From the NCBI GenBank assembly GCA_944391115.1, contig CALXSJ010000001.1, forward strand, positions 253,169 through 317,168: a stretch of DNA of 64,000 nucleotides. Direction: 5' to 3'. Below are positions 1 through 64,000 of this stretch, piece by piece. This DNA comes from an uncultured Victivallales bacterium (GTDB lineage Bacteria; Verrucomicrobiota; Lentisphaeria; Victivallales; UBA1829). The translations under genes were made by a program, and so were the position numbers. The notes beneath the pieces are model-generated. The model searched no databases. It was given only the letters and a program-made list of their open reading frames with translations, and was not told the DNA's origin. The stretch's first letter is position 1, and every line of letters starts with the position of its first letter.

Positions 1-1608
1 AGTGAAAGCGTTGTTCCGCAGAACCGTCCCGGAGCGGATGCGGACGCTGTCTCGGATATTCTGCGGGTGCCGCGCTTTGCCGCGCTGCACTGGGCGAGAC
101 TCGGTGCGGGAATTCCCGGAGCGGTTCCTGTGGAGTTTCTGCGTCTGAAGGTCGACGTCGATGGAATTGCGGAAGACGCCGCTTCGGAAAAGGCCGCTCT
201 GGATCTTCCGCTCTTTACGGGAACCCTGCGCAAGTATCAGGAGGCCGGCGTCCTCTGGATGAAAACGCTCGGCGCGCGCGGATTCAATCTGATCCTTGCC
301 GATGAAATGGGACTGGGGAAGACCGTCCAGACCCTTTCGCTTCTGGCCTCCGATACGGAAAAGCATCTGCCCGCCCTGATTCTCTGCCCGACCAGCCTGC
401 TGGAAAACTGGGCGAGGGAGGCGGAAAAATTCGTTCCGACGCTGAAAACGCTTGTCATCTCGGGACCCGATCGCGGAAAACTCTGGGAAAACGCGCTGTT
501 TCACGACATCTGCATCTGCTCGTACAGCATCATCAAGCGGGACGTCGAACATGTGCGCGGGCTCCGTTTCAAGTATCTGATCCTGGATGAAGCGCAGCAT
601 ATCAAGAATCCTTCCACGGGAAATTCGCAGACCTGCAAGTCCATCGAGGCGCTGCACAAGCTGGTGCTGACCGGCACTCCGCTGGAAAATTCGCCGGAGG
701 ATCTCTGGTCGATCTTCGATTTCCTGCATCAGGGCATGTTCGGCTCGCTGAACTCGTTCCGGAAGAAATACATCGGACAGACCGCTTCGCCCGAGGCGAT
801 TCAGGATCTCTCCTCGCGGATCGCCCCGTTCATCCTGCGGCGCAGGAAGTCCGACGTCTACAAGGAGATTCCGCCGAAAGTCGAGCAGACGCTCTACTGC
901 GAGATGGACGAATCCCAGCAGCGGGTCTACAATGCATTCCTCGCCGAAGGGCGGCGCAAATGCGAAATTCTCAAATCGGGTTCGCACGGGCTTTCCAAAT
1001 TTGAAATCCTCTCTTCCCTGCTGCGTTTGCGTCAGGTCTGCTGCCATCCGGATCTGATCCCGGGGACTCTCCGCCCCGACGCCGGCCAGCCGGTGCGCTC
1101 GGCCAAGATGGAACTGCTCAAGGAACTGCTGCTTGAAACCATTGACAGCGGTCACAAGGTTCTGCTGTTCAGTCAGTTCACTTCACTGCTCTCGATTGTG
1201 CGGTCCTGGCTGGATTCCGAATCGATCCGCTATGAGTATCTTGACGGCGCGACCACGGACCGTATGGCGCATGTGGACAATTTCAACAATTCGCCGGACA
1301 TTCCGCTTTTCCTGCTGAGTCTGAAGGCGGGCGGCCTCGGCTTGAATCTGACTTCCGCGGACACGGTCATCATCTACGATCCCTGGTGGAATCCGGCGGC
1401 GGAGGCGCAGGCCGCGGACCGGACGCACCGGATCGGACAGACGAAAAGCGTGAACTGCATCAAGCTTCTGGTCAAGAATTCGATCGAGGAGAAGGTGCTG
1501 GAGCTCCAGAGGATGAAGGCGGGTTTGTTCAACAATCTGGTGGAGGCTCCGTCCGAGGCGATGCGCGGCATGAGCATGGAGGATTTCGAGTTCCTGCTTA
1601 AAGATTGA
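1..1608 (+). CDS. SNF2-family DNA/RNA helicase, C-terminal part (truncated by left edge)
   Basis: The reading frame is open from base 1, so the true start lies to the left and about 535 C-terminal residues are visible. Both RecA-like lobes of a Swi2/Snf2 ATPase are present. Motif I is DEMGLGKT (bases 301-324), motif II is DEAQ (586-597), followed by the LTGTPLENS motif III. Lobe 2 carries KVLLFSQFT, LKAGGLGLNL, DPWWNPAAEAQA and the motif VI stretch DRTHRIGQ. Such proteins use ATP to move along double-stranded nucleic acid. Bacterial members are often called HepA/RapA-like or SNF2 helicases, and many have an N-terminal SWIM zinc domain, which would lie outside this window. A GTG at 67 could be read as a start but falls inside the domain, so I treat the gene as partial. 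Confidence 0.93.
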   Translation, partial: SESVVPQNRPGADADAVSDILRVPRFAALHWARLGAGIPGAVPVEFLRLKVDVDGIAEDAASEKAALDLPLFTGTLRKYQEAGVLWMKTLGARGFNLILADEMGLGKTVQTLSLLASDTEKHLPALILCPTSLLENWAREAEKFVPTLKTLVISGPDRGKLWENALFHDICICSYSIIKRDVEHVRGLRFKYLILDEAQHIKNPSTGNSQTCKSIEALHKLVLTGTPLENSPEDLWSIFDFLHQGMFGSLNSFRKKYIGQTASPEAIQDLSSRIAPFILRRRKSDVYKEIPPKVEQTLYCEMDESQQRVYNAFLAEGRRKCEILKSGSHGLSKFEILSSLLRLRQVCCHPDLIPGTLRPDAGQPVRSAKMELLKELLLETIDSGHKVLLFSQFTSLLSIVRSWLDSESIRYEYLDGATTDRMAHVDNFNNSPDIPLFLLSLKAGGLGLNLTSADTVIIYDPWWNPAAEAQAADRTHRIGQTKSVNCIKLLVKNSIEEKVLELQRMKAGLFNNLVEAPSEAMRGMSMEDFEFLLKD

Positions 1609-1732
1609 GAAAAAGAATTTGTGAAGCAGATTATGGTTCGTGCGGGATCTTCGGTCCTGCCGCCGGGAAAATGCCGATGCATTTTTTCGTCTGCTTTCCT
1701 TAGTTGCGGAAATTATTTTCGGAGCGTGTGAC

Positions 1733-2020
1733 ATGGCAATCAGTGAAGAGAAAATCAAAGAATTCGAGGCGCTTTCCTTTGAAGACGGCATGGCGCGCCT
1801 GGAGGAGATCGTCAAAAATATGGAGGGCGGAAAAGTGCCTCTGGAACAGATGATTGCCAATTTTGAGGAAGGTTCCGCGCTTGCCGCCGTCTGTCACGGA
1901 AAACTCAGCGCGCTGAAAAGAAAAATCGACGTCCTCCAGAAAAATCCCGCCGGCGGAACCATGTGGAAAAACATGGATTTTCCGGAAAACAGCGCCGGGG
2001 AATCCGGAAATCCTTCCTGA
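1733..2020 (+). CDS. xseB: Exodeoxyribonuclease VII small subunit
   Basis: This 95-residue protein has the XseB pattern: SFEDGMARLEEIVKNMEGG, then PLEQMIANFEEGSALAAVC, then a Lys-rich helix ending in KIDVLQK. XseB subunits wrap the XseA catalytic subunit to form exonuclease VII, which degrades single-stranded DNA to oligonucleotides. The ATG at 1733 is preceded by GGAG at 1721-1724, and homology begins right after it. An upstream in-frame start at 1640 would add unrelated residues. The C-terminal 25 residues after the helix are rich in Asn, Gly and Ser and are not typical of the family core. No xseA is visible in the window. Confidence 0.9.
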   Translation: MAISEEKIKEFEALSFEDGMARLEEIVKNMEGGKVPLEQMIANFEEGSALAAVCHGKLSALKRKIDVLQKNPAGGTMWKNMDFPENSAGESGNPS

Positions 2021-2123
2021 CTGCATCGGCATGCCGCAGTGAAATATCTTCCGGCGACGCTTGCAAAAGGCCGGAGAGGAATTTATCTTAAAGCCGGAAC
2101 CACATGGAAAAAAGGAGCCCATC

Positions 2124-2732
2124 ATGGCGAATATGAGCAATATGGAACGCATGAAATCCGGAAAGCTTTACATCTGCACGGACGAGGAAATCGCGCGCGA
2201 ACAGCTGAAGTGCCACGAGAGACTTTATGATTTCAATCAGACGCGCCCCAAGCAGCGGGAACTGCGCGAAAAACTGCTGCGGGAACTGCTTGCCGAAGTC
2301 GGTGAGAACTGTTATGTCGAGCCGCCGCTTCACGCGAACTGGGGCTGTCACACCCACTTCGGGAACAACGTTTATGCGAATTTTAATCTGACGCTTGTGG
2401 ATGATACCGACATTTACGTCGGCGACAGTGTCATGTTCGGCCCCAATGTGACACTGACTGCGGCCGGACATCCCGTCGATCCCGAACTCCGGAAACGCGT
2501 CGCGCAGTTCAATCTTCCGATTCATATCGGAAACAATGTCTGGATCGGCGCCGGCGCCGTGGTGCTTCCCGGCGTCCGGATCGGCGACAATTCCGTTATC
2601 GGCGCCGGCAGCGTTGTGACCCGGGATATCCCTTCCGATGTGGTGGCTTTCGGCAATCCCTGCCGCGTCTACCGCGCGATTTCCGAACGCGACCGGGAAT
2701 ATTATTATAAAGATCTGCGGGTCGATCTCTGA
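2124..2732 (+). CDS. Hexapeptide-repeat sugar O-acetyltransferase (maltose/galactoside acetyltransferase type)
   Basis: The 202-residue protein has the N-terminal cap of the LacA/Maa/NodL family (MKSGKLYICTDEEIA), then a left-handed beta-helix of hexapeptide turns. The catalytic His is His116 in AAGHPVDPE. The C-terminal coils include NVWIGAGAVVLPGV and NSVIGAGSVVTRDIP. The family transfers acetyl from acetyl-CoA to a hydroxyl of a sugar in the cytoplasm; the acceptor cannot be told from sequence. AAAGGAG at 2111-2117 sets the start at 2124. The stop overlaps an ATG of the next frame, so the downstream small gene may be co-transcribed. Confidence 0.9.
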   Translation: MANMSNMERMKSGKLYICTDEEIAREQLKCHERLYDFNQTRPKQRELREKLLRELLAEVGENCYVEPPLHANWGCHTHFGNNVYANFNLTLVDDTDIYVGDSVMFGPNVTLTAAGHPVDPELRKRVAQFNLPIHIGNNVWIGAGAVVLPGVRIGDNSVIGAGSVVTRDIPSDVVAFGNPCRVYRAISERDREYYYKDLRVDL

Positions 2733-2755
2733 TGCCGCGGAAAGGAGAGGAGCGG

Positions 2756-2926
2756 ATGGCGGAAATCAATCCGGACTGTCCCTGCACCTGGCCGGGATGC
2801 GAAAATCATGGCAACTGCCGGGCCTGTCAGGCGAATCACAATCCATACGGGGAAAAGACGGCCTGCCAGAAACTGGCGGCAAAACAGGCGGAGCGCGATG
2901 CGGTTTCAGGTGTTGGAAAAAGATAG
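2756..2926 (+). CDS. Small cysteine-rich protein, probably metal-binding
   Basis: This 56-residue protein starts at an ATG preceded by AAAGGAGAGGAG (2741-2752). An alternative ATG at 2732 overlaps the previous stop but lacks a better site. Its N-terminal half has a dense set of ligands: CPCTWPGC, then HGNCRACQANH, then a later Cys in TACQKLA. The spacing recalls the small CxC...C...CxxC...H proteins annotated as DUF6485-like, but that assignment is from memory of the pattern. It probably folds around one zinc or iron site. The 3' end overlaps the start of the glycosylase gene by 29 bases, which suggests translational coupling. The function is unknown. Confidence 0.72.
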   Translation: MAEINPDCPCTWPGCENHGNCRACQANHNPYGEKTACQKLAAKQAERDAVSGVGKR

Positions 2927-3527
2927 GGAGGCGCTCTGCCGGCAGGCTCCGGAATTCCGTGAAATCGCCAGGCAGGTGGAGCTTTCCGGATTCGAGTGTC
3001 CGGAGGATCCGTTTCACGCCCTCGTGCAGAGCATTCTGTCGCAGCAGCTTTCCGTGAAGGCCGCCGATACGATTCATCGGCGGGTGGAGCGCCTGCTCGG
3101 AACCGTTTCTCCGGAGACGCTGGATGCCGCCGCGCCGGACGCGCTGCGCGCCTGCGGCGTTTCCGTCCGGAAGATCGGATATCTGCGTGGAATCGCGCAT
3201 GCGGCCCTTTCCGGGGACGTCGATTTCTCCGCGCTTCCCCGGCTCTCCGACGCCGAGGTCGTCCGGGAGCTTGTGAAACTCCGGGGCGTCGGCGTCTGGA
3301 CGGCGGAAATGCTGCTGATTTTTGCCCTGGGACGTCCGGATGTCCTGAGTTACCGGGATCTCGGCATCCGCCGCGGGATCATGCTCCTGAACCGTCTGGA
3401 ACATCTTTCGGAAAAAGAGTTTGAATTTTACCGGAAACGCTATTCGCCCTACGGCACTCTTGCCTCTCTTTATCTCTGGCGCATCAAGGACGGGGGGCTT
3501 TCCCTGCCGTCCCGTCCGCCTGTCTGA
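2898..3527 (+). CDS. DNA-3-methyladenine glycosylase II (AlkA/MAG type)
   Basis: The 209-residue protein belongs to the HhH-GPD base-excision superfamily. It has FHALVQSILSQQLSVKAA, the helix-hairpin-helix LRGVGVWTAEMLLIF, and the segment YRDLGIRRG, in which Asp154 is at the position of the catalytic Asp of AlkA and yeast Mag1. It would excise 3-alkylated purines from DNA. It is shorter than E. coli AlkA and lacks that protein's N-terminal subdomain, like many compact bacterial homologues. The start at 2898 follows a GGCGGAG and overlaps the Cys-rich gene. There is no iron-sulphur cluster motif at the C terminus, which argues against the MutY/Nth branch. Confidence 0.88.
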   Translation: MRFQVLEKDREALCRQAPEFREIARQVELSGFECPEDPFHALVQSILSQQLSVKAADTIHRRVERLLGTVSPETLDAAAPDALRACGVSVRKIGYLRGIAHAALSGDVDFSALPRLSDAEVVRELVKLRGVGVWTAEMLLIFALGRPDVLSYRDLGIRRGIMLLNRLEHLSEKEFEFYRKRYSPYGTLASLYLWRIKDGGLSLPSRPPV

Positions 3528-3548
3528 TTCCGCGGATTCCGGGGGAAG

Positions 3549-3722
3549 TCAGATTTTGGACAGATCGCCGTTGATCGTGATTCCTCCGTCCGCGGCGATG
3601 ACCGCCCCGTTCAGGCAGCTTGCTTCGCCGGAGACGAGAAAGAGTGCGATCTTTGCAATTTCCTCCGGCGTTCCGCAGAAGAAAAGCCCTGCTTCCGTCT
3701 CCCGGATGCGGGGAGGATGCGT
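3549..3722 (-). pseudogene. 3' remnant of a short-chain dehydrogenase/reductase (FabG-like)
   Basis: Read on the minus strand, this stretch has no start but encodes GTPEEIAKIALFLVSGEA, then SCLNGAVIAADGGITIN, and ends with a stop at 3549-3551. That is the C-terminal end of a classical SDR, including the residues that follow the last helix and the final DGG turn. The Rossmann fold and the YxxxK catalytic part are absent. The fragment begins directly after, and in the same frame as, the stop codon of the monomeric hydrogenase. The simplest reading is a deletion or insertion junction that left only the tail of an older gene. Confidence 0.72.
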
Positions 3723-5150
3723 TCAGACGCCTTTTTTGTCCGGATTGAATGCCTGAGTCAGCGAGCAGGGGCCGCCGGTGCAGCCGCCGCAGCAGGCCAT
3801 GACTTCGAGGAAATTCCCCGGCAGCTTGCCCTTGCCGTAGAGCTGGAGCATCTTCACCGTCTTCGGCGTAAGCCCGTTGATGAACTTGACATCCGCCTTG
3901 AAGCCACGTTTCGCCAGTTCCGGATGGGCTTCGAGCTCCTTGAGGATTGCATCCGTCACGCCGCAGCTTTTCGCAAAGTTCCTTGCCGTCGCGGCGGCGG
4001 GACGCGGAATCGGCCATTCCGCCTGCGCCAGCACGTCGATGTTCATTGCGGCGAAGACGGTCCCGAGTTCCTCGAAGGTCATCACCCAGTCCACCTTGTC
4101 CGGATGGAGTGTCACCTCGTAGCGTTTTGCGATGCAGGGGCCGATGAAGACGATCTGCGCGTTCGGATGTGCTTCACGGGCAATGTCCGCGGCGTAAAGC
4201 ATCGGGCTGGGCGTGGAGGAAACCATCGGCAGGAGTTCCGGCGCGTGTTTCTTTGCCGCCTCGACATAGGCCGTGCAGCACGAGGAAGTCACAAGTCTTT
4301 CTCCCGCGATCATTTTCTCCTGGAATTCCCCGGCCTCGTGCTCCGTGGTCTTTTCCGCGCCGAGTGCGACTTCGATCACATCCTTGAAACCGATTTTCGC
4401 CACGGCGGAGAAGAGCTGCCCGACCGTTCCCGGGAACTGGTCCTGCGCGGACGGCGCGATGATCGCCACGACTTCCGTGCCCTTGCGGATCTCATTGAGA
4501 ATATTCAAGAGTTCGGAACGTTCCATGATCGCCGAGAAGGGGCAGTTGGAAAAGCATTTTCCGCAGAAGATGCATTTGTCGTAATCGATTTCGGCAATTC
4601 CCTCGGCATTTTTCTTGACCGCGCCGACCGGACAGGCGTCTTCGCAGGGGACCGCCGTCTTTGTAATCGCATGGAACGGGCAGAGGGTCATGCACTTGCC
4701 GCAGCTGATGCACTTGGACTGGTCGATGACGGCATGCTGGTTCTCCACGCGGATCGCGCCGACCGGACAGTTGTAGAAGCACGGACGCGCAAAGCATCCG
4801 CGGCAGTTGTCCGTGACGAAATACTTCCGGTCGGGACATCCGGAACAGCCCGCGCCGCATGCCGTGATCGGCTTGTCGGGACGTTTCTTTTCCGCCAGTG
4901 CGTCGTCAAGATATTCCCGCAGGGTTTTGCTTTCATCCGTTTCCGCCTCGTAAGACGCGCCGAGCAGCGCCATGAGACGATATTTGATGATCGCGCGGTC
5001 CTTGTAAATGCAGCAGCGGACCGAATCCGATCCCTTCGGACGGATTTCATACGGGATTTTGTCAATATCCTGTTCGATAGTTCCCGCGAGGAAGCTTTTG
5101 ATCAGCCGGATCATCAGCTCCCGGCGCATTCTTACGACGCCGTTGTTCAT
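3723..5150 (-). CDS. Monomeric [FeFe] hydrogenase, group B-like
   Basis: The 475-residue protein has an N-terminal domain of about 95 residues, then a Cys-rich stretch (CGAGCSGC, NCRGCFARPCFYNCP, CISCGKCMTLCP, CIFCGKCFSNCP) for several 4Fe-4S clusters, then an H-cluster domain. The three H-cluster loops are SSCCTAY (L1), GPCIAKRYE (L2) and EVMACCGGCTGG (L3). Both L1 cysteines are kept, so proton reduction or hydrogen oxidation is possible. However, Pro, Gly and Trp of the usual TSCCPGW are replaced, and the Met of the L2 motif is Gly. These changes and the four-cluster N terminus suggest the poorly studied group B. It overlaps the upstream ferredoxin gene by ATGA and is the last gene of the operon. 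No HydEFG maturases are in the window. Confidence 0.88.
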   Translation of the reverse strand: MNNGVVRMRRELMIRLIKSFLAGTIEQDIDKIPYEIRPKGSDSVRCCIYKDRAIIKYRLMALLGASYEAETDESKTLREYLDDALAEKKRPDKPITACGAGCSGCPDRKYFVTDNCRGCFARPCFYNCPVGAIRVENQHAVIDQSKCISCGKCMTLCPFHAITKTAVPCEDACPVGAVKKNAEGIAEIDYDKCIFCGKCFSNCPFSAIMERSELLNILNEIRKGTEVVAIIAPSAQDQFPGTVGQLFSAVAKIGFKDVIEVALGAEKTTEHEAGEFQEKMIAGERLVTSSCCTAYVEAAKKHAPELLPMVSSTPSPMLYAADIAREAHPNAQIVFIGPCIAKRYEVTLHPDKVDWVMTFEELGTVFAAMNIDVLAQAEWPIPRPAAATARNFAKSCGVTDAILKELEAHPELAKRGFKADVKFINGLTPKTVKMLQLYGKGKLPGNFLEVMACCGGCTGGPCSLTQAFNPDKKGV

Positions 5151-5419
5151 TGAGCGTGCCTTTCGAGTAAGTCATTGACTTTTTTGGAGATCAGGTCAAC
5201 GGTCGCATCGCCGACGATTTCCCCGTTGATCCGCACGAAGGGAGCGTGGCTGTAATTGTCATTGGTGCAGACTTCCAGGCACGGCATTGCAACGATCTCC
5301 ACCTTTCCGATCCACGGAGCCGGCATGGATTTTTCCAGCGCCAGAAGGCTCTGCGCCCCCAGGAGGTAGCAGGTCGTTCCGCAGCAGACTTCAACTTTGA
5401 TCATCCCTTGTTCGCTCAT
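5147..5419 (-). CDS. Thioredoxin-like [2Fe-2S] ferredoxin (NuoE/HydC-like domain)
   Basis: The 90-residue protein shows the two Cys pairs of the thioredoxin-fold 2Fe-2S proteins: CCGTTC near residue 12 and CLEVC near residue 50, followed by PFVRINGEIVGDAT. This domain passes electrons between ferredoxin or NAD(P)H-linked partners and hydrogenase in many anaerobes. It sits between the phosphatase and the monomeric hydrogenase and overlaps the hydrogenase start by four bases, so it is likely its electron partner. A full NuoE subunit would carry an extra N-terminal helical domain of about 70 residues, which is missing here. Confidence 0.82.
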   Translation of the reverse strand: MSEQGMIKVEVCCGTTCYLLGAQSLLALEKSMPAPWIGKVEIVAMPCLEVCTNDNYSHAPFVRINGEIVGDATVDLISKKVNDLLERHAQ

Positions 5420-5446
5420 TGTTTTCTCTCCGTTCTTGCTCTTAGG

Positions 5447-6640
5447 TTAAAAATAGCGTATTGTGACGTTTTTCCGGTATTTGTTCTCCAGCGACGCCTG
5501 AAGGCGCTTGATGACGTTCCGCCGCATCTCCAGATCGACCGGCAGCGTCGGGTCCTGATGCGCCTCGTTGATCTTCGTTCCCACGATGAATTCCACGATG
5601 TCGCTGTCCATCATCAGGTTGACGATCTCTTTCGCCGCCGCGGCGGAATTCTGCCAGTCGCCGGATTCCAGATCGGCGGCGACCTGCGTGAGTGTCAGGA
5701 TTCCCTCGGTCACCAGTCCCACGCCGCGCATGTAGCCGGGCGGCGGCAGGTTTCCGCTCCGGCTCACCATCTTGATGTCGATGTCAACGCGCGTCCGGAG
5801 CTCGCGTGAAACGATGTTTGCCGTGGTGCCGCCGCAGAGCACGACCTTGCCCTCCGGAAACACGGCCAGATTCGCATATTCCCGGTCGGTCTCCTTGCGG
5901 AACGGCGGACCCGTGATGACTCGCAGAACGCGCGGATGACGCAGATAAAGCACCATGCAGGTGATGTCGTCCATGCATTTCCGCTCGGGATGAATCGACA
6001 TCGCCTCCGCGGCAATCACGGATGCCAGATCGCGCGCGGAAATTTCGGGATTCTTTTCCACTGTGCGCTTGATGAAATTGAGTGCGCCGTCGCGCCGCCA
6101 GCCGAACTTCCAGCCGGGGCATCCCAGTCCCGCCTGCGTGACGCCGTCGGAAAACGCGATCAGACGGTCGCCGGGAGCCATGGCGACTTCCGTAATCCGC
6201 ATTTTGCGGTCCGGCCAGCGTTCGGACACCAGTTCCTTCACATTGTTTTTCGGCAGGTCGATCAGATTCCGCAGATGGATGAAGGGCGGGTTGTCCATTT
6301 CCACCACCCGGGTTTTCCCGCCGAGCTGCATGTCGAACACCGTGAATGTTGCGTAACTGATCTTGCGGATTTCGCAGACCGGAAGCGAATCCATGATGAT
6401 TTCGGCGGATTGCAGGATGTCCATGTTGGAACGCACAAACTCCAGGGCCATCGTGGAGGTCATGCTTGCCATCAGATTCGCCTTGATTCCGCTCCCGAGT
6501 CCGTCGGAAAGAACGGCGATCGTGCGTTTCTCGTTCGGAATCCTCACGCAGCGGAAATCGTCGCCGCAGGCGGCCTGCCCGGTCTTGATCCACTGACTGG
6601 CCTCCAGTTCGACGAAAAGCTTGTCATTTTCCATCGCCAT
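5447..6640 (-). CDS. SpoIIE/PP2C-type protein phosphatase of the hydrogenase operon
   Basis: The 397-residue protein carries the metal-binding Asp motifs of PPM phosphatases: VLSDGLGSG near residue 45, IAFSDGVTQAG in the middle and MDDITCMVLYL near residue 230. After the catalytic domain come about 150 residues (LRVITGPPFRK to the end) that I do not recognise. Such phosphatases remove phosphate from Ser or Thr of regulatory proteins. Its gene overlaps the 3' end of the sensory hydrogenase gene by 17 bases, and PP2C genes are known next to group C hydrogenases. The start at 6640 has an AAGGA eight bases upstream; a second ATG at 6634 is possible. The target protein is not evident and no kinase gene is nearby. 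Confidence 0.85.
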   Translation of the reverse strand: MAMENDKLFVELEASQWIKTGQAACGDDFRCVRIPNEKRTIAVLSDGLGSGIKANLMASMTSTMALEFVRSNMDILQSAEIIMDSLPVCEIRKISYATFTVFDMQLGGKTRVVEMDNPPFIHLRNLIDLPKNNVKELVSERWPDRKMRITEVAMAPGDRLIAFSDGVTQAGLGCPGWKFGWRRDGALNFIKRTVEKNPEISARDLASVIAAEAMSIHPERKCMDDITCMVLYLRHPRVLRVITGPPFRKETDREYANLAVFPEGKVVLCGGTTANIVSRELRTRVDIDIKMVSRSGNLPPPGYMRGVGLVTEGILTLTQVAADLESGDWQNSAAAAKEIVNLMMDSDIVEFIVGTKINEAHQDPTLPVDLEMRRNVIKRLQASLENKYRKNVTIRYF

Positions 6641-8348
6641 CTTTCTTGTCCTTGATTTCAGAATAACTTCCGGCGACTTCGCGGAGGATGATTTCGGTCT
6701 CCGCCATGTGTTCGCCGAGATACTGCGCAATCTTCTGCACCGTTGTCACATTCTTCCGGATGACCTCGCGCGCCTTCTCTGCCACTTTCTCGCGGTGAAG
6801 CTCGCTCTGCGTCACGTCCTGGATGACCGCTCCGACCGTGCGTCCCGCAGTGATGGAAAAGACGCTGATGTTGAAGATGCGGTCCCCGTAAATCTGGTTG
6901 AAGCGCTCCAGATCGCCCGAGCCTCCCGCGAAGGCGCTTTCAAAGAGATCGGAGAACTCGATCAGACTGCGGAGATCCGCGCCGGTCAGGTTGCCGCAGG
7001 AGTCGTATGCCGCGAGCGCGTCCTCGCCGCACATTTTCGCGAAGTGGCGGTTGCACTCGATGATCTGGAGATTGTTGTCCACAATCACCACCGAGGCGGG
7101 AATGTATTTAATCAGCGCGTTGCTGGTCTTCTGCGAGATCGTGCGCAGATACGAGAGGCACATCGAGGTTTCGGCCTTGCCGTCGATCATCGCGGCGGCG
7201 AATTCGCGGCAGCTGTTGTAGCCGCATCCGCCGCAATTCAGTTCGTCGGCGGGCGAGTGCTTGCCGACGGTCTCAAGCGCGGCGACGATTTCCGCTTCCG
7301 TGGGCGTCTTCCGCGCCGGCACGTCCCGGTCGGGCTTCTCCTCCATTTCGACTTCCTTTGCGCGTCCGAGACTCGAGGCCGACGCGGCGATGTCCATTGT
7401 ATGCATCAGCGTTTCGAGATCGGAACCGTCCTCCGGCATCACCGGGCCGTTCACGCATCCTCCGTGACAGGCGAGACATTCAATGAAAATCTTCTTCCCG
7501 CCGTGCGCGTTCAGGGGCGCGGAACCCGAAAGCAGACGCCCGATGTTTGCAAGTCCCGAGACCGCAACATAACGGATGTCCGGATCATTTCCCCGGAGCG
7601 TGTCGTTCATGCCGCCCTCCAGGGAATAGGCGCGCCCCTCCTCGGCGGCTTTCGGCGCAAGCGGAGCATCCTCCACGGCGTCGAAACGGATCTCCTTTTC
7701 CTCCAGCAGGCTCCGGAGCGATTCGAACGTCACGGCGAGCGCAAGAACGTCCGGCGAACGGTCCGCCTCGTTCTTCTTCGCCGCGCAGGGGCCGAAGAAG
7801 ACCACTTTGATGTGGTCCCCGTAGATTTGTTTCAGGAGTTTGGCGTGCGCCATCACGGGCGAGACCACCGGAACGATGCAGTCGGTGTATTCCGGCGCGT
7901 ATTTCCGGATGTAGTCGACGGATGCCGGACAGGCGCTCGAAATGAAAAGCCTGCGGTCGCTTTCGCGGACGATCCGTCCGGTTTCCGCGCTGACGAGCTC
8001 CGCGCCCAGCGCGGTCTCCGAGACGCCGGCGAACCCGAGTTTCCGGAGGGCTCCGGCGAGACGGTTGATCGAAATTCCCTTGAAGTATCCGACGAAGCTC
8101 GGAGCAACGGACGCGTAGAGCACCTCCTTGTTTTCCAGAAGGAAACGGAGGCGGCTCAGGTCGGAACGGATTTTTTTCGCATGCGCGGGGCAGACTTTCA
8201 CGCAGGTTCCGCAGCAGACGCAGAGTTCCGGAATGACCGCCGCGCGCGCGTTGACGATCCGGATCGCCTTGCAGTGGCAGTGCCGGACGCATTTGTAGCA
8301 GTCCTGACACTCGTTGTCCGTCGTGAATACGGGAAAATTATGATTCAT
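6624..8348 (-). CDS. hydS: Sensory [FeFe] hydrogenase with PAS domain (group C, HydS type)
   Basis: The 574-residue protein has, in order: two 4Fe-4S motifs (CQDCYKCVRHC and CVCCGTCVKVCP), an H-cluster domain (about residues 75-340), a CGGCGYNSC cluster domain (about 385-430) and a PAS domain (about 435-530) with a helical tail. The H-cluster loops are SSACPAS, GPCAAKKNE and ECLACHGGC. The first Cys of the L1 loop, needed for fast proton transfer, is Ala, as in described HydS proteins, which are thought to sense H2 rather than turn it over quickly. The PAS domain would pass the signal on. The start at 8348 has GGAG six bases upstream; an ATG 12 bases earlier has poor spacing. It is co-transcribed with the phosphatase. 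Confidence 0.9.
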   Translation of the reverse strand: MNHNFPVFTTDNECQDCYKCVRHCHCKAIRIVNARAAVIPELCVCCGTCVKVCPAHAKKIRSDLSRLRFLLENKEVLYASVAPSFVGYFKGISINRLAGALRKLGFAGVSETALGAELVSAETGRIVRESDRRLFISSACPASVDYIRKYAPEYTDCIVPVVSPVMAHAKLLKQIYGDHIKVVFFGPCAAKKNEADRSPDVLALAVTFESLRSLLEEKEIRFDAVEDAPLAPKAAEEGRAYSLEGGMNDTLRGNDPDIRYVAVSGLANIGRLLSGSAPLNAHGGKKIFIECLACHGGCVNGPVMPEDGSDLETLMHTMDIAASASSLGRAKEVEMEEKPDRDVPARKTPTEAEIVAALETVGKHSPADELNCGGCGYNSCREFAAAMIDGKAETSMCLSYLRTISQKTSNALIKYIPASVVIVDNNLQIIECNRHFAKMCGEDALAAYDSCGNLTGADLRSLIEFSDLFESAFAGGSGDLERFNQIYGDRIFNISVFSITAGRTVGAVIQDVTQSELHREKVAEKAREVIRKNVTTVQKIAQYLGEHMAETEIILREVAGSYSEIKDKKDGDGK

Positions 8349-8433
8349 GATTCTCTCCATTTCCTTTGCCGCCGGAGTTCCGGAAACCTCACGCGTTTCC
8401 TGCCGTCCTCCGCGCGAACGGTGCGGCGGGCTG

Positions 8434-8697
8434 TTATTTGAGTTTTTTCGGCGGAAGCGTCTGCCGGAGCAGATCCAGCATCAGGCCGGTGTCGACCTTC
8501 GTATAGACGCGGTCGTCGATCACGACGATCGGTCCGTCTGCGCAGCGTCCCTGGCAGAGCGAGCCGGAGAGATCCACGTCAACCTCGTCCTTGTAACCGT
8601 TTTCCTCCAGATATTTTTCCGCGGTCTCGACATTTTTCGTGTTCCCGCGCGAAAAACACGAGCTTCCGATGCAAATCACAATTCTCGGTTTCGCCAT
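8434..8697 (-). CDS. [2Fe-2S] ferredoxin, thioredoxin-like, first gene of hydrogenase operon
   Basis: The 87-residue protein has Cys pairs CIGSSC (near residue 9) and LCQGRC (near residue 55), followed by DGPIVVIDDRVYTKV, the pattern of the thioredoxin-like 2Fe-2S family. It probably carries electrons to or from the sensory hydrogenase encoded downstream. I chose the ATG at 8697 because the family begins there; an upstream in-frame ATG at 8784 would run back through the adhE terminator. It differs clearly from the second ferredoxin at 5147-5419, so the operon has two distinct electron carriers. Confidence 0.82.
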   Translation of the reverse strand: MAKPRIVICIGSSCFSRGNTKNVETAEKYLEENGYKDEVDVDLSGSLCQGRCADGPIVVIDDRVYTKVDTGLMLDLLRQTLPPKKLK

Positions 8698-8719
8698 AAA
8701 ATCCTGTTTTCTCCTATCC

Positions 8720-8769
8720 GCAAAAAGCAAAAAAGCATTGCAGCATCTTTTTTCATAAGATACTGCAAT
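8720..8769 (-). terminator. Rho-independent terminator of adhE
   Basis: ATTGCAG-C-ATCTT (8737-8749) pairs with AAGAT-A-CTGCAAT (8757-8769), a 12-pair stem with one mismatch. On the minus strand it is followed by GC, six T, GC and five T. It lies between the adhE stop at 8799 and the ferredoxin start at 8697, so it separates the adhE transcript from the hydrogenase operon. Confidence 0.8.
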
Positions 8770-8784
8770 ACTTTCAAGTTTCAA
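8757..8784 (-). promoter_or_regulatory. Possible promoter of the hydrogenase operon
   Basis: On the minus strand TTGAAA (8784-8779) and TATCTT (8762-8757) are 16 bases apart. The -10 lies inside the stem of the adhE terminator. This is the best candidate in the short gap, but the match is only moderate. Confidence 0.3.
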
Positions 8785-8798
8785 ACTCGGATCAGAGT

Positions 8799-11438
8799 TT
8801 ATTTCCCATAATATGCGTCAAGATACATCTGCTTGATCTCGGTAATCAGCGGATAACGGGGGTTCGCCGTGGTGCACTGGTCGTCGAACGCCTTTTCGCT
8901 GAGGGTGTCGATCACGGCGAGGAAGTCCTTTTCCGGCACGCCGGCTTCCTTGATGGATTTCGGAATGCCGACTTTCGCCTTCAGATCCTCGATCGCGGCG
9001 ATCAGTTTTTCGACCTTTTCGTCCGCCGTGGTTCCGCCGAGCTTGAGGTAGTCGGCGATCTGCGCGTATCTTTCCTTCGCATGCGGATGGTCATACTGCG
9101 GGAAGGTTCCCTGCTTGACCGGTTTCTCCGTCGCGTTGTAGCGGATCACGTAGCTGATGAGCAGCGCGTTCGCCAGTCCGTGCGGCACATGGAATTCGCC
9201 GCCGAGCTTGTGCGCCATGGAGTGGCAGACTCCAAGGAAGGCGTTTGCGAACGCCATGCCGGCCATTGCGGAGGCGTGATGCATCTGCTCTCTTGCGCGG
9301 AGATCGCGCGGGCCGTTGGAGTAGGCGATCGGCAGATACTTGAAGACAAGTCGCGCGGCCTCCAGCGCGATGCCGTCGGTGAATTCCGTTGCAAGCACCG
9401 AGACGCGGGCCTCCAGCGCATGGACCAGTGCGTCGATGCCGGAATACGCCGTGAGGCGCGGCGGCATGCCCATGACGAGGCGCGTGTCGATGACCGCCAT
9501 GCTCGGCGTCAGTTCATAGTCCGCCAGCGGATACTTGTTGCCGGTGGTTTCGTCGGTGATTACGGCGAACGGCGTCACTTCCGAGCCGGTTCCGGAGGTG
9601 GTCGGGATGCAGACGAGTTCCGCCTTGGAGCCGAGTTTCGGGAATTTGAAGATGCGTTTGCGGATGTCCATGAAACGCATGGCCATGTCCTCAAACTTGA
9701 TTTCGGGGTGTTCGTACATCAGCCACATGATCTTCGCCGCGTCCATCGGGGAACCGCCGCCGATCGCGATGATGAGATCGGGCTTGAAGGTGTTCATGCG
9801 GTCCACGCCCTTTCTGGCGGTTCCGAGCGTCGGATCGGGCAGGACTTCCGCGAAGATGTCCGCCTGAATGCCCAGCTCCTCCAGGTATTCCAGGGGTTCC
9901 TTGAGGACGCCGCTGTTGAAGAGGAAACCATCGGTCACGATGAACGCGCGCTTCTTGCCCTCGAGTTCCGTGAAGGCTTCCTTCATGCAGCCGTATTTGA
10001 AGAAGATTTTCGGGGGCACTCTGAACCAAAGCATGTTTTCTCTCCGCTGTGCAATAGATTTGATGTTGAGCAGGTGTTTCGGGCCGACGTTTCCGCTGAC
10101 GGAGTTTTCGCCCCAGGAGCCGCAGCCGAGCGTCAGGGAGGGCTCGAGCTTGAAGTTGAAAATGTCGCCGATCGCGCCCTGGCTGGAGGGCATGTTGATC
10201 AGGGTGCGGCAGCTCTTCATCAGATGTCCGAACTTCTGAATGCGCTCAATATTGGTTTTCTTGGTGTAAAGCACGCTGGTGTGGCCGAGTCCGCCGAAGT
10301 TCAGAAGCGCGCGCGCATTCTCAAGCGCGGAATCGAAATCCTTCGCCTTGTAGAGCGCCAGCACAGGGGAGAGCTTTTCGCGGGAGAACGGATAGTCCGG
10401 TCCGACGCCTTCGGTTTCGGCGATCAGCACCTTGGTGCGTTCAGGCACCTTGACGCCGGCCATCGCGGCGATTTTGCTGGCAGGCTGTCCGACGATTGCG
10501 GCATTGAGTCTGCCGTTGACGAAGATTGTCGCGCCGACTTTCGCGCTTTCTTCCGGCTTGAGAATGTAGGCACCGCGCTTGACGAATTCGGCCTTGACCT
10601 CCTCGTAGACCTCCTCGACCACGGTGACGGACTGCTCCGAAGCGCAGATCATGCCGTTGTCGAACGTCTTGCTCTGGAGCACCGAGCTGACGGCCAGCTC
10701 GATGTTGCAGGTTTCGTCCATGATGACGGGCGTGTTTCCCGGTCCGACGCCCAGCGCCGGAATTCCGCTTGAATAGGCCGCCTTCACCATGCCGGGACCG
10801 CCGGTGGCGAGAATCACGTTGACGTCGGGATGGCTCATCAGGCGCTGGCTCAGCGCCACGGTCGGCTCTTCGATCCAGCCGATGATGCCCTCCGGAGCGC
10901 CCGCCTTGACCGCCGCGTCCAGCACGAGCTTCGCCGCAGCGATCGTGCACTTCTTGGCGCGCGGATGCGGGCTGAAGATGATGCCGTTCCGGGTTTTGAG
11001 CGCGATCAGGGATTTGAAGATCGCCGTCGAGGTCGGGTTGGTGGTCGGGATGATGCCGGCGATCAGTCCGAGCGGTTCGGCCACGGTGTCCACGCCGAGC
11101 GCCTGGTCGTGTTCCAGAATGCCGCAGGTTTTCATGTCGCGGTACTTATGATAGATGTACTCGGAGGCGAAATGGTTCTTGATGACCTTGTCTTCGACCA
11201 CGCCCATGCCGGTCTCTTCCACCGCCATCTTGGCAAGTTCGATTCTGGCGTTGTTGGCCGCCAGGGCGCCGGCGCGGAAAATCGCGTCAACCTGCTCCTG
11301 CGTGAATTCGGCAAATTTGCGCTGGGCTTCCTTCACGGTCTCGATGGTCTTGTCGAGCTCAGCAAGCTGCAATGCTTCGAGTTCTTCCTTTGTCGGGGCC
11401 GGTTTTTCCGCTTTTACTGCTGCCTGGACTTTTTTCAT
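8799..11438 (-). CDS. adhE: Bifunctional acetaldehyde-CoA/alcohol dehydrogenase
   Basis: The 879-residue protein has the standard AdhE layout and length. Residues about 20-450 form the acylating aldehyde dehydrogenase, with the catalytic Cys at about residue 265 in GMICASEQS. Residues about 470-879 form the iron-dependent alcohol dehydrogenase, with the NAD site GGGSPMDAAK and the metal-binding His segment HSMAHKLGGEFHVPHG. It reduces acetyl-CoA to ethanol using two NADH, the main way for a fermenting anaerobe to regenerate NAD. It stands alone between its own terminator and an AT-rich upstream region holding two Rex-like operators, so control by the NADH/NAD ratio is likely. GGGAG about nine bases upstream fixes the start. 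Confidence 0.97.
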   Translation of the reverse strand: MKKVQAAVKAEKPAPTKEELEALQLAELDKTIETVKEAQRKFAEFTQEQVDAIFRAGALAANNARIELAKMAVEETGMGVVEDKVIKNHFASEYIYHKYRDMKTCGILEHDQALGVDTVAEPLGLIAGIIPTTNPTSTAIFKSLIALKTRNGIIFSPHPRAKKCTIAAAKLVLDAAVKAGAPEGIIGWIEEPTVALSQRLMSHPDVNVILATGGPGMVKAAYSSGIPALGVGPGNTPVIMDETCNIELAVSSVLQSKTFDNGMICASEQSVTVVEEVYEEVKAEFVKRGAYILKPEESAKVGATIFVNGRLNAAIVGQPASKIAAMAGVKVPERTKVLIAETEGVGPDYPFSREKLSPVLALYKAKDFDSALENARALLNFGGLGHTSVLYTKKTNIERIQKFGHLMKSCRTLINMPSSQGAIGDIFNFKLEPSLTLGCGSWGENSVSGNVGPKHLLNIKSIAQRRENMLWFRVPPKIFFKYGCMKEAFTELEGKKRAFIVTDGFLFNSGVLKEPLEYLEELGIQADIFAEVLPDPTLGTARKGVDRMNTFKPDLIIAIGGGSPMDAAKIMWLMYEHPEIKFEDMAMRFMDIRKRIFKFPKLGSKAELVCIPTTSGTGSEVTPFAVITDETTGNKYPLADYELTPSMAVIDTRLVMGMPPRLTAYSGIDALVHALEARVSVLATEFTDGIALEAARLVFKYLPIAYSNGPRDLRAREQMHHASAMAGMAFANAFLGVCHSMAHKLGGEFHVPHGLANALLISYVIRYNATEKPVKQGTFPQYDHPHAKERYAQIADYLKLGGTTADEKVEKLIAAIEDLKAKVGIPKSIKEAGVPEKDFLAVIDTLSEKAFDDQCTTANPRYPLITEIKQMYLDAYYGK

Positions 11439-11525
11439 AAGTAAGCACTCCCTTCCATTTTTGAACCCTGTCTTCTCCGGACCTTCCGGAAAGGAAAGAG
11501 CTGTTTTTCTTTTTTTGTTCCATTT

Positions 11526-11553
11526 AAAATACAGCGATTCAAAAAATTTTCAA
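11526..11553 (-). promoter_or_regulatory. Putative adhE promoter
   Basis: On the minus strand TTGAAA (11553-11548) and TATTTT (11531-11526) are 16 bases apart, about 90 bases before the adhE start. The whole region is very AT-rich, so other pairings are possible. The Rex-like sites lie just upstream. Confidence 0.4.
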
Positions 11554-11560
11554 GAAACAA

Positions 11561-11578
11561 TTGTGATTTTTTTAACAA
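11561..11578. promoter_or_regulatory. Rex-like operator, adhE-proximal
   Basis: TTGTGATTTTTTTAACAA matches the Rex consensus TTGTTAANNNNTTAACAA at all but two of the 14 fixed positions. Rex represses adhE and other NADH-consuming genes in many anaerobes when NADH is low. Confidence 0.6.
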
Positions 11579-11602
11579 AAAAATATTATTTAATATTATT
11601 AT

Positions 11603-11620
11603 TTGTGAAATATTGAACAA
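11603..11620. promoter_or_regulatory. Rex-like operator, adhE-distal
   Basis: TTGTGAAATATTGAACAA fits TTGTTAANNNNTTAACAA with two deviations (positions 5 and 13). Its centre is 42 bases from that of the first site, close to four helical turns, so two dimers could bind on the same face. Confidence 0.6.
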
Positions 11621-11654
11621 TATGCACAAAACAGAGCCTTGAATGGCCAAATTC

Positions 11655-11707
11655 CGGATGAAAGAAAGGGAAGCGCTCCCGGGGAATTTTTTCCGGGGAG
11701 CGCTTCC
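11655..11707 (-). terminator. Terminator of the DUF4838 gene
   Basis: GGAAGCGCTCCC (from 11669) pairs with GGGAGCGCTTCC (to 11707), and the inner bases extend the stem around a T-rich loop. On the minus strand it is followed by CTTTCTTTC. It lies about 40 bases past the stop at 11750. Confidence 0.7.
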
Positions 11708-11749
11708 GAAGCCTGCTCATCCCGCTTCCGGCGGGCGCGGCGGGCGGTT

Positions 11750-14584
11750 TCAGCGTCTGATCTTCCTGTTGTACTCCAGTGCGTTGTTGAAACGCGTAAT
11801 CAGTTCCGCGGGATTCCGCATGGCGGCATTGATGAGAACCATGCCTTTTCCGCAGGGGCGGGCGAGGATGTAAGGCTGTTCATTTCCCGCGCTGTCCTTC
11901 TGGCGCGCGAGAACTTCCCATTTTTCCGGTGCGGCGGGCAGCAGCACCAGCGGCGGCGTGTATCCGAGCATTTTGCGGAGATTGTCCGGATAGTCCGCAA
12001 AAGAGGTGGGGGCGATGTAGGTCGTTCTGCGGAGCTTGTCGCATCCGCTCGACCAGCCGACTTTGAAAGACGGGTCCTTGAAGTATTTCTCATACTCGCA
12101 CGGGCCGTACTGATGGCAGATCAGAGTCGCGCCGTTCCTGACGCGTTCCAGGATCTGTTTTTCAAAGAACGCCGGATCCAGGCGGTTCTCATGCGTGGAC
12201 CACACGATCAGGCGGCTTTCCGAGGTGTCCGCGTCCGGGTGTTCCCTGTGCCGGACAATCCGGTAGTTCCATCCGTTTTTGTACAGCGGTTCCAGATAGG
12301 ATTCCATCGCCTCGCCGTCCTTGACGAACCACGTCAGGCGCCGGTCCGGAAACGGCTGATTGCTGAAATAGAGCAGTGCGCCGCTTCCGAGATCGTGATA
12401 TGCGGGGAGGGGATAGCCGCTGGACTGCGGTTTTGTGTTGCGGTCCAGCACCAGACGCCAGAAGGAACCCGTTTCCGGAACACGTCCGAGCGAGGCGAAA
12501 GGCAGTGTCACCTTTGCGCTCCAGCTTCTGCCGTCCGGGGCGATGCGGGTCTCCAGCCCCCATTCGGGATTCCAGTTCTTGTCCATGCCGCGGGCATCGT
12601 AAAAGCCGCCTGCCGGATTGAAGGCGAAATGACGGTAGCTTTCGCCGTCGCAGGTGTCGAGAAAGATTTCAATATTCTCTTCCATGAAAACATCATGGTC
12701 TCTTCCCGGGAATCCGCGCCGGAGCGTCTTTTCCTCCGCCGGACAGTCGAAGAGGAGGTGCAGGGCATCCCCGGTGTGATAGATCCGCGCCCTTGTCCGG
12801 CGTTTTTCCCCTTTTGCCGTCTGAAAGGGCAGTGTCAGGGCGTCGTCAAAGCTTTTTCCCATCGGCACCGCGCAGCTGACCGCTTTCCCTGCGGCGAAAT
12901 CATAAGCCTTCTTCCAGCTTTCAAAGTGTGCGCGGTCAATCGCGATTTCCGTTTCGATCCTTTTGCGCGCGCGGCCGTTCCGCATGGAGGCGAGCGCCTT
13001 TTGCGCGGCATTGAATCTGGCCTGCGCCAGCCGGATCAGGGCGGGACTCAGGAAGAAGCGCGCACTTCCCGCGGAATCGTTGTGGAAATAGGTCAGATGA
13101 ACCGGCATCTTTTCCCATGCGTCCGCCATGGCCCTGAAGTACTCCAGCATCGGCTGCGCCGCGGGGCCGTAGACGGTCCGGCAGAAATCCGCCAGCAGTT
13201 CGTCCGGACTGGCGTCGGGATTCCAGAGCATCTGGGAGTAGATGTAATAATTGATCCGCTGTTTCTGCTGAAAAAGATCCTTGCGCGCCTTGACGGAGGG
13301 ATTCTCAATCCACGCCTCGGTCATGATGTGGCGGATATTGTGCTTTGCAAAATATTTCGCCTCGTCGGCAAGCACGTTCCAGAACGGGACAAAGGCGGCG
13401 CTTTTTCCCGTGTAAATGTCGAATTCATAACCGTAGATGCCCATGCCGGCGCGCGTCTGCCATTTCCGCAGGGCCTCCAGCGAGCGTGCATTCAGTCTGC
13501 AGCCGGGATTGCCGAAGCGGTGCACATAGCAGCGGTCATACTGACAGTACTCCACATACTCCAGGAAAGGGACCGCCTTTTCCGGGGCCGGACGATATTC
13601 CTGATATGCGATGCCGGCGAATTTCAGGCCGGGAAGCTTTTTTTTCACTCCGTCGACCAGAATCCGGTAGAGATCGAACCAGCGGCCGGATTTGTCCGGA
13701 TTCGCCGTGCATGCGGGACACGAGCAGCGCAGCGTGGAATCCGCCGGATAGGCGTTCATGATGTCGAGGCGGTTTTCCTTTGCAATTGCGGCGAGTTTCT
13801 CGATCATGAGTCTCTGGAATTCCGGATTGCTCCAGCAGCCTCCTTCTCCGTGGAGAATGCGCTTTCCGCCATACAGCGCAAATATTTCCGGCTTGCTCTG
13901 AAAAAGTTTCGGATCCGGGAAGACCCAGTGATTGCGCTGCAGAACGATCGAGCCTGTTTTTTCCTGCAGAGAGGGAGTGCGCGCCGCTGCATTGTTGAAG
14001 TTGCGGACGAGAAAAAGCTCATGTTCCTCCAGTCTTCCCAGGCCGCACGGATTCAGCTCGCGCAGCGCCAGCGCCGGTTTGTGATGAAGCGCGAGATTTT
14101 CCGGCAAGGCGTAAACACTGCGCTGCGACATGAATTCACCGCTCTCCCCGCCCCACAGCCAGCGGACGCCCAGCTCCTTCTGGAGAAAATGATAGACCGC
14201 AAAAAGCGCGGCACGCGGATTGTTGCCGGCGAGATAAAGATTGCCGCCGCGTCGCCGGACGGCGATCACCTCTCCGAGGTCTTTCCGTCCGGATAATTTG
14301 AGTTCTCCGGCAATTTTTCCGATCGCCGGAGCCTCCATCGAACCGATCACCAGGGCTCCGGATTCCGGCGGGACGTCGCTCCGGAGAATCGGAAGACGCG
14401 CTCCGGAGATTTTCCATACCGCGCGCTGGAGTTCTTCGGCCGCATACTGTTCCGTCTTTCCCCCATTTGCCGGGATGATGATTTTCCAGCTGCTTTTCCC
14501 GTTTTCAAAGAGCGGTTTTTCTTCTGCGGAGACGCCGAGTGCGGAAAAAATGCAGACGAGAAATAGAAACATTCGTTTTTTCAT
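11750..14584 (-). CDS. Secreted DUF4838 protein with CBM9-like and ThuA-like C-terminal domains
   Basis: The 944-residue protein starts with a clear signal peptide (MKKRMFLFLVCIFSALGVSA). Residues about 30-150 resemble the alpha-glucuronidase N-terminal fold (EQYAAEELQRAVWKISG, YHFLQKELGVRWLW). Residues about 180-560 are the DUF4838 body, a presumed TIM-barrel glycoside hydrolase-like domain, with YPADSTLRCSCPAC. Residues about 578-715 match CBM9-like domains (VFMEENIEIFLDT, WSAKVTLPFASLG). The last 190 residues resemble ThuA/amidotransferase-like domains and are similar to the separate protein at 16879-17592 (RPCGKGMVLINAA against APCGKGMIVCAAA). It probably acts on a complex glycan outside the cytoplasm. 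It is divergent from the GntR regulator at 15042. Confidence 0.82.
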   Translation of the reverse strand: MKKRMFLFLVCIFSALGVSAEEKPLFENGKSSWKIIIPANGGKTEQYAAEELQRAVWKISGARLPILRSDVPPESGALVIGSMEAPAIGKIAGELKLSGRKDLGEVIAVRRRGGNLYLAGNNPRAALFAVYHFLQKELGVRWLWGGESGEFMSQRSVYALPENLALHHKPALALRELNPCGLGRLEEHELFLVRNFNNAAARTPSLQEKTGSIVLQRNHWVFPDPKLFQSKPEIFALYGGKRILHGEGGCWSNPEFQRLMIEKLAAIAKENRLDIMNAYPADSTLRCSCPACTANPDKSGRWFDLYRILVDGVKKKLPGLKFAGIAYQEYRPAPEKAVPFLEYVEYCQYDRCYVHRFGNPGCRLNARSLEALRKWQTRAGMGIYGYEFDIYTGKSAAFVPFWNVLADEAKYFAKHNIRHIMTEAWIENPSVKARKDLFQQKQRINYYIYSQMLWNPDASPDELLADFCRTVYGPAAQPMLEYFRAMADAWEKMPVHLTYFHNDSAGSARFFLSPALIRLAQARFNAAQKALASMRNGRARKRIETEIAIDRAHFESWKKAYDFAAGKAVSCAVPMGKSFDDALTLPFQTAKGEKRRTRARIYHTGDALHLLFDCPAEEKTLRRGFPGRDHDVFMEENIEIFLDTCDGESYRHFAFNPAGGFYDARGMDKNWNPEWGLETRIAPDGRSWSAKVTLPFASLGRVPETGSFWRLVLDRNTKPQSSGYPLPAYHDLGSGALLYFSNQPFPDRRLTWFVKDGEAMESYLEPLYKNGWNYRIVRHREHPDADTSESRLIVWSTHENRLDPAFFEKQILERVRNGATLICHQYGPCEYEKYFKDPSFKVGWSSGCDKLRRTTYIAPTSFADYPDNLRKMLGYTPPLVLLPAAPEKWEVLARQKDSAGNEQPYILARPCGKGMVLINAAMRNPAELITRFNNALEYNRKIRR

Positions 14585-14627
14585 GCGTGAAGATTCCTCC
14601 GTGTATTTGAATCGCTTTTGAATATTT

Positions 14628-14647
14628 TGCTTTTATAATAAAAAGCA
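14628..14647. promoter_or_regulatory. Palindrome in the DUF4838 leader, candidate operator
   Basis: TGCTTTTATAATAAAAAGCA has perfect 7-base arms around a 6-base centre. It lies just downstream of the minus-strand promoter at 14661-14688, where a repressor could block transcription. Confidence 0.45.
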
Positions 14648-14660
14648 GATTGTATTTTCT

Positions 14661-14688
14661 ATTATATGCGGTTCACGGGAAAAAACAA
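14661..14688 (-). promoter_or_regulatory. Putative promoter of the DUF4838 gene
   Basis: On the minus strand TTGTTT (14688-14683) and TATAAT (14666-14661) are 16 bases apart, the same hexamers and spacing as the divergent regulator promoter at 14956-14983. Bases 14689-14955 between the two promoters are AT-rich and I see nothing else in them. Confidence 0.55.
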
Positions 14689-14955
14689 TACCCTTTTCCT
14701 GTTTTTTTTTATTTTTTTGCGGCAGTGTGCTCTGACGGGAAAATTTTTCTTTTTTCCAGATTTATCTGCCGTCCGGGAATTCTTTTATCTGCATTTCCGG
14801 AATCTTTGAGGTGTGCGCAGGAAGAAGGCAGATCCTGAAGGATGCGGATTGTTTACGCTACTCCGGCAATCAGAAGGCGCCGGACTTCAAAAGCGCTGAG
14901 GACCGCATTGTTTTTTTCTGTGTGGAAAAAAGTGGATTTTTTTCTCTTTCCCCTC

Positions 14956-14983
14956 TTGTTTTTTGGGGGATTTCCGCTATAAT
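14956..14983 (+). promoter_or_regulatory. Putative promoter of the GntR regulator
   Basis: TTGTTT (14956-14961) and TATAAT (14978-14983) are 16 bases apart. Transcription would begin near 14990, which rules out the in-frame ATG at 14982 and supports the ATG at 15042. Confidence 0.6.
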
Positions 14984-14988
14984 GATAA

Positions 14989-14998
14989 CAGATATCTG
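14989..14998. promoter_or_regulatory. Palindrome at the regulator transcription start
   Basis: CAGATATCTG is a perfect 10-base palindrome at the predicted start site. It could be an autoregulatory operator, but it is short. Confidence 0.3.
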
Positions 14999-15041
14999 CG
15001 TTCTATTTCAGAAGCAGGAAAAGGAAGGACAGTGGCCGTTC

Positions 15042-16070
15042 ATGGCAAAAGTGCTGAAATATGATCAGGTGAAACTGAAAATCCTGAGTGCGATCGCGGA
15101 GGATGCTCTTCAGGTCGGGGACAGGCTTCCCAGCGAGCGGGACATGATGCGGCGATTTTCCATCAGCCAGACCTCCTTCCGGCATGCCATCGCGGAACTG
15201 GAATGGGAGGGACTCCTGGAACGCCGTCCGCGGAGCGGCAGCTTTCTGCGCGTGCCGCTTCAGAACTTTCAGCACAGGGAACATGTCCTGATGCTGGAAC
15301 TTCTCCAGAAGGATAAGCCATTTGATCCTTCCGGGTGTCACCTCTTTCCCTATCAGTGGAAATTCGAGCAGCAGGGATTCGGCTTCCGCACGAAAGCGGC
15401 ATACATTCCCGGCGCGGACGTCGTGGAGGCCGCCCAGAGCGCGGCGGCGCTGCTGGTGACGGAAAATCTCACAGCCGGCTGGATCCGTTTCCTGAAGATG
15501 TTCCGGCCGAAACCCCTTCTGGTGATCGGCGATTATCCGTGCAACCGGGATTTCCCCGCGATCAAAATCGATCACAGGGAAATGGCCCGGGCAATGGTCC
15601 GGGAATTCGCCGCCGCAGGCTGCCGCAGGATCGGGTTCATCAACGCGATCCGGAGTTATCTGCCCTCCCGGAAAATGCACGAGGGGTATGTGGCGGCGCT
15701 CCGGGAGTGCGGACTGGAATACCGCCCGGAATGGGAACTGACGCCGGAACGCGACCGGGAACGCGACATGGTGGCGGATTTTATGGAACGCCATGGCGCC
15801 GGGCTCGATGCCGTGATGGCGGAACGCTACATCTATTATGCGATTCTCGCTTCAAAATGGAACGGAGCCTGTCCCGGCACTCCCTCGCTCGGTTTCATTG
15901 ATGTTTCCCCCGAGCGGATCCGCGACTACAGTTTCGTCCGCGGGTCCCGGATTGCGACCTATGCGGAAACCATTACGGATACGGTTGTCCGGAAGCTCAC
16001 CGCATTGATCCGTTCCGACGGGAAAGACACTTCGGATGTCATTATCCGGCCGCTGATTCAAACAGTATAA
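15042..16070 (+). CDS. GntR-type transcriptional regulator with LacI-like sensor domain
   Basis: The 342-residue protein has an N-terminal winged helix of the GntR family (residues about 5-75: [20 protein letters not shown], then [14 protein letters not shown]). Residues about 110-342 look like the periplasmic-binding-protein fold of LacI/GalR regulators ([46 protein letters not shown]). This pairing is that of the AraR type, in which a sugar binding to the sensor releases DNA. It is divergent from the DUF4838 gene and followed after 13 bases by a prepilin-like gene, so it probably controls this small locus. The start at 15042 lies downstream of the predicted transcription start. Confidence 0.83.
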
Positions 16071-16083
16071 GAAGGGGGAGAAA

Positions 16084-16776
16084 ATGCGCGTCCGCTGCGG
16101 AGAATATTTCACACTGATCGAGCTTCTTGTCGTAATATCCATTCTTGCGCTTCTGATTGCGATGCTTCTTCCGTCGCTCCATCGTGCCCGGGAGACAGCC
16201 CGCAGAATCCAGTGCACCGGCAATCTCCGGCAGGTCGGTTCCGCGCTTCTTCTGTATGCGGGAGACTACCGGGAAAATCTCCCCCTGAATTCCCATTGGC
16301 GCCTGATTCAGGAGATCTACGGAGATTACCGGTATCACATGACTTCCCAGGCCCGTTTGAACCATTACCTCAATCAGCGTGAAAAGACCGCATACAGTAC
16401 GAAGACAAAAGTCTTTTTCTGTCCGAAAACCGTTCAGGCGGAGGCGGGGACGAGCGCATGGAACGACATCAGCTACGGCATCTTCTTCCTCTGGATCGGG
16501 GGAAAGCTGGCAATTCCGGAGAACGAGATCCCGCCGAAAGGGATGCAGCTGAAGGGCTTTCCCTTTCCCTCCCGGACGCTTTCGCTGGGAGACTGCCGCA
16601 ACGCCGCCAGCACCAACGAGTTTCAGGGACATATGGAACTGCGCAAGAATGCGTATACGCTCCGGCATGGAACCTGGACGCCGCTGGCGTTTATGGACGG
16701 GCATGTGGAATCCCGCAACACGCTTCAGCTGAAAGCGACTCTGGATTCCGACATCCTTTACAAATACAATGACTGA
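16084..16776 (+). CDS. Prepilin-like protein with H-x9-DG signature
   Basis: The 230-residue protein begins with a type IV pilin/pseudopilin N terminus, [17 protein letters not shown], followed by [19 protein letters not shown]. The H-x9-DG signature is [16 protein letters not shown] near the C terminus. The residue before the cleavage Phe is Tyr, where classical prepilin peptidase substrates have Gly. Four Cys residues are seen in the mature part. Such proteins are very numerous in Lentisphaerota and Planctomycetota and are thought to be exported and anchored by the N-terminal helix; their individual roles are not known. The gene follows the GntR regulator in the same operon. Confidence 0.87.
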
Positions 16777-16878
16777 GTCTGTCCCTCCGCTCCACGGAAA
16801 GAAGGCTTTCCCGTATGCGGTTCCTCATATGGGATTGAACATAAAACAAAGTTTGCAATTTTCAACAGAAAGGTTTGC

Positions 16879-17592
16879 ATGATGAAAAAAACTGGTTTCC
16901 TTCTCGGCTGTCTCCTGCTCCTTGCTCTTTTCTGCGCGGGAGAGGAAGAGCTCCGCCCCTTCCGCAAAAAAGCGCTTTTAATCATGCCGCAGGAAAAAAT
17001 GCATGACTGGTACAAGCCCGGATTCGCGGCACGCGGATGGACTTCCGAATGCGTTGCGGCGGAGAAAGCGAATCTTGCCGATCCGGGTGGCTGCGATGTC
17101 GTTCTGATCTATTCCTACAACGGGCACAGAATCCCGCAGAATTTCCATACGGAAAAACTGCTTCCCGCGATCCGCGGCGGAACCATTGCGGTTTATACGG
17201 TCGCCGGCACGCGTTTTGAGCCGGACCGCTGGTTTCATGACCCATCCCTGAAGACAGGATACACGAAAAATGATCCGGCCCGGCGGAAGTTCTTTTTTGA
17301 GAACCCGGATTTCGAGAAGACGCCGAATCCGCTCTCGAAAAGCTACCGCTACAACCATTCGTTCACCTTTGTCCCGGAAACCCCCGGGAAATGGATTCCG
17401 CTGATCTGCAATCTTGCCGCGGACGGCACGAAAAAGCCGGTGCTGATGGCTGCTCCCTGCGGAAAAGGCATGATCGTTTGCGCGGCTGCGATTCAGACGG
17501 GACAGGCTCCGCACGAAGTCGTGCTGCAGCTGGAAAATCTTGTCGCGTTCAACAGAGCCCGGCATGCGCCTGCGGAGAAGCCGGAAAAATAA
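16879..17592 (+). CDS. Secreted ThuA-like single-domain protein, paralogue of the DUF4838 C terminus
   Basis: The 237-residue protein has a signal peptide (MMKKTGFLLGCLLLLALFCAG) and then a single alpha/beta domain beginning KKALLIMPQEK. The end, PETPGKWIPLICN to APCGKGMIVCAAA, parallels the C terminus of the DUF4838 protein at 11750-14584 (PEKWEVLARQK, RPCGKGMVLINAA). It therefore looks like a free-standing copy of that domain. The fold resembles ThuA or glutamine-amidotransferase-like domains, but I cannot point to a catalytic Cys-His pair. The start follows AGAAAGG. The stop TAA lies three bases from the 125-base repeat. Confidence 0.72.
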   Translation: MMKKTGFLLGCLLLLALFCAGEEELRPFRKKALLIMPQEKMHDWYKPGFAARGWTSECVAAEKANLADPGGCDVVLIYSYNGHRIPQNFHTEKLLPAIRGGTIAVYTVAGTRFEPDRWFHDPSLKTGYTKNDPARRKFFFENPDFEKTPNPLSKSYRYNHSFTFVPETPGKWIPLICNLAADGTKKPVLMAAPCGKGMIVCAAAIQTGQAPHEVVLQLENLVAFNRARHAPAEKPEK

Positions 17593-17594
17593 AT

Positions 17595-17719
17595 TACCGC
17601 GATGCAAGCATGCGCGGTATTGGGGATTTCGCCTCCGGCGACCAGCTTACGCAGCTGGACCGCGGCAGGCCTGAGAGTCCTGCACGAAGCAATTTTTGGC
17701 GATGCAGAGCATCGCGGTA
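17595..17719 (+). repeat. 125-base multi-hairpin intergenic repeat, copy A
   Basis: This stretch matches the minus strand of 37286-37410 over the same 125-base length, with blocks such as GATGCAAGCAT, GGGGATTTCGCC and CCGGCGACC kept. The ends are inverted repeats (TACCGCGATGC and GCATCGCGGTA). Several hairpins can be drawn: 17595-17619, TCGCC/GGCGA, CCAGCT/AGCTGG, GCAGG/CCTGC and GCGATGC/GCATCGC. It could be a structured RNA or a small non-autonomous mobile element. Confidence 0.75.
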
Positions 17720-17909
17720 TCAACCTAAATTTTTTTGAAATAAAGCCGCATGGTTCCGATCTCCTCCGATCGTTCCTCCCTGTCCGGAAGATGCGCGGGC
17801 AAGCTTTTTCGGTCCGTCCGGAAATGGAGTCCGGGGGGGCGGAATGGTTTGGGCCGCTCCCCGGGTTTCCGCTCTGCATTTTCTTCAGCACCTGTCCGCA
17901 TAACCGGAA
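17720..17909. other. Non-coding stretch between repeat and terminator
   Basis: I see no credible gene on either strand here. Open frames exist but lack a ribosome site and any recognisable sequence. Together with the repeat and the hairpin at 17910 it may form one untranslated transcript. Confidence 0.4.
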
Positions 17910-17960
17910 AACCTGCAATTCGAGCATGGAAAAATGCTGGAATTGCAGGTTCTGTTTTTC
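17910..17960 (+). terminator. Strong rho-independent terminator without an adjacent gene
   Basis: AACCTGCAATTC (17910-17921) pairs perfectly with GAATTGCAGGTT (17940-17951). The inner bases GAGCAT/ATGCT extend the stem with one mismatch, and CTGTTTTTC follows. The nearest upstream plus-strand gene ends at 17592. Confidence 0.75.
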
Positions 17961-18144
17961 GGGGCCGCATCATTTGTTTTTTATTCGGTGCAAGGCGTTT
18001 CCCCCGCATGCTTCCGCCGCCCGGCGGAATGTCCGGTTCTGCTCACGGGAAAGAAATATCACGGGGAGCGGCGCGGAGCATGACGTGCAAAAGGGGGAAA
18101 GAAGTTTTTTACGGAAATTTAAAGAAAATTTTATGTTCCGAATC

Positions 18145-18173
18145 TTGACAACAACATGTTGTTGAATTATAAT
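18145..18173 (+). promoter_or_regulatory. Consensus promoter of the LacI regulator with embedded operator
   Basis: TTGACA (18145-18150) and TATAAT (18168-18173) are exact sigma-70 consensus hexamers 17 bases apart. The spacer carries the perfect 16-base palindrome CAACAACATGTTGTTG (18149-18164), which must be an operator in all likelihood, because a bound repressor would cover the promoter. Bases 17961-18144 upstream hold nothing I can identify. Confidence 0.85.
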
Positions 18174-18206
18174 GAAAGATATCACGCGAAGGAAAAGTTT
18201 TTTCAT

Positions 18207-19241
18207 ATGGAAAAAGGCTGCAACATACGCGATGTGGCAAAAAAAGCCGGAGTTTCTCCCGGCACGGTGTCGCGCGTGCTCAACAACCGGATGGGAAGAA
18301 TGCAGGTGTCCGAAGCGACGAGAGCCCTGATCCTCCGCTGTGCGAAGGAGCTTGACTATCAGCCGAACATCAATGCGCGCCGCCTTTTTTCCAAGCAGAG
18401 CCGGGTTGTCGGACTGGTCATTCCCTCCATCCGCGAAATCCATGGAAATATCTTCGCCGACCGGCATATCATGGATCTTCTCTGCGGAATCGAGCAGGTC
18501 CTGGCTTTGCGGAAATACAAGCTGCTCCTTCTCTTCAAGGATCGGGATTTCATTGAAAGCGAAGAGTATCTTTCCTTATACCGGGGGAAGCAGATCGACG
18601 GCCTTCTGATCTGGGGCTCTCACAGGAGCGAGCGTTTCTGGAAGGAATTGGAGAAAAGAAACTATCCGCATGTGTTCATTACAACCTGTCCGGACGGCCT
18701 GGCGACGCAGTCACATGTCTATTCCGCGGACTACGCATCCGCGGCATATGATGTCATGCGCTATCTTCTGAGGAAAAAGCACCGGCGCATTCTCTGGGCA
18801 AAGCCGGAGCCGGATTCCTCTCTCAGCCTCGATCTGATGGCGGGATTCAGCCAGGCCTTTCAGGAAATGGAATGCCCGATGAAGAACGTGCTTTCCGAAA
18901 TCGTGTGCGGGTATTCCCCGGAAGACGGATACAATCTGATGGAGGAGCTGGGAGAAGACAGGACGAACTATTCCGCAATCCTCTTTTCCAGCTGCAATTC
19001 GGCATCGGGCGCATTGGATTACTGCATGAAATTCGGGATCCGGGTTCCGGTGGAAACGGCCATTGCCGCATGCGACAACAGCGATACGGGAAATGTCCGT
19101 GCGAAAATTACCTGTTCGCGCTGCGATGACATCCAGCTGGGCAATCTTGCTGCGGAAGCTCTGATTGCCGGAATTGAGGGAAAGACGCCTCCCCGTGACC
19201 GGAAGGTGAAAACTGTCTTTTTGGGCGGAGACACGGCGTGA
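18207..19241 (+). CDS. LacI-family transcriptional regulator
   Basis: The 344-residue protein has the LacI DNA-binding start CNIRDVAKKAGVSPGTVSRVLN, interrupted only by the usual hinge ARRLFSKQSRVVGLVIPSI, and a ligand-binding domain to the end. The hinge helix is less canonical than in LacI, but the HTH is clear. It would bind the perfect palindrome in its own promoter and probably controls the sugar operon that follows at 19467-30919. The ATG at 18207 is used because an upstream in-frame ATG at 18156 lies inside the promoter. The signal sugar cannot be told from sequence. Confidence 0.88.
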   Translation: MEKGCNIRDVAKKAGVSPGTVSRVLNNRMGRMQVSEATRALILRCAKELDYQPNINARRLFSKQSRVVGLVIPSIREIHGNIFADRHIMDLLCGIEQVLALRKYKLLLLFKDRDFIESEEYLSLYRGKQIDGLLIWGSHRSERFWKELEKRNYPHVFITTCPDGLATQSHVYSADYASAAYDVMRYLLRKKHRRILWAKPEPDSSLSLDLMAGFSQAFQEMECPMKNVLSEIVCGYSPEDGYNLMEELGEDRTNYSAILFSSCNSASGALDYCMKFGIRVPVETAIAACDNSDTGNVRAKITCSRCDDIQLGNLAAEALIAGIEGKTPPRDRKVKTVFLGGDTA

Positions 19242-19466
19242 AATCTTGTTCATGGCGGACTCTGATTCACGCTGAATGAATTTTTTCATGTTGTTTTATT
19301 CCGCGGGCTGAGGGCCGGGGAGCCGCAAGTCTCATCTTCCCGGTTTGACTGGCATGAAAAAACATCAGGATTGCAGAATGGGGTATGTGAAAATGCAGCG
19401 CCGGCTGAAGAGGCTGCAATTCATTTTGAAAAATTTTGAAACAGAAAAATCGGGAGGAAACAGGAA

Positions 19467-20072
19467 ATGAACAGGAAATTTGCTGCGGCAGTCTTGTGTG
19501 GTATTGCGGCATTCTGCGGAACGGCACAGGAGTTCAAAACGGATTTCGCTCCGGACAGCAATGTCCCGGGGATGACATTGAACCGGCGCGCAAAAATGGA
19601 AGACGGCGTCCTGAAGATCGGGAACTGGGGAGAAGGCGCCTTTTCGCTTCAGGCGAAGAATCCGCTGCAGATTTCCTTCCGCGCCAGATGCGTGAAACGC
19701 CATTCCGGGAAACAGCCTTCGGCATGGATTGTCAGTCTTGAGGGGGCCGGCAAGGAAAGCGGGATGTTCCGCTTCCGGCAGGACGGTTGCCTGGAGTCCT
19801 ACTTCTACAAGAACGGACAGCGCAAGGGCGGACTCATCAAGAAGATTGCCATTCCGGAAGACGGCGCCTGGTTCCATGTCTGCATTGCCATACGCGGGGA
19901 CATGCTTTCCGTGAAACTGAATGGAGCCGAGCTGGGAAGCGCAAAACATCCGGGATTTCTCTCCCTGCAGAAAGTTTCCTTTACGGCCTATAATGTGGAA
20001 TGGGAGATTGACGACCTTTCTGTTGCGCCTGTCTCGGCGGAGACGGAGCGGACACGGGAGAAGAAAGGATGA
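19467..20072 (+). CDS. Secreted concanavalin-like domain protein, partial duplicate of the next gene
   Basis: The 201-residue protein has a signal peptide (MNRKFAAAVLCGIAAFCGTA) and one beta-sandwich domain of the LamG/DUF1080 kind (NPLQISFRARCVKRH, GLIKKIAIPEDGAWFHV, LSVKLNGAELG). By eye about three quarters of its residues match the first 190 residues of the protein encoded next, including a shared SFRARCVKRH and KQRKGGLIKK-type stretch. It therefore arose by tandem duplication of that gene's 5' end. It may bind the same glycan without the catalytic part. Its stop overlaps the next start by ATGA. A GGGAGG precedes the start. Confidence 0.75.
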   Translation: MNRKFAAAVLCGIAAFCGTAQEFKTDFAPDSNVPGMTLNRRAKMEDGVLKIGNWGEGAFSLQAKNPLQISFRARCVKRHSGKQPSAWIVSLEGAGKESGMFRFRQDGCLESYFYKNGQRKGGLIKKIAIPEDGAWFHVCIAIRGDMLSVKLNGAELGSAKHPGFLSLQKVSFTAYNVEWEIDDLSVAPVSAETERTREKKG

Positions 20073-23000
20073 TAAAATCTTTTTCCGCACTTGTGTTTGT
20101 TTCCTTTGTCCTGTCTGTCGCCGCGGGCGACTTCAGGACAGACTTTTCCCGGAGCGACATTCCGGAAATGACACTGAACCGGCGCGCGGGAATTGAAGGC
20201 GGTGTCCTGAAAGTCGGGAACTGGGGAGAAGGTGTTTTCTCATTCCGGGCGGAGAATCCGCTTCAGATCTCTTTCCGCGCCAGATGTGTGAAACGCCATC
20301 CCGGGAAGCAGCCTTCGGCTTGGATCGTCAACCTTCAGGGAGCAGATTATGAAAGCGGGATGTTCCGTTTCCGGGAGGACAACTGTCTGGAGTCCTATTT
20401 CTACAAGAACAAGCAGCGCAAGGGCGGACTCATCAAAAAGATCAGCAATCCGGAAGACGGTATCTGGTTTCATGTTGTCATTTCCATTTTCAGGAACTCG
20501 CTTTCTGTGAAACTGAACGGCGTTGAGCTGGGGAATGCGAAACATCCGGGCTTTCTTCCCCTGCGGAAGCTTTCCTTCTCCTCCTATAATGTGGAATACG
20601 AAATCGACGACCTCTCGGTTTCCGCGCTTCCGCAGGAAAAGCCGGCGGCGATTGAAAAACCGACTTTTTCCCTGGACTTCAACGACGGGACGGCGGATGC
20701 CGTTACCGACAGTGGCGTGCGCGTTTCCCCGGCGGAGGCGGCGGGCGTCCGCTTTGTCCCGGGCATCGACGGCATGGGAATTTCACTGGAACCGGGTGCG
20801 GGAAGCAGACTCTCCTATTCTCTGGAGCGGATTTTCAACAGCAAAATCGGCGGGCTCATGTTCTGGGTCCGCATGAACAGGAAGCTGGGGGCGCGCATCT
20901 TTGCTCTGACGGACGGCAGGGAATCCAAAATGACCGTCCAGCAGAATGGAGACGGGCGTGCCGTCATCATGGTCCGGCGGAAGGACACAGCCCAGCAGCT
21001 CGGCTACATCCGCTCCATTCCCGGCGCTCTCGGGGACTGGGTTCTGGTCGCACTCACCTGGGACGAGGATTCCAATGCGAAATATTTCATCAACACGCTT
21101 CCTTATGTGGTATGTTTCAATCCCGGCCAGAGAATGCCGGATTTCATCAATGCCGATCTCGACCAGGTGAAAAGCCTGAAGTTTCTTTCCGATCCGAAAG
21201 CGTCTTTCACGATCGACCGTCTCCGTTTTTTCCACCGGACTCTGACCAACAGCGATGTCTATGACGAATACCGGCGCTTCATGCCGTTCGACATGGTGAT
21301 GGAGCAGACGATTGTTCCCGCCGACACGCCGGTTGCCATTGCCGTGCAGATCGCTCCCGGTGGTTTCTACACGCGCCCGATGCCTGTGGAGCGCGACCGC
21401 TTTCTGACGGGGAAGGGGACTTTTGAATTTATTCTCAGAGGAGAGCGCGGCAATGTGCTGCTTCGGGAGCAAAGGGAGATGTCCGTCACCGGCCCCATGG
21501 ATGTTTTTCTGAAAAAGCTCAAGCTCCCCACTGGAAATTATACACTGGAATGTATTGTGAATCACGCATACAGACGCACTTTCCAGGTTGACAGTTTTAC
21601 ATCCGCTTATAAGCCGGATCCGGCAAATCGGCAGTTGAAAACGGGAAAACTGCTTTTTTCAAAGAAATTCAACAATCCGGATGATCCGTCCGTCCTGAGA
21701 CAGGGGACGCTCAGCCTGTCTGGAAACAAGCAGTATCTGGAGGCGGGAAACAATAAAACCGACCGTTTCAGCATAGAAATTCCGTTCCCGGAGGATCAGC
21801 TCGGGAAACCTGTCGCGCTTGACATCGTCTGGCCGGACGACAAAGCGCGCATGATGGGATGGTATATGTATCCTTCCGGCTTCGGCGTCAACCGCGACAG
21901 ACTGCAAACAGGAGTTTCCGCCGGAAATGAACTGCCGAATTCGGGACGGATGCAGACGACGCGGCATATCTTCTATCCGGGAACCTCCCGTTATCTTTTC
22001 GAGGCGCGGACGATGGCTCCCGGCATGCCGGCGGCCGTTTCGGAAATCAGAATTTACGAAATTGAAGGCGGTCTTCCGGCTCTTTCAGTCCGGCGCCCGG
22101 AAAATCTGCCTCCGCGCAGCTTCGGCTTTTATGACGAGGACCAGACTTTTCCCAACAATCTGAATGCGGATGTCCTTCAGCGGAAATCCCCCGCATACGG
22201 GAAATTCCGCAGCCGGTATCCGAATGCGACCGTCTTCATCGCCGATCAGATCATGGAATATTTCGACTATACGGGGATGAACACGCTCCATGCGCCCCTC
22301 TGGCGTTATGATGTGAGCTATTTCCCCCTTGAGGGGCAGACGGGCTCCGGCATGTTTCCCGGGAGGGGGCTCGCCTATGTCTTCGATTTCTTCTCCAGGC
22401 GGAACAAGCGGTTCATCGCCATGATGAACTACGCCAATGTCCCCGACATCAAACAGCTGGAAAAAATAGAAGCGGATTATCGCGGGGAAGGGCTGGAATC
22501 CCTGGACCGTTACGGAGACAGCATCACGCAGTATCTGATGGGCGACCACCGGGCCAATATCTGCCATCCGAAGGTGCTTAAACTCTTCGCAGGTTATTTC
22601 GAGGAGCCTGTCAGACGTTATGCGAAGTCGGGGCTGGCCGGAATCGAATACTGGATCAGCAGCTTCGGAACCTGGGGGGCCCTCGAGTGGGGATACGACG
22701 ACTACACCGTCAATAAATTCAGCCGCGAGACCGGAATCCGGGTGCCGGAAAAAATCCGGGACCGCTATCCCTTCCTCACCACGGAAAAGCGGGCGCAATG
22801 GCTGAAGTGGCGCTCGGAACAGGTGACGAATCTTGTGAAAATGGTCCGCGGCGTTCTGGACCGCGGCAATCCGGAGCTCAAACTCTACCTTGGCATCAAT
22901 CAGGACCCCGACAATTACACGAAATACGGTCTTGACCTGCAGGCGCTGAAGAAAATTCCGAACATCTCCTTTTCCGTTGTCCGCCATCCGACCGCATACC

Positions 23001-24355
23001 GTCACGGATTCCACTGGGGCAAACCGGAAAGCACCCGGAACGAGGAGCTCTACGATTTCAACAACAGGGACATTGCGAATTATTTCGTCAACGGCGCCGC
23101 AGGTGTCGTGATTTCCTACAACAGCTATTTTGAAACCTTTGTGCATCCGCTGGACCGGAAATACCAGTGTTATTTCGAGAATGCGGACATCAAGCCGCAC
23201 GGACGCTATTATCTCCGGGAGGCGGCGTTTGTCGTCGGGGCGTTCGACGCCCTGGAATATGTGGCCGGCGGACAGCCCCTTGCGACAATCGGACGAGAGG
23301 CGGAAGCCCGTGAATTCGCTCTCGCCTACGGCGCGCTTCCCGCGGAAAAATTCCATCCCGCCGGAGGAATTGACGATCCCGCGGTCGCGCGTTACCTCCA
23401 CACGGAAAACGGGACGTATTTCTATGTCGTCAACATGTTCCATGACAGCGTGAAGGTTTCACTCGACTTTGATGCGGATCTTCCTTTTGAAGACCTTTCC
23501 ACCGGAGAAGAGCTCCGCGGCGGAATCATTGCGCTGAAGCCCTTCCAGCTCCGTTCCTTCCTGTTCCCGAAGGAAAAAGTCGCAGTGAAAAACCTCCGGC
23601 TTGCCGGGACGGAAAAGGAAAGCGTGACATTCTACCGGCAGCGGATCAGCCGCCTCAAGTCCGCCGCGGAAGTTCTGGCAGAAAGCGGGATTGATGTGTC
23701 GGCGGAAAAAAATGACATCGCCACTCTGGAACGGATGCTCGCGGAGCGGCGTTTCGCGGAACTCTACCGCGTTTCCTTCAGCCGCCGGATGAATCAGCTT
23801 CTGAAAAAGCAGTCCGATCTTGCAAATCTCATCCGTCAGCAGAAACAGATCGACCGGGGGTATTATGCCGTGAACTGCGGCTCCTCGGAATTCTACAATG
23901 CGCCGGACGGCAGACAGTTTTTCCCGGATCAGAAATTCGACGGGAAATACGGATATGTCGGGAGCTGCAACTCCATCACCCGCGACATCACGGGAATTTC
24001 CGGAACGGAACTTCCGGAGCTTTACAAGACGGAAGCTTATTTTCTGGAGGGATACAAATTCAAACTTCAGAACGGCGTTTATAAGATCATTTTTCATCTG
24101 AAAGCCGGTTTCCGGCCGAATTTCGAACCGGGAACTTATACCTTTTCCGTTTCCGCAAATGGAAAAACGGTTCTGGACCGGATTGATCTTTACAAACTGG
24201 CCGGCGGAAATTTCCTGCAGGCTCTGAAGATTGAAAGCGGCGGGATACGGGTGGAGAACGGCGAACTGACGCTCCGATGGAAACACAATCCATCCAAACG
24301 AGGTCAGAACGCCTCCGTCTGCCTTGCCAACGCCATTGAAATCCTGAAGCAGTGA
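20069..24355 (+). CDS. Giant secreted LamG/TIM-barrel-like/malectin-like protein
   Basis: The 1428-residue protein has a signal peptide (residues 1-20), a first concanavalin-like domain (about 22-190), a second LamG-like domain (about 205-410: IGGLMFWVRMNRK, WVLVALTWDED), a linker with beta-sandwich character (about 410-670), a central domain that looks like a TIM-barrel hydrolase (about 677-1090: FGFYDEDQTF, GYDDYTVNKFSRETGIRVP, GGQPLATIGRE), and a malectin-like C terminus (about 1265-1428: YYAVNCGSSEFY, DGRQFFPDQ). The same architecture and motifs recur in the 1455-residue protein at 56892-61259. I infer an exported glycoside hydrolase or lyase of an unnamed family, not assigned to a CAZy class. 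It is the core of the operon 19467-30919. Confidence 0.75.
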   Translation: MIKSFSALVFVSFVLSVAAGDFRTDFSRSDIPEMTLNRRAGIEGGVLKVGNWGEGVFSFRAENPLQISFRARCVKRHPGKQPSAWIVNLQGADYESGMFRFREDNCLESYFYKNKQRKGGLIKKISNPEDGIWFHVVISIFRNSLSVKLNGVELGNAKHPGFLPLRKLSFSSYNVEYEIDDLSVSALPQEKPAAIEKPTFSLDFNDGTADAVTDSGVRVSPAEAAGVRFVPGIDGMGISLEPGAGSRLSYSLERIFNSKIGGLMFWVRMNRKLGARIFALTDGRESKMTVQQNGDGRAVIMVRRKDTAQQLGYIRSIPGALGDWVLVALTWDEDSNAKYFINTLPYVVCFNPGQRMPDFINADLDQVKSLKFLSDPKASFTIDRLRFFHRTLTNSDVYDEYRRFMPFDMVMEQTIVPADTPVAIAVQIAPGGFYTRPMPVERDRFLTGKGTFEFILRGERGNVLLREQREMSVTGPMDVFLKKLKLPTGNYTLECIVNHAYRRTFQVDSFTSAYKPDPANRQLKTGKLLFSKKFNNPDDPSVLRQGTLSLSGNKQYLEAGNNKTDRFSIEIPFPEDQLGKPVALDIVWPDDKARMMGWYMYPSGFGVNRDRLQTGVSAGNELPNSGRMQTTRHIFYPGTSRYLFEARTMAPGMPAAVSEIRIYEIEGGLPALSVRRPENLPPRSFGFYDEDQTFPNNLNADVLQRKSPAYGKFRSRYPNATVFIADQIMEYFDYTGMNTLHAPLWRYDVSYFPLEGQTGSGMFPGRGLAYVFDFFSRRNKRFIAMMNYANVPDIKQLEKIEADYRGEGLESLDRYGDSITQYLMGDHRANICHPKVLKLFAGYFEEPVRRYAKSGLAGIEYWISSFGTWGALEWGYDDYTVNKFSRETGIRVPEKIRDRYPFLTTEKRAQWLKWRSEQVTNLVKMVRGVLDRGNPELKLYLGINQDPDNYTKYGLDLQALKKIPNISFSVVRHPTAYRHGFHWGKPESTRNEELYDFNNRDIANYFVNGAAGVVISYNSYFETFVHPLDRKYQCYFENADIKPHGRYYLREAAFVVGAFDALEYVAGGQPLATIGREAEAREFALAYGALPAEKFHPAGGIDDPAVARYLHTENGTYFYVVNMFHDSVKVSLDFDADLPFEDLSTGEELRGGIIALKPFQLRSFLFPKEKVAVKNLRLAGTEKESVTFYRQRISRLKSAAEVLAESGIDVSAEKNDIATLERMLAERRFAELYRVSFSRRMNQLLKKQSDLANLIRQQKQIDRGYYAVNCGSSEFYNAPDGRQFFPDQKFDGKYGYVGSCNSITRDITGISGTELPELYKTEAYFLEGYKFKLQNGVYKIIFHLKAGFRPNFEPGTYTFSVSANGKTVLDRIDLYKLAGGNFLQALKIESGGIRVENGELTLRWKHNPSKRGQNASVCLANAIEILKQ

Positions 24356-24365
24356 GAGAGCGGTC

Positions 24366-25142
24366 ATGAAGAAAAAAATCGGAATTCCGGCGGGATGCGC
24401 GTTCCTTCTGCTTTTTACCGCATGCTCCCATCTTCCTCCCTCCGCAATGAGGGCGGAATACACCGATATTGAACCTCCCGCGGATCTTTCCGGAGCCGCA
24501 TGGCGGAATGCGCCGGAATACCGTTTCACACCGTACAGCGCGGGACCGTGGTATCAGGAGATTGAACGCGTTTCCGGCATGCGCGGACGTGTTCTGGAGG
24601 GCGGCGCAATCCGTCTGCTCTGGAATGAAAATTATCTTTACGTCGGCATCCGGATGGATGACAGCGACATCGTGGACGAGGCGGCTCGCGATCAGACGCA
24701 CATCTTCACGCAGGCGGATGCCGTCGAGCTGTTTCTCAAGCACGAGGCATATCCCTGCTACTGGGAAATCTACGGCAGCGCCGGAGGAAGGAAAACCTGT
24801 TATTTCTTTCCCGGACGCGGCCGTCTCGGCCTGCCCGGCAGCAGCAGATACCGTCATGGGGTGACCGTGCGGACATCTCTTTGCGGGACGCTTAACAATG
24901 AGAAGGACCGCGATCGCGGGTGGACGCTTCTGATCAAGGTGCCCGCCGCGGATCTCACTCGTCATGGCGCGGAATGGAAAGCGGGCGAAAAATGGACCAT
25001 TCATCTGGTCCGGCACAACTATTCGGTTTATCTGCCGAGCAGGGAAGTCAGCGTTTTTCCGGAATTTCATGCGGGCAATCCGCATTTTCATGAAGGATAT
25101 GCGCCGCTTGTTCTTGCAAAACGGGGAAAGGAGTTGAAATGA
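24366..25142 (+). CDS. Lipoprotein with CBM9-like carbohydrate-binding domain
   Basis: The 258-residue protein starts MKKKIGIPAGCAFLLLFTAC, a lipoprotein signal with the lipobox LFTAC, so Cys20 would be lipidated. The rest fits the CBM9-like/DOMON beta-sandwich: AIRLLWNENYLYVGIRMDD, FTQADAVELFLKHEAYPCYW, GWTLLIKVPAADL. The same domain type occurs inside the DUF4838 protein. It probably binds sugar at the outer face of the membrane. It follows the giant secreted protein by 10 bases and overlaps the GH127-like gene by ATGA, which indicates tight co-expression. Confidence 0.83.
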   Translation: MKKKIGIPAGCAFLLLFTACSHLPPSAMRAEYTDIEPPADLSGAAWRNAPEYRFTPYSAGPWYQEIERVSGMRGRVLEGGAIRLLWNENYLYVGIRMDDSDIVDEAARDQTHIFTQADAVELFLKHEAYPCYWEIYGSAGGRKTCYFFPGRGRLGLPGSSRYRHGVTVRTSLCGTLNNEKDRDRGWTLLIKVPAADLTRHGAEWKAGEKWTIHLVRHNYSVYLPSREVSVFPEFHAGNPHFHEGYAPLVLAKRGKELK

Positions 25143-26890
25143 AGCGTTTTTACAATCTGCCGCCCCGCGCGGTCCGTCTTGAGGGACCTATGGGAAAGGC
25201 ATTGCGTCTCACGGTTGAAAACCGCCTGAAAAAAGTGGACTATGCGCATCTTGTCGATCCTTTCCGGCGCCGCAGGGAGCGGGACGGACTCTGGCGCTGT
25301 GAATTCTGGGGGAAGATTGTGCGTTCCGCCATTCATGCATGGCGGGCGACCGGGGACCGTGAACTCCTTTCCATGATTCGGACTACGGTGAACGATCTGC
25401 TTTCCACACAGACGCCGGACGGATGCATCAGTTCCTATCCGGAAGAAAAACAGACTTCCGGGTGGGATATCTGGGGCAGGAAATATGTCCTGCTGGCGCT
25501 GATCCGCTATTATGAGGAGATCGATCCGGACCGCCGCGTGAAACAGGCGTGCACGGATCTGCTGGATCATCTGATGCGCCAGATCCCTTCCGGGGAGAAA
25601 ATGAAGGAATACGGGGAGCATCAGGGCCTTGCGGTGTCGTCCATCCTCGGCGCGGTTGTCGGCGTCTATCGCATTGCCGGAGAAGCGCGGCATCTGGAGT
25701 ATGCCCGCGGAATCGCTGGCTCCGGATGCTCCCTGAAACACAATATTTTCCGCGCCGCCGCGGCAGGGGTTCCTCCCGCCGAAATCGGAAACGGGAAAGC
25801 CTATGAACTGACGTCATGTTTCCAGGGGCTCGCGGAGCTGTGCCGCGCGGATCCGCATCCGGAATATCTTGCCGCGGCAATCCGTTACCGGGAACTGGTG
25901 CGGGATTATGAAATTTTCATTACCGGAGCAGGCGGTCTCAAGGATCTCGGCGGGGAATACTGGCATTACGGGAAATGGGGACAGACGCGGCACGATCCGG
26001 GCGTCATGCTCGGGGAAACCTGCATCACAACCACCTGGATCCGGTACAATGACCTGATTCTCCGCCTGACCGGGGATTGCGGCGCAGCCGGGGAGCTCGA
26101 ACGTGTCTTCTACAACGCCGCCCTCGGCGAGATGACGCCGGATGCGGATTCCTGGATGCATGCGAATCCGACTCCGCTGGCGGGAAGCGCGTTCAAACGC
26201 CCCGCGGATGACCAGATCACGGGGTTCGGGGAAGACTGCTGTCTGGCGCAGGGGCCCGAGGCGATTGCCATGGCTCCGCTCTCCGCCGTCATGCGGACGG
26301 ACGACGGAATCGCGGTCAACTGCTATGAGGAGCTGGAGGCGGATTTCACCACTCCCGGCGGGCAGTGCGCATCGCTCCGGATTTCAGGAGGCTATCCGTT
26401 TGCCGGAAGGGTCAAGCTTTCCCTTGCGCTTTCCCGGGCGGAAAACTGGACGCTCATGCTCCGGATCCCGGACTGGTGGAGCGCCGGGTCCTTTCTCCGG
26501 GTCAACGGATGCGGCATGAAGCCGGAGCCGGGAAGATATCTCGCCCTGAAACGGGAATGGCGGACGGGCGATGAGATTGAAATCGGATTCGATCTTTCCG
26601 TGCGTGCGGTGCGATCGCCGGACATCACCCGGATCGCATTCTGTTCCGGACCACTCGTGCTTGCCCAGGATTCCCGCCTTTCCGAGGTGGACGCTCCGGT
26701 ATCCGGCACAGCCGGGGGCGCTCGCATGCCGGAATCGAGCCTGCCGGAGGGGATCAGCGCCGCATGGGAACTTGCCGACGGCACGAGACTCTGCTGCTAT
26801 GCCGAGGCCGGGAACTGTTTTTCGCGGGAAAACCCGTTTACCGTATGGTGCCCGCCGCGGCATCCGGATTTATTCTTTCACTCAAACTGA
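25139..26890 (+). CDS. GH127-like (DUF1680) beta-L-arabinofuranosidase family protein
   Basis: The 583-residue protein has the (alpha/alpha)6 barrel signs of the GH127/DUF1680 family: GLWRCEFWGKIVRSAIHAW, GWDIWGRKYVLLALIRYY, GETCITTTWIRYND, and the DCCLAQGPEAIAM segment that corresponds to the CC-containing active-site region of family members. A C-terminal beta-sandwich follows (LMLRIPDWWSAGSFLRVNG). Characterised members remove beta-L-arabinofuranose using a zinc-bound Cys. There is no signal peptide, so it acts in the cytoplasm on imported oligosaccharides. I am sure of the superfamily but not of the substrate. Confidence 0.85.
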   Translation: MKRFYNLPPRAVRLEGPMGKALRLTVENRLKKVDYAHLVDPFRRRRERDGLWRCEFWGKIVRSAIHAWRATGDRELLSMIRTTVNDLLSTQTPDGCISSYPEEKQTSGWDIWGRKYVLLALIRYYEEIDPDRRVKQACTDLLDHLMRQIPSGEKMKEYGEHQGLAVSSILGAVVGVYRIAGEARHLEYARGIAGSGCSLKHNIFRAAAAGVPPAEIGNGKAYELTSCFQGLAELCRADPHPEYLAAAIRYRELVRDYEIFITGAGGLKDLGGEYWHYGKWGQTRHDPGVMLGETCITTTWIRYNDLILRLTGDCGAAGELERVFYNAALGEMTPDADSWMHANPTPLAGSAFKRPADDQITGFGEDCCLAQGPEAIAMAPLSAVMRTDDGIAVNCYEELEADFTTPGGQCASLRISGGYPFAGRVKLSLALSRAENWTLMLRIPDWWSAGSFLRVNGCGMKPEPGRYLALKREWRTGDEIEIGFDLSVRAVRSPDITRIAFCSGPLVLAQDSRLSEVDAPVSGTAGGARMPESSLPEGISAAWELADGTRLCCYAEAGNCFSRENPFTVWCPPRHPDLFFHSN

Positions 26891-26903
26891 GGAGCACGGA
26901 ACG

Positions 26904-27875
26904 ATGGAGGATTCAGCTGAACACTACACACTGTCCTATCCGGTATGGAGCGTGACCTGGGACGGGAGGCGGATCTGCGGACGTCCCCTGGAGGAGTCCT
27001 GCCGCCAGCTGGACGCGCTGGCCGCATGCGGGATTGACGAAGTGATGCTTTCCGGATACCACTGCGAAGAGGAGGCGGATTTCGACATGGATGCCGAAAC
27101 CGGGAAACTCGGCGCCGCCCTCCGGGAACGCGGCATGAAAGGCGCGCAGCATCACTCTCTTGTCAGCATGTGGACCACTCCGGGAGAATCGCAGGCGGAG
27201 GTGATCCGCAGAATGAAGAAATGCGTGGACTACACCGCCAATCTGAATGCGGATGTCGTGGTGTTCCATGCCATGAAATTTCTCGGAGGCACGGACATGG
27301 GCGAGGATATCCGGCGGCGTCTGGAGGATGCCGTCGCGCGGACCTCGGAAGCCGCCGTGCGGGAAACGATTCAGGAAAACCTTCATGCGGCGGGAGAATA
27401 CGCGAGAGAGCGCGGCGTCCTGATCGCTCTGGAGAATCTGGACCGTTTCACTCCCTGGTGCGATATGGCGAACCTGCCGGAACTTGTCCGCGGCGCGGAT
27501 TCGGAGGCTGTCGGTTTCTGTCTGGACACCGGTCACGCATGGTGCTGCGGCTGCGATCCGGCGGAATGGGTTCCGGTCATGGGGGACAAACTGTTCACCA
27601 CCCATGTGCACGACAATCACGGACTTCCGGCAAAATTCGCCGGGAGCGGAGGATTGATTGATGTCGTCAATGAGCATCTGGATGAACATCTTTCCCCCGG
27701 ACTCGGCACAATTTCCTGGAGGGATTTCATCCGCGCTCTCCGGAAGTCCGGCTACCGCAGGACGCTGAACTTTGAAACCAACGGATGGCCCGGACTTGAA
27801 GGGCGGGACGCCTACCGATTCGCAATTCAGTTCTGGCGGACCTGCGAATGTCTTGCGGCGGAACACGCAAACTGA
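26904..27875 (+). CDS. Xylose-isomerase-like TIM-barrel protein (sugar phosphate isomerase/epimerase)
   Basis: The 323-residue protein matches the AP-endonuclease-2/xylose-isomerase-like superfamily: ALENLDRFTPWCDM, FCLDTGHAW, FTTHVHDNHG and TLNFETNGWPG, which supply the metal-binding Glu, Asp, His and Glu. The family includes isomerases, epimerases and 2-keto-sugar enzymes, so the exact reaction is open. It lies between the GH127-like gene and a prepilin-like gene in the sugar operon and probably converts a released monosaccharide. The start at 26904 follows GAGGAG; the frame extends further upstream through the GH127 gene but without homology. Confidence 0.85.
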   Translation: MEDSAEHYTLSYPVWSVTWDGRRICGRPLEESCRQLDALAACGIDEVMLSGYHCEEEADFDMDAETGKLGAALRERGMKGAQHHSLVSMWTTPGESQAEVIRRMKKCVDYTANLNADVVVFHAMKFLGGTDMGEDIRRRLEDAVARTSEAAVRETIQENLHAAGEYARERGVLIALENLDRFTPWCDMANLPELVRGADSEAVGFCLDTGHAWCCGCDPAEWVPVMGDKLFTTHVHDNHGLPAKFAGSGGLIDVVNEHLDEHLSPGLGTISWRDFIRALRKSGYRRTLNFETNGWPGLEGRDAYRFAIQFWRTCECLAAEHAN

Positions 27876-27896
27876 TGCAGAGGAGGCCGAAGTTTC

Positions 27897-28754
27897 ATGG
27901 GAAGAACAGAAAAAAACATATGCAGGAGACCGCATGGAAGCGATTTCACCCTGGTGGAGCTTCTTGTTGTAATTGCGGTCATCGCGATTCTGGCCGGCAT
28001 GCTGCTGCCGGCCTTGAGCCGGGCGCGGGATGTGGCAAAACGCATCGGATGCAGCTCCATCCTGAAAAACTTTGGCGTATGGGACATGGCATATACGCAG
28101 GATTACAACGGGTACGGCACTCCGTTCCAGACCGACAGCATGAACTGGAGCAGTTTCTACAATACCAATTACCTGAACAGAAAATCCGGCAATACCGCCT
28201 CCACCTGGCAGCAGAACAATTACATTGAGCTGAAGTTGCGCTGTCCCGCCACAAATCTGACGGTTGAAGGTGTTTTCGCCACTCATCCGGGGGATTACTG
28301 GAATTATATTGCGGTCGCGTTTCCCTACGGGAGAAATTCCTGTTACGGATACTGGTCCGCGACAGGAGGGGAGCGGCTTTGCATCCGGGTGGCCAGGATC
28401 AAGTATCCTTCCCGGCGGATTACTTTCGGGGATCGGATGGAGGGGATCACTCCGCCGGGATCGGATCCGACCGGATCCGGCGGACTGGTCCGTGCTCTCT
28501 CGGTGGAGCGTCCCGTCGGAGATCAGCATCACAGATCCACGCCGCTGGCTTTTCAGGACGGCCGCGTGGAATCCGTGAATCCGTATCAGGTCAATCCCAT
28601 CGGAACCCTGCCGGGGAGCGTGGACCCCGCCACCAACAAAACCGTCGTGCAGTTCATCAATGGGAGCATCGGAAGTTCCTCGCCGGACATCAAATATCTC
28701 TGGGGGGTAAATGGTGCAACCGCCGGCGGCGATTACCGGTATGACTACCCGTAA
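27897..28754 (+). CDS. Prepilin-like protein with H-x9-DG signature
   Basis: The 285-residue protein carries [19 protein letters not shown] followed by [14 protein letters not shown], the pilin-like N terminus. The signature is [15 protein letters not shown]. The residue before Phe is Asp rather than Gly, and the leader (about 16 residues) is rich in Arg and Lys. The mature part is rich in Gly, Asn and Tyr. It lies in the middle of the sugar operon 19467-30919, with a HAD hydrolase gene 21 bases downstream, and is the second of four such proteins in the window. Confidence 0.87.
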
Positions 28755-28774
28755 TAAGCAATTGGAAGGACCCT

Positions 28775-29446
28775 ATGAAACAGAATTTCCGCGATTCGCA
28801 ATATTATATTTTTGACATTGACGGAACACTCACGCGCTACCGGGAGACCGTGAAGGCGGAAAATTTTCTGCACCGCAATTTCCTGTTCCCCGTTCTGCGC
28901 GACATGATGGTGGAGCGCGGCATGGGAAGAAAAGAGGCCGAAGACGGCATTTTGCAGGTTACGGAACAGATTGTTTACTGGGACTATACGGATATTGTCT
29001 CGGCATTCGGACTTCCTGCGAAAGAGGCTTATGAGCGGATGTGGGAATGGCACAGGAACAATCTGGAGCCGTATCATGACGCGGTGGAAATGGCGAAACG
29101 TCTTTTCAAGGCGGGAAAGACCCTCTTCATCGTCAGCAACAATCCGTATTCGGGATGCTGCATGAAACTGCGGGTCTGCGGGCTTGCCGATGAATTCGGA
29201 TCGCCCTGGTTCCGGCGGATTCTCGGAACCGACGGGCTGCGCGGGTGCAAATGCGAGCCCGGCGTATGGCAAAGGGCTGTTGATCAGATTCCGGTTGATC
29301 CCGCGGAGATCTGCGTCATCGGGGACAATCCGCTGGAGGATGGCGAGCTTCCGCGGAGATGCGGAGTCGGAAAGACGATCCTGCTGCCGCGGGGAAAGTG
29401 TCTGCGCGGCATTGATTACGAAAATGAAGAAGAAAGGAATGTTTGA
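28775..29446 (+). CDS. HAD-superfamily phosphatase
   Basis: The 223-residue protein has HAD motif I FDIDGTLT (Asp nucleophile near residue 14), motif II FIVSNN and motif IV GDNPLEDGE, with a helical cap between I and II (about residues 25-95). It would remove phosphate from a small sugar phosphate or similar metabolite in the cytoplasm. The distance to the next gene is nil: the TGA ends one base before the next ATG. GGAAGGA precedes its start. The substrate is probably linked to the sugar handled by the neighbouring isomerase-like enzyme, which is inference. Confidence 0.87.
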   Translation: MKQNFRDSQYYIFDIDGTLTRYRETVKAENFLHRNFLFPVLRDMMVERGMGRKEAEDGILQVTEQIVYWDYTDIVSAFGLPAKEAYERMWEWHRNNLEPYHDAVEMAKRLFKAGKTLFIVSNNPYSGCCMKLRVCGLADEFGSPWFRRILGTDGLRGCKCEPGVWQRAVDQIPVDPAEICVIGDNPLEDGELPRRCGVGKTILLPRGKCLRGIDYENEEERNV

Positions 29447-30919
29447 ATGATGAACCCGGCGGAAGACAGGAAAAAAGTTCTCGGAGCATGGCTCGGCAAA
29501 GCGGTCGGGGGAACGCTGGGGCAGCCATGGGAAGGGTGCCGGGGACCGCTCGGTCTCACTTTTTATGATCCCGTCCCGACAGAAATGATGCCGAATGACG
29601 ATCTGGATCTTCAGGTCGTCTGGGCCTGCCGCCTCGCGACGGACTGGAATGGCGCGGTCTCGCTCGAACATTTCGCGGACGCATGGCTCAGAAACATCGG
29701 CTTCCCCTGTGATGAATACGGTGTGGTGATCCGCAACCTCAGACTCGGCATCCCTCCGCCCTGGTCCGGGCGCTATGACAACTGGTTCACGGACGGTCTC
29801 GGCGGCGCGATCCGCGCCGAACTCTGGGCTGTTCTTGCTCCCGGCGACCCCGAACTTGCCGCCGCACTTGCGGGCATGGACGCTTCGCTGGATCATGACG
29901 GGAACGGAATTTACGCCGAACAGTTTCTTGCCGCGCTGGAGAGCTGCGCTTTTCTGGAATCCGATCTGAAGCAGCTGATCGGAAGAGGGCTTTCCGTGAT
30001 TCCCGCCGATTCTCTTCTGCACCGGGCGGTTTCGGATACGGTTTCATGGTGCGAGGCAGGCAGGAATTTTACGGAGATCAGGGAGCTTGTCATGCGGCAT
30101 TACGGCAGTCCCAATTTCACGGATGTCAAGATGAATCTCTCCTTTGTGACGGCGGCTCTCCTGCTCGGCGGCGGAGATTTTGAGAAATCGGTCTGCACCG
30201 CGGTCAATTTCGGACAGGACGCCGACTGCAACGGCGCCACGGTCGGAGCCATCCTCGGTATTGTGAATCCGGATTCCATACCGGAGCGCTGGCTTGCTCC
30301 GATCGGACGGAATCTGGTGCTTAATCCCGGAATTTCCGGAGTGGATGCTCCGCCGACGCTTGATGCATTTACCGACCTTGTCATTGCTCTCCGGGGCAGA
30401 CTGCGGATTGAGAAAAGCGAACTTCCCGCTCCGGATCTCGCGCAATTCCGCATCCCGTTCCGCCGTTCGGTGTTCCGTCCCTGGTTTGCCGCGGACTTCC
30501 GCAAGTTCGATCCGGCGCCTTCGCCGGATCCGGAGCCGTTTCTTGCGCCGGGCAATCTTTTCCGTGTGGATTTTTCGGATCTTCCGCCGGAATCCATGCT
30601 CGTGCTTGAGACGGATTTCATGCTGTCCGCGGATGGTTTCGCGCGTCTTCTGGTGAACACTCCGGCCAATATGCGCGTATGGGTGGACGGCGTCCGGCGC
30701 TTCGGCCGGGAAGGCGGCGCCATGATTCCCGCCTTCCACAGGGCGCCGCTGAATCAGATGGCGGATCTCTCCCTCGCAAAGGGGCTTCATACGCTCCGGA
30801 TCGGACTGGCCCCCGCGGATGAGGCAATGCGCCAGGCGGAACTTCTGTTCGGAATCGCGGATGAGAACAACCAGTGGATTCCCGGAATGTTCCGCCGGAA
30901 TCCCGGAAGTCCGGTCTGA
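29447..30919 (+). CDS. ADP-ribosylglycohydrolase-family protein with C-terminal beta domain
   Basis: The 490-residue protein has the ADP-ribosylglycohydrolase (DraG) pattern: GAWLGKAVGGTLGQPWEG near the N terminus, NDDLDLQVVW in place of the usual DDT metal site, and GQDADCNGATVGAILG near residue 265. The last 150 residues form a separate domain (MLVLETDFMLSADGFARL, MRVWVDGVRRFG) like a carbohydrate-binding jelly roll. The family cleaves N- or O-ribosyl bonds, and versions in carbohydrate loci are suspected to be glycosidases with other substrates. It has no signal peptide and is the last gene of the operon. Confidence 0.82.
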   Translation: MMNPAEDRKKVLGAWLGKAVGGTLGQPWEGCRGPLGLTFYDPVPTEMMPNDDLDLQVVWACRLATDWNGAVSLEHFADAWLRNIGFPCDEYGVVIRNLRLGIPPPWSGRYDNWFTDGLGGAIRAELWAVLAPGDPELAAALAGMDASLDHDGNGIYAEQFLAALESCAFLESDLKQLIGRGLSVIPADSLLHRAVSDTVSWCEAGRNFTEIRELVMRHYGSPNFTDVKMNLSFVTAALLLGGGDFEKSVCTAVNFGQDADCNGATVGAILGIVNPDSIPERWLAPIGRNLVLNPGISGVDAPPTLDAFTDLVIALRGRLRIEKSELPAPDLAQFRIPFRRSVFRPWFAADFRKFDPAPSPDPEPFLAPGNLFRVDFSDLPPESMLVLETDFMLSADGFARLLVNTPANMRVWVDGVRRFGREGGAMIPAFHRAPLNQMADLSLAKGLHTLRIGLAPADEAMRQAELLFGIADENNQWIPGMFRRNPGSPV

Positions 30920-31049
30920 TACGCGTTCCATGCCCTCCGGCACCCGGTTTTTTCTTTTTGCCGGAAATACCGGGAAAGCCTCCCCGTCGAGCGGACGATG
31001 CCTGCGGGAACGGAATCACGTCATCCGGCTCCGGAGGCGTGAGGAGCAC

Positions 31050-31883
31050 TTACCAGTTGTCGGATGCGCTTTTCTTCCAGGGATTCCAGAATGTGGTGTC
31101 GGCGTCTCCCACCCGGCGCTGGTGACTCGGCATCCTGTTCCGGGAAACTGCTGCGACGTGCAGATCCAGAAAAAGAACGTTGCAGTTTCCGGGGCCGTTC
31201 AGGAGCGGGGTGTCCGTTCCCGCCCCGTCCGCGCCGGTATCCGACCGGGGATTGTCATGCGGAAAGGCGGGCCACATCACCTTGGTATAGCTCGTCTGGT
31301 ACTGTCCCAGTGCGACTTCCGCAAGATAGCAGCCGCGCGAAGGCATGCGGACCTGATGAATTTTCCCCGCATCGGAAGCTCCGTTTACGCTGGTGAATGC
31401 CAGTTTTGCGAGAAGTCCGATGGCGGAAACCTCATTTTTGTCCAGGGCTTCCCACTTTCGCGCCGGACATGCAAACGGAGAAAGAACGCTGCCCGAGGAC
31501 AATCTGGAAAAGCCGCCGATCACCGCTTTTTTTGTAGAACCGCAGTAGGGAGTCAGCTGTCCCTCCGTCCCGTTGAACCAGTAGAGTCTCGGGGAATAAT
31601 AGCTGTTGGTGTAAAGCACCGGCCAGTCGTTGTTGTCGCCGGTGTAAAGGGCGGCGGCCTTGCCGAGCATGCTCATGTTTCCGACACACCGGATCCGCTG
31701 CGCCATGTCTTTGGCGCGCTGCAGCGCCGGCAGCAGCATGGCGGCGAGAATTGCGATGATCGCAATCACAATCAGGAGCTCGATCAATGTGAAAAGTCGC
31801 CTTTTCTCCTGTTTTTCCCGCAGGATCCGCTGCTGCGGGGCGGGAATCCACGATAGTTTCAGTGAGTGTCGGCAATTTGTCAT
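31050..31883 (-). CDS. Prepilin-like protein, third copy
   Basis: The 277-residue protein has a 30-residue basic leader, then [19 protein letters not shown] and [14 protein letters not shown]. The residue before Phe is Leu. Near the C terminus [14 protein letters not shown] and an N-terminal HDNPRSD take the place of a strict H-x9-DG signature, so this copy is a variant. It is the last gene of the operon headed by the GntR regulator at 35913-37142, and its start overlaps the stop of the beta-helix gene by four bases. Confidence 0.85.
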
Positions 31884-34849
31884 TTCGGCGCTCCATTTTT
31901 GAAAAGTTGAGGGTTCAGACCGATGTCCCGCTTGAGAAGCTCCGGATTTTCCGAGATGAAATCCGCAAAGGAGAACGGCGCATAGGTCCGGTTGCCGCGC
32001 ATTCGCATCTCCTCCCGGTCCATCCTGTTCTGGAGATCAAGCGCTTCCGCGGAGTATCCGGTGCGGCGACGTTTTGTCGTAAGAGGATTTTCCGTAAACG
32101 AAAGCAGCTGCCCGACCGCCGGGATGGCGGGATTGGCAAAAAAGGAACTCCCCGCGTGATTCGTATCTTTGAGGAGCTGCGCATAAACGACCTTGCGCGA
32201 GACGGGCTTGTCTCCGAGGCGGTAATAGCTGAATGCCAGGCGGTTCTCCGGAGTCTGGCGCAGGAAGAAACAGTTGTCTTTTTCCCGGAGCGCCTCCAGA
32301 TGCCAGAGTTCAATCAGCGCGTTTCCGTATTTCATCGGGATCACGTCCGCAACGAGATTGTTGTGGAAATAAAACAGCTCCTCCGGCAGATTGTGCACAT
32401 GGAGATGGGTGCACTGGTTGTTGTACCAGACGCAGTTGCGGATTTCCAGATCGGGGCAGCGCATGAAGGTGGCGCCGGAAAATCCGCGCATGATGACGCA
32501 GTTGTCCAGAAGCAGACGGCGCACGGAATTCGCATAGACGAAGCGGGGCGTATAGCCGAACGAGCGTCCGTCGTAGAAACAGCGCCGGAGCGTGATGTCG
32601 TGTCCGCCGTCGATTTTCACGCCGCAGTCCCCGTTGACTTCCCGGAGCGTCAGTCCGTCGATCACAACGTGCGTCTTGTTTTTCAGATGAATCAGGGTGG
32701 AGAAAACGCGTCCGGCGTCCAGGACTACCTGTTCCCCGGGGCGGTTGCGGAGCGTTACAGTTCTGCCGGAGTCTCCGCCGGAACGGAACCGGAGCACTTC
32801 CCGGTAGACGCCTCCCGCGATCATCACGGTATCGCCTGCGCGGGCGGCATCCAGAGCGTCGGATATGACGGGATATTCCGTATTCTTCCCCGCATGCAGA
32901 ATCCGGGGCTTCGCCGGTTTTGCCGCCGTGGTGAACTCCGCTGTTTCGGACCGGATCGTCAGCCGGGGCTTCGCCTTGTCCAGCTGTTCCAGTTCGGCGT
33001 TGCTGTGGTGTTCCCGGATTGGCGAGCGGGAGTGAACGCGGAAATAATACCGGGTGTCCGGTTTCAACCCGGAAAGAGTGACGCTGTGGAAATTGCCGCC
33101 GGAAAAGGCGTTTCCTGCTTTTTCCCGGCATTCCGGCGTGGTTCCCCAGAAGAGTTCGCTTGTAACATCGGGGGCATCCGTCCACCATTCAATGTCGCAT
33201 GTCGTATCCGTGAGGGCGTAAACGGCAGGTTTTCCGATGATTCCCGCCGACCGCCGGGGATGCAGGCGATAGGGGCCTTCCGGCATCGCGTCAAAACTCT
33301 GCCCCGGACCGACGGGAAAAAGTCCCGGCGCGCGGATGGCTGCTCCGACGTTGGCGTATTCAAATCCGGCGGCACGGGAAACATCCGGCGCCTCCTTGAA
33401 ACGGTTGTGTGTCAGGGCAAGCCCGCTTCCCGAAAAATGCGCGCCCGCGGCAAATTCACAGGAGCGGACACTCCCGCCGAAGCCCGAAAGAATCACTTCC
33501 CCCCGGAAATCCAGATCTTCCAGCGTCACATTCCGTCCCGTGATCCGCGCCCCGCGGACGACGGCGCGTTTCCCGCTGCCCCGGGTGCGGACCGTCACAT
33601 TGTCGGCGGCAATTTCAAGACACGGATAATTTCCTGTTTCCAGGAGAATCGTCATTCCCGGTTCGATTCTGGGCGGCATTCCGATCTGCACATCCTGAAT
33701 CGGGCGGAAATCATAGCGCTCCGGATCCGCAAAGCGTTTCATCCATTCCTTTTTCGGAATGCGGTTCAGAAGCGGCGGATCATTGCGGAGAAAATGGTTG
33801 GCTCCGGAGAAGATATTGCCGCTGCTCTGTTCGGAGGCGATCATGCCCTCGCTGCGGCTGTTCCGGATGATAGAATCTGTGGCGTTTCCTTTAATCATGA
33901 ATCCATACTGTTCTCCGAAGGAGTCGCAGTCTTCGATTAGGCCGTTCTTGATATTTCCCCCGTAGATCCGGATTCCGTTTCCGTTGAGGCTGTATGAGGA
34001 ACGGCAGCGGCGGATCGTGCTGTTTTCGCAGCTGCCGTAGACGATGATGTTTCCGCCGGAAAGCGGCTGCTTCGACCCGTTCGCATAGGCGACACAGTCT
34101 TCAATAAGGGTGTTTTTCGGGGTTACGCCGAGAGAGATTCCATTGCTGTTGAGAAATGCCCGGCAGCGGCGGACCGTTGTGTTTCTTGCCCCGGTCAGAT
34201 AGATGCCGTGACGGGAGGCGCTCCAGGGATTGTTCTTCACCATTTCATGGGAATAAAATCCCGTGACGGAAATGCCGTCAAGTTCGAAATCGACAGCGTT
34301 GGCAATCACGAACCCGTTTCCGGGCAGAACGGAAACGGAAAGATGAGCTGGATCCGGCTCGCGTCCGTCTGTTGTGGAGAGATAGAGTTTTCCGTTTTCC
34401 AGCACGAAATGGCCGAAATCGAATTCCAGCTCCCGGATGCTTGCAGACGGTGTCAGGATTTTGAGCGTGTCACGCTCATTTACGGCGAATGCCGGTTCGT
34501 TCCAGTCCGCCTCATAGACGAAACGGTATCCGGGGATTTTCCGGAAACGTGGCGCGGGTTTGTCTCCGTGAATGAGAACCGACCCCGGATATTTTGCCCG
34601 GATAACGGTCCGTTTGCCACCCTCTTTACCGGGCAGTTTCCACTCCACGGACTCGAAGTAGCGCCCCGGCAGAATGGTCAGGGTATCGCCGTTTCCGATT
34701 GCACGGACACCGCGGGAGATGGTGCGGAACGCCTCGCTCTCCTTTTTTCCGGATGCGCCGTCGTTTCCTGTGACGGAGACAAAATACTCCTCTGCCGCCG
34801 CCCCGAAGAGTATGGCGGAGAGAGCCAGAAGCGGAAGCAGTGTTTTCAT
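31880..34849 (-). CDS. Secreted right-handed beta-helix protein with two helices and a fibronectin-like link
   Basis: The 989-residue protein has a signal peptide ([19 protein letters not shown]) and a DUF1565-like start ([20 protein letters not shown]). Residues about 20-400 give one set of parallel beta-helix coils ([34 protein letters not shown]). A fibronectin III-like stretch follows ([28 protein letters not shown]), then a second helix ([19 protein letters not shown]). Such folds are typical of pectate lyases and other polysaccharide lyases, or simple glycan-binding. I cannot find the Asp/Lys/Arg catalytic set of classical pectate lyases by eye. The start at 34849 overlaps the preceding stop by ATGA, so it is preferred to an upstream ATG at 34861. 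Confidence 0.8.
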
Positions 34850-35916
34850 GCGAGATGCCATCCTTCTTCCATTTTTTTGAATTTCCGGCCTGGTTCCGCC
34901 AGCAGCTCCGCTTCCGAGACATAGCATACTGCGAGTCCCGGTGCGGTGACAGGCTGATAGGCGATGCCGTTCATGATTCCGTTACGATCCGCCCGGCCTT
35001 CTTCCAGAACCTCAAGGGTCTGAATGTCCCGGAGTTCAAACAGGCGGTCTCCTTCATGCACTTCATCATACAGTTCCTTGAAATAACGGATGTGTCCTGT
35101 ATGCGAGACCTTCAGAGTCTGAGTATTCTCCGGGGTGCTGAAATCGGTTTTCCAGACGGGATTGGCGATTTTCACCTCGCCGGCGGTCATTCTTGCCGCG
35201 CACATGGCGTTGCGTAGCGCCTGTTTGCCGAACTCGTATTCATGCTCGGCGAGAGCGTGCTGCACGGAGAATTCCAGACAGATTGCGTAGGAGTTGCGTC
35301 CGAGACTTCCCTGCCAGGAGAGATTGCCGCGCGAGTTTTCATCCGGATTCGGATCGCACATTGCGATGCGCTGCACTCCGAGCGCGGCGGCAAACAGGAG
35401 ATTTTTCGGGAATCTGTTGTAGACGACCGGTTTTCTGGCCTGGAGGCAATGCATGTCGATGATGAGATTCGAGTGCCCGCAGAATTCGTTCCAGAGCCAT
35501 CTGGTGATTTCCCCTGCGAGTCCCGGCATGTTCGGACGGTTCCAGAGCCGGTTCATGTTGTAGAGTGTCACGGTGCTGTCCCGTCCCAGATTCCAGGGGC
35601 AGTAGTTGTGCCGGAAACGGGAATAATAGTAATCCTTGATTTTGCTCAGATCCTCCCGTTCCGGATAGAACTCATAATCCATTTCCAGCGCCGGAGGATT
35701 GGCGCACGGAATGATATGGAGCGTCCCGCAGAAATTCCCTGCTTCCATTTCCTGTGCGAACTCCGGAAGCAGGCACGGGCCGGAGTGCTCCATTCCATGC
35801 TGGCCGGCAATCACGGTCATGACCGGGCCGGGGGCGTTTCCGCGGATTGTCCAGGCCGTGACTGTGATTGCGCGGCCGTTTGCATCGTGAAAAGTTTTCC
35901 GTTGTGTTTCTCTCAT
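34846..35916 (-). CDS. M14-like (succinylglutamate desuccinylase/aspartoacylase family) hydrolase
   Basis: The 356-residue protein shows the zinc motif of the AstE/AspA branch, GQHGMEHSGP, and a later His in LIIDMHCLQARKPVV. The end has a lipoyl-like beta domain (HEGDRLFELRDIQTLEVLEEG) as in several AstE-type proteins. The family hydrolyses amides or esters of small acids. Located between a GntR regulator and a beta-helix protein, it may remove an acyl group from a degradation product, but that is inference. The start at 35916 overlaps the GntR stop by ATGA; a longer frame upstream has no homology. Confidence 0.83.
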   Translation of the reverse strand: MRETQRKTFHDANGRAITVTAWTIRGNAPGPVMTVIAGQHGMEHSGPCLLPEFAQEMEAGNFCGTLHIIPCANPPALEMDYEFYPEREDLSKIKDYYYSRFRHNYCPWNLGRDSTVTLYNMNRLWNRPNMPGLAGEITRWLWNEFCGHSNLIIDMHCLQARKPVVYNRFPKNLLFAAALGVQRIAMCDPNPDENSRGNLSWQGSLGRNSYAICLEFSVQHALAEHEYEFGKQALRNAMCAARMTAGEVKIANPVWKTDFSTPENTQTLKVSHTGHIRYFKELYDEVHEGDRLFELRDIQTLEVLEEGRADRNGIMNGIAYQPVTAPGLAVCYVSEAELLAEPGRKFKKMEEGWHLA

Positions 35917-37142
35917 GCGCAGTATTCTCCTGATTGATAAAGGTGCTGGTTTCGTTCCGCGTCGAATGCCGCCTGTCTTGCCGCCGCAAGAACTTTTTCC
36001 TCCACGGCGCCGAGCGGGAGTCCCTCGCTGAAAGAGAGCCGGACCTCTCGCCGGACGGAAAAGGGAACCGTCTGGCATTCCGTGGAAAGATGATTGATTT
36101 CCGTGAAGAAGATGTCGTCGCGGAAACTGTGTCCCGTGAAGGTGTCGACGGCGCATGCCCGGTCGAGCGGGATGCCGTACTGTTCCTCCGTGAAGAGACG
36201 CTGGCAGTCCGGCTCCAGGGTCGAGAGACAGATCTCCATCAGAAAATCGTGGTCGTCCGCATGACGGAAAACGGCAAGTGATTCCGAGGCGAGTCCCGCC
36301 ACCCGGCGTCCCCGGATCAGAGGCATCGGCGCGATGTCGAATTTCTCTGCGGTTTTCCGGCTGCGTATCGCGGCTCCGTGCCTGGTGATGATTGTGAACA
36401 ATCCGTTTCCGCGAGTGAACGGCAGTTCCCGGAAAAGGGCAAACGCCTGTCGGCAGGCGTCAATGTCAAAATGATCCGAGACGGACTGCAGCAGCGTATA
36501 GAACCATACATCGCAGGCGTCTTTCAGGCTCAGTATGGAATCAGTCTGCTTCCGGAACGCGAGCAGATCATCCCAGCTGAGTCCATAGGGATCGAAATCC
36601 GGTGCGAGGTTCCGCATGAGAACCGGATCATAGGCGAAGAGAATCGGAGAGAAAAACGCGGGAAGTGCGTAGATGTCCCGTCCCCTCCGGTGGGTCGGAA
36701 AGATGCAGGAGAAGAACCGTCCGCTTTTTTCCAGTTCCGCTATCTTGTCCCGGGGAATCGGAACCAGTTCTTCCGCGTAATCCAGCGGAGAGAATGTGGT
36801 CAGGACCGCCAGGTCCGCCGCGTCATGTTCGGCGACCCGTTCAATATGGACACCCGGAAAACGTTTTTCCGTCCAGACTGCAAGTTTTTCCGTAAAACGT
36901 CTGCCGGCAAGAACGCGGATGATCCGTTCCCTGCGCGGCTTGAGGAAGGTCCCTTTGAATGGCACCCGGACCGCGCTGCCGTCGGCGACCAGCTGTTTCA
37001 ATGCCCCCGCCGCGGTCATCCGGGCGATCCCGAATTCACGGCTCAGCTGCTCATCCGACGGCAGCTTGTCCGCATAGATTCCGGCGGCAATTCGTTCTTC
37101 CAGAATTTTCGCTATTTTTTTTGTTTTGCTGATTCCCGGCAT
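35913..37142 (-). CDS. GntR-type regulator fused to an extracellular-solute-binding-like domain
   Basis: The 409-residue protein has an N-terminal GntR winged helix (residues about 5-72: DKLPSDEQLSREFGIARMTA, GTFLKPRRERI). Residues about 80-400 look like a type 1 (maltose-binding-like) solute-binding protein: YALPAFFSPILFAYDPVLM, YGLSWDDLLAFRKQTDS, a domain usually found outside the cell with ABC transporters. No signal peptide or membrane segment is present, so it is cytoplasmic. It likely senses a sugar directly. It heads the operon 31050-37142 with four-base overlaps to the next genes. A consensus promoter and a palindrome at 37181-37194 suggest autoregulation. Confidence 0.8.
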   Translation of the reverse strand: MPGISKTKKIAKILEERIAAGIYADKLPSDEQLSREFGIARMTAAGALKQLVADGSAVRVPFKGTFLKPRRERIIRVLAGRRFTEKLAVWTEKRFPGVHIERVAEHDAADLAVLTTFSPLDYAEELVPIPRDKIAELEKSGRFFSCIFPTHRRGRDIYALPAFFSPILFAYDPVLMRNLAPDFDPYGLSWDDLLAFRKQTDSILSLKDACDVWFYTLLQSVSDHFDIDACRQAFALFRELPFTRGNGLFTIITRHGAAIRSRKTAEKFDIAPMPLIRGRRVAGLASESLAVFRHADDHDFLMEICLSTLEPDCQRLFTEEQYGIPLDRACAVDTFTGHSFRDDIFFTEINHLSTECQTVPFSVRREVRLSFSEGLPLGAVEEKVLAAARQAAFDAERNQHLYQSGEYCA

Positions 37143-37180
37143 AACAGGAGAGCTCCGTAATTGAGATTTTTTTGCTTTTA

Positions 37181-37194
37181 CTAACCTAGGCTAG
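37181..37194. promoter_or_regulatory. Palindromic candidate operator of the GntR/solute-binding regulator
   Basis: CTAACCTAGGCTAG is a palindrome with one mismatched pair. It lies 15 bases downstream of the minus-strand -10 box, so it covers the start region of the transcript. Confidence 0.5.
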
Positions 37195-37208
37195 ATTATG
37201 TTATTTAA

Positions 37209-37236
37209 ATTATAGAAATTTTTTCCTGTTTGTCAA
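37209..37236 (-). promoter_or_regulatory. Promoter of the GntR-led operon
   Basis: On the minus strand TTGACA (37236-37231) and TATAAT (37214-37209) are 16 bases apart, both exact consensus hexamers. This is strong evidence for transcription from here into 37142. Confidence 0.75.
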
Positions 37237-37285
37237 GTCTCTTTTCTCTGATTTTTCCGGATTTATCTGCAAAAATCAGGGGGAA

Positions 37286-37410
37286 TGGTGCGATGCTTTG
37301 CATCACCAGACCAGCTTCGCGTTCTCCAGTGAATCCTGGCGCGGTCCGGCAGCGCTGGCCGGTCGCCGGTGGCGAAATCCCCGATCCTGTGTAATGCTTG
37401 CATCTCGGCA
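37286..37410 (-). repeat. 125-base multi-hairpin intergenic repeat, copy B
   Basis: Read on the minus strand this copy matches 17595-17719 with the same length. Its hairpins include TCGCC/GGCGA, CCGGC/GCCGG and GATGC/GCATC. In the second hairpin the third pair is G-C here and A-T in copy A, a compensating change; the sixth pair is lost here. In the third hairpin one C-G pair becomes a G-U wobble. The surroundings differ: no gene ends next to this copy. Confidence 0.75.
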
Positions 37411-37638
37411 ATTTATTTTTTTTCTGCGATACGCATCCGGGGATCACCGCGTTACGGCATGAACTCTGACCCCGACCTGTCCCGGCGTCTGCATTTCCCG
37501 GCGTCTGCATTTCCCGGCGCGATTCATGAAAATTCCTACTTTCTGAAAGAGCGGGGTTGAAAAAAACGCAACTAGTGTTAAATTTAATAGTTCACATATG
37601 GAATCGAACGGAAATTCTTTTTACAAGGAGATAGAAAA
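37411..37638. other. Upstream region of rpmF with a short tandem repeat
   Basis: I see no gene here. CCCGGCGTCTGCATTT occurs twice in tandem and then CCCGGCG follows (37481-37519). A weak promoter for rpmF may lie near 37557-37590 (TTGAAA and an AT-rich stretch), but it does not stand out. AAGGAG precedes the rpmF start. Confidence 0.4.
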
Positions 37639-37815
37639 ATGCCCGTACCCAAAAGAAAAGTTTCGAAAATGAAGAGACGCCAGCGTCAGGCCCACAACCG
37701 TTACGAAGGCGTTCAGGCCACGTTCTGCACGAACTGCGGAGAGCCCGCCGCGCCCCATACGGTCTGCAAGCACTGCGGAACCTACAAAGGCAGACAGATC
37801 AAAACGGTAGAGTAA
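37639..37815 (+). CDS. rpmF: Ribosomal protein L32
   Basis: The 58-residue protein begins MPVPKRKVSKMKRRQRQAHN, the hallmark of bacterial L32, and carries a four-Cys zinc ribbon: FCTNCGE and VCKHCGTYKG. It is part of the 50S subunit. AAGGAG at 37625-37630 precedes the ATG at 37639. As in many bacteria it is followed directly by plsX and fabH; the usual YceD/DUF177 gene in front is missing. Confidence 0.97.
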   Translation: MPVPKRKVSKMKRRQRQAHNRYEGVQATFCTNCGEPAAPHTVCKHCGTYKGRQIKTVE

Positions 37816-37831
37816 GCGGAGTTTTTCCCGG

Positions 37832-38908
37832 ATGAAAATCGCGGTTGACGCCATGGGGGGTGATTTCGCCCCCGCTGTGGTCATGGAGGCGATTCAGAGC
37901 GCTCTGACGGAAATTCCGGATGCTGAAATTCTTCTCGTCGGACACAAGGAAAAGCTCTCCTACTACATGGAAAAAATGAACATCGTTCCGTCCGAAAGGC
38001 TGGAACTGGTTCATGCTGAAACCGTTGTGGAAATGGGGGATCCCTCCACCTCCGCGATTCGCGCGAAAAAGAACTCCTCCATCACCGTCTGCGCCTCACT
38101 GGTCGCGGAGGGCAAGGCCGATGCCGTCGCTTCCGCGGGACATACGGGCGCCGCGGTTGCGGCTTCGAAGGTGAAAATGCGCATGGTGGACGGCGTGGAC
38201 CGTCCCTGCATCGCCACGATCATGCCCAACGTCACCGGGAAATGGATTCTTACCGATGCGGGGGCCAACACCGACTGTACGCCGCTCAATCTGGCGCAGT
38301 TCGCCGTAATGGGCGAACTCTACGCAAAACTCGGGCTCGGAATTAAAAACCCCAGAATCGGCCTGCTTTCCGTCGGCGGAGAGGACATCAAGGGGAACGA
38401 GCTCACGAAGGAGACCTTTAAAATCCTTTCGAAAATGCCGATCAACTTCATCGGAAACGTGGAAGGTCACGATACCTTCACCGGAGAGTGCGATGTGGTG
38501 GTCTGCGACGGTTTTGTCGGCAACGTTCTGCTGAAATCCTCCGAAAGTCTTGCTTTGGCGACGATCCACTGGCTGAAGGAGGTTCTGATGAAAACTCCCA
38601 TGCGCAAAATCGGAGCAACCCTGGCGCAGTCCGCTTTCCGCGAACTCAAGCAGTACGGCGATTCCGACGAATACGGCGGCGCACCGCTCCTGGGACTCAA
38701 CGGGGTCTGCATTATCGGGCATGGCAGTTCCACGCCGAAGGCGGTCAAAAACGCGATCCGTGTCGCCAACGAATTTGCCCGCCTGAAGATGCCGCAGCTC
38801 ATTTCCGAACGGATTTACGAGTGCGGCGTCGACAAGGCCTCCTATGCGAAGAAGCATGAATCCGACCCGTCTTCGGACGACAAGCATAAAACCGGGCTCG
38901 CCCATTAA
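37832..38908 (+). CDS. plsX: Phosphate acyltransferase PlsX
   Basis: The 358-residue protein begins MKIAVDAMGGDFAP, a strict PlsX signature, and continues with VHAETVVEMGDPSTSAIRAK, SAGHTGAAVAASK, CDVVVCDGFVGNVLLKSSES and YGGAPLLGLNGVCIIGHGSS. PlsX converts acyl-ACP and phosphate to acyl-phosphate, the donor for PlsY in phospholipid synthesis. It sits 16 bases behind rpmF and 20 bases before fabH, the classic lipid synthesis cluster. Confidence 0.97.
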   Translation: MKIAVDAMGGDFAPAVVMEAIQSALTEIPDAEILLVGHKEKLSYYMEKMNIVPSERLELVHAETVVEMGDPSTSAIRAKKNSSITVCASLVAEGKADAVASAGHTGAAVAASKVKMRMVDGVDRPCIATIMPNVTGKWILTDAGANTDCTPLNLAQFAVMGELYAKLGLGIKNPRIGLLSVGGEDIKGNELTKETFKILSKMPINFIGNVEGHDTFTGECDVVVCDGFVGNVLLKSSESLALATIHWLKEVLMKTPMRKIGATLAQSAFRELKQYGDSDEYGGAPLLGLNGVCIIGHGSSTPKAVKNAIRVANEFARLKMPQLISERIYECGVDKASYAKKHESDPSSDDKHKTGLAH

Positions 38909-38928
38909 GAAATAATCGGAGAATTCCA

Positions 38929-39921
38929 ATGGCAATCAGAATTATAGGAACCGGCTCTTACGCCCCGGAAAAGATCCTGACGAACGCGGATCTTGAAAAA
39001 ATGGTCGAAACATCCGACGAGTGGATCACCACGCGCACCGGCATCAAGCAGCGGCATATCGCCGCGGACGGTGTCGCGACTTCCGATCTTGCCGTGCAGG
39101 CTGCCCGCAATGCCATGGAAATGGCGAAGATCACGCCCGATCAGATTAATTTCATCTCCGTTGCGACTGTCACAGGCGACAAGGCGTTTCCGAGCACGGC
39201 CTGCTTCGTGCAGAAAAAGATCGAGGCGAACAACGCGGTCTGCTACGATGTCGTCGCCGCCTGTTCCGGACTGCTCTATTCTCTTGAGATCGCTGTGGCG
39301 ATGCTCCGTTCCTATAAGAAATACAAATACGCCCTCGTCATCGGCGCGGAAAAGCTTTCCTCCATTGTTGACTGGCAGGACCGCAGCACCTGCGTTCTTT
39401 TCGGAGACGGCGCCAGCGCGGTGATTCTGGAACGCGACGATTCTCTGCCGGATTCCGAGGACTGCCTTGTTGCTTCCGAACTCGGTGCGGCGGGGATCTA
39501 TTCCGAACTGCTCTACCTGCCGGCAGGCGGCTCGGCGATGCCCGCCTCCCATGAGACGGTCGAACAGCGTCAGCATTACATCAAAATGACCGGCCAGGAA
39601 CTCTTCAAGCTTGCGGTCAACGGCATGGTCGGCGCCTGCCGCACTACGATGAAGGAATCCGGTGTCAAATCCGAGGATGTGACCTGGGTTGTCCCCCATC
39701 AGGCGAACATGCGTATCATCGGTGCGGTTGCCCAGCGTCTGACGATTCCGGAGGAGCGCGTTTTTGTCAACATCGACAAATACGGGAATACTTCCGCGGC
39801 TTCAATCGGCATCTGTCTGGACGAACTTTGCCGCTCCGGAAAGATCAAGCGCGGCGACTACATTCTTCTCACTGCGTTCGGCGGCGGCCTCACCTGGGGC
39901 GCCATGCTGCTCCGCTGGTGA
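38929..39921 (+). CDS. fabH: 3-oxoacyl-ACP synthase III
   Basis: The 330-residue protein has the KAS III triad: Cys112 in VVAACSGLLYSL, His257 in WVVPHQANMRII and Asn287 in YGNTSAASIG. It condenses acetyl-CoA (or another short acyl-CoA) with malonyl-ACP to start fatty acid synthesis. The length and the ending (AFGGGLTWGAMLLRW) are typical. It follows plsX and precedes a small secreted protein whose link to lipid synthesis is unknown. Confidence 0.97.
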   Translation: MAIRIIGTGSYAPEKILTNADLEKMVETSDEWITTRTGIKQRHIAADGVATSDLAVQAARNAMEMAKITPDQINFISVATVTGDKAFPSTACFVQKKIEANNAVCYDVVAACSGLLYSLEIAVAMLRSYKKYKYALVIGAEKLSSIVDWQDRSTCVLFGDGASAVILERDDSLPDSEDCLVASELGAAGIYSELLYLPAGGSAMPASHETVEQRQHYIKMTGQELFKLAVNGMVGACRTTMKESGVKSEDVTWVVPHQANMRIIGAVAQRLTIPEERVFVNIDKYGNTSAASIGICLDELCRSGKIKRGDYILLTAFGGGLTWGAMLLRW

Positions 39922-39982
39922 TTCACCGGCGCTTCCATCCTTTTTACAGGCGGGTTCATCCGGCGGAAAGGAGATGCGGCGA

Positions 39983-40510
39983 ATGGGAAAAAATCTGATC
40001 GTTTTCCTGCTTTTTTCCTGCATTTTCTTTTTGTGTGCACAAGCGCCTGCTCCCGTTCCCGCACAGGAACGCATGCTCAAGCCCGATGCCTTTGGACAGA
40101 CGGGCAGGGAGGTTGACGGCTTTCTTGAGCGCGTCCGGGGAAAAATTTCCTATTCCTGGTTCAAGTGCCGGGAACATTTTTCTCTCATGTTCACCGCCGT
40201 CGGCGACAAATCGAAGCAGGGGGAGCGTGATCTCAGGACCCGTGCGCATCTGAAGACCGGGGAACTTTCCGAACAGGCGCTGGATTTCGGACGCGAGGTC
40301 GGGAAAAAGGCGCTGGATTTCGGAAGAGAGACCCGGGAAAAGGGGGAGGACTTCTATCAGGAGAAATCCGGGGCGTTTTCTGATGACATCGAGGAGAAGA
40401 CGCGCCGGATCCAGGAGGAGCTGCGCAGCGCCGGATCGGAATTGCAGAAGGATACTTCCAAACGGGTCGATGATGCGGCCGATGCCGCGCTGAAAGAGAT
40501 GCTTGAGTGA
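39983..40510 (+). CDS. Secreted, strongly helical hypothetical protein
   Basis: The 175-residue protein has a signal peptide (MGKNLIVFLLFSCIFFLCA) and a mature part made mainly of charged amphipathic helix. An 11-residue unit is repeated: ALDFGREVGKK followed by ALDFGRETREK. The rest (EEKTRRIQEELRSAGSELQK) looks like a coiled coil. It has no recognised domain; repeats of this type recall apolipoprotein-like or LEA-like lipid or surface-associated proteins. The ATG at 39983 has GGAG nine bases upstream; an ATG at 39974 lies almost on that site. Its stop overlaps the start of the amidohydrolase gene. Confidence 0.7.
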   Translation: MGKNLIVFLLFSCIFFLCAQAPAPVPAQERMLKPDAFGQTGREVDGFLERVRGKISYSWFKCREHFSLMFTAVGDKSKQGERDLRTRAHLKTGELSEQALDFGREVGKKALDFGRETREKGEDFYQEKSGAFSDDIEEKTRRIQEELRSAGSELQKDTSKRVDDAADAALKEMLE

Positions 40511-42147
40511 TGGGCGGCTTCCTCATTTCCGGTGCACTGCTTTATGACGGGACACTCCGCGTCCCGCGCCCTGCGGATGTCGCCGTGGAAGGGGAGAGAA
40601 TCAAAGCCGTTGCGCAAGCCGGGGCGCTTGCCGCTCCAGGATTCCGCAGAATCGAAGCGCGGGGGTTGAGTCTTGCCCCCGGCTTTATTGACGCTCACTC
40701 CCATTCGGATGTCTCCATCCTTGCCGCGCCGGAAGCGTCCGGAAAAATTTCTCAGGGCGTTACGACGGAAATCGTCGGCAACTGCGGACTCTCGGCGTTT
40801 CCCGTTCTCACGGAAACGGTCCGGGAACATCTGAACACCCTTTATGCCGCATGCGGAATCCGTGTGACCTGGAACGATCTCAACGGCTATGCCGCCGAGC
40901 TGGAACGGCGGAAGCCCGCCGTCAACATCGCGTCTCTCTGCGGGCATAACACCCTGCGCGCGAACATCGGGGGGTATGACGCAAAGGCGCTTTCCGGGGC
41001 GGAGCGCGGACGCATGGCGGAACTTCTTTCCGATGCGCTGCGGCAGGGCGCAGCTGGTTTTTCCACCGGCCTGCTTTATGCGCCGGGACGTTTCGCGGAC
41101 ACTCCGGAACTGCTGCGGATGATGGCCGTTCTGAAACGTTTCGACCGGCCCTATGCCACCCATCTCCGGAGCGAGGGGGACGCTCTGGAAGAGGCGCTTG
41201 ATGAAGCGATTGTTCTCTCGGAACATGGTTCGGGAAGACTCCAGGTCAGCCATCTGAAAACAGCGCTTCCGCGCAACTGGAATAAGCTTGAACGCATTCT
41301 GGAGCGTATACGCAAGGCGCAAGGCGCCGGACTCCGCGTCACGGCGGACCGTTATCCTTACACGCAGTCGCAAACAAGCCTCAGCATCATCCTGCCCGCG
41401 CCATATGACGCGATGGACGATTGCAGCATCCGTGACATTCTGCGGAACAATCCGGAAAAACGCGCCGAAGCCGTGCGTGCGCTGGCGGATTCCGGACGGG
41501 ACTGGACACGTGTCATTCTGAGTTCTTCGCATTCCCCCGGAGCCGCCGGGCTTCTGGGAAAGACAATTGCGGAAGCCGCGGAACAATCCGGTCTTTCTCC
41601 GGAGGCGTTCTGCGTGCGTCTGCTGGCGGACGACGCGCCGGGGACGATGGGAGCTTTTTCCGGCATGTCCGAAGGAAATCTTGCGCGCATTCTCGCACAG
41701 GAATGGGTCTGCTGCGGGACGGATGAATCCGCGCGCCCGTTCGACGAGTCCATCGGGCGGAGCCATCCGCGCGGGTTCGGGTCGTTTCCTGAATTCATCA
41801 GGCGGGTTGCGGCACAGAGTTCCATGCGCGAGGCGATCCGACGCGTCACTTCGCTTCCCGCGTCGATCTTCGGCCTTTCCGGACGCGGCGTCATCCGTCC
41901 CGGCGCGTATGCCGATCTGGTGCTGTTCGACGAGTCGGAATTTCATGCGGCGGCCGATTTCGTGCATCCGCACAGGCCCGCTTCAGGGATCCGCCTGGTC
42001 TGTGTCAACGGAGTCCCCTCCTGCGGGGATCTCATGGGGCACGGCGGAAAAAGAAGCGGCGCTTTCCTCAGAATCTGCGGTCGCGCGTTTGATGTTTGCC
42101 CGTTCCCGCGCTATATTTCCGGACTGGAAGGAGGATCGGATTCATGA
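40510..42147 (+). CDS. N-acyl-D-amino-acid deacylase-like amidohydrolase
   Basis: The 545-residue protein has the D-aminoacylase features: an N-terminal beta domain (GALLYDGTLRVP), the metal motif FIDAHSHSD, GNCGLSAFP, the His-bearing ATHLRSEGDALEEALDEA and LQVSHLKTA, and the late Asp in CCGTDESARPF. The C terminus (LSGRGVIRPGAYADLVLFD) is typical of amidohydrolases. The enzyme would remove the acyl group from N-acyl-D-amino acids, or act on dipeptide-like substrates. The start at 40510 shares one base with the previous stop; a GTG at 40507 is also possible. The 3' end overlaps lpxK by ATGA. Confidence 0.87.
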   Translation: MGGFLISGALLYDGTLRVPRPADVAVEGERIKAVAQAGALAAPGFRRIEARGLSLAPGFIDAHSHSDVSILAAPEASGKISQGVTTEIVGNCGLSAFPVLTETVREHLNTLYAACGIRVTWNDLNGYAAELERRKPAVNIASLCGHNTLRANIGGYDAKALSGAERGRMAELLSDALRQGAAGFSTGLLYAPGRFADTPELLRMMAVLKRFDRPYATHLRSEGDALEEALDEAIVLSEHGSGRLQVSHLKTALPRNWNKLERILERIRKAQGAGLRVTADRYPYTQSQTSLSIILPAPYDAMDDCSIRDILRNNPEKRAEAVRALADSGRDWTRVILSSSHSPGAAGLLGKTIAEAAEQSGLSPEAFCVRLLADDAPGTMGAFSGMSEGNLARILAQEWVCCGTDESARPFDESIGRSHPRGFGSFPEFIRRVAAQSSMREAIRRVTSLPASIFGLSGRGVIRPGAYADLVLFDESEFHAAADFVHPHRPASGIRLVCVNGVPSCGDLMGHGGKRSGAFLRICGRAFDVCPFPRYISGLEGGSDS

Positions 42148-43316
42148 CCATCCGCGAAGTCGGAGAAAAAATCGAACAGGCTTTTATCGAAATCATCCGC
42201 GAACGGCGGCACGACAGCATCGGCAACATCGCCAAGGGCTTTCTGTTCATGGGGTCGCGCATCTACCGGCGCCTGGTCCAGTTCCGGATCTGGATGTATG
42301 ACAACCGCGTGATCCGGAACCGGGCGATCGGCTGTCTTGTGGTCAGCATCGGCAATCTTTCCTGCGGAGGAACCGGCAAGACGCCGGTGGTGGAGGTGTT
42401 TGCAAAGACGCTCAGCCGGAAGGGACGGCGCGTAGCGGTTCTGAGCCGGGGCTACCGGAGCCGCGACCGTTCCCTCTGGTCGAAACTCCGCAAAAAGTTC
42501 TCCTCGAAAAAGATGGAGGTTCCGCCGCGCGTGGTTTCCGACGGGAAGGATCTTCTGCTGGATTCGATGACCGCTGGAGATGAACCCTTCATGCTGGCCT
42601 CCAATCTCAAGAACGTTGTCGTTCTGGTGGACAAGGACCGCGTGAAGTCGGGGCTTTACGCGATTGACGAATTCGGAACGGACACGCTGATTCTGGACGA
42701 CGGCTTCCAGTATCTGCGGCTCAAGGCGCATATCAATATTCTGCTCGTCGATTCGACCGCGCCGTTCGACAACCACCATGTCCTGCCGCGCGGACTCCTG
42801 CGCGAACCGATCAAGAACATCAAGCGCGCCGACTATATTTTCCTGACGAAATCCGACGGTTCGCCGAAACTGCGTCATCTCAAGGCATTTCTCCGCCGCC
42901 AGAACCACCGGGCAGAGATTATTGAATGCTGTCACCGTCCGCAGTATCTGGAAGATGTGTTCGACCGCGGGCGGCGGCTGCCGCTTTCGGAACTCAGGGG
43001 AAGGAAAATCGCCTCGATCTCGGCGATCGCGAATCCTGCGAGCTTCAACGCGTTTCTCCGCGAATTCGGCGGAACGATTGTTCTGGAGAAACATTTTGCC
43101 GACCATCACCGCTACCGCCAGCAGGAGATGATCGACTTTGTCAAAGACGCCAAAGCGGCCGGCGCGGAATTCATCATGACGACCGAGAAGGATGCCGTGC
43201 GCATGCCGCGGCTCGACCGCCGGGACATTCCGGTCTTTTTCCTCCGGGTGGAAATCGACATCCTGAGCGGACAGGAGAGTTTCGACCAGTGCATTTCCAG
43301 AATCTGCTTCGTCTGA
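42144..43316 (+). CDS. lpxK: Tetraacyldisaccharide 4'-kinase (lipid A kinase)
   Basis: The 390-residue protein has a membrane-associated N terminus and the P-loop [11 protein letters not shown] at about residue 71-80. Further LpxK marks are [33 protein letters not shown] and [12 protein letters not shown]. It phosphorylates the 4' position of the lipid A disaccharide at the inner face of the inner membrane. It therefore shows that the host makes lipopolysaccharide or a lipid A-type outer membrane. A GGAAGGAGGA precedes the start, which overlaps the preceding stop by four bases. Confidence 0.95.
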
Positions 43317-43417
43317 GCTCCTGCAAAAACGACGTGCGGATTTCTGCGGCGATGCAAAGAGAGTGTTCTGCTCGTCCTGTCTGCACGGCAACCTGTGTCA
43401 TACGCAAAAAAAGGAAA

Positions 43418-43453
43418 CCGCAGAATCTTTCGGGCTGGTAAAAGATTCTGCGG
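43418..43453 (-). terminator. Terminator at the end of the two-component operon
   Basis: CCGCAGAATCTTT (43418-43430) pairs perfectly with AAAGATTCTGCGG (43441-43453). On the minus strand it is followed by TTTCC and seven T. It lies 150 bases past the histidine kinase stop and may also hold back transcripts from lpxK. Confidence 0.75.
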
Positions 43454-43600
43454 CTTGGGATATCATTCCGGGATGGGTGTGCCGGAATGCAGGTGGCTTT
43501 GAAAGAGAGTGATCTCTTTCATTAGAGACCATATTATAATACAGGAATATAACCGGAGGATTGCCGGAATATTACAAGTTGGCAATCTTTGCGTTTTTTT

Positions 43601-45199
43601 TCAGCAAAGCGGCAGCAACACGGTAAAAACAGAGCCTTTTTCCGAACTCTCGACCGTGACCTTTCCGTGATGCGCCTCCACAATAGCATGGACAAGGGAG
43701 AGGCCGAGACCGTTTCCCGGCAGCGTGCGGCTGGAATCCGCCCGGTAAAAACGCTTGAAGATGTTTTCGAGGTCCTGAGCGGGAATTCCGCATCCGGTAT
43801 CGCTGACGCGGATTTCCGCCATGCCGTTCGTTTTTGCGAGGTCGAGCGTGATGAAGCCGCCTTCAGGAGTGAATTTGATGGCATTGTCCAGCAGATTCGC
43901 CACAATCCGCTGGATTTTGATCTTGTCCGCGGAGATCATGACAGTCTCCTCCGGAAGGTTCAGACTGAAAATCTGGCCTTTCTCCTCCGCGAGCAGCTGG
44001 TAAAGTTCATACGCCTGGCGCAGAAGGCAGTTCAGTTCAAGTCTGGATTCCGAGATGGTTTCGAGATTGGATTCCGTCCTTGTGATTTCCAGCATGGTAT
44101 TGATCATGGTAACCATTTTCGAGCATTCTTCCGCCACGTCGCAGGCCATCTCCCGGTATTGCGCAATTTCCTGGGGACCGCTGACCGTGACTTCGGCCAT
44201 GCCGCGCATTCTTGTCAGCGGCGTGCGCAGATCGTGCGCGATGTCATCCGTGATGTGCTGCAGTTCGGTGATGAGTTTTTCCGTGTTGGCGTTCATGCTG
44301 TTGAACGCCCGGACCAGATTGTCGATTTCGATGCCGTCATGCCTGACCGGGACGCGTTTGCTGAAATCGCCGGACTGAATGATATGCTGCGCCGCGGCGT
44401 TGAGGCGTTCCACGCCGCTGATGAACTTGCGCGCGATCAGCCAGCCGCAGAGAACTCCGAGACAGAGAATGCTTCCGACAGTCGTGAAAAAGATCAGGGA
44501 GTAAAGTTCCAGACGGCGCTGGACATAATAAAGACTGCGCCCGATAATCAGAATATTGCCGTCAAAAAGCCGTTCGGTCATCACGCGGAACTGAGGACTG
44601 GCGGGGATTGTGCGGAAGCGTTCGGAGAGATCCGGTACTGCATTCACAGGATATGCCTGCGGCAGCGGCGACTGTGCAAGCACGCGGCCGTCCGGTGTCA
44701 GCAGCCGGAAGAAAAGGTTGCTGCTGCCTTCCTCCGCCACCATGTCCCGGAACGTTTTGCGCACAAGGGGGAGATGATCCGCGATTTGAATCCGGCGCGT
44801 GAAGACGGTTCCGCCGGATTCCCGGCGCAGCTCATAGAGTTTTTCATCCGCATATCCGATCACCGTGTAATACTGCTGTTTTCTGCCGGTGCGTTCGAAT
44901 GCGAGCAGAACCTGGAGATTCGGCATGCGCCGTTTCATGGCGTCCAGCGCGGAGTCGGGAACATGGTCAAGCGGGACCTCCCGGTCGAACCGTTTGAATT
45001 TGTCATTGGTCAGATAGGTGTAGAGCACTTTCTCGGCATAACCGGTCAGCTTGTGATCCGTCTGGCGGAGCATGCTGCCGCGCAGATAGAGAAAAACCAG
45101 AAGAAAACTGACCGCCGCGGAAAATGCGAAGAGCAGGGCATACCACAAGGCGACACGGAATTTGACGGTCCGAAAGATTCCCCTGTTATTCCAGGACAT
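43601..45199 (-). CDS. Membrane sensor histidine kinase (CusS-like)
   Basis: The 532-residue protein has a first membrane segment (FRVALWYALLFAFSAAVSFL), a periplasmic sensor of about 190 residues, a second membrane segment (about 235-260), a HAMP domain and the kinase core. The phosphoacceptor is His322 in IAHDLRTPLTRM. The ATP-binding part shows NLLDNAIKFTPEGG, VSDTGCGIP and GNGLGLSLVHAI. It senses an unknown outside signal and phosphorylates the response regulator encoded just upstream, whose gene it overlaps by 14 bases. No metal-efflux genes lie nearby, so a copper or silver role, common for this subfamily, is not supported. Confidence 0.92.
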   Translation of the reverse strand: MSWNNRGIFRTVKFRVALWYALLFAFSAAVSFLLVFLYLRGSMLRQTDHKLTGYAEKVLYTYLTNDKFKRFDREVPLDHVPDSALDAMKRRMPNLQVLLAFERTGRKQQYYTVIGYADEKLYELRRESGGTVFTRRIQIADHLPLVRKTFRDMVAEEGSSNLFFRLLTPDGRVLAQSPLPQAYPVNAVPDLSERFRTIPASPQFRVMTERLFDGNILIIGRSLYYVQRRLELYSLIFFTTVGSILCLGVLCGWLIARKFISGVERLNAAAQHIIQSGDFSKRVPVRHDGIEIDNLVRAFNSMNANTEKLITELQHITDDIAHDLRTPLTRMRGMAEVTVSGPQEIAQYREMACDVAEECSKMVTMINTMLEITRTESNLETISESRLELNCLLRQAYELYQLLAEEKGQIFSLNLPEETVMISADKIKIQRIVANLLDNAIKFTPEGGFITLDLAKTNGMAEIRVSDTGCGIPAQDLENIFKRFYRADSSRTLPGNGLGLSLVHAIVEAHHGKVTVESSEKGSVFTVLLPLC

Positions 45200-45854
45200 A
45201 TCCGAATCCCCGCACCGTATGAATCAGTTTCCGCTCGAACGGCTTGTCGATTTTGTCGCGCAGGCGGCATACCCGAGCCTCCACGACATTCGTCTGCGGA
45301 TCGAAATTGTACTCCCAGACATGTTCCATAATCATGGTCTTGGAGACGACGCGTCCCGTATTGCGGACCAGATACTCCAGAAGCTGGAACTCCAGCGGCT
45401 GGATGTCGATCCGGACATTTCCGCGCGTGACCTTGTGGCTCAGAAGGTCGATCGTCAGGTCGGCCACCGTCAGTGTCGTCGGATCCGAGGCCGTATTCGC
45501 CCGGCGGAGAAGGGCCTGAATCCGGGCAAGCAGTTCCGAGAAGGAAAAGGGTTTCGCCAGATAGTCGTCGCTTCCGAGCTGGAGTCCGCGGATCTTGTCC
45601 TCGACGGCGTTTTTCGCGCTGAGAATGATGATCGGAGTTGTAATTTTCGCCGCGCGGATTTTCTCGATCACCGTGAAGCCGTCCATGACCGGCAGCATGA
45701 TGTCGATGACCGCCAGATCGAACTCTTCCGTCTTTGCCTTGAACAGTCCGGTTTTTCCGTCTTCCGCGTGAACCGTGGTGAATCCCGCCTGCTTCAGTCC
45801 CTTGAGGATGAAAGCCGCGGTGCGCGCGTCGTCTTCGATCAGAAGAATTTTCAT
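45186..45854 (-). CDS. OmpR/PhoB-family response regulator
   Basis: The 222-residue protein has a receiver domain with acidic pocket LLIEDDART, phosphoacceptor Asp51 in AVIDIMLPVMDG, and Lys in YLAKPFSFSELL. The winged-helix output domain (about 125-220) shows LEFQLLEYLVRNTGRVVSK and VCRLRDKIDKPF followed by LIHTVRGFGYVLE. It binds DNA as a dimer when phosphorylated by the kinase encoded next. The pair stands alone, 190 bases from the DegT gene, so its targets are elsewhere. Bases 45855-46043 hold nothing I can identify. Confidence 0.95.
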   Translation of the reverse strand: MKILLIEDDARTAAFILKGLKQAGFTTVHAEDGKTGLFKAKTEEFDLAVIDIMLPVMDGFTVIEKIRAAKITTPIIILSAKNAVEDKIRGLQLGSDDYLAKPFSFSELLARIQALLRRANTASDPTTLTVADLTIDLLSHKVTRGNVRIDIQPLEFQLLEYLVRNTGRVVSKTMIMEHVWEYNFDPQTNVVEARVCRLRDKIDKPFERKLIHTVRGFGYVLE

Positions 45855-46043
45855 AAGCTGCCGCCGTCCTAATTTTCAGTTGTCCGGGAAATATAGTTCC
45901 GGAACCGGGAAAGTGCAAATGCAATTATCCGGGAATATGCCGGAGCACATTCCCGAGCCGGGAAAGAGTCTGTGCGGATGAGCGGTGTTCCCGCTGGCGG
46001 AACGGCCGTCCGCTGGGATCCGCCGCTGTCCGCCCGGGGCCTC

Positions 46044-47369
46044 TTATTTTCCCGCTTTCATTTCTCTTACGGCTTCCACTACCGCCGCCGCCTGATATTC
46101 CAGCTGCTGCCGGGTCAGCGGGTAGAGCGGGAGATGCGTGTAGGAGTGATAGAACATGCGTTCCGTGTTCGGGCATGTTTCCGCGATCGCGTTTTCATCG
46201 TATCCCAGTTCCTTCATGATCCGGAACCGGTACATCGGGCCGAAGTGCGTAATGTTCGTCAGGCCTTTTTCCGCGAGTTTTTTCGACAGCATCTGAATGT
46301 CGCCGCCGACTTTTTCCGGATCAATCCGGAGCAGATACAGGTGATGGGTTCCGTAGGTGTCCGGCGTATCCGGTTTTTCCACCAGAATTCCGTCCTCCTC
46401 CGCGAGAACCTTGTTCATGTATTCCGCCGCTTCGCGCCGGCGGGCGATAATTGCGTCGAGGCGGCGCATCTGAAGGAGCAGGCCGAGCGCCTGCACCTCG
46501 GTGGAGGAGTGGTTGCCCGCGATCTGAATGCCGCCGAAGCGGTCGGTCAGCGGCGAGATGTCATAGAGCCAGTCTTTGATTTTCCGCGTGAAATCCAGTC
46601 CGAGGAAGCGGGCGCCCGCCAGCTGTTTCCCGGCAAACTCCTCACTGGTCAGCAGAAGTCCGCCTTCCCCGAGGGAATTGATGTTTTTCACCTCGTGCAG
46701 GGAGAATCCGCCGAAATGGCCGATTGCCCCCAGCTTGCGTCCCTTGTAGGCTCCGCCCATGCCGTGCGCGGCGTCCTCCATGACAAAAAGCCCGTGTTTT
46801 TCCGCAAGGCGCATGACCGGATCCATATCGACCGGGAAACCGCCGAGATGGACGGGAACGATCATCTTTGTTTTCGGCGTGATTTTCCGCTCGACATCCG
46901 CCGGATCCAGGTTGATGGTTTCCGGATCGACGTCGGCGAACACGATTTTCGCTCCGATGCTCAGCGGATACGCCATTGTCGCAATGAAAGTGACGGCGGG
47001 CATGATGACCTCGTCGCCCGCCTTGAGACCTGCGAGCTTGTAGGCGATTTCCATGCCGGCGGTCCAGTTCGTCAGAAAACAGGCGTATTTCGAGCCGAAA
47101 TAGCGGATTGCCGCGCCTTCCGCTTCAGCGACCTGCTTTCCGAGCGTCAATTTGGTCGCCCTTCCGCTGACGGCGGCCAGATGATTCAGAGCCGAGGCTG
47201 TTTCTTTCAGGGCGGTTTCATAGTCCGCCTCTCCGGAATCCGGCAGGAGAAACTTGACCAGTTCCAGGGCGTCGTTTCCATTGAAAAATTCTCCGACCGC
47301 ATGCCACGGCACTTTGCTTTCTCCCACGGAATACCGGAAATCTCCGCCTTTTACCTCTTTCTCTTCCAT
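46044..47369 (-). CDS. DegT/DnrJ/EryC1/StrS-family PLP aminotransferase
   Basis: The 441-residue protein is a PLP-dependent type I-fold enzyme: FLTNWTAGMEIAYKLAGL, GDEVIMPAVTFIATMAYPL, VMEDAAHGMGGAYKGRKLGA and the active-site Lys in FSLHEVKNINSLGEGG. Its usual job is to aminate a keto sugar for cell-surface polysaccharide or antibiotic sugar. It has an extra N-terminal section of about 75 residues (FFNGNDALELVKFLL) that is not in classic members. No nucleotide sugar genes lie next to it, so the product cannot be named. It stands alone. Confidence 0.88.
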   Translation of the reverse strand: MEEKEVKGGDFRYSVGESKVPWHAVGEFFNGNDALELVKFLLPDSGEADYETALKETASALNHLAAVSGRATKLTLGKQVAEAEGAAIRYFGSKYACFLTNWTAGMEIAYKLAGLKAGDEVIMPAVTFIATMAYPLSIGAKIVFADVDPETINLDPADVERKITPKTKMIVPVHLGGFPVDMDPVMRLAEKHGLFVMEDAAHGMGGAYKGRKLGAIGHFGGFSLHEVKNINSLGEGGLLLTSEEFAGKQLAGARFLGLDFTRKIKDWLYDISPLTDRFGGIQIAGNHSSTEVQALGLLLQMRRLDAIIARRREAAEYMNKVLAEEDGILVEKPDTPDTYGTHHLYLLRIDPEKVGGDIQMLSKKLAEKGLTNITHFGPMYRFRIMKELGYDENAIAETCPNTERMFYHSYTHLPLYPLTRQQLEYQAAAVVEAVREMKAGK

Positions 47370-47537
47370 TTTTCCTTCGTCCTCTCATTGAGTTGCATGT
47401 GAATTCCCGGACATATTATACTTCATCTGCCGGCAAAAGCAAGCATTGCGGAATTTTTTGTCCCGGAAGAGTTTTTTTCTTCTGTGCCGGGATCCGTGCT
47501 GCAGCGCGGGATTGCGGGAATATCCGCTGAATTGAGT

Positions 47538-47565
47538 TTGCAAAGAGGCGTTTTGCCGTTATATT
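47538..47565 (+). promoter_or_regulatory. Promoter of the TPP riboswitch and thi4
   Basis: TTGCAA (47538-47543) and TATATT (47560-47565) are 16 bases apart. Transcription would start near 47572, just before the riboswitch. Confidence 0.55.
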
Positions 47566-47580
47566 AATTCAGAATGAAAA

Positions 47581-47668
47581 ATCGTCGGGGTGTTCCGGTC
47601 ATGCGGACCGGGGCTGAGATCAGACCCGAAGAACCTGATCCGGATCATGCCGGCGTAGGAATCACGAT
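47581..47668 (+). ncRNA. TPP (THI-box) riboswitch
   Basis: The aptamer has P1 ATCGT (47581-47585) pairing with ACGAT (47664-47668), the conserved GGGGTG and GCTGAGA of the pyrimidine-sensing arm, and GAACCTGATCCGGAT with GCCGGCGTAGGAA of the pyrophosphate arm. It binds thiamine pyrophosphate and lowers expression of thi4. Downstream, CACCGG/CCGGTG (47676-47692) can form a hairpin with a T-rich loop; with no T tract after it, control may be at translation. Confidence 0.93.
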
Positions 47669-47750
47669 GGAACCGCACCGGTTTTTCCGGTGGAATGCCT
47701 TGCCTGAATTCCCGCCGACAGAAAGCCGGACCGAACGAAAGGAAGTTGAA

Positions 47751-48533
47751 ATGTTGATCGAAAATGTGATCTCATCCGCCATCATCCGGAGCTTTTCGGA
47801 AAAACTGCTGGATCATCTGACGCTCGACGTCGCCATTGTCGGCGGAGGGCCTTCCGCTCTTGTCGCCGCGCGTTATCTGAGCGAAGCCGGACTGAAAGTT
47901 GCAATTTTCGAGCGCAAGCTCGCGCCGGGCGGCGGCACATGGGGAGGCGGAATGCTCTTCAACGAGGTTGTCGTTCAGGAGGACGCCATTTATCTGCTTG
48001 ACGCCTTCGGCATCACCCACCGGCCGATTCCGGACGCTCCCGGATATTACACGCTGGATTCCGTGGAAATGGCAAGCGGCCTGATTTTCGGCGCGCTGAA
48101 GGCCGGAGCCAGGCTGTTCAACTCCGTCAGCGTCGAGGATATCGTGTTCAAGGAGGGAAAAGTCAACGGACTTGTCATCAACTGGACGCCGGTTGAGCGG
48201 CTCGGCATGCACGTGGATCCGCTGACCGTGATTGCCGATGCCGTGCTGGACGGAACCGGACATCCGAGCGAGATCATTCACCTTGCCGCGGAAAAAGCCC
48301 AGATCAAGCTCGCGACTCCGACCGGCGGCATCCTCGGCGAAAAACCGATGTGGGTGGACAACGGCGAAGCGCAGACCGTCGAGAACACGCAGGAGTATTT
48401 CCCCGGACTTTTTGCCTGCGGCATGAGCGCGAACAATGTCGCAGGCGGTTACCGCATGGGACCGATTTTCGGCGGCATGCTGCTCTCCGGGCACAAGGTC
48501 GCGCGCCTCATCATCGAAAAACTCAAAAAATAA
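47751..48533 (+). CDS. thi4: Thiamine thiazole synthase of the sulfide-using type (Thi4)
   Basis: The 260-residue protein has a Rossmann FAD/NAD site ([19 protein letters not shown]), [17 protein letters not shown], and [17 protein letters not shown], with [16 protein letters not shown] at the end. It makes the thiazole part of thiamine from NAD and glycine. Yeast and plant enzymes give up the sulfur of a Cys, which sits a few residues past the GH of this segment. Here that stretch has no Cys, so this looks like the archaeal/anaerobic form that uses free sulfide and an iron centre. The start at 47751 follows GAAAGGAAG and lies after the riboswitch; a longer frame would overlap it. Confidence 0.9.
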
Positions 48534-48611
48534 CAACGGGGACGGAAGGACTCTGCCGCGCGTCCGTCCGGATCTGCGCGGCAGGGCCGCCGGAAGGAGG
48601 AAATCCGCAAG

Positions 48612-49442
48612 ATGGATCATCCCCGGGTCAATCTTCATACGCACACCCGGCGCTGCAAACATGCCGCGGGAACTGTTGCGGATTACTGTGCCGAGGCGGA
48701 AAAGGCGGGAATTGAGATCCTCGGTTTTTCCGACCATTCCCCGTTTCCCGACGGGGAATATGCCGCTTCCCGGATGGATTTCAGCGAGTTGCCCGATTAC
48801 CGGCGCGAAATCGAAGAGGCGCGGCGGAACTTTCCGCGCCTGACCATTCTGGCCGGGCTTGAAATCGATTACCGTCCGGCGCTCGGCCCGTCCTTCTACC
48901 AGGAGGAGTTTCTGGGAAAACTCGAACTGGATTATCTGATCGCCGGCGTTCATTTCCTGCCTGCGGAACAAGGAATTCCCGCCCGTTCCCTGGGATTTGA
49001 AAAACCGTTTTCCGTCGGAACCGTGCGGAAGTTCGTGAAAGAGACGCTCCGGGTGATGGAGACGGGGCTTGCCGCTTATATTGCGCATCCTGACATCACG
49101 GCGATCCGCTGCGAACGGTGGACTCCGGACTTGAAGGCGGCATACGAAGACATTCTGGAAGCTTCGCTTGCTCTTGACATTCCGCTTGAAATCAACGCCT
49201 ACGGTCTGCGCAAGCCCCAGGTGGAGACGGAGGAAGGATTCCGCCCTCCCTATCCGTGGATGCCTTTCTGGGAGCTTGCCGCGGAATACGGCGTGAAGAC
49301 GGTGGCCGGTTCCGACGCCCACCGCCCGGAAGATGTCTGGGGCAATATCGGCGAGGCTTTCTCCATTGCGGAACACTTCCATCTTGCGAATTGCAATGCC
49401 GAAACGGCGCGGAAAATTCTTCTGCGGCGGAACCATGTGTGA
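48612..49442 (+). CDS. PHP-domain phosphatase, histidinol-phosphatase-like
   Basis: The 276-residue protein has the PHP metal motifs: NLHTHTRRCKHA, FSDHSPFPDG, LEIDYRPALG, IAGVHFLP, AHPDIT and SDAHRPEDV. The closest layout is that of the HisK-type histidinol-phosphatases, but many such proteins act on other phosphates. It is 78 bases behind thi4 and likely in the same transcript. In that case it may use a thiamine-related phosphate, which is inference only. GGAAGGAGG precedes the start. Confidence 0.83.
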   Translation: MDHPRVNLHTHTRRCKHAAGTVADYCAEAEKAGIEILGFSDHSPFPDGEYAASRMDFSELPDYRREIEEARRNFPRLTILAGLEIDYRPALGPSFYQEEFLGKLELDYLIAGVHFLPAEQGIPARSLGFEKPFSVGTVRKFVKETLRVMETGLAAYIAHPDITAIRCERWTPDLKAAYEDILEASLALDIPLEINAYGLRKPQVETEEGFRPPYPWMPFWELAAEYGVKTVAGSDAHRPEDVWGNIGEAFSIAEHFHLANCNAETARKILLRRNHV

Positions 49443-49720
49443 GGCGCGCCCGTTTTTTCTGTCTCCCTCGAAAAGACTCCTGTTTGTTTGCAATCGCTTT
49501 CCCGCCGTGCTATTTTACCGCATTGATGCAAGACCGGCTGCCGCCGGATATTTCGAAACGCCGCCCGGGACTTCCGCGCATCCTGTTCCGGAGTGCGGCG
49601 GCGATTGCAGACAAACCGCCGGAAACTTCCGTTTGCCTTCAGGCGGATGAGGCAGGCCGGAGTGCGGTCCGAAGGAGAAGGGCCCGGAACCTGCCGGCGA
49701 AACAAAGGGGGAGAGAGATC
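49443..49720. other. Region upstream of the helicase/nuclease gene
   Basis: I see no separate gene here. The large reading frame of the next gene runs upstream through this stretch and has an ATG at 49526, but the encoded residues are Arg- and Pro-rich and look unlike protein. Confidence 0.4.
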
Positions 49721-52700
49721 ATGGATGCATCCATAACCGGCGGAACTGCGCCGATGCCTGCGGGAGCCGGGCGGACGGAAGGCTGTCCGCCCGCCGGAAA
49801 GGAGGGAGCGGAATGCAAAGCGGCAGTCTCCGCGCAGCTCTCTTTTGTTCCCTGCTTCAATCTTGCGCTTCAGCAGAATGCGTTCCCTGTTATTCATGAG
49901 CTGAAGCTGAAAAACTGTTCCTCCAGGAGACTGGAAAATGTTGAATGCCTGTTTTCCGCCACTCCTGCGTTTTTTGCACCGAAAACCGTGACGGCGGAAG
50001 GTCTGGAGCCGGGTGAGGAACGCCCGCTGCACGACCTGGGGATCGAGCTTGATTACGCGATGCTTTCCTCGCTTTCCGAAGCTGCGAGGGGCAAAATGCA
50101 TCTGGAAGTCCGCAGCGGAGAGGAACTTCTTTTTTCAGGGGAATATGATGTGGAGGCGTTTGCTCCGGATCAGTGGCTCGGGCTCGGTGTCATGCCCGAA
50201 CTTCTCGCCTCATTTGTTACGCCGAATCTTGATTCGGTCAATCTTCTTATGGGCGTTGTCGCCGATGAACTGGAGAAAGCCACCGGCAGTTCCGCCATTC
50301 AGGGATATCAGGCGGACCGGAAGAGGGTTTATGAAATATGCAGCGCAATTTACCGTGCCGTTCTCTCCTGGGGAATTCGCTATTCCAATCCGCCGTCCTC
50401 GTTCGGCACGCCCGGGCAGCGCATCCGTTTTGCGGACACGGTCTATCGGCAGCGTCTGGGAACCTGTCTGGACACCACCGTCCTGTTCGCCTCCGTCATG
50501 GAGCAATGCGGACTGCATCCGGTCATTCTGCTGCAGAACGGGCACGCCTACATCGGCTGTCATCTGGTGGAACGCTATTTTTCAGATGTTCCCATGGACG
50601 ATCTGCAGACCATTCGCAAACTGGCGGATCTGGACGAATTTCTTGTGGTGGAAACCACCATGGCGACGCAGAACAGAACCTTTTCCGTCGCCGAGGCCGC
50701 CGCGCGTGCGGAACACCTGAATATCGACGGCGATTTCCAGTGCGCGATCGACATTGTCCGCGCCCGTTACAGCGGAATCCGCCCCTTGCCGCTCAAATAC
50801 GGCGCAACTGGAATTGAATTCCGTCCGCCGGAACGCAGGGCGGAGGACCCGGGGGAGGAGTGCGGGCGGCACCTCGAAACGGAGATCGATCTTTCCAGAC
50901 TTGAGAATCACGAAGAGCGTTCCGGGCGTGTGGCGCGCTGGTCGCAGAAACTGCTGGATCTTTCCCTGCGCAACCGCCTGCTGAATGTCCGCGACACGAA
51001 ACAGGTGATTCCGGTCGTCTGCTCGGACATCACGCTCCTGGAGGATAAAATCGCCGCGGACGAGATGCTTTCTCTGCATCCGCTGGACCGGCTTCTCAGC
51101 GAAAAAGATCAGCATGATCTTGCGATGCTCCGGAACAGTGAAGTGAAGAACGAGATCAAGGCGCTGCTGGACCGGGAGCTGGAACAGCGGCGGCTCTGGA
51201 CCCCGCTTGCTCCGCAGGAGGCTCTCCGCCGTCTGACCGGACTCTACCGCCAGAGCCGGACCGATCTGGAGGAAGGCGGTGTCAATACGCTCTTTCTTGC
51301 CGTCGGTTTTCTGGAGTGGAAAGTTTCCGAACGCGAGGAGAAATCCTGTCTTGCGCCGATTCTTCTGATTCCGGTCCGGCTGCAGCGCAGATCCATGGAA
51401 GAGGGCATCCGCATCTCCAGAATCGACGAAGACACCGTCATCAACGAAACGCTGCTGGAACTTCTCCGCAGCCAGTTCCAGCTTGCAATTCCGGGGCTTG
51501 CTCCGCTGCCGACCGATGAATCCGGCGTGGATGTGAAGCTTGTCATGCGGATTTTCCGGCAGGCGATCAGGGACAGGAAGGGCTGGGAGGTGCGCGAAGA
51601 AGCGAGAATCGGGCATTTTTCCTTTGCCAAGTTCATCATGTGGAACGATCTGACAACCCGTGTCGAGGCCCTGAAGCGGAATCCGCTGGTCGGGCACCTG
51701 ATCGAAGGCGGGGGCGTTTATGACGACGGAATCGAGGTGTTTCCCGCGGAGGAGATTGGAAAACACCTGAATCTGAAGGAACTCTGCTGCCCGATGAGCG
51801 CGGATTCCTCCCAGCTTGCCGCGGTCCTGTATTCGCAGACCGGCAAGAGTTTTGTTCTGCATGGCCCTCCGGGAACAGGAAAGTCGCAGACCATCACCAA
51901 TATCATCGCGCATAATCTGGCGCTTGGAAGGCGTGTGCTGTTTGTTTCGGAGAAGAAAGCCGCGCTGGATGTCGTGCACCGCCGCCTGAGCGCAGTCGGA
52001 CTGCGTCCCTTCTGTCTGGAGCTGCATTCCAGCAAGGCGGGGAAAACGGAAGTGCTCGCCCAGTTTTCCGAGGCGCTGCGCGTCCCGGATTCCCCTGCAT
52101 CCGGAGAATGGGATTCGACCGTGGAAACGCTGGACCGTCTCCGCGGAGAGCTCAATGAATATGTCGCGGAACTGCATCGCGTTTTTCCGAACGGCCTGTC
52201 CGCCTATACTTGTTTTGCCCGTCTTTTCCGGAAGAAAAACATACTGCCGGAAGGATCGCTGAACGTCGATTGTCTGAATCAGAGCCGCGCGGATTTCGAG
52301 ACGCTTGAGCGTCTTGCCGCCGATCTGGAAAATGCCTGGGATGTCACATCTCCCGAAGCGGTTGCCGCCATGCGGGTTCTTGCGCCGGCGGACTGGGGCC
52401 CTGTCTATGAAAAGGAGATGCTTGCGGCGGCGGAAGCGTTCCGGAATGCCGCGGAGCGCCTGGATGAGGCGTTCACGGATCAGGCCCGTCAGCTTGAGCT
52501 TCCCGACAGACGTGATCTGGAGACCATCTACCGGACGGCGTCTCTTGCCGAACATCTGAAAAACTGCGGCAGCATCCCTCCCGGACTTCTCTCGGAGGAG
52601 GAGTTTGAAAGCCATGCCGCGTTCCTGAAACGGTATGGCGGAAATGCGCTGTGGGAGAAGATGCTCCGGGAGAAACTCCGGAATTACCGTCTGGAACTTC

Positions 52701-55603
52701 TGCGCGATCTGGATTTCGCGGGGATTGCGGCAAGGATCGAACAGAACAATCAGGCGTTTTTTCTGATCCGTTTTCTGAAAAACAGAACCTTGCTGAAAGA
52801 GCTTTCCGGGCTCAAGAAGACGGGCGGCTCCCCCCTGAGCATCCGGGAACTGACGGCACTTCTTCCGGATTTTGAAACGTATGCCGCGGCAGCCGCGGAA
52901 GTCGGGGAAGGAATGGGGCGCGCGGAAAAGCTGCTGGGAAGACTGTGGAATGCAGGCGAGCCGGACTGGAATGCGCTGGATTCCATCCTTGAACGGACAC
53001 GGGAGATTCTGAATCTGGCCGGAGAATTGACGGATGCCGGGTCCCCTTCGGAAATGCGCCTGCTGGAAAAACTCCGGACGCTTCTGGAGGACGGAGCGCG
53101 CATTTTCGCAAAGGATTCCCCCGCGCGCCTGAAGATCAACTCTCTGCTGCAAAGCTGGAATGATTTTCAGGAAATTCAGCAGAAATTTTCAGAATATGCC
53201 GCAGGGTTCAACGGCGAAAACACGCTGCCGGAAATGGCGGACGCGGCCCGGAAAATTCTGGAATGCCGCAGGGAACTGCGGAGTGCGATGCGCTACTGCA
53301 AACTGCGGAAGAACGCGGCGGATCAGGGACTCTGCGCACTGGCGGAGGCGCTGGAATCCGGTCTCCCGCAGAACGGCAGGCTGTCCGAGGCATTCAGCAC
53401 GGCTTATCATGCGGAGATGCTGAACCGGATTCTTGCGCAATCCCCGGTTCTCTGCGATTTCACAGGTCTCAATCATGAGGAGCGGATCCGCAAATTCCGT
53501 GAAATGGATGCGAAATATACGGATCTTGCGAAACGCACGGTTTTCGCGCGTCTTGCTTCCGCGCTTCCGCGCCGCCGCTCCGGGCCCTGTCCGGAAGGAA
53601 CGGAACTTGGAATTCTGAAACGGGAATGCGAGAAACGCGCCAGGCAGAAACCGGTCCGCCGCCTGCTGGAGCTGATTCCGTCGCTGGCTCCCGTGCTGAA
53701 GCCCTGCTTTCTTATGAGTCCGCTGTCCGTGGCGCAGTATCTGCCGCCCGACACGGCGCAGTTCGATCTGATCGTTTTTGACGAGGCTTCGCAGATTCCC
53801 GTCTGGGACGCGATCGGCGTGATCGCCCGCGGCAGACAGCTCATCGTCGTCGGCGATCCCAGACAGATGCCTCCCACCAGCTTTTTCCAGAAGGGCGAGA
53901 ACGACGGGGACGAGATTCCCGAGGGGGATGCCGAGGATCTTGAAAGCATTCTGGACGAGTGCATTGCCGCGGGCGTGCATCCGACCTATCTGAACTGGCA
54001 TTACCGCAGCCGGCATGAATCGCTGATCTCCTTCAGCAACCATTACTACTACGGGGACCGGCTTTTCACCTTTCCGGCCGCACGCGATTCCGAGCGGCTC
54101 GGCATCCGTTTTGAGTTTGTTCCGGACGGCGTTTACGACCGCAGGGGATCGCGCACCAACCTCCGCGAAGCCGAGGCGCTGGTCCGCTATGTGTTCGCGC
54201 GCCTGGAGAATCCGGAGCTGAAACCGCGCACCATCGGCATCATCACATTCAGCCAGGCTCAGAAGGAACTGATCGAAGATCTGATGGAGGAGGAACGTGT
54301 CAGGCATCCCCGGCTGGAATCCTGCTTCAGCGACCGGAATGAAGAGGGGCTTTTCATCAAGAATCTGGAAAATGTGCAGGGGGACGAACGGGACGTCATT
54401 CTGTTCTCCATCGGTTATGCGCCGGATGCGGAAGGAAAGTTCTCCATGAATTTCGGTCCGCTGAACCGGCAGGGCGGCGAACGGCGTCTGAATGTGGCGA
54501 TCACCCGTGCCCGGGAGCAGATCGTCGTGTTTTCCAGCATTCATGCGCACCAGATTGATCTTGCCCGGACCGGCGCGGTCGGCGCGGCGCATCTGAAATA
54601 TTTCCTCGACTATGCGGAAAAAGGGTTCCGCATTCAGTCGAAGAACACTTCAGCCGAGCCTGCGGAAGGGCTTGCGGATGTCATTGCCGGATTTCTGAAC
54701 GCAAACGGATTCGCCGTGGAACGCAATGTCGGATGTTCCGACTGCCGGATCGACATTGCCGTGCGCAATCCGGACAGGCCGTCGGAATATCTGCTTGGAA
54801 TCGAGTGCGACGGAAAAGTCTACGCTTCACAGAAAACCGCCCGCGACCGGGACAGTCTGCGGGCAGGTGTTCTGCAGACACTCGGCTGGCATATTTTCCA
54901 TGCATGGAGCGTCGACTGGGCATTCGACCGGAAGCGTTCCGAACAGGCGCTTCTGGAACTTCTTGAAAAAATCCGCACTGCGCCTCCCGAGCCGGCTCCT
55001 CCGCCTGCGCCGGAACCTGCGGAGGAGTCTCCGCAGCAGGAAACGTTTGAAAAAACCTCTCCGTCTCCCGCCGTTCCGGAACACCGCGCGGAATACCGGG
55101 CCTGGATCAATGACGAAACGCTGGATCAGGAAGCTTTTTACGAACCCGGCAGCCGGGAGCTGATCCGGCGGCAGATCCGTGAAATCATCCGGACCGAGGG
55201 ACCCGTGTGCGAATCTCTCCTGAAGAAACGGATTGTCAGAGCGTGGGGATTCACACGGACGGGCGACAATATTCTTTCCGTGCTGCATTCCGCCATGCCG
55301 CGGGAGTTCGAGGTGACGGAACTCGGACATGACCGGGTTTTCTGGCCCGAAGGCCTGTCTCCATCCGCTTATCACGACTATCGTGTCTCTCCGGAAGGGA
55401 AAAACCGGCGTTCTCTTGAGGAGATTCCGCCGGAGGAGCTGGCGAATGCCATGTATGAGGTGCTGGTTGACTTCCATTCCTGCGAACCGGATACGCTTTA
55501 CCGGGAAACGGTCAAACTGTTCGGCTTTTCCGCAGTGACGGCGAAGGCGCGGAAATATCTGGATGCCGGTTTCCAGGCCTTGAAGCAGTCCGGCAGGATC
55601 TGA
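49721..55603 (+). CDS. DUF4011/SF1 helicase with Vsr-like nuclease domain, DUF3320 and transglutaminase-like part
   Basis: The 1960-residue protein has in order: an N-terminal beta domain (about 35-170), a transglutaminase-like part with Cys249 in GTCLDTTVLF and His275 in NGHAYIGCHL, a DUF4011 stretch (about 410-560), an SF1/Upf1-type helicase with Walker A GPPGTGKSQT (about 715-724), motif II FDEASQIP (Asp1354) and late motifs GDERDVILFS and LNVAITRAREQ. A PD-(D/E)xK nuclease of the Vsr/DUF559 type follows (about 1650-1750: RIDIAV, GIECDGK), then a DUF3320 C terminus (about 1800-1880). This layout is like the single-gene defence system described as DUF4011-helicase-Vsr (Hhe). The start at 49721 follows GGGGGAG. 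It is not in an operon. Confidence 0.85.
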   Translation: MDASITGGTAPMPAGAGRTEGCPPAGKEGAECKAAVSAQLSFVPCFNLALQQNAFPVIHELKLKNCSSRRLENVECLFSATPAFFAPKTVTAEGLEPGEERPLHDLGIELDYAMLSSLSEAARGKMHLEVRSGEELLFSGEYDVEAFAPDQWLGLGVMPELLASFVTPNLDSVNLLMGVVADELEKATGSSAIQGYQADRKRVYEICSAIYRAVLSWGIRYSNPPSSFGTPGQRIRFADTVYRQRLGTCLDTTVLFASVMEQCGLHPVILLQNGHAYIGCHLVERYFSDVPMDDLQTIRKLADLDEFLVVETTMATQNRTFSVAEAAARAEHLNIDGDFQCAIDIVRARYSGIRPLPLKYGATGIEFRPPERRAEDPGEECGRHLETEIDLSRLENHEERSGRVARWSQKLLDLSLRNRLLNVRDTKQVIPVVCSDITLLEDKIAADEMLSLHPLDRLLSEKDQHDLAMLRNSEVKNEIKALLDRELEQRRLWTPLAPQEALRRLTGLYRQSRTDLEEGGVNTLFLAVGFLEWKVSEREEKSCLAPILLIPVRLQRRSMEEGIRISRIDEDTVINETLLELLRSQFQLAIPGLAPLPTDESGVDVKLVMRIFRQAIRDRKGWEVREEARIGHFSFAKFIMWNDLTTRVEALKRNPLVGHLIEGGGVYDDGIEVFPAEEIGKHLNLKELCCPMSADSSQLAAVLYSQTGKSFVLHGPPGTGKSQTITNIIAHNLALGRRVLFVSEKKAALDVVHRRLSAVGLRPFCLELHSSKAGKTEVLAQFSEALRVPDSPASGEWDSTVETLDRLRGELNEYVAELHRVFPNGLSAYTCFARLFRKKNILPEGSLNVDCLNQSRADFETLERLAADLENAWDVTSPEAVAAMRVLAPADWGPVYEKEMLAAAEAFRNAAERLDEAFTDQARQLELPDRRDLETIYRTASLAEHLKNCGSIPPGLLSEEEFESHAAFLKRYGGNALWEKMLREKLRNYRLELLRDLDFAGIAARIEQNNQAFFLIRFLKNRTLLKELSGLKKTGGSPLSIRELTALLPDFETYAAAAAEVGEGMGRAEKLLGRLWNAGEPDWNALDSILERTREILNLAGELTDAGSPSEMRLLEKLRTLLEDGARIFAKDSPARLKINSLLQSWNDFQEIQQKFSEYAAGFNGENTLPEMADAARKILECRRELRSAMRYCKLRKNAADQGLCALAEALESGLPQNGRLSEAFSTAYHAEMLNRILAQSPVLCDFTGLNHEERIRKFREMDAKYTDLAKRTVFARLASALPRRRSGPCPEGTELGILKRECEKRARQKPVRRLLELIPSLAPVLKPCFLMSPLSVAQYLPPDTAQFDLIVFDEASQIPVWDAIGVIARGRQLIVVGDPRQMPPTSFFQKGENDGDEIPEGDAEDLESILDECIAAGVHPTYLNWHYRSRHESLISFSNHYYYGDRLFTFPAARDSERLGIRFEFVPDGVYDRRGSRTNLREAEALVRYVFARLENPELKPRTIGIITFSQAQKELIEDLMEEERVRHPRLESCFSDRNEEGLFIKNLENVQGDERDVILFSIGYAPDAEGKFSMNFGPLNRQGGERRLNVAITRAREQIVVFSSIHAHQIDLARTGAVGAAHLKYFLDYAEKGFRIQSKNTSAEPAEGLADVIAGFLNANGFAVERNVGCSDCRIDIAVRNPDRPSEYLLGIECDGKVYASQKTARDRDSLRAGVLQTLGWHIFHAWSVDWAFDRKRSEQALLELLEKIRTAPPEPAPPPAPEPAEESPQQETFEKTSPSPAVPEHRAEYRAWINDETLDQEAFYEPGSRELIRRQIREIIRTEGPVCESLLKKRIVRAWGFTRTGDNILSVLHSAMPREFEVTELGHDRVFWPEGLSPSAYHDYRVSPEGKNRRSLEEIPPEELANAMYEVLVDFHSCEPDTLYRETVKLFGFSAVTAKARKYLDAGFQALKQSGRI

Positions 55604-55619
55604 GGGGAGTCCCGCGTTT

Positions 55620-55651
55620 GACGGATACGGCCGGGGAAAGCCGTATCCGTC
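55620..55651. terminator. Bidirectional hairpin between convergent genes
   Basis: GACGGATACGGC (55620-55631) pairs perfectly with GCCGTATCCGTC (55640-55651). It lies between the helicase stop (55603) and the phospholipase-like stop (55662). There is no T run on either side, so it may act by structure. Confidence 0.6.
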
Positions 55652-55661
55652 TGTTCCGGTT

Positions 55662-56879
55662 TCAGCGGATTAATTCCGGCGCGATGAAACAGGGATGGAA
55701 AAATTTCGTCTCCAGAGCATCCCGGCGCGCGTCCTGAACCTGCAGGCGAAGGCGTTCTTCCCCGTTCAGCCTGACTTCCGCATGGCATGGCGCGGCTTCC
55801 GCATCCAGTTCCGGCGACTCCCAGACAGGCTTTCCGTCCAGAAAGATTCTGAAAACTGCCGCCGTTTCGTTTTTCGGCGCCCTGCGGTTCAGTCCGCAGT
55901 CGCAGGAAAAGAGGCGGAATCCCTTTGCGGGGAGGGAGAAATCCAGGAACGCCTTTCGGGTGTCCTGATATCCCGGGGTGAGGTCCGGCAGAAGGGCGAA
56001 CCCTTTTTCTGCGCCCCGCCCGACATCCAGGGGAACTGGTTGGTCAAACCGGTTTCCCGGAATGAAATTTTTCTGCGGCATGAAGTTGAACATGCCGTCG
56101 CAGTGATATTCCTCCGGTTCCAGTTCGAGCAGGGAAAGAGGGCGGGAGAGCGGTTGCCCGTCCCGGGCGGCCAGAAAGAGAGAATACAGAAGATCGGAAA
56201 ACAGATCCGCGCATTCGGCAACTGTTTCAGACGCATGGCGGCCGGCCTCGTCCCAGTCGTTCTGCAATCCGGCCATCATAATCGGGACAATCGTTCCGAC
56301 GCTGTGCCGTTTCAGAGTCTGAAGTTTTTTCAGGAGACGCCACTGGATTTCTTCGCGGGAATTTCCGAGGGGTTCCGCCTGATGGAAATGCCGTGGGAAA
56401 CGGATTTTCGGATTGTTTTCCAGAAAGGTGTGGATGAGATAGCAGTCGCCGTCTTTCTGGAACAGCGGTGCCAGCAGCCGGGGATCGCAGACATGGGCGG
56501 CCTGTCCCGTGTCGCCGATGATATGGGACAGGACGCCTGCGAATTTTGCCGCGCGCTCATGGTTCTCTTCCCGGATTGCCGAGACTGCCGAGGCGACCAG
56601 AAATTCCAGCACGGGAGGATAGGTCTCCTCCATACGGAGCGTATCGAATGCCGAATGGCAGTTTATTTTGTGGTTTCCGACCGGGATCAGGATGCAGTCC
56701 CGCCAGTCTGGATATTTCCGCAGATATTCCGGATCGGATTTCCCGCCCGGCCAGAAAATGTCCGGGAAGCAGGATGCATCCTTTAGAAGTTCCTTTTGCG
56801 GGCACCAGAAGTCAAAACTGTCTCCGGAAAGGCCGGCAATGCCTCTTTCGGCAATCTGGATGTGCTGAACAGCCTTCAT
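55662..56879 (-). CDS. Zinc-dependent phospholipase C-like protein with C-terminal NPCBM-like domain
   Basis: The 405-residue protein has an all-alpha N-terminal part whose His and Asp residues fit zinc-dependent phospholipase C/S1-P1 nuclease-like domains: GNHKINCHSAFDT, FAGVLSHIIGDTGQAAHV. The C-terminal 120 residues (GYQDTRKAFLDFSLPAKGF, RIFLDGKPVWESPELDAEA) look like the galactose-binding NPCBM domain. There is no signal peptide that I can see, although such domains are normally exported. It is the last gene of the operon 55662-63178. The ATG at 56879 is used; a TTG at 56888 is in frame. Whether it cleaves phosphodiesters or only binds metal is unknown. Confidence 0.68.
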   Translation of the reverse strand: MKAVQHIQIAERGIAGLSGDSFDFWCPQKELLKDASCFPDIFWPGGKSDPEYLRKYPDWRDCILIPVGNHKINCHSAFDTLRMEETYPPVLEFLVASAVSAIREENHERAAKFAGVLSHIIGDTGQAAHVCDPRLLAPLFQKDGDCYLIHTFLENNPKIRFPRHFHQAEPLGNSREEIQWRLLKKLQTLKRHSVGTIVPIMMAGLQNDWDEAGRHASETVAECADLFSDLLYSLFLAARDGQPLSRPLSLLELEPEEYHCDGMFNFMPQKNFIPGNRFDQPVPLDVGRGAEKGFALLPDLTPGYQDTRKAFLDFSLPAKGFRLFSCDCGLNRRAPKNETAAVFRIFLDGKPVWESPELDAEAAPCHAEVRLNGEERLRLQVQDARRDALETKFFHPCFIAPELIR

Positions 56880-56891
56880 GGAACGCAACCT

Positions 56892-59800
56892 TTATTTTTC
56901 CCTGATGACTTCTATGGCGTTCAACAGGCGGACGGAAGGCTCGGAGGCATCCGTGAATTCAAAGGAAAGGATGTTGTTCGTCACTGGAATTCCCGGATAC
57001 TCCAGGAGCAGACAATTGGTGAAATTCCCCTTCATGGCATTATAATAGTCCAAATCTTTGAAAAGCGGTTTTCCATTTGCCTGACCGGAAACTTTATGAC
57101 CGGGTCGAAAGGCTTTCTCGAATCCCCAGCGCATATGGAGACGCAGGGTATATTTTCCGTTCGGCACTTCAAAAGTGTAAGCGGAAAAGTTGTAAAGCTC
57201 CTTTTCAAATAATGCGCTTTTCTTATTCTTCATATTGGCTGTGGAACGGTCTGCGTTGCTTGCCAGCTGCCCGGTATAGCCATAGAGACTGCCTTTTTCA
57301 TACCTTTGATCGGGGAAGAAAAGTTTTCCGTCCGAAGTTGTAAGATATTCGCTGGAGCCGCAGTTCACAGCAAAGTGTCCTTTGCGGATCATCGCATTTT
57401 TCTTCAAAATCAGATCCGGATTTTCGGTTTCTGCAAAAAAGTTTTCAAAATCCGCGGAAAAAATCATTCTGTGCAGATCCGCATATTTTCTGCCTTGAAA
57501 CAGTTCCTGACATGCATCGTATTTTGATTTTATCTTTCGGGAATCGTATCCGGTTTTTTCCAATGCTGCAAGTCTCTGGCGGATTTTATCCAGTTTTTCC
57601 TGATAAAACGCGGTGATCTTTGCGGGGATTTCCACATCGAAAGCTACGATTTTCCCTTTGCCTGGAGGAATCAGGAAGGATCTCAACTCATATCCTTTGA
57701 GTTCAATGGTTCGGTTTTTGAGTGTTTTCCCGCTTGAAAGATCCAGAAAGGATGTGTCCTTGTCTGTTTTCAGTGTGACCTGGCAGCCGTCATGCAGAAG
57801 ATTGGCCAGATAAAAATAGGTCCCGTTTTTTGTTTGAAGCTGCCGGACGGCCACGGGATCGTTTTGTTCTGTCACATCCCGGAACGGCATTGCGGGCAAC
57901 GCCCTGTAAGCCTTTGCAAATTCGCGCATCTCCTTTTCGCGTCCCAGAGTTCCGAGCGGCTGCCCGCCACTTGTAATATACAATGCGTCAAGCTTTCCGA
58001 TCGACCATATGCAGTCCATCAACGAATAGCGGCCCCATGGCTTTATATCCAGGGATGTAAAGAACGCGTTGTGGTTTTTGTCCAGTGTTGAGGATAAGGT
58101 TTCATAGTAGAAATTGAAGAAATGGATTTGTCTGACTGCACCGTCGACTTTCGCATTCTCGTGGATTGCCGCATTATAGAATATTTCATCCAGGCGGGTT
58201 CTTTTTGCATAATGAAACAAATACCAGCGTTGTCCGTTTGCCCGGAATTGCGGGGCGGGGTAGGTATTATGCAGTTTTTTTATCGCATTCAGATCCATGA
58301 GACCGTCGGCAAGATAATCCCAGGAACTTCTTAAATCTCCCGTTTCAGTTGTCGGCGTGAGAGACCGGTATGTCACATAAAGGTTCCAGCGGGGATTGAT
58401 TCTGTCAAGTTCCTCTCTCACCGCCTTTATGAACTCCGTGACTTTGTCAGCCCGCCATTGCAGCCATTCCCGCTTCTTTTCCCCCATTAAGAAATCATAT
58501 CTTTTCATCCGGGGGACCTTGATGCCTGTTTCCTTTTCAAAAAGGCCCGTGGTATAATCGTCATATCCGGCCAGGGAGGCGCGATAGGGATGTTCTCCGT
58601 GATTGAGATGATCCAACGTTAGGTTAAAACCGGTCAAAGCCTTTTGGTTTTTATGAATCCGCGCGAAATTCCGGATATGTTTCAAGAAAATGGAACGCAC
58701 AAGAGGATGCATGAAATTCATTCTTTTCTCTTGAAAGACTTTGACGTCGCTGCCGTCCTTGTATTTCATGAAACACTCGTCGGGAATTTTTATATCGCTT
58801 CTTGCCGCAAAGTGAAATTCCGGAAGATTCCAGATGTCAATCAGTCCGGTTACATCAACTCCGCTTTTTTCAAATTCGTCAAATATATAGGGCAGTTCAT
58901 CAAAATTTCTTGGAAAGAGATCGCCGCGCGGACTCATGCTTTCCGAATTGTAGCCTATCCAGATATAGCGCAAAACAGGCATTGCAAATGCATTCTGTCC
59001 GGTGTACCGGAAATACTCCAGCAAATGGTGCAGATAATATGGCGTCTGGGCGGAATATTCTTTCGGGCGCGGGACATCCTTGTTCAGATTTGTGATGAAA
59101 CTCTGATCTTCGTCAAAGAATCCGAACTTGCGGCCCGGCATTCCTTCCGGCTTTCTGATTTTCAATGCCGGAAGCTTTCCTTTTATTTCAAAGATTTCCA
59201 CTTCCGACAAGGCCGCCGGCATTCCCTTTACCTTGGTCAAAACCTGAAGAAGATAGGATTCCGTTCCCGGCCAGAAAATATAGTCGGTTTGCACCATTTT
59301 CTGTGTTTCAGGATATTCCCCTCCCGCCTGAATGCCGCCCTGGAGGCGATCCCGATGTTCCTTATATTTTGTTTTTTTGAACATTTGCAGTCCCATGCAG
59401 CGTGCTCTGTCATCCGGCCAGTGAAAACGGAGGAGAACAGGTTTGCCGCGGTTTTCCTCCGCAAAAGGAATGATGAGACCAAAGGTGTCATTGAGTTCCT
59501 GCCCGGCTTCAAGATAAGTGAGGCCATTGCGTGTTACAAAATGAGCCTTTCCCTTCTGAAGGAGAGTTTTTTCATCTTCCTGGATAAACTTTCTGTGATA
59601 AATTCTTTTGCCTAAGATGTAATTATCGTCTGATTCTGGAACCGGTGCGGGAGACTGCGGGGCAACTGCAAAATCAAATGTTCTGATAAAACACCCCTGC
59701 TGATAAAATACTTCCGTTTCAAGCGCATAGCTTCCCGGCTCCAATGTCAATTCAGGCAGTTCAATCGTCCGGATCCGGGGTATGTCGTATTTTTTTCTGT

Positions 59801-61259
59801 CAAACGAGCAGAGAAGCTTTCCGTGTTTATCCTTGATTTTAAACCCCAGCTCCACACTCGCCTTCGCAGAGTCTTTTTTCAGCGGTGCCGGGAACATCAG
59901 CTCCCCGCCGGGAGCCGCCTGAAGCTGAAGATGGAACTTCCGCCCGGATGTGTACAGACTGCGCTGTATTACAAGATCAATCGGCATGAACTGCCGGTAT
60001 GCCGCATAGATTTCCTCTGTTTTCAGCGGACGGCGGTAAACTTTCAGATCAGAAAATGCGGACTTGCCGTGCAGGGTGATCTGCTTGATGCTTTCCAGGT
60101 CGGGAAAATGGAGTTCCTTGCCGTCGGATTGCAAGCCGACTGTGGTCGGCGTATAGGAGAGTCCATTGACGTAAAGCCTGATTTTTTTCCCATGCCATGT
60201 GACCGCGACATGATACCAGTTGCCGATGATTCCCTGCCTTCCCCAGCGCTGCAAAAGAGTTTGTTCCGGAAGTCCCTTGTTTTGTATCTCCACCGCTATG
60301 GAATTATGCATCTGGAAAATTTTGAAAAAATTCTTGTTTTTATTTCCAGCGGAAAGGATCAAATGTTTTTCCGCCATTCCAGGTTTCACCCAGAACATGA
60401 CTCCTCCCCCGCGATTGCTGAAAAGCGCAGTGTCCGAAGCATAGGTCACGGAGGAACGCTTGTCCTTCAGGGAAATGCCGTTGCCGGAAATCCCCGCATC
60501 CGTTTCGACCCTCCCTTGCAGGACAGGTATTTTTTTCGTGCCCTTGTGATCTGTTCCGTCGAAGGAATTCCTGAATGACGCATGAAGAAGCGGCTCGGAA
60601 ACAAATGCCGTTTCCGATAGCGCAAGCACTTCGATTTTCATATCGTCAATCTCCATCGGAATATTGTAGGCATACAGAAACAGATTGTCCAAAGCCTCCG
60701 TCTCGAACGTGCAGTGGAAGGAGCGCCGCTTATTGACAAACATGGTAAATTCATTACCTGTCAGCGACAGAGAAATATCATTCCATTCATTTTTTCCGTC
60801 CTGAAAACCTCCGATGATCTTTTCCGACATGCGTGTCTTCCCATGACGAAGCGACATCGAAGCCGCCTTGCGGCCCGGATATATCATGTGAATAATCTTG
60901 TCCTGTTTCGTAGATAACTTCAATCCGAGATGAGGTCCGCCCCTGGTTTCCAGCACCTGTCCGGCAACCCGGAGGCGGAAGGAAATTTTCAGTGCGTTCT
61001 GCGTCATTTCAATCTTTTCGACGTATTGCCGCAACGGAAAGGTCACTCCGCCGAAAAAAGATTTTTTATTGTTCGGATGGAACTTCAGGACTCCATCTTT
61101 CACTCCGACATATTGATCCTGTGATTTTCCGATTATCATTTCCCCTGCATCGGGCAGCGAGTCGAAAGAATAACTTCTTTTGACCGTACCCAGGCAGGAA
61201 AACGCTCCTGCAAGAAGCGCAAACACAGCAATTGCATGGATCCTTTTACGGCGGAGCAT
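56892..61259 (-). CDS. Giant secreted LamG/TIM-barrel-like/malectin-like protein, paralogue of 20069-24355
   Basis: The 1455-residue protein has a signal peptide (MLRRKRIHAIAVFALLAGAFS) and the same domain order as the protein at 20069: concanavalin-like (about 25-215), second LamG (about 230-430: GGGVMFWVKPG, NWYHVAVTWHGKKIRLYVNG), linker, central barrel-like part with FGFFDEDQSF, GYDDYTTGLFEKETGIKVP and GGQPLGTLGRE, and a malectin-like end (HFAVNCGSSEY, DGKLFFPDQ). The two differ across much of their length, so they probably act on related but different glycans. The coding DNA is poorer in GC than the rest of the window. It follows the prepilin-like gene in the LacI-led operon. Confidence 0.75.
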   Translation of the reverse strand: MLRRKRIHAIAVFALLAGAFSCLGTVKRSYSFDSLPDAGEMIIGKSQDQYVGVKDGVLKFHPNNKKSFFGGVTFPLRQYVEKIEMTQNALKISFRLRVAGQVLETRGGPHLGLKLSTKQDKIIHMIYPGRKAASMSLRHGKTRMSEKIIGGFQDGKNEWNDISLSLTGNEFTMFVNKRRSFHCTFETEALDNLFLYAYNIPMEIDDMKIEVLALSETAFVSEPLLHASFRNSFDGTDHKGTKKIPVLQGRVETDAGISGNGISLKDKRSSVTYASDTALFSNRGGGVMFWVKPGMAEKHLILSAGNKNKNFFKIFQMHNSIAVEIQNKGLPEQTLLQRWGRQGIIGNWYHVAVTWHGKKIRLYVNGLSYTPTTVGLQSDGKELHFPDLESIKQITLHGKSAFSDLKVYRRPLKTEEIYAAYRQFMPIDLVIQRSLYTSGRKFHLQLQAAPGGELMFPAPLKKDSAKASVELGFKIKDKHGKLLCSFDRKKYDIPRIRTIELPELTLEPGSYALETEVFYQQGCFIRTFDFAVAPQSPAPVPESDDNYILGKRIYHRKFIQEDEKTLLQKGKAHFVTRNGLTYLEAGQELNDTFGLIIPFAEENRGKPVLLRFHWPDDRARCMGLQMFKKTKYKEHRDRLQGGIQAGGEYPETQKMVQTDYIFWPGTESYLLQVLTKVKGMPAALSEVEIFEIKGKLPALKIRKPEGMPGRKFGFFDEDQSFITNLNKDVPRPKEYSAQTPYYLHHLLEYFRYTGQNAFAMPVLRYIWIGYNSESMSPRGDLFPRNFDELPYIFDEFEKSGVDVTGLIDIWNLPEFHFAARSDIKIPDECFMKYKDGSDVKVFQEKRMNFMHPLVRSIFLKHIRNFARIHKNQKALTGFNLTLDHLNHGEHPYRASLAGYDDYTTGLFEKETGIKVPRMKRYDFLMGEKKREWLQWRADKVTEFIKAVREELDRINPRWNLYVTYRSLTPTTETGDLRSSWDYLADGLMDLNAIKKLHNTYPAPQFRANGQRWYLFHYAKRTRLDEIFYNAAIHENAKVDGAVRQIHFFNFYYETLSSTLDKNHNAFFTSLDIKPWGRYSLMDCIWSIGKLDALYITSGGQPLGTLGREKEMREFAKAYRALPAMPFRDVTEQNDPVAVRQLQTKNGTYFYLANLLHDGCQVTLKTDKDTSFLDLSSGKTLKNRTIELKGYELRSFLIPPGKGKIVAFDVEIPAKITAFYQEKLDKIRQRLAALEKTGYDSRKIKSKYDACQELFQGRKYADLHRMIFSADFENFFAETENPDLILKKNAMIRKGHFAVNCGSSEYLTTSDGKLFFPDQRYEKGSLYGYTGQLASNADRSTANMKNKKSALFEKELYNFSAYTFEVPNGKYTLRLHMRWGFEKAFRPGHKVSGQANGKPLFKDLDYYNAMKGNFTNCLLLEYPGIPVTNNILSFEFTDASEPSVRLLNAIEVIREK

Positions 61260-61316
61260 GTTTGTTGTCCCTTTCCTGTTGGAATCTTATTATGTTTTTA
61301 TATGAAAAATAAAAAT

Positions 61317-62225
61317 TTACGGTTTCGCCAGATAATTGATGAAACTGCAGTAAAAATAACTGCCCTTGGAATTTTTGATGGCAATAAACTTTTCGGATAA
61401 TGCAAAGGATGCATGACCGTCTCCCCAGTAATAATTTGCCCCTTTGCCATGCAGGTGGCGGTTTACCGGTTCCGGCAGATCATCTCCCTGTTCACTCTTC
61501 CGGAATGCAATGAATGATGACCAGGACATGGCGGCTTTGACATAAATATCCGACTGGCGGATATTGATAAAATTTGTTGGAGTCCACTGTTCTCCGGCAA
61601 TGAGATAATTGGAACTCCCACCTTTGGCCTTTTCTATATATATTCTTTTGGTATGATAACCTGCATCCAATCCTAATTCAGTCGCAGATCGGATGACAGA
61701 CCCGGTAACGGGAATCATGATTCCCTCCGCCACATTGGAAATTCCATAGGAGCTTGGAATATATTGAGACGGGCGCTGTACCCTGTCTGCCGGACACTGA
61801 AACACTTTTGTACTCCTGAAGTATTGACCGAGCGGAGCCTTGCTCAGTTTTTTCGAGGCAATATCCCAGTCATCGAAAATCAGGCCGTTGGCTTTGGGAT
61901 AGTAGGTATAGTCATTGACATACATTTCTATGGCGTAGCCGATTTGTTTCAGATTGTTCAGGCACGAGGCCCGATGCGCTTTTTCTTTTGCATTGTTCAG
62001 TGCCGGAAGCAGCAGGCCGGCAAGGATTGCAATGATTGCAACAACGATTAATAATTCGATCAGCGTAAATTTCTCATATCTGTCCTTCCGGTTTCCGCTT
62101 CCATGGTCCGGCTGCCGCTGCATCGGAAGCGAAAGTGCTTTTTTCCGCAGCATGAAGCGATGCATGTCGCACCCGTGCAATTCCAGTTCAGATGAGGCGC
62201 TGAAGAGCAGACAGTCTTTTTTCAT
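61317..62225 (-). CDS. Prepilin-like protein with H-x9-DG signature, fourth copy
   Basis: The 302-residue protein has an unusually long leader of about 50 residues before [19 protein letters not shown] and [14 protein letters not shown]. The residue before Phe is Lys. The signature is [16 protein letters not shown]. The start at 62225 follows GGGAGG and overlaps the stop of the LacI regulator by ATGA, so the long leader is probably real. A later ATG at the leader's end ([10 protein letters not shown]) would give a shorter one. It is followed by the giant protein gene. Confidence 0.83.
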
Positions 62226-63178
62226 TCCGGACCTCCCGTCGATGGATTTTTGAGAATGGCGCCCAGCAGGACAATTCTTTCCCGGAGAAACAGCTTGTGT
62301 TCCTTCCATTTTTCCGCGATCATATCCACAACCCTGCTTCCGCTTTCATAATACGGATTTACAATTGCCGTCAGGCGCGGCGTATAAAATTCCGCCAGAA
62401 GATTGGAGGCGACCACGCCCCCGTCTTTCGGAAAGGTTTTGGAGTACCGGGCGAAATATTCCAGAAGCTTCATGGATTCATAACGGGAAAAGGTGATGAA
62501 GACCGTATTTTCATTGGATTCCGAAACCATTTTTTTCAATTCCGCCATGTTGCGTTCCAGTCTGTCAAACAGGGTTCCCGAAACATTTTTTTCTTTCAGA
62601 AAATCGCGGAAGGCACGCTTCTGCTCTTCGATGTAGCGCAGACCGTTTCCGGAAATGAAAACATAATCGCGGTAAGATTTTCTATACAGGTATTCCAGCA
62701 GCTCACGCATCGTCGCGTAATCATTGAAGGAAACCGTGTCGGCTTCCGGATATTCCCGCTGCGGATTGAGAATGACGAAAGGGATTTTTTCCTCCGCTGC
62801 AAAACGGAGCATATGCCCCGGCGCTTCATTCCAGAAGATGATTCCGCATGCATTGCGTTCCAGCAGAAAATCCGGAATGCCGTTTACTCCTGCGTCCGCG
62901 ATGAAAAGAGCGCTGCTGAATCCCAGCTTCGCGCACCGTTCCGTGATGCCTGCAAATCCGGGATAAAACAGAGCTTCATTCCGGCGGACTTCTTCGGGGA
63001 CGATAATTCCGATCGTATTGCTCAAGCGCAGTCCCTTTCGCCATGCGGCGTCCAAAATCCGCTGTTTTGTCGCTTCTCCCGCCAGAGTGGTGGTGGAGGT
63101 GTTCCGCATGACATTGGAAACAAGGGCGGTACTGACGCCAAGTTCGCGTGCAATGGAAGAAAAGGATGTTTTCTGCAT
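62222..63178 (-). CDS. LacI-family transcriptional regulator of the fourth carbohydrate locus
   Basis: The 318-residue protein begins [20 protein letters not shown], a LacI-type helix-turn-helix, and has the ligand-binding part from [16 protein letters not shown] to the end ([22 protein letters not shown]). The hinge region ([10 protein letters not shown]) is shorter than in LacI itself. It heads the operon 55662-63178 and probably controls it together with its own synthesis, since a consensus promoter and the palindrome AATTAAACTTTAATT lie immediately upstream. The inducing sugar is unknown. Confidence 0.88.
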
Positions 63179-63201
63179 TGAATTTCCGCCCCGGATTTTT
63201 T

Positions 63202-63216
63202 AATTAAACTTTAATT
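63202..63216. promoter_or_regulatory. Palindromic candidate operator of the LacI regulator
   Basis: AATTAAACTTTAATT is a perfect 15-base palindrome around a central C. It lies directly downstream of the minus-strand -10 box and covers the transcription start. Confidence 0.6.
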
Positions 63217-63217
63217 T

Positions 63218-63246
63218 ATTATATTCCGAAAAGGCGGTTTTGTCAA
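63218..63246 (-). promoter_or_regulatory. Consensus promoter of the fourth carbohydrate locus
   Basis: On the minus strand TTGACA (63246-63241) and TATAAT (63223-63218) are exact consensus hexamers 17 bases apart, the same quality as the promoter at 18145-18173. Confidence 0.85.
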
Positions 63247-63483
63247 GAGGTCTTTTAAAAAAAACAGAAATCTTTGCTGCAGCAAACGGAAGGGGAGGTA
63301 TAACAACAAAAAAGGTTTTCGCAGGGCGACGCAGGTCGTTTTAACTCAATCTGACTCGACGCGAGGTTTTCTCAAAACGATCCGAAAACAATGTGCGGAA
63401 CGGCTTTTCTGACGACGACGGAGAATGTGCGGAAGAATGTAGCCTCACGCGCAGCGCGCGCGATACAACAGTCACGGAGACAG
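63247..63483. other. Non-coding junction region
   Basis: I see no gene on either strand and no tRNA or clear attachment site. The base composition changes from AT-rich near 63250 to GC-rich beyond about 63400. The element on the right may begin here. Confidence 0.4.
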
Positions 63484-63510
63484 CAAAAAGCCCGGCGCAA
63501 TGTCCGGGCT
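63484..63510 (-). terminator. Terminator of the DNA methylase gene
   Basis: AGCCCGG (63489-63495) pairs with CCGGGCT (63504-63510). On the minus strand the T run at 63489-63485 follows. It is 11 bases past the methylase stop at 63521. Confidence 0.8.
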
Positions 63511-63520
63511 CTGTTCAGGG

Positions 63521-64000
63521 TTATTTGTTTGACTCGGCGATCCGGCGAAGCGCCTCCGGATTTCGCCAGATGCACTCGACGCGGCGCTGCTTCTCCTTGA
63601 CGTGGCCAGCACCCTGAAGACCGCTCGCACGCGTCCGACCGGCGGCGGAACATGTCACCTCGACCGTCCGCATGTCCCAGCCCGCATCACGCAAGGGCGC
63701 ATAGAGAGGACTGTCGTAGCCGCTGAGCACAACGGCGCCGTCGTAGGCGATCAGAGTCCGGATCAGCTCCTCATGATCGCGATCGTGGAGCTCATGCTCG
63801 TAACCGCCCGCCTTGCGCGTGCCGGTCACGTAGGGCGGATCGCAGTAGGCGAGCCAGTCGGGCCCGGAGAAGCGTTTCAGAACGTCGCGCCAGTCGCAGC
63901 ACTCGATCTGGACGCGCTGCATCCGCTCGTGGACGCGCGGCAGGTTGTCAAAGCTGCTGATCCACTGAGATGTCCGAGACGACATCCCGGCACACGATGA
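63521..64000 (-). CDS. D12-class DNA adenine methyltransferase, C-terminal part (truncated by right edge)
   Basis: The visible 159 residues continue open to base 64000. They contain the catalytic motif YCDPPYV, preceded by NLPRVHERMQRVQIE and followed by ELIRTLIAYDGAVVLSGYDSPLY, all typical of Dam/D12 class N6-adenine methylases. The N-terminal SAM-binding part lies outside the window. A 60-base stretch I counted (63841-63900) is 68% GC, far above the neighbouring locus. Many phages and prophages carry this kind of gene, and its own terminator sits next to it. I infer the edge of a prophage or other mobile element. Confidence 0.87.
   Translation of the reverse strand, partial: SSCAGMSSRTSQWISSFDNLPRVHERMQRVQIECCDWRDVLKRFSGPDWLAYCDPPYVTGTRKAGGYEHELHDRDHEELIRTLIAYDGAVVLSGYDSPLYAPLRDAGWDMRTVEVTCSAAGRTRASGLQGAGHVKEKQRRVECIWRNPEALRRIAESNK

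Follow-up and report, generated by a model that had tools for sequence, protein, structure and literature searches.

The repeat and its surroundings

The window analysed here, a 64,000-nucleotide stretch of one contig from an uncultured Victivallales bacterium (hereafter the host), contains two copies of a multi-hairpin repeat in opposite orientations (Table 1). Copy A abuts the 3' end of a gene whose product has no Pfam family match, while copy B adjoins, on the upstream side, a TTGACA...TATAAT-like promoter that precedes a GntR-family gene. The window also holds a TPP riboswitch at 47576-47680 (RF00059, 65.7 bits).

An earlier note on this DNA had described the repeat as two inverted copies of 125 bases each on opposite strands, and reading the sequence confirmed both copies and their coordinates; the unit itself proved to be longer, the true element measuring approximately 149-151 bp. 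Copies A and B are 80% identical across 74 bases and 73% identical across a gapped alignment of 120, and their core motif yields two matches in the window, with none expected from shuffled sequences. The perfect 11-base inverted ends reported for copy A (TACCGCGATGC/GCATCGCGGTA) are present, and the change of the hairpin CCAGCT/AGCTGG to CCGGCC/TGCCGG had been described correctly, with an A-T pair becoming G-C and the innermost pair lost in copy B. Folded as RNA, copy A outperforms shuffled sequences on both strands (z -2.6 and -3.6) and copy B does so weakly (z -2.0 and -0.6).

Table 1. Coordinates of the two copies, their parts and the adjoining gene in the window. For copy A the strand is the transposase-sense one (TnpA top), the reverse of the orientation used in the earlier note.
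Feature	Position	Strand	Description
Gene upstream of copy A	16879..17592	+	237 aa; ends at the element-borne TAA (17590-17592)
Copy A	17588..17738	-	complete element, 151 bp; boundaries from empty sites and flank alignment
Right cleavage site (CR)	17588..17593	-	element-borne; AATAAA on +, 5'-TTTATT-3' on -
Right-end (RE) hairpin	17595..17619	-	TACCGCGATGCAAGCATGCGCGGTA; same hairpin after tnpA in IS200-type elements of other genera
Right guide base	17621	-	A on -; 5' of RE hairpin; putative pairing with the variable CR base (T in copy A)
Core	17626..17683		three adjacent hairpins, 17629-17641, 17642-17658 and 17665-17683
Left-end (LE) hairpin	17700..17714	-	CGATGC-AGA-GCATCG; layout as in the LE of the autonomous element L142
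Left guide base	17721	-	C on +, G on - ('TC' subfamily); covaries with the AATRAA target base
Retained target / left cleavage site (CL)	17739..17744	-	AATAAA on +, 5'-TTTATT-3' on -
Copy B	37268..37417	+	divergent, opposite in orientation to copy A; ends approximate
Copy B RE	37417-37400		AATAAATTGCCGAGATGC; LE of copy B degenerate

Element boundaries and empty sites

Alignment of flanked copies revealed that conservation starts at AATAAAT, 7 bases before the start given in the earlier note, and runs on to the right through a T-tract, YAACCTAAATTTTTTTG(A), up to an AATRAA; in copy A this tract ends at about position 17738. The 11-base inverted ends were rejected as terminal repeats, being the arms of two sub-terminal hairpins internal to the true ends. 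On the transposase strand the layout reads TTYATT (target in the flank) / CAAAAAAATTTAGGTTRATACC-hairpin (LE), three-hairpin core, RATACC-hairpin-GGTA(A/G)TTTATT (RE), with the element's own cleavage site coming last.

A search for empty sites or target duplications, as the earlier note had proposed, uncovered orthologous loci lacking the element in genomes of the same genus, which place the insertion precisely at AATRAA (5'-TTYATT-3' on the transposase strand), and no ordinary duplication. At one locus, G-AATGAA in G001-G003 corresponds to G-AATAAAT...TTTTTTTGA-AATGAAG in the host, and at another CACGTGA-AATAAACG in G001 and G003 corresponds to CACGTGA-AATAAAT...TTTTTTTG-AATAAACG; two more clean empty sites have AATGA targets. 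The empty-site sequences in these genomes read ...TTCG/AATGAAG, ...GTGA/AATAAACG, ...AAGA/AATGAACC and ...TAAA/AATGAGC (slash, insertion point). The sites of both window copies are unoccupied in G001, where the orthologue of the copy A site reads GAAATAGATTC.

Filled sites have the form AATAAAT-element-AATRAA, with the target kept on the right and the element-borne AATAAA on the left whatever the target. Among near-identical copies AATAAA is always found on the left, even where the empty site is AATGAA, and the flanks of such an insertion are unequal (AATAAA left, AATGAA right). By its sequence, this flank arrangement is that of the IS200/IS605 type viewed from the opposite strand, with TTYATT upstream of LE and an RE ending in TTTATT.

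Distribution in the host and its congeners

The earlier note had named a lack of other copies, or changes among further copies that destroy the stems, as what would tell against its reading; neither was the case, and dispersed copies were found. The host assembly (3.66 Mb, 44 contigs, approximately 95% complete) gave 53 matches, about 16 of which are identical to each other and one base removed from copy A. By end pattern, at least 41 RE ends (left on the + strand) are present in this assembly, with none detected by a reversed-pattern control. Approximately 40 host copies were recognised, this figure and that of 29 non-tandem copies being reached after removal by eye of four false pattern matches and of tandem followers. 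Host contigs C16, C17, C34 and C35 start or stop inside copies of the element; the repeat breaks the assembly, and the copy number is therefore a lower bound. Many copies are also present in two of the three same-genus genomes (G001 and G003).

About 11 of the 40 copies come downstream of another in head-to-tail arrays with AATRAA at the junctions. Such arrays would be expected if the element's CR can itself serve as a target, new copies entering at the end of old ones.

Autonomous relatives and transposase

Y1 transposases were searched for in 61 genomes and their flanks then read. In G058, G028 and G024 the stop codon of tnpA is closely trailed by GATACC-hairpin-GTAGTTCATT, which is the RE of the host element. 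A search with that TnpA identified, in a genome of another genus (G020), a nearly complete autonomous element with both ends, L142, the closest tnpA-bearing one of this kind, laid out as TTTATT/CTTTTGGGTTTAATACCCCGACCCTCTGGGTCGG (LE)...tnpA...GATACCCCGCGTGCTCTGCACCGGGGTAGTTCATT/, with its RE given as GATACCCCG...CGGGGTAGTTCATT. The 146 aa TnpA of L142 scores 120.6 bits against NF033573 (cut-off 55) and 115 against PF01797 (Pfam Y1_Tnp), and it matches the solved structures of the IS608 transposase and of 2xm3, 2xma and 2xo6, which we take to be ISDra2 TnpA structures. The guides of L142 each fit their own site (left guide A with left site T, right guide G with right site C), and no tnpB was seen in this element.

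The RE hairpin recurs in other phyla: a degenerate RE pattern, searched in one genome per species, matched in Bacteroidota, Cyanobacteria, Erysipelotrichaceae, Lentisphaerae and others, and some of these matches have a tnpA of the same type. Across these phyla (L169-L270) the RE motif occurs in dispersed form, showing the same covariation of guide and cleavage site and often lying in short elements without tnpA.

The host assembly (fragmented, approximately 95% complete) contains no intact TnpA of the L142-type subfamily, and near-identical recent copies are present in the host despite this. The TnpA source may have been lost, may be unassembled or may be horizontally shared; in Haloquadratum, insertions have been observed though IS200-type transposases are nearly all pseudogenes (PMC3119063). 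Three Y1 genes were considered as partners and set aside. A broken gene in the host (G000:C35:25416-25862) belongs to a different IS200 subfamily and has no matching ends in its sequence, a fragment on contig C3 of G001 is truncated and of another IS200 subfamily, and a gene on contig C4 of G002 is of the same subfamily, but an in-frame TAG breaks it and no clear ends are present. The broken host gene sits near the end of its contig, downstream of a tRNA-like sequence.

Covariation of guides and cleavage sites

The target can be written as T-6 T-5 Y-4 A-3 T-2 T-1, and the left guide, TRAT, directly precedes the hairpin stem. With the guide read on the + strand, host copies combine T with AATAAA in 10 cases, C with AATGAA in 10, C with AATAAA in two and T with AATGAA in none (p=1e-4), and over three congeners the association of left guide and target has p=2.6e-5, the kinship of the elements making these p-values, like those for the right end, optimistic. 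Some guide-target pairs disagree, copy A being one such exception (guide C, target AATAAA). Two young subfamilies are almost identical apart from the guide, the C subfamily having one extra A at its end, and because they are otherwise so alike the association stems from separate insertions.

That IS200/IS605 targeting works by DNA-DNA guide pairing is known from work on IS608, and laboratory studies have redirected it. In that element, base pairs A16:T-3 and A17:T-4 link the guide to the target (PMC5934647). The variable left guide base described here would face Y-4, in the same register as the second guide base of IS608 with T-4.

At the right end, 65 distinct 70-mers from across phyla comprised 42 G:C and 16 A:T combinations, five mismatched ones (1+4) and two others (p=2e-10); covariation persisted when only distinct hairpins were counted (p=0.002). 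The guide thus fits the cleavage site or target by covariation at both ends, as the IS200/IS605 mechanism has it, with the pairing itself predicted, and the landing site seems to be chosen via a single guide base.

Strand bias

Under the HUH mechanism, the transposase strand is expected on the template for lagging-strand synthesis, whose sequence is that of the G-rich leading strand. The transposase strand coincided with the G-rich strand in 19 of 22 loci and then in 11 of 14 fresh loci, giving 30/36 overall (p=7e-5), with GC skew in 20-kb stretches as the proxy for the direction of replication and with neighbouring loci partly interdependent. By this proxy, the element has the lagging-strand orientation bias of the IS200/IS605 family.

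Insertion at stop codons

TTYATT is AATRAA on the other strand, containing TAA or TGA, and the element itself ends in AATAAA, so that insertion at an ...AATRA stop leaves the protein unchanged and merely swaps the stop. With genes called by a home-made codon-score caller, a long upstream gene terminates in frame at the TRA of the left AATRAA in 14 of the 29 non-tandem copies, copy A included; AATRAA sites outside elements fall at stops in 25 cases, in intergenic DNA in 127 and within genes in 327. Compared with the free non-coding or stop AATRAA sites (25/152), the share of stop placements among the copies (14/29) is approximately threefold higher (p=4e-4). The orthologue in G001 of the gene upstream of copy A stops at a TAG in the same place. 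At one locus at least, L003, the unoccupied site falls where two genes overlap at an ATGA, and insertion has preserved the stop codon of the first gene as well as the start codon of the second. The neutrality of such insertions is a candidate reason for the enrichment at stop codons, which could arise through selection against insertions elsewhere or through these sites being easier to reach.

Core hairpins

Stems 1 and 2 of the core keep their pairing through compensatory changes in 27 distinct sequences from several genera, with 22 cells in which both sides have changed against 0/500 in shuffles, although the sequences were partly picked for having the stems, which inflates the share of paired cells. 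The two-hairpin core motif is also found without IS200-type ends, in intergenic runs of many short palindromes. On host contigs C4 and C3 (L284:4200-4760 and L285:6480-7050) there are long intergenic runs of varied short perfect palindromes whose order varies, such as GAACTTTTCC/GGAAAAGTTC, CAAGGGTC/GACCCTTG and GAAAAATGC/GCATTTTTC. The core hairpins of the element recur inside these runs with compensatory changes in their stems.

Neither copy A nor copy B has an Rfam match at the gathering threshold, and a permissive Rfam search with copy A returned nothing relevant, its best hit (E 0.099) lying far below the gathering score. A terminator and promoter scan of copy A detected nothing of either kind. 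A hammerhead-like CUGAGAG...CGAA in the core was dropped, as it showed no core match by eye and no Rfam hit. The core is the part of the element that could still have an RNA role.

Nature of the element

These results very probably identify the repeat as a non-autonomous element of the IS200/IS605 type (a PATE, or IS200-derived MITE) whose movement depends on a small HUH/Y1 TnpA acting in trans. Like other elements of this kind, it is dispersed and mobile, with unoccupied orthologous sites, has neither terminal inverted repeats nor ordinary target duplications, is too short at 149-151 bp for a transposase gene, and bears near-terminal palindromes at RE and LE that match those of tnpA-bearing elements. 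From the copies, boundaries, empty sites, ends shared with tnpA elements, covariation, strand bias and stop placement, all read from the sequence, we infer excision and insertion in trans by TnpA through a single-stranded DNA circle. In this scheme TnpA would recognise the two sub-terminal hairpins in single-stranded form and release the element from the lagging-strand template as a circle, which would then insert 3' of a TTYATT picked by pairing with the guide 5' of the left hairpin. The enzyme mobilising the element would be a Y1 HUH TnpA whose type is known only from relatives.

The earlier note had left the choice between a structured RNA family and a small mobile element. Dispersed copies, empty sites, tandem re-insertion and a transposase family with the same ends speak for the latter, and RNA is displaced as the primary explanation by the lack of an Rfam match and by the nature of the end hairpins: as these are the counterparts of the hairpins bound in IS200/IS605 elements, no RNA function is required to explain their compensatory changes. 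In a combined form, a structured RNA (a 3'-UTR cis-regulator, terminator or sRNA) would have been spread by transposition and retained for a useful transcript, its core functional and its IS200-type ends the vehicle. The compensatory changes of core stems 1 and 2 in the 27 sequences, the existence of the core outside the element, and the frequent start of elements right at a stop codon in the sense orientation of the gene all agree with this. However, hairpin covariation is expected of any DNA palindrome element, and was scored here on a partly stem-selected set; the target sequence alone accounts for the stop-codon position; copy B lies upstream of the promoter-like TTGACA...TATAAT and a gene start rather than 3' of a gene; and with neither an Rfam match nor a terminator-like site in copy A, we regard an RNA family as unlikely.

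Two further classes of repeat share features with the element. REP/BIME-type repeats moved by a RAYT (TnpA-REP), instead of an IS200-group TnpA, are likewise palindromic, high in copy number and intergenic, and depend on the same enzyme superfamily (PMC2817692, PMC6006769), but the host genome has no match to NF047646 (RAYT), no RAYT gene flanked by the element's hairpins was seen, and an element of about 150 bp with two different ends that match the IS200 group and have no GTAG-type tetranucleotide is not a single palindrome of 20-40 bp, which makes this origin highly improbable. A MITE mobilised by a DDE transposase or a recombinase through 11-bp terminal inverted repeats, as the perfect inverted arms of copy A might suggest, is barely credible, given that these arms lie inside the true ends, that there is no ordinary target duplication, an AATGAA target yielding AATAAA on the left and AATGAA on the right, and that orientation bias, guide covariation and tnpA-bearing relatives indicate an HUH mechanism.

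Comparison with known systems

As an IS200/IS605-type element, the repeat resembles the PATEs of Haloquadratum walsbyi and other IS605-derived non-autonomous elements (PMC3119063, PMC7290912) in having no room for a transposase, near-terminal IS200/IS605 palindromes and no ordinary target duplication, in outnumbering autonomous elements, and in having spread where the host has few or no intact tnpA genes. It differs from them in its bacterial (Victivallales) host, in a TTYATT target that overlaps stop codons, in bringing its own stop, in a shared core of extra hairpins, and in falling into two subfamilies with distinct guide bases and targets. With IS608 of H. pylori and ISDra2 of D. radiodurans it shares, through its autonomous relative, a homologous TnpA, as well as hairpins at both ends, a guide 5' of each hairpin that covaries with the cleavage site, an insertion point 3' of a short, fixed target, and lagging-strand orientation. 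In contrast to these two, whose targets are TTAC and TTGAT, it uses TTYATT and is gene-free, L142 has no visible tnpB, and the CR of the host element copies the target, so that tandem arrays form. The TnpA-only IS200-group elements of Bacteroidota, Cyanobacteria, Erysipelotrichaceae and others (L173, L178 and relatives) have the same RE, AATRAAYTACCNCGNTGCAAGCANNCGNGGTAT, encode a TnpA of the same type if they have one at all, and show the same guide-CR covariation, but their internal sequence is different and lacks the three-hairpin core. A lone IS605-type end hairpin at and overlapping the 3' end of a coding gene is also a feature of the IS605B stem-loops after Borrelia lipoprotein genes, which occupy few loci and for which the passages concerned describe neither guide-target covariation nor a stop-codon target (PMC2775950).

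Biological significance

The element is of a known kind, a PATE or IS200-derived MITE, and what is notable about it is that guide and target covary in nature and that its insertion restores the stop. We tentatively propose, at somewhat less than even confidence, that it has evolved into a stop-codon specialist whose cleavage sites mimic AATRAA, making insertions into stop codons protein-neutral, and that two subfamilies of one genome have switched between TAA- and TGA-type stops via one guide base (plus one spacer base), a natural reprogramming of DNA-guided transposition recorded in many independent insertions. No description of stop-codon targeting by an IS200/IS605-type family was found in the open-access papers searched.

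The close relatives studied here provide a natural insertion set in which guide and target change together, and target sites can be predicted for a transposase subfamily that is spread over several phyla. The finding also accounts for a group of intergenic repeats that would be catalogued as candidate non-coding RNAs without it, and indicates that stop codons can offer a safe harbour to a mobile element that brings a replacement stop of its own.
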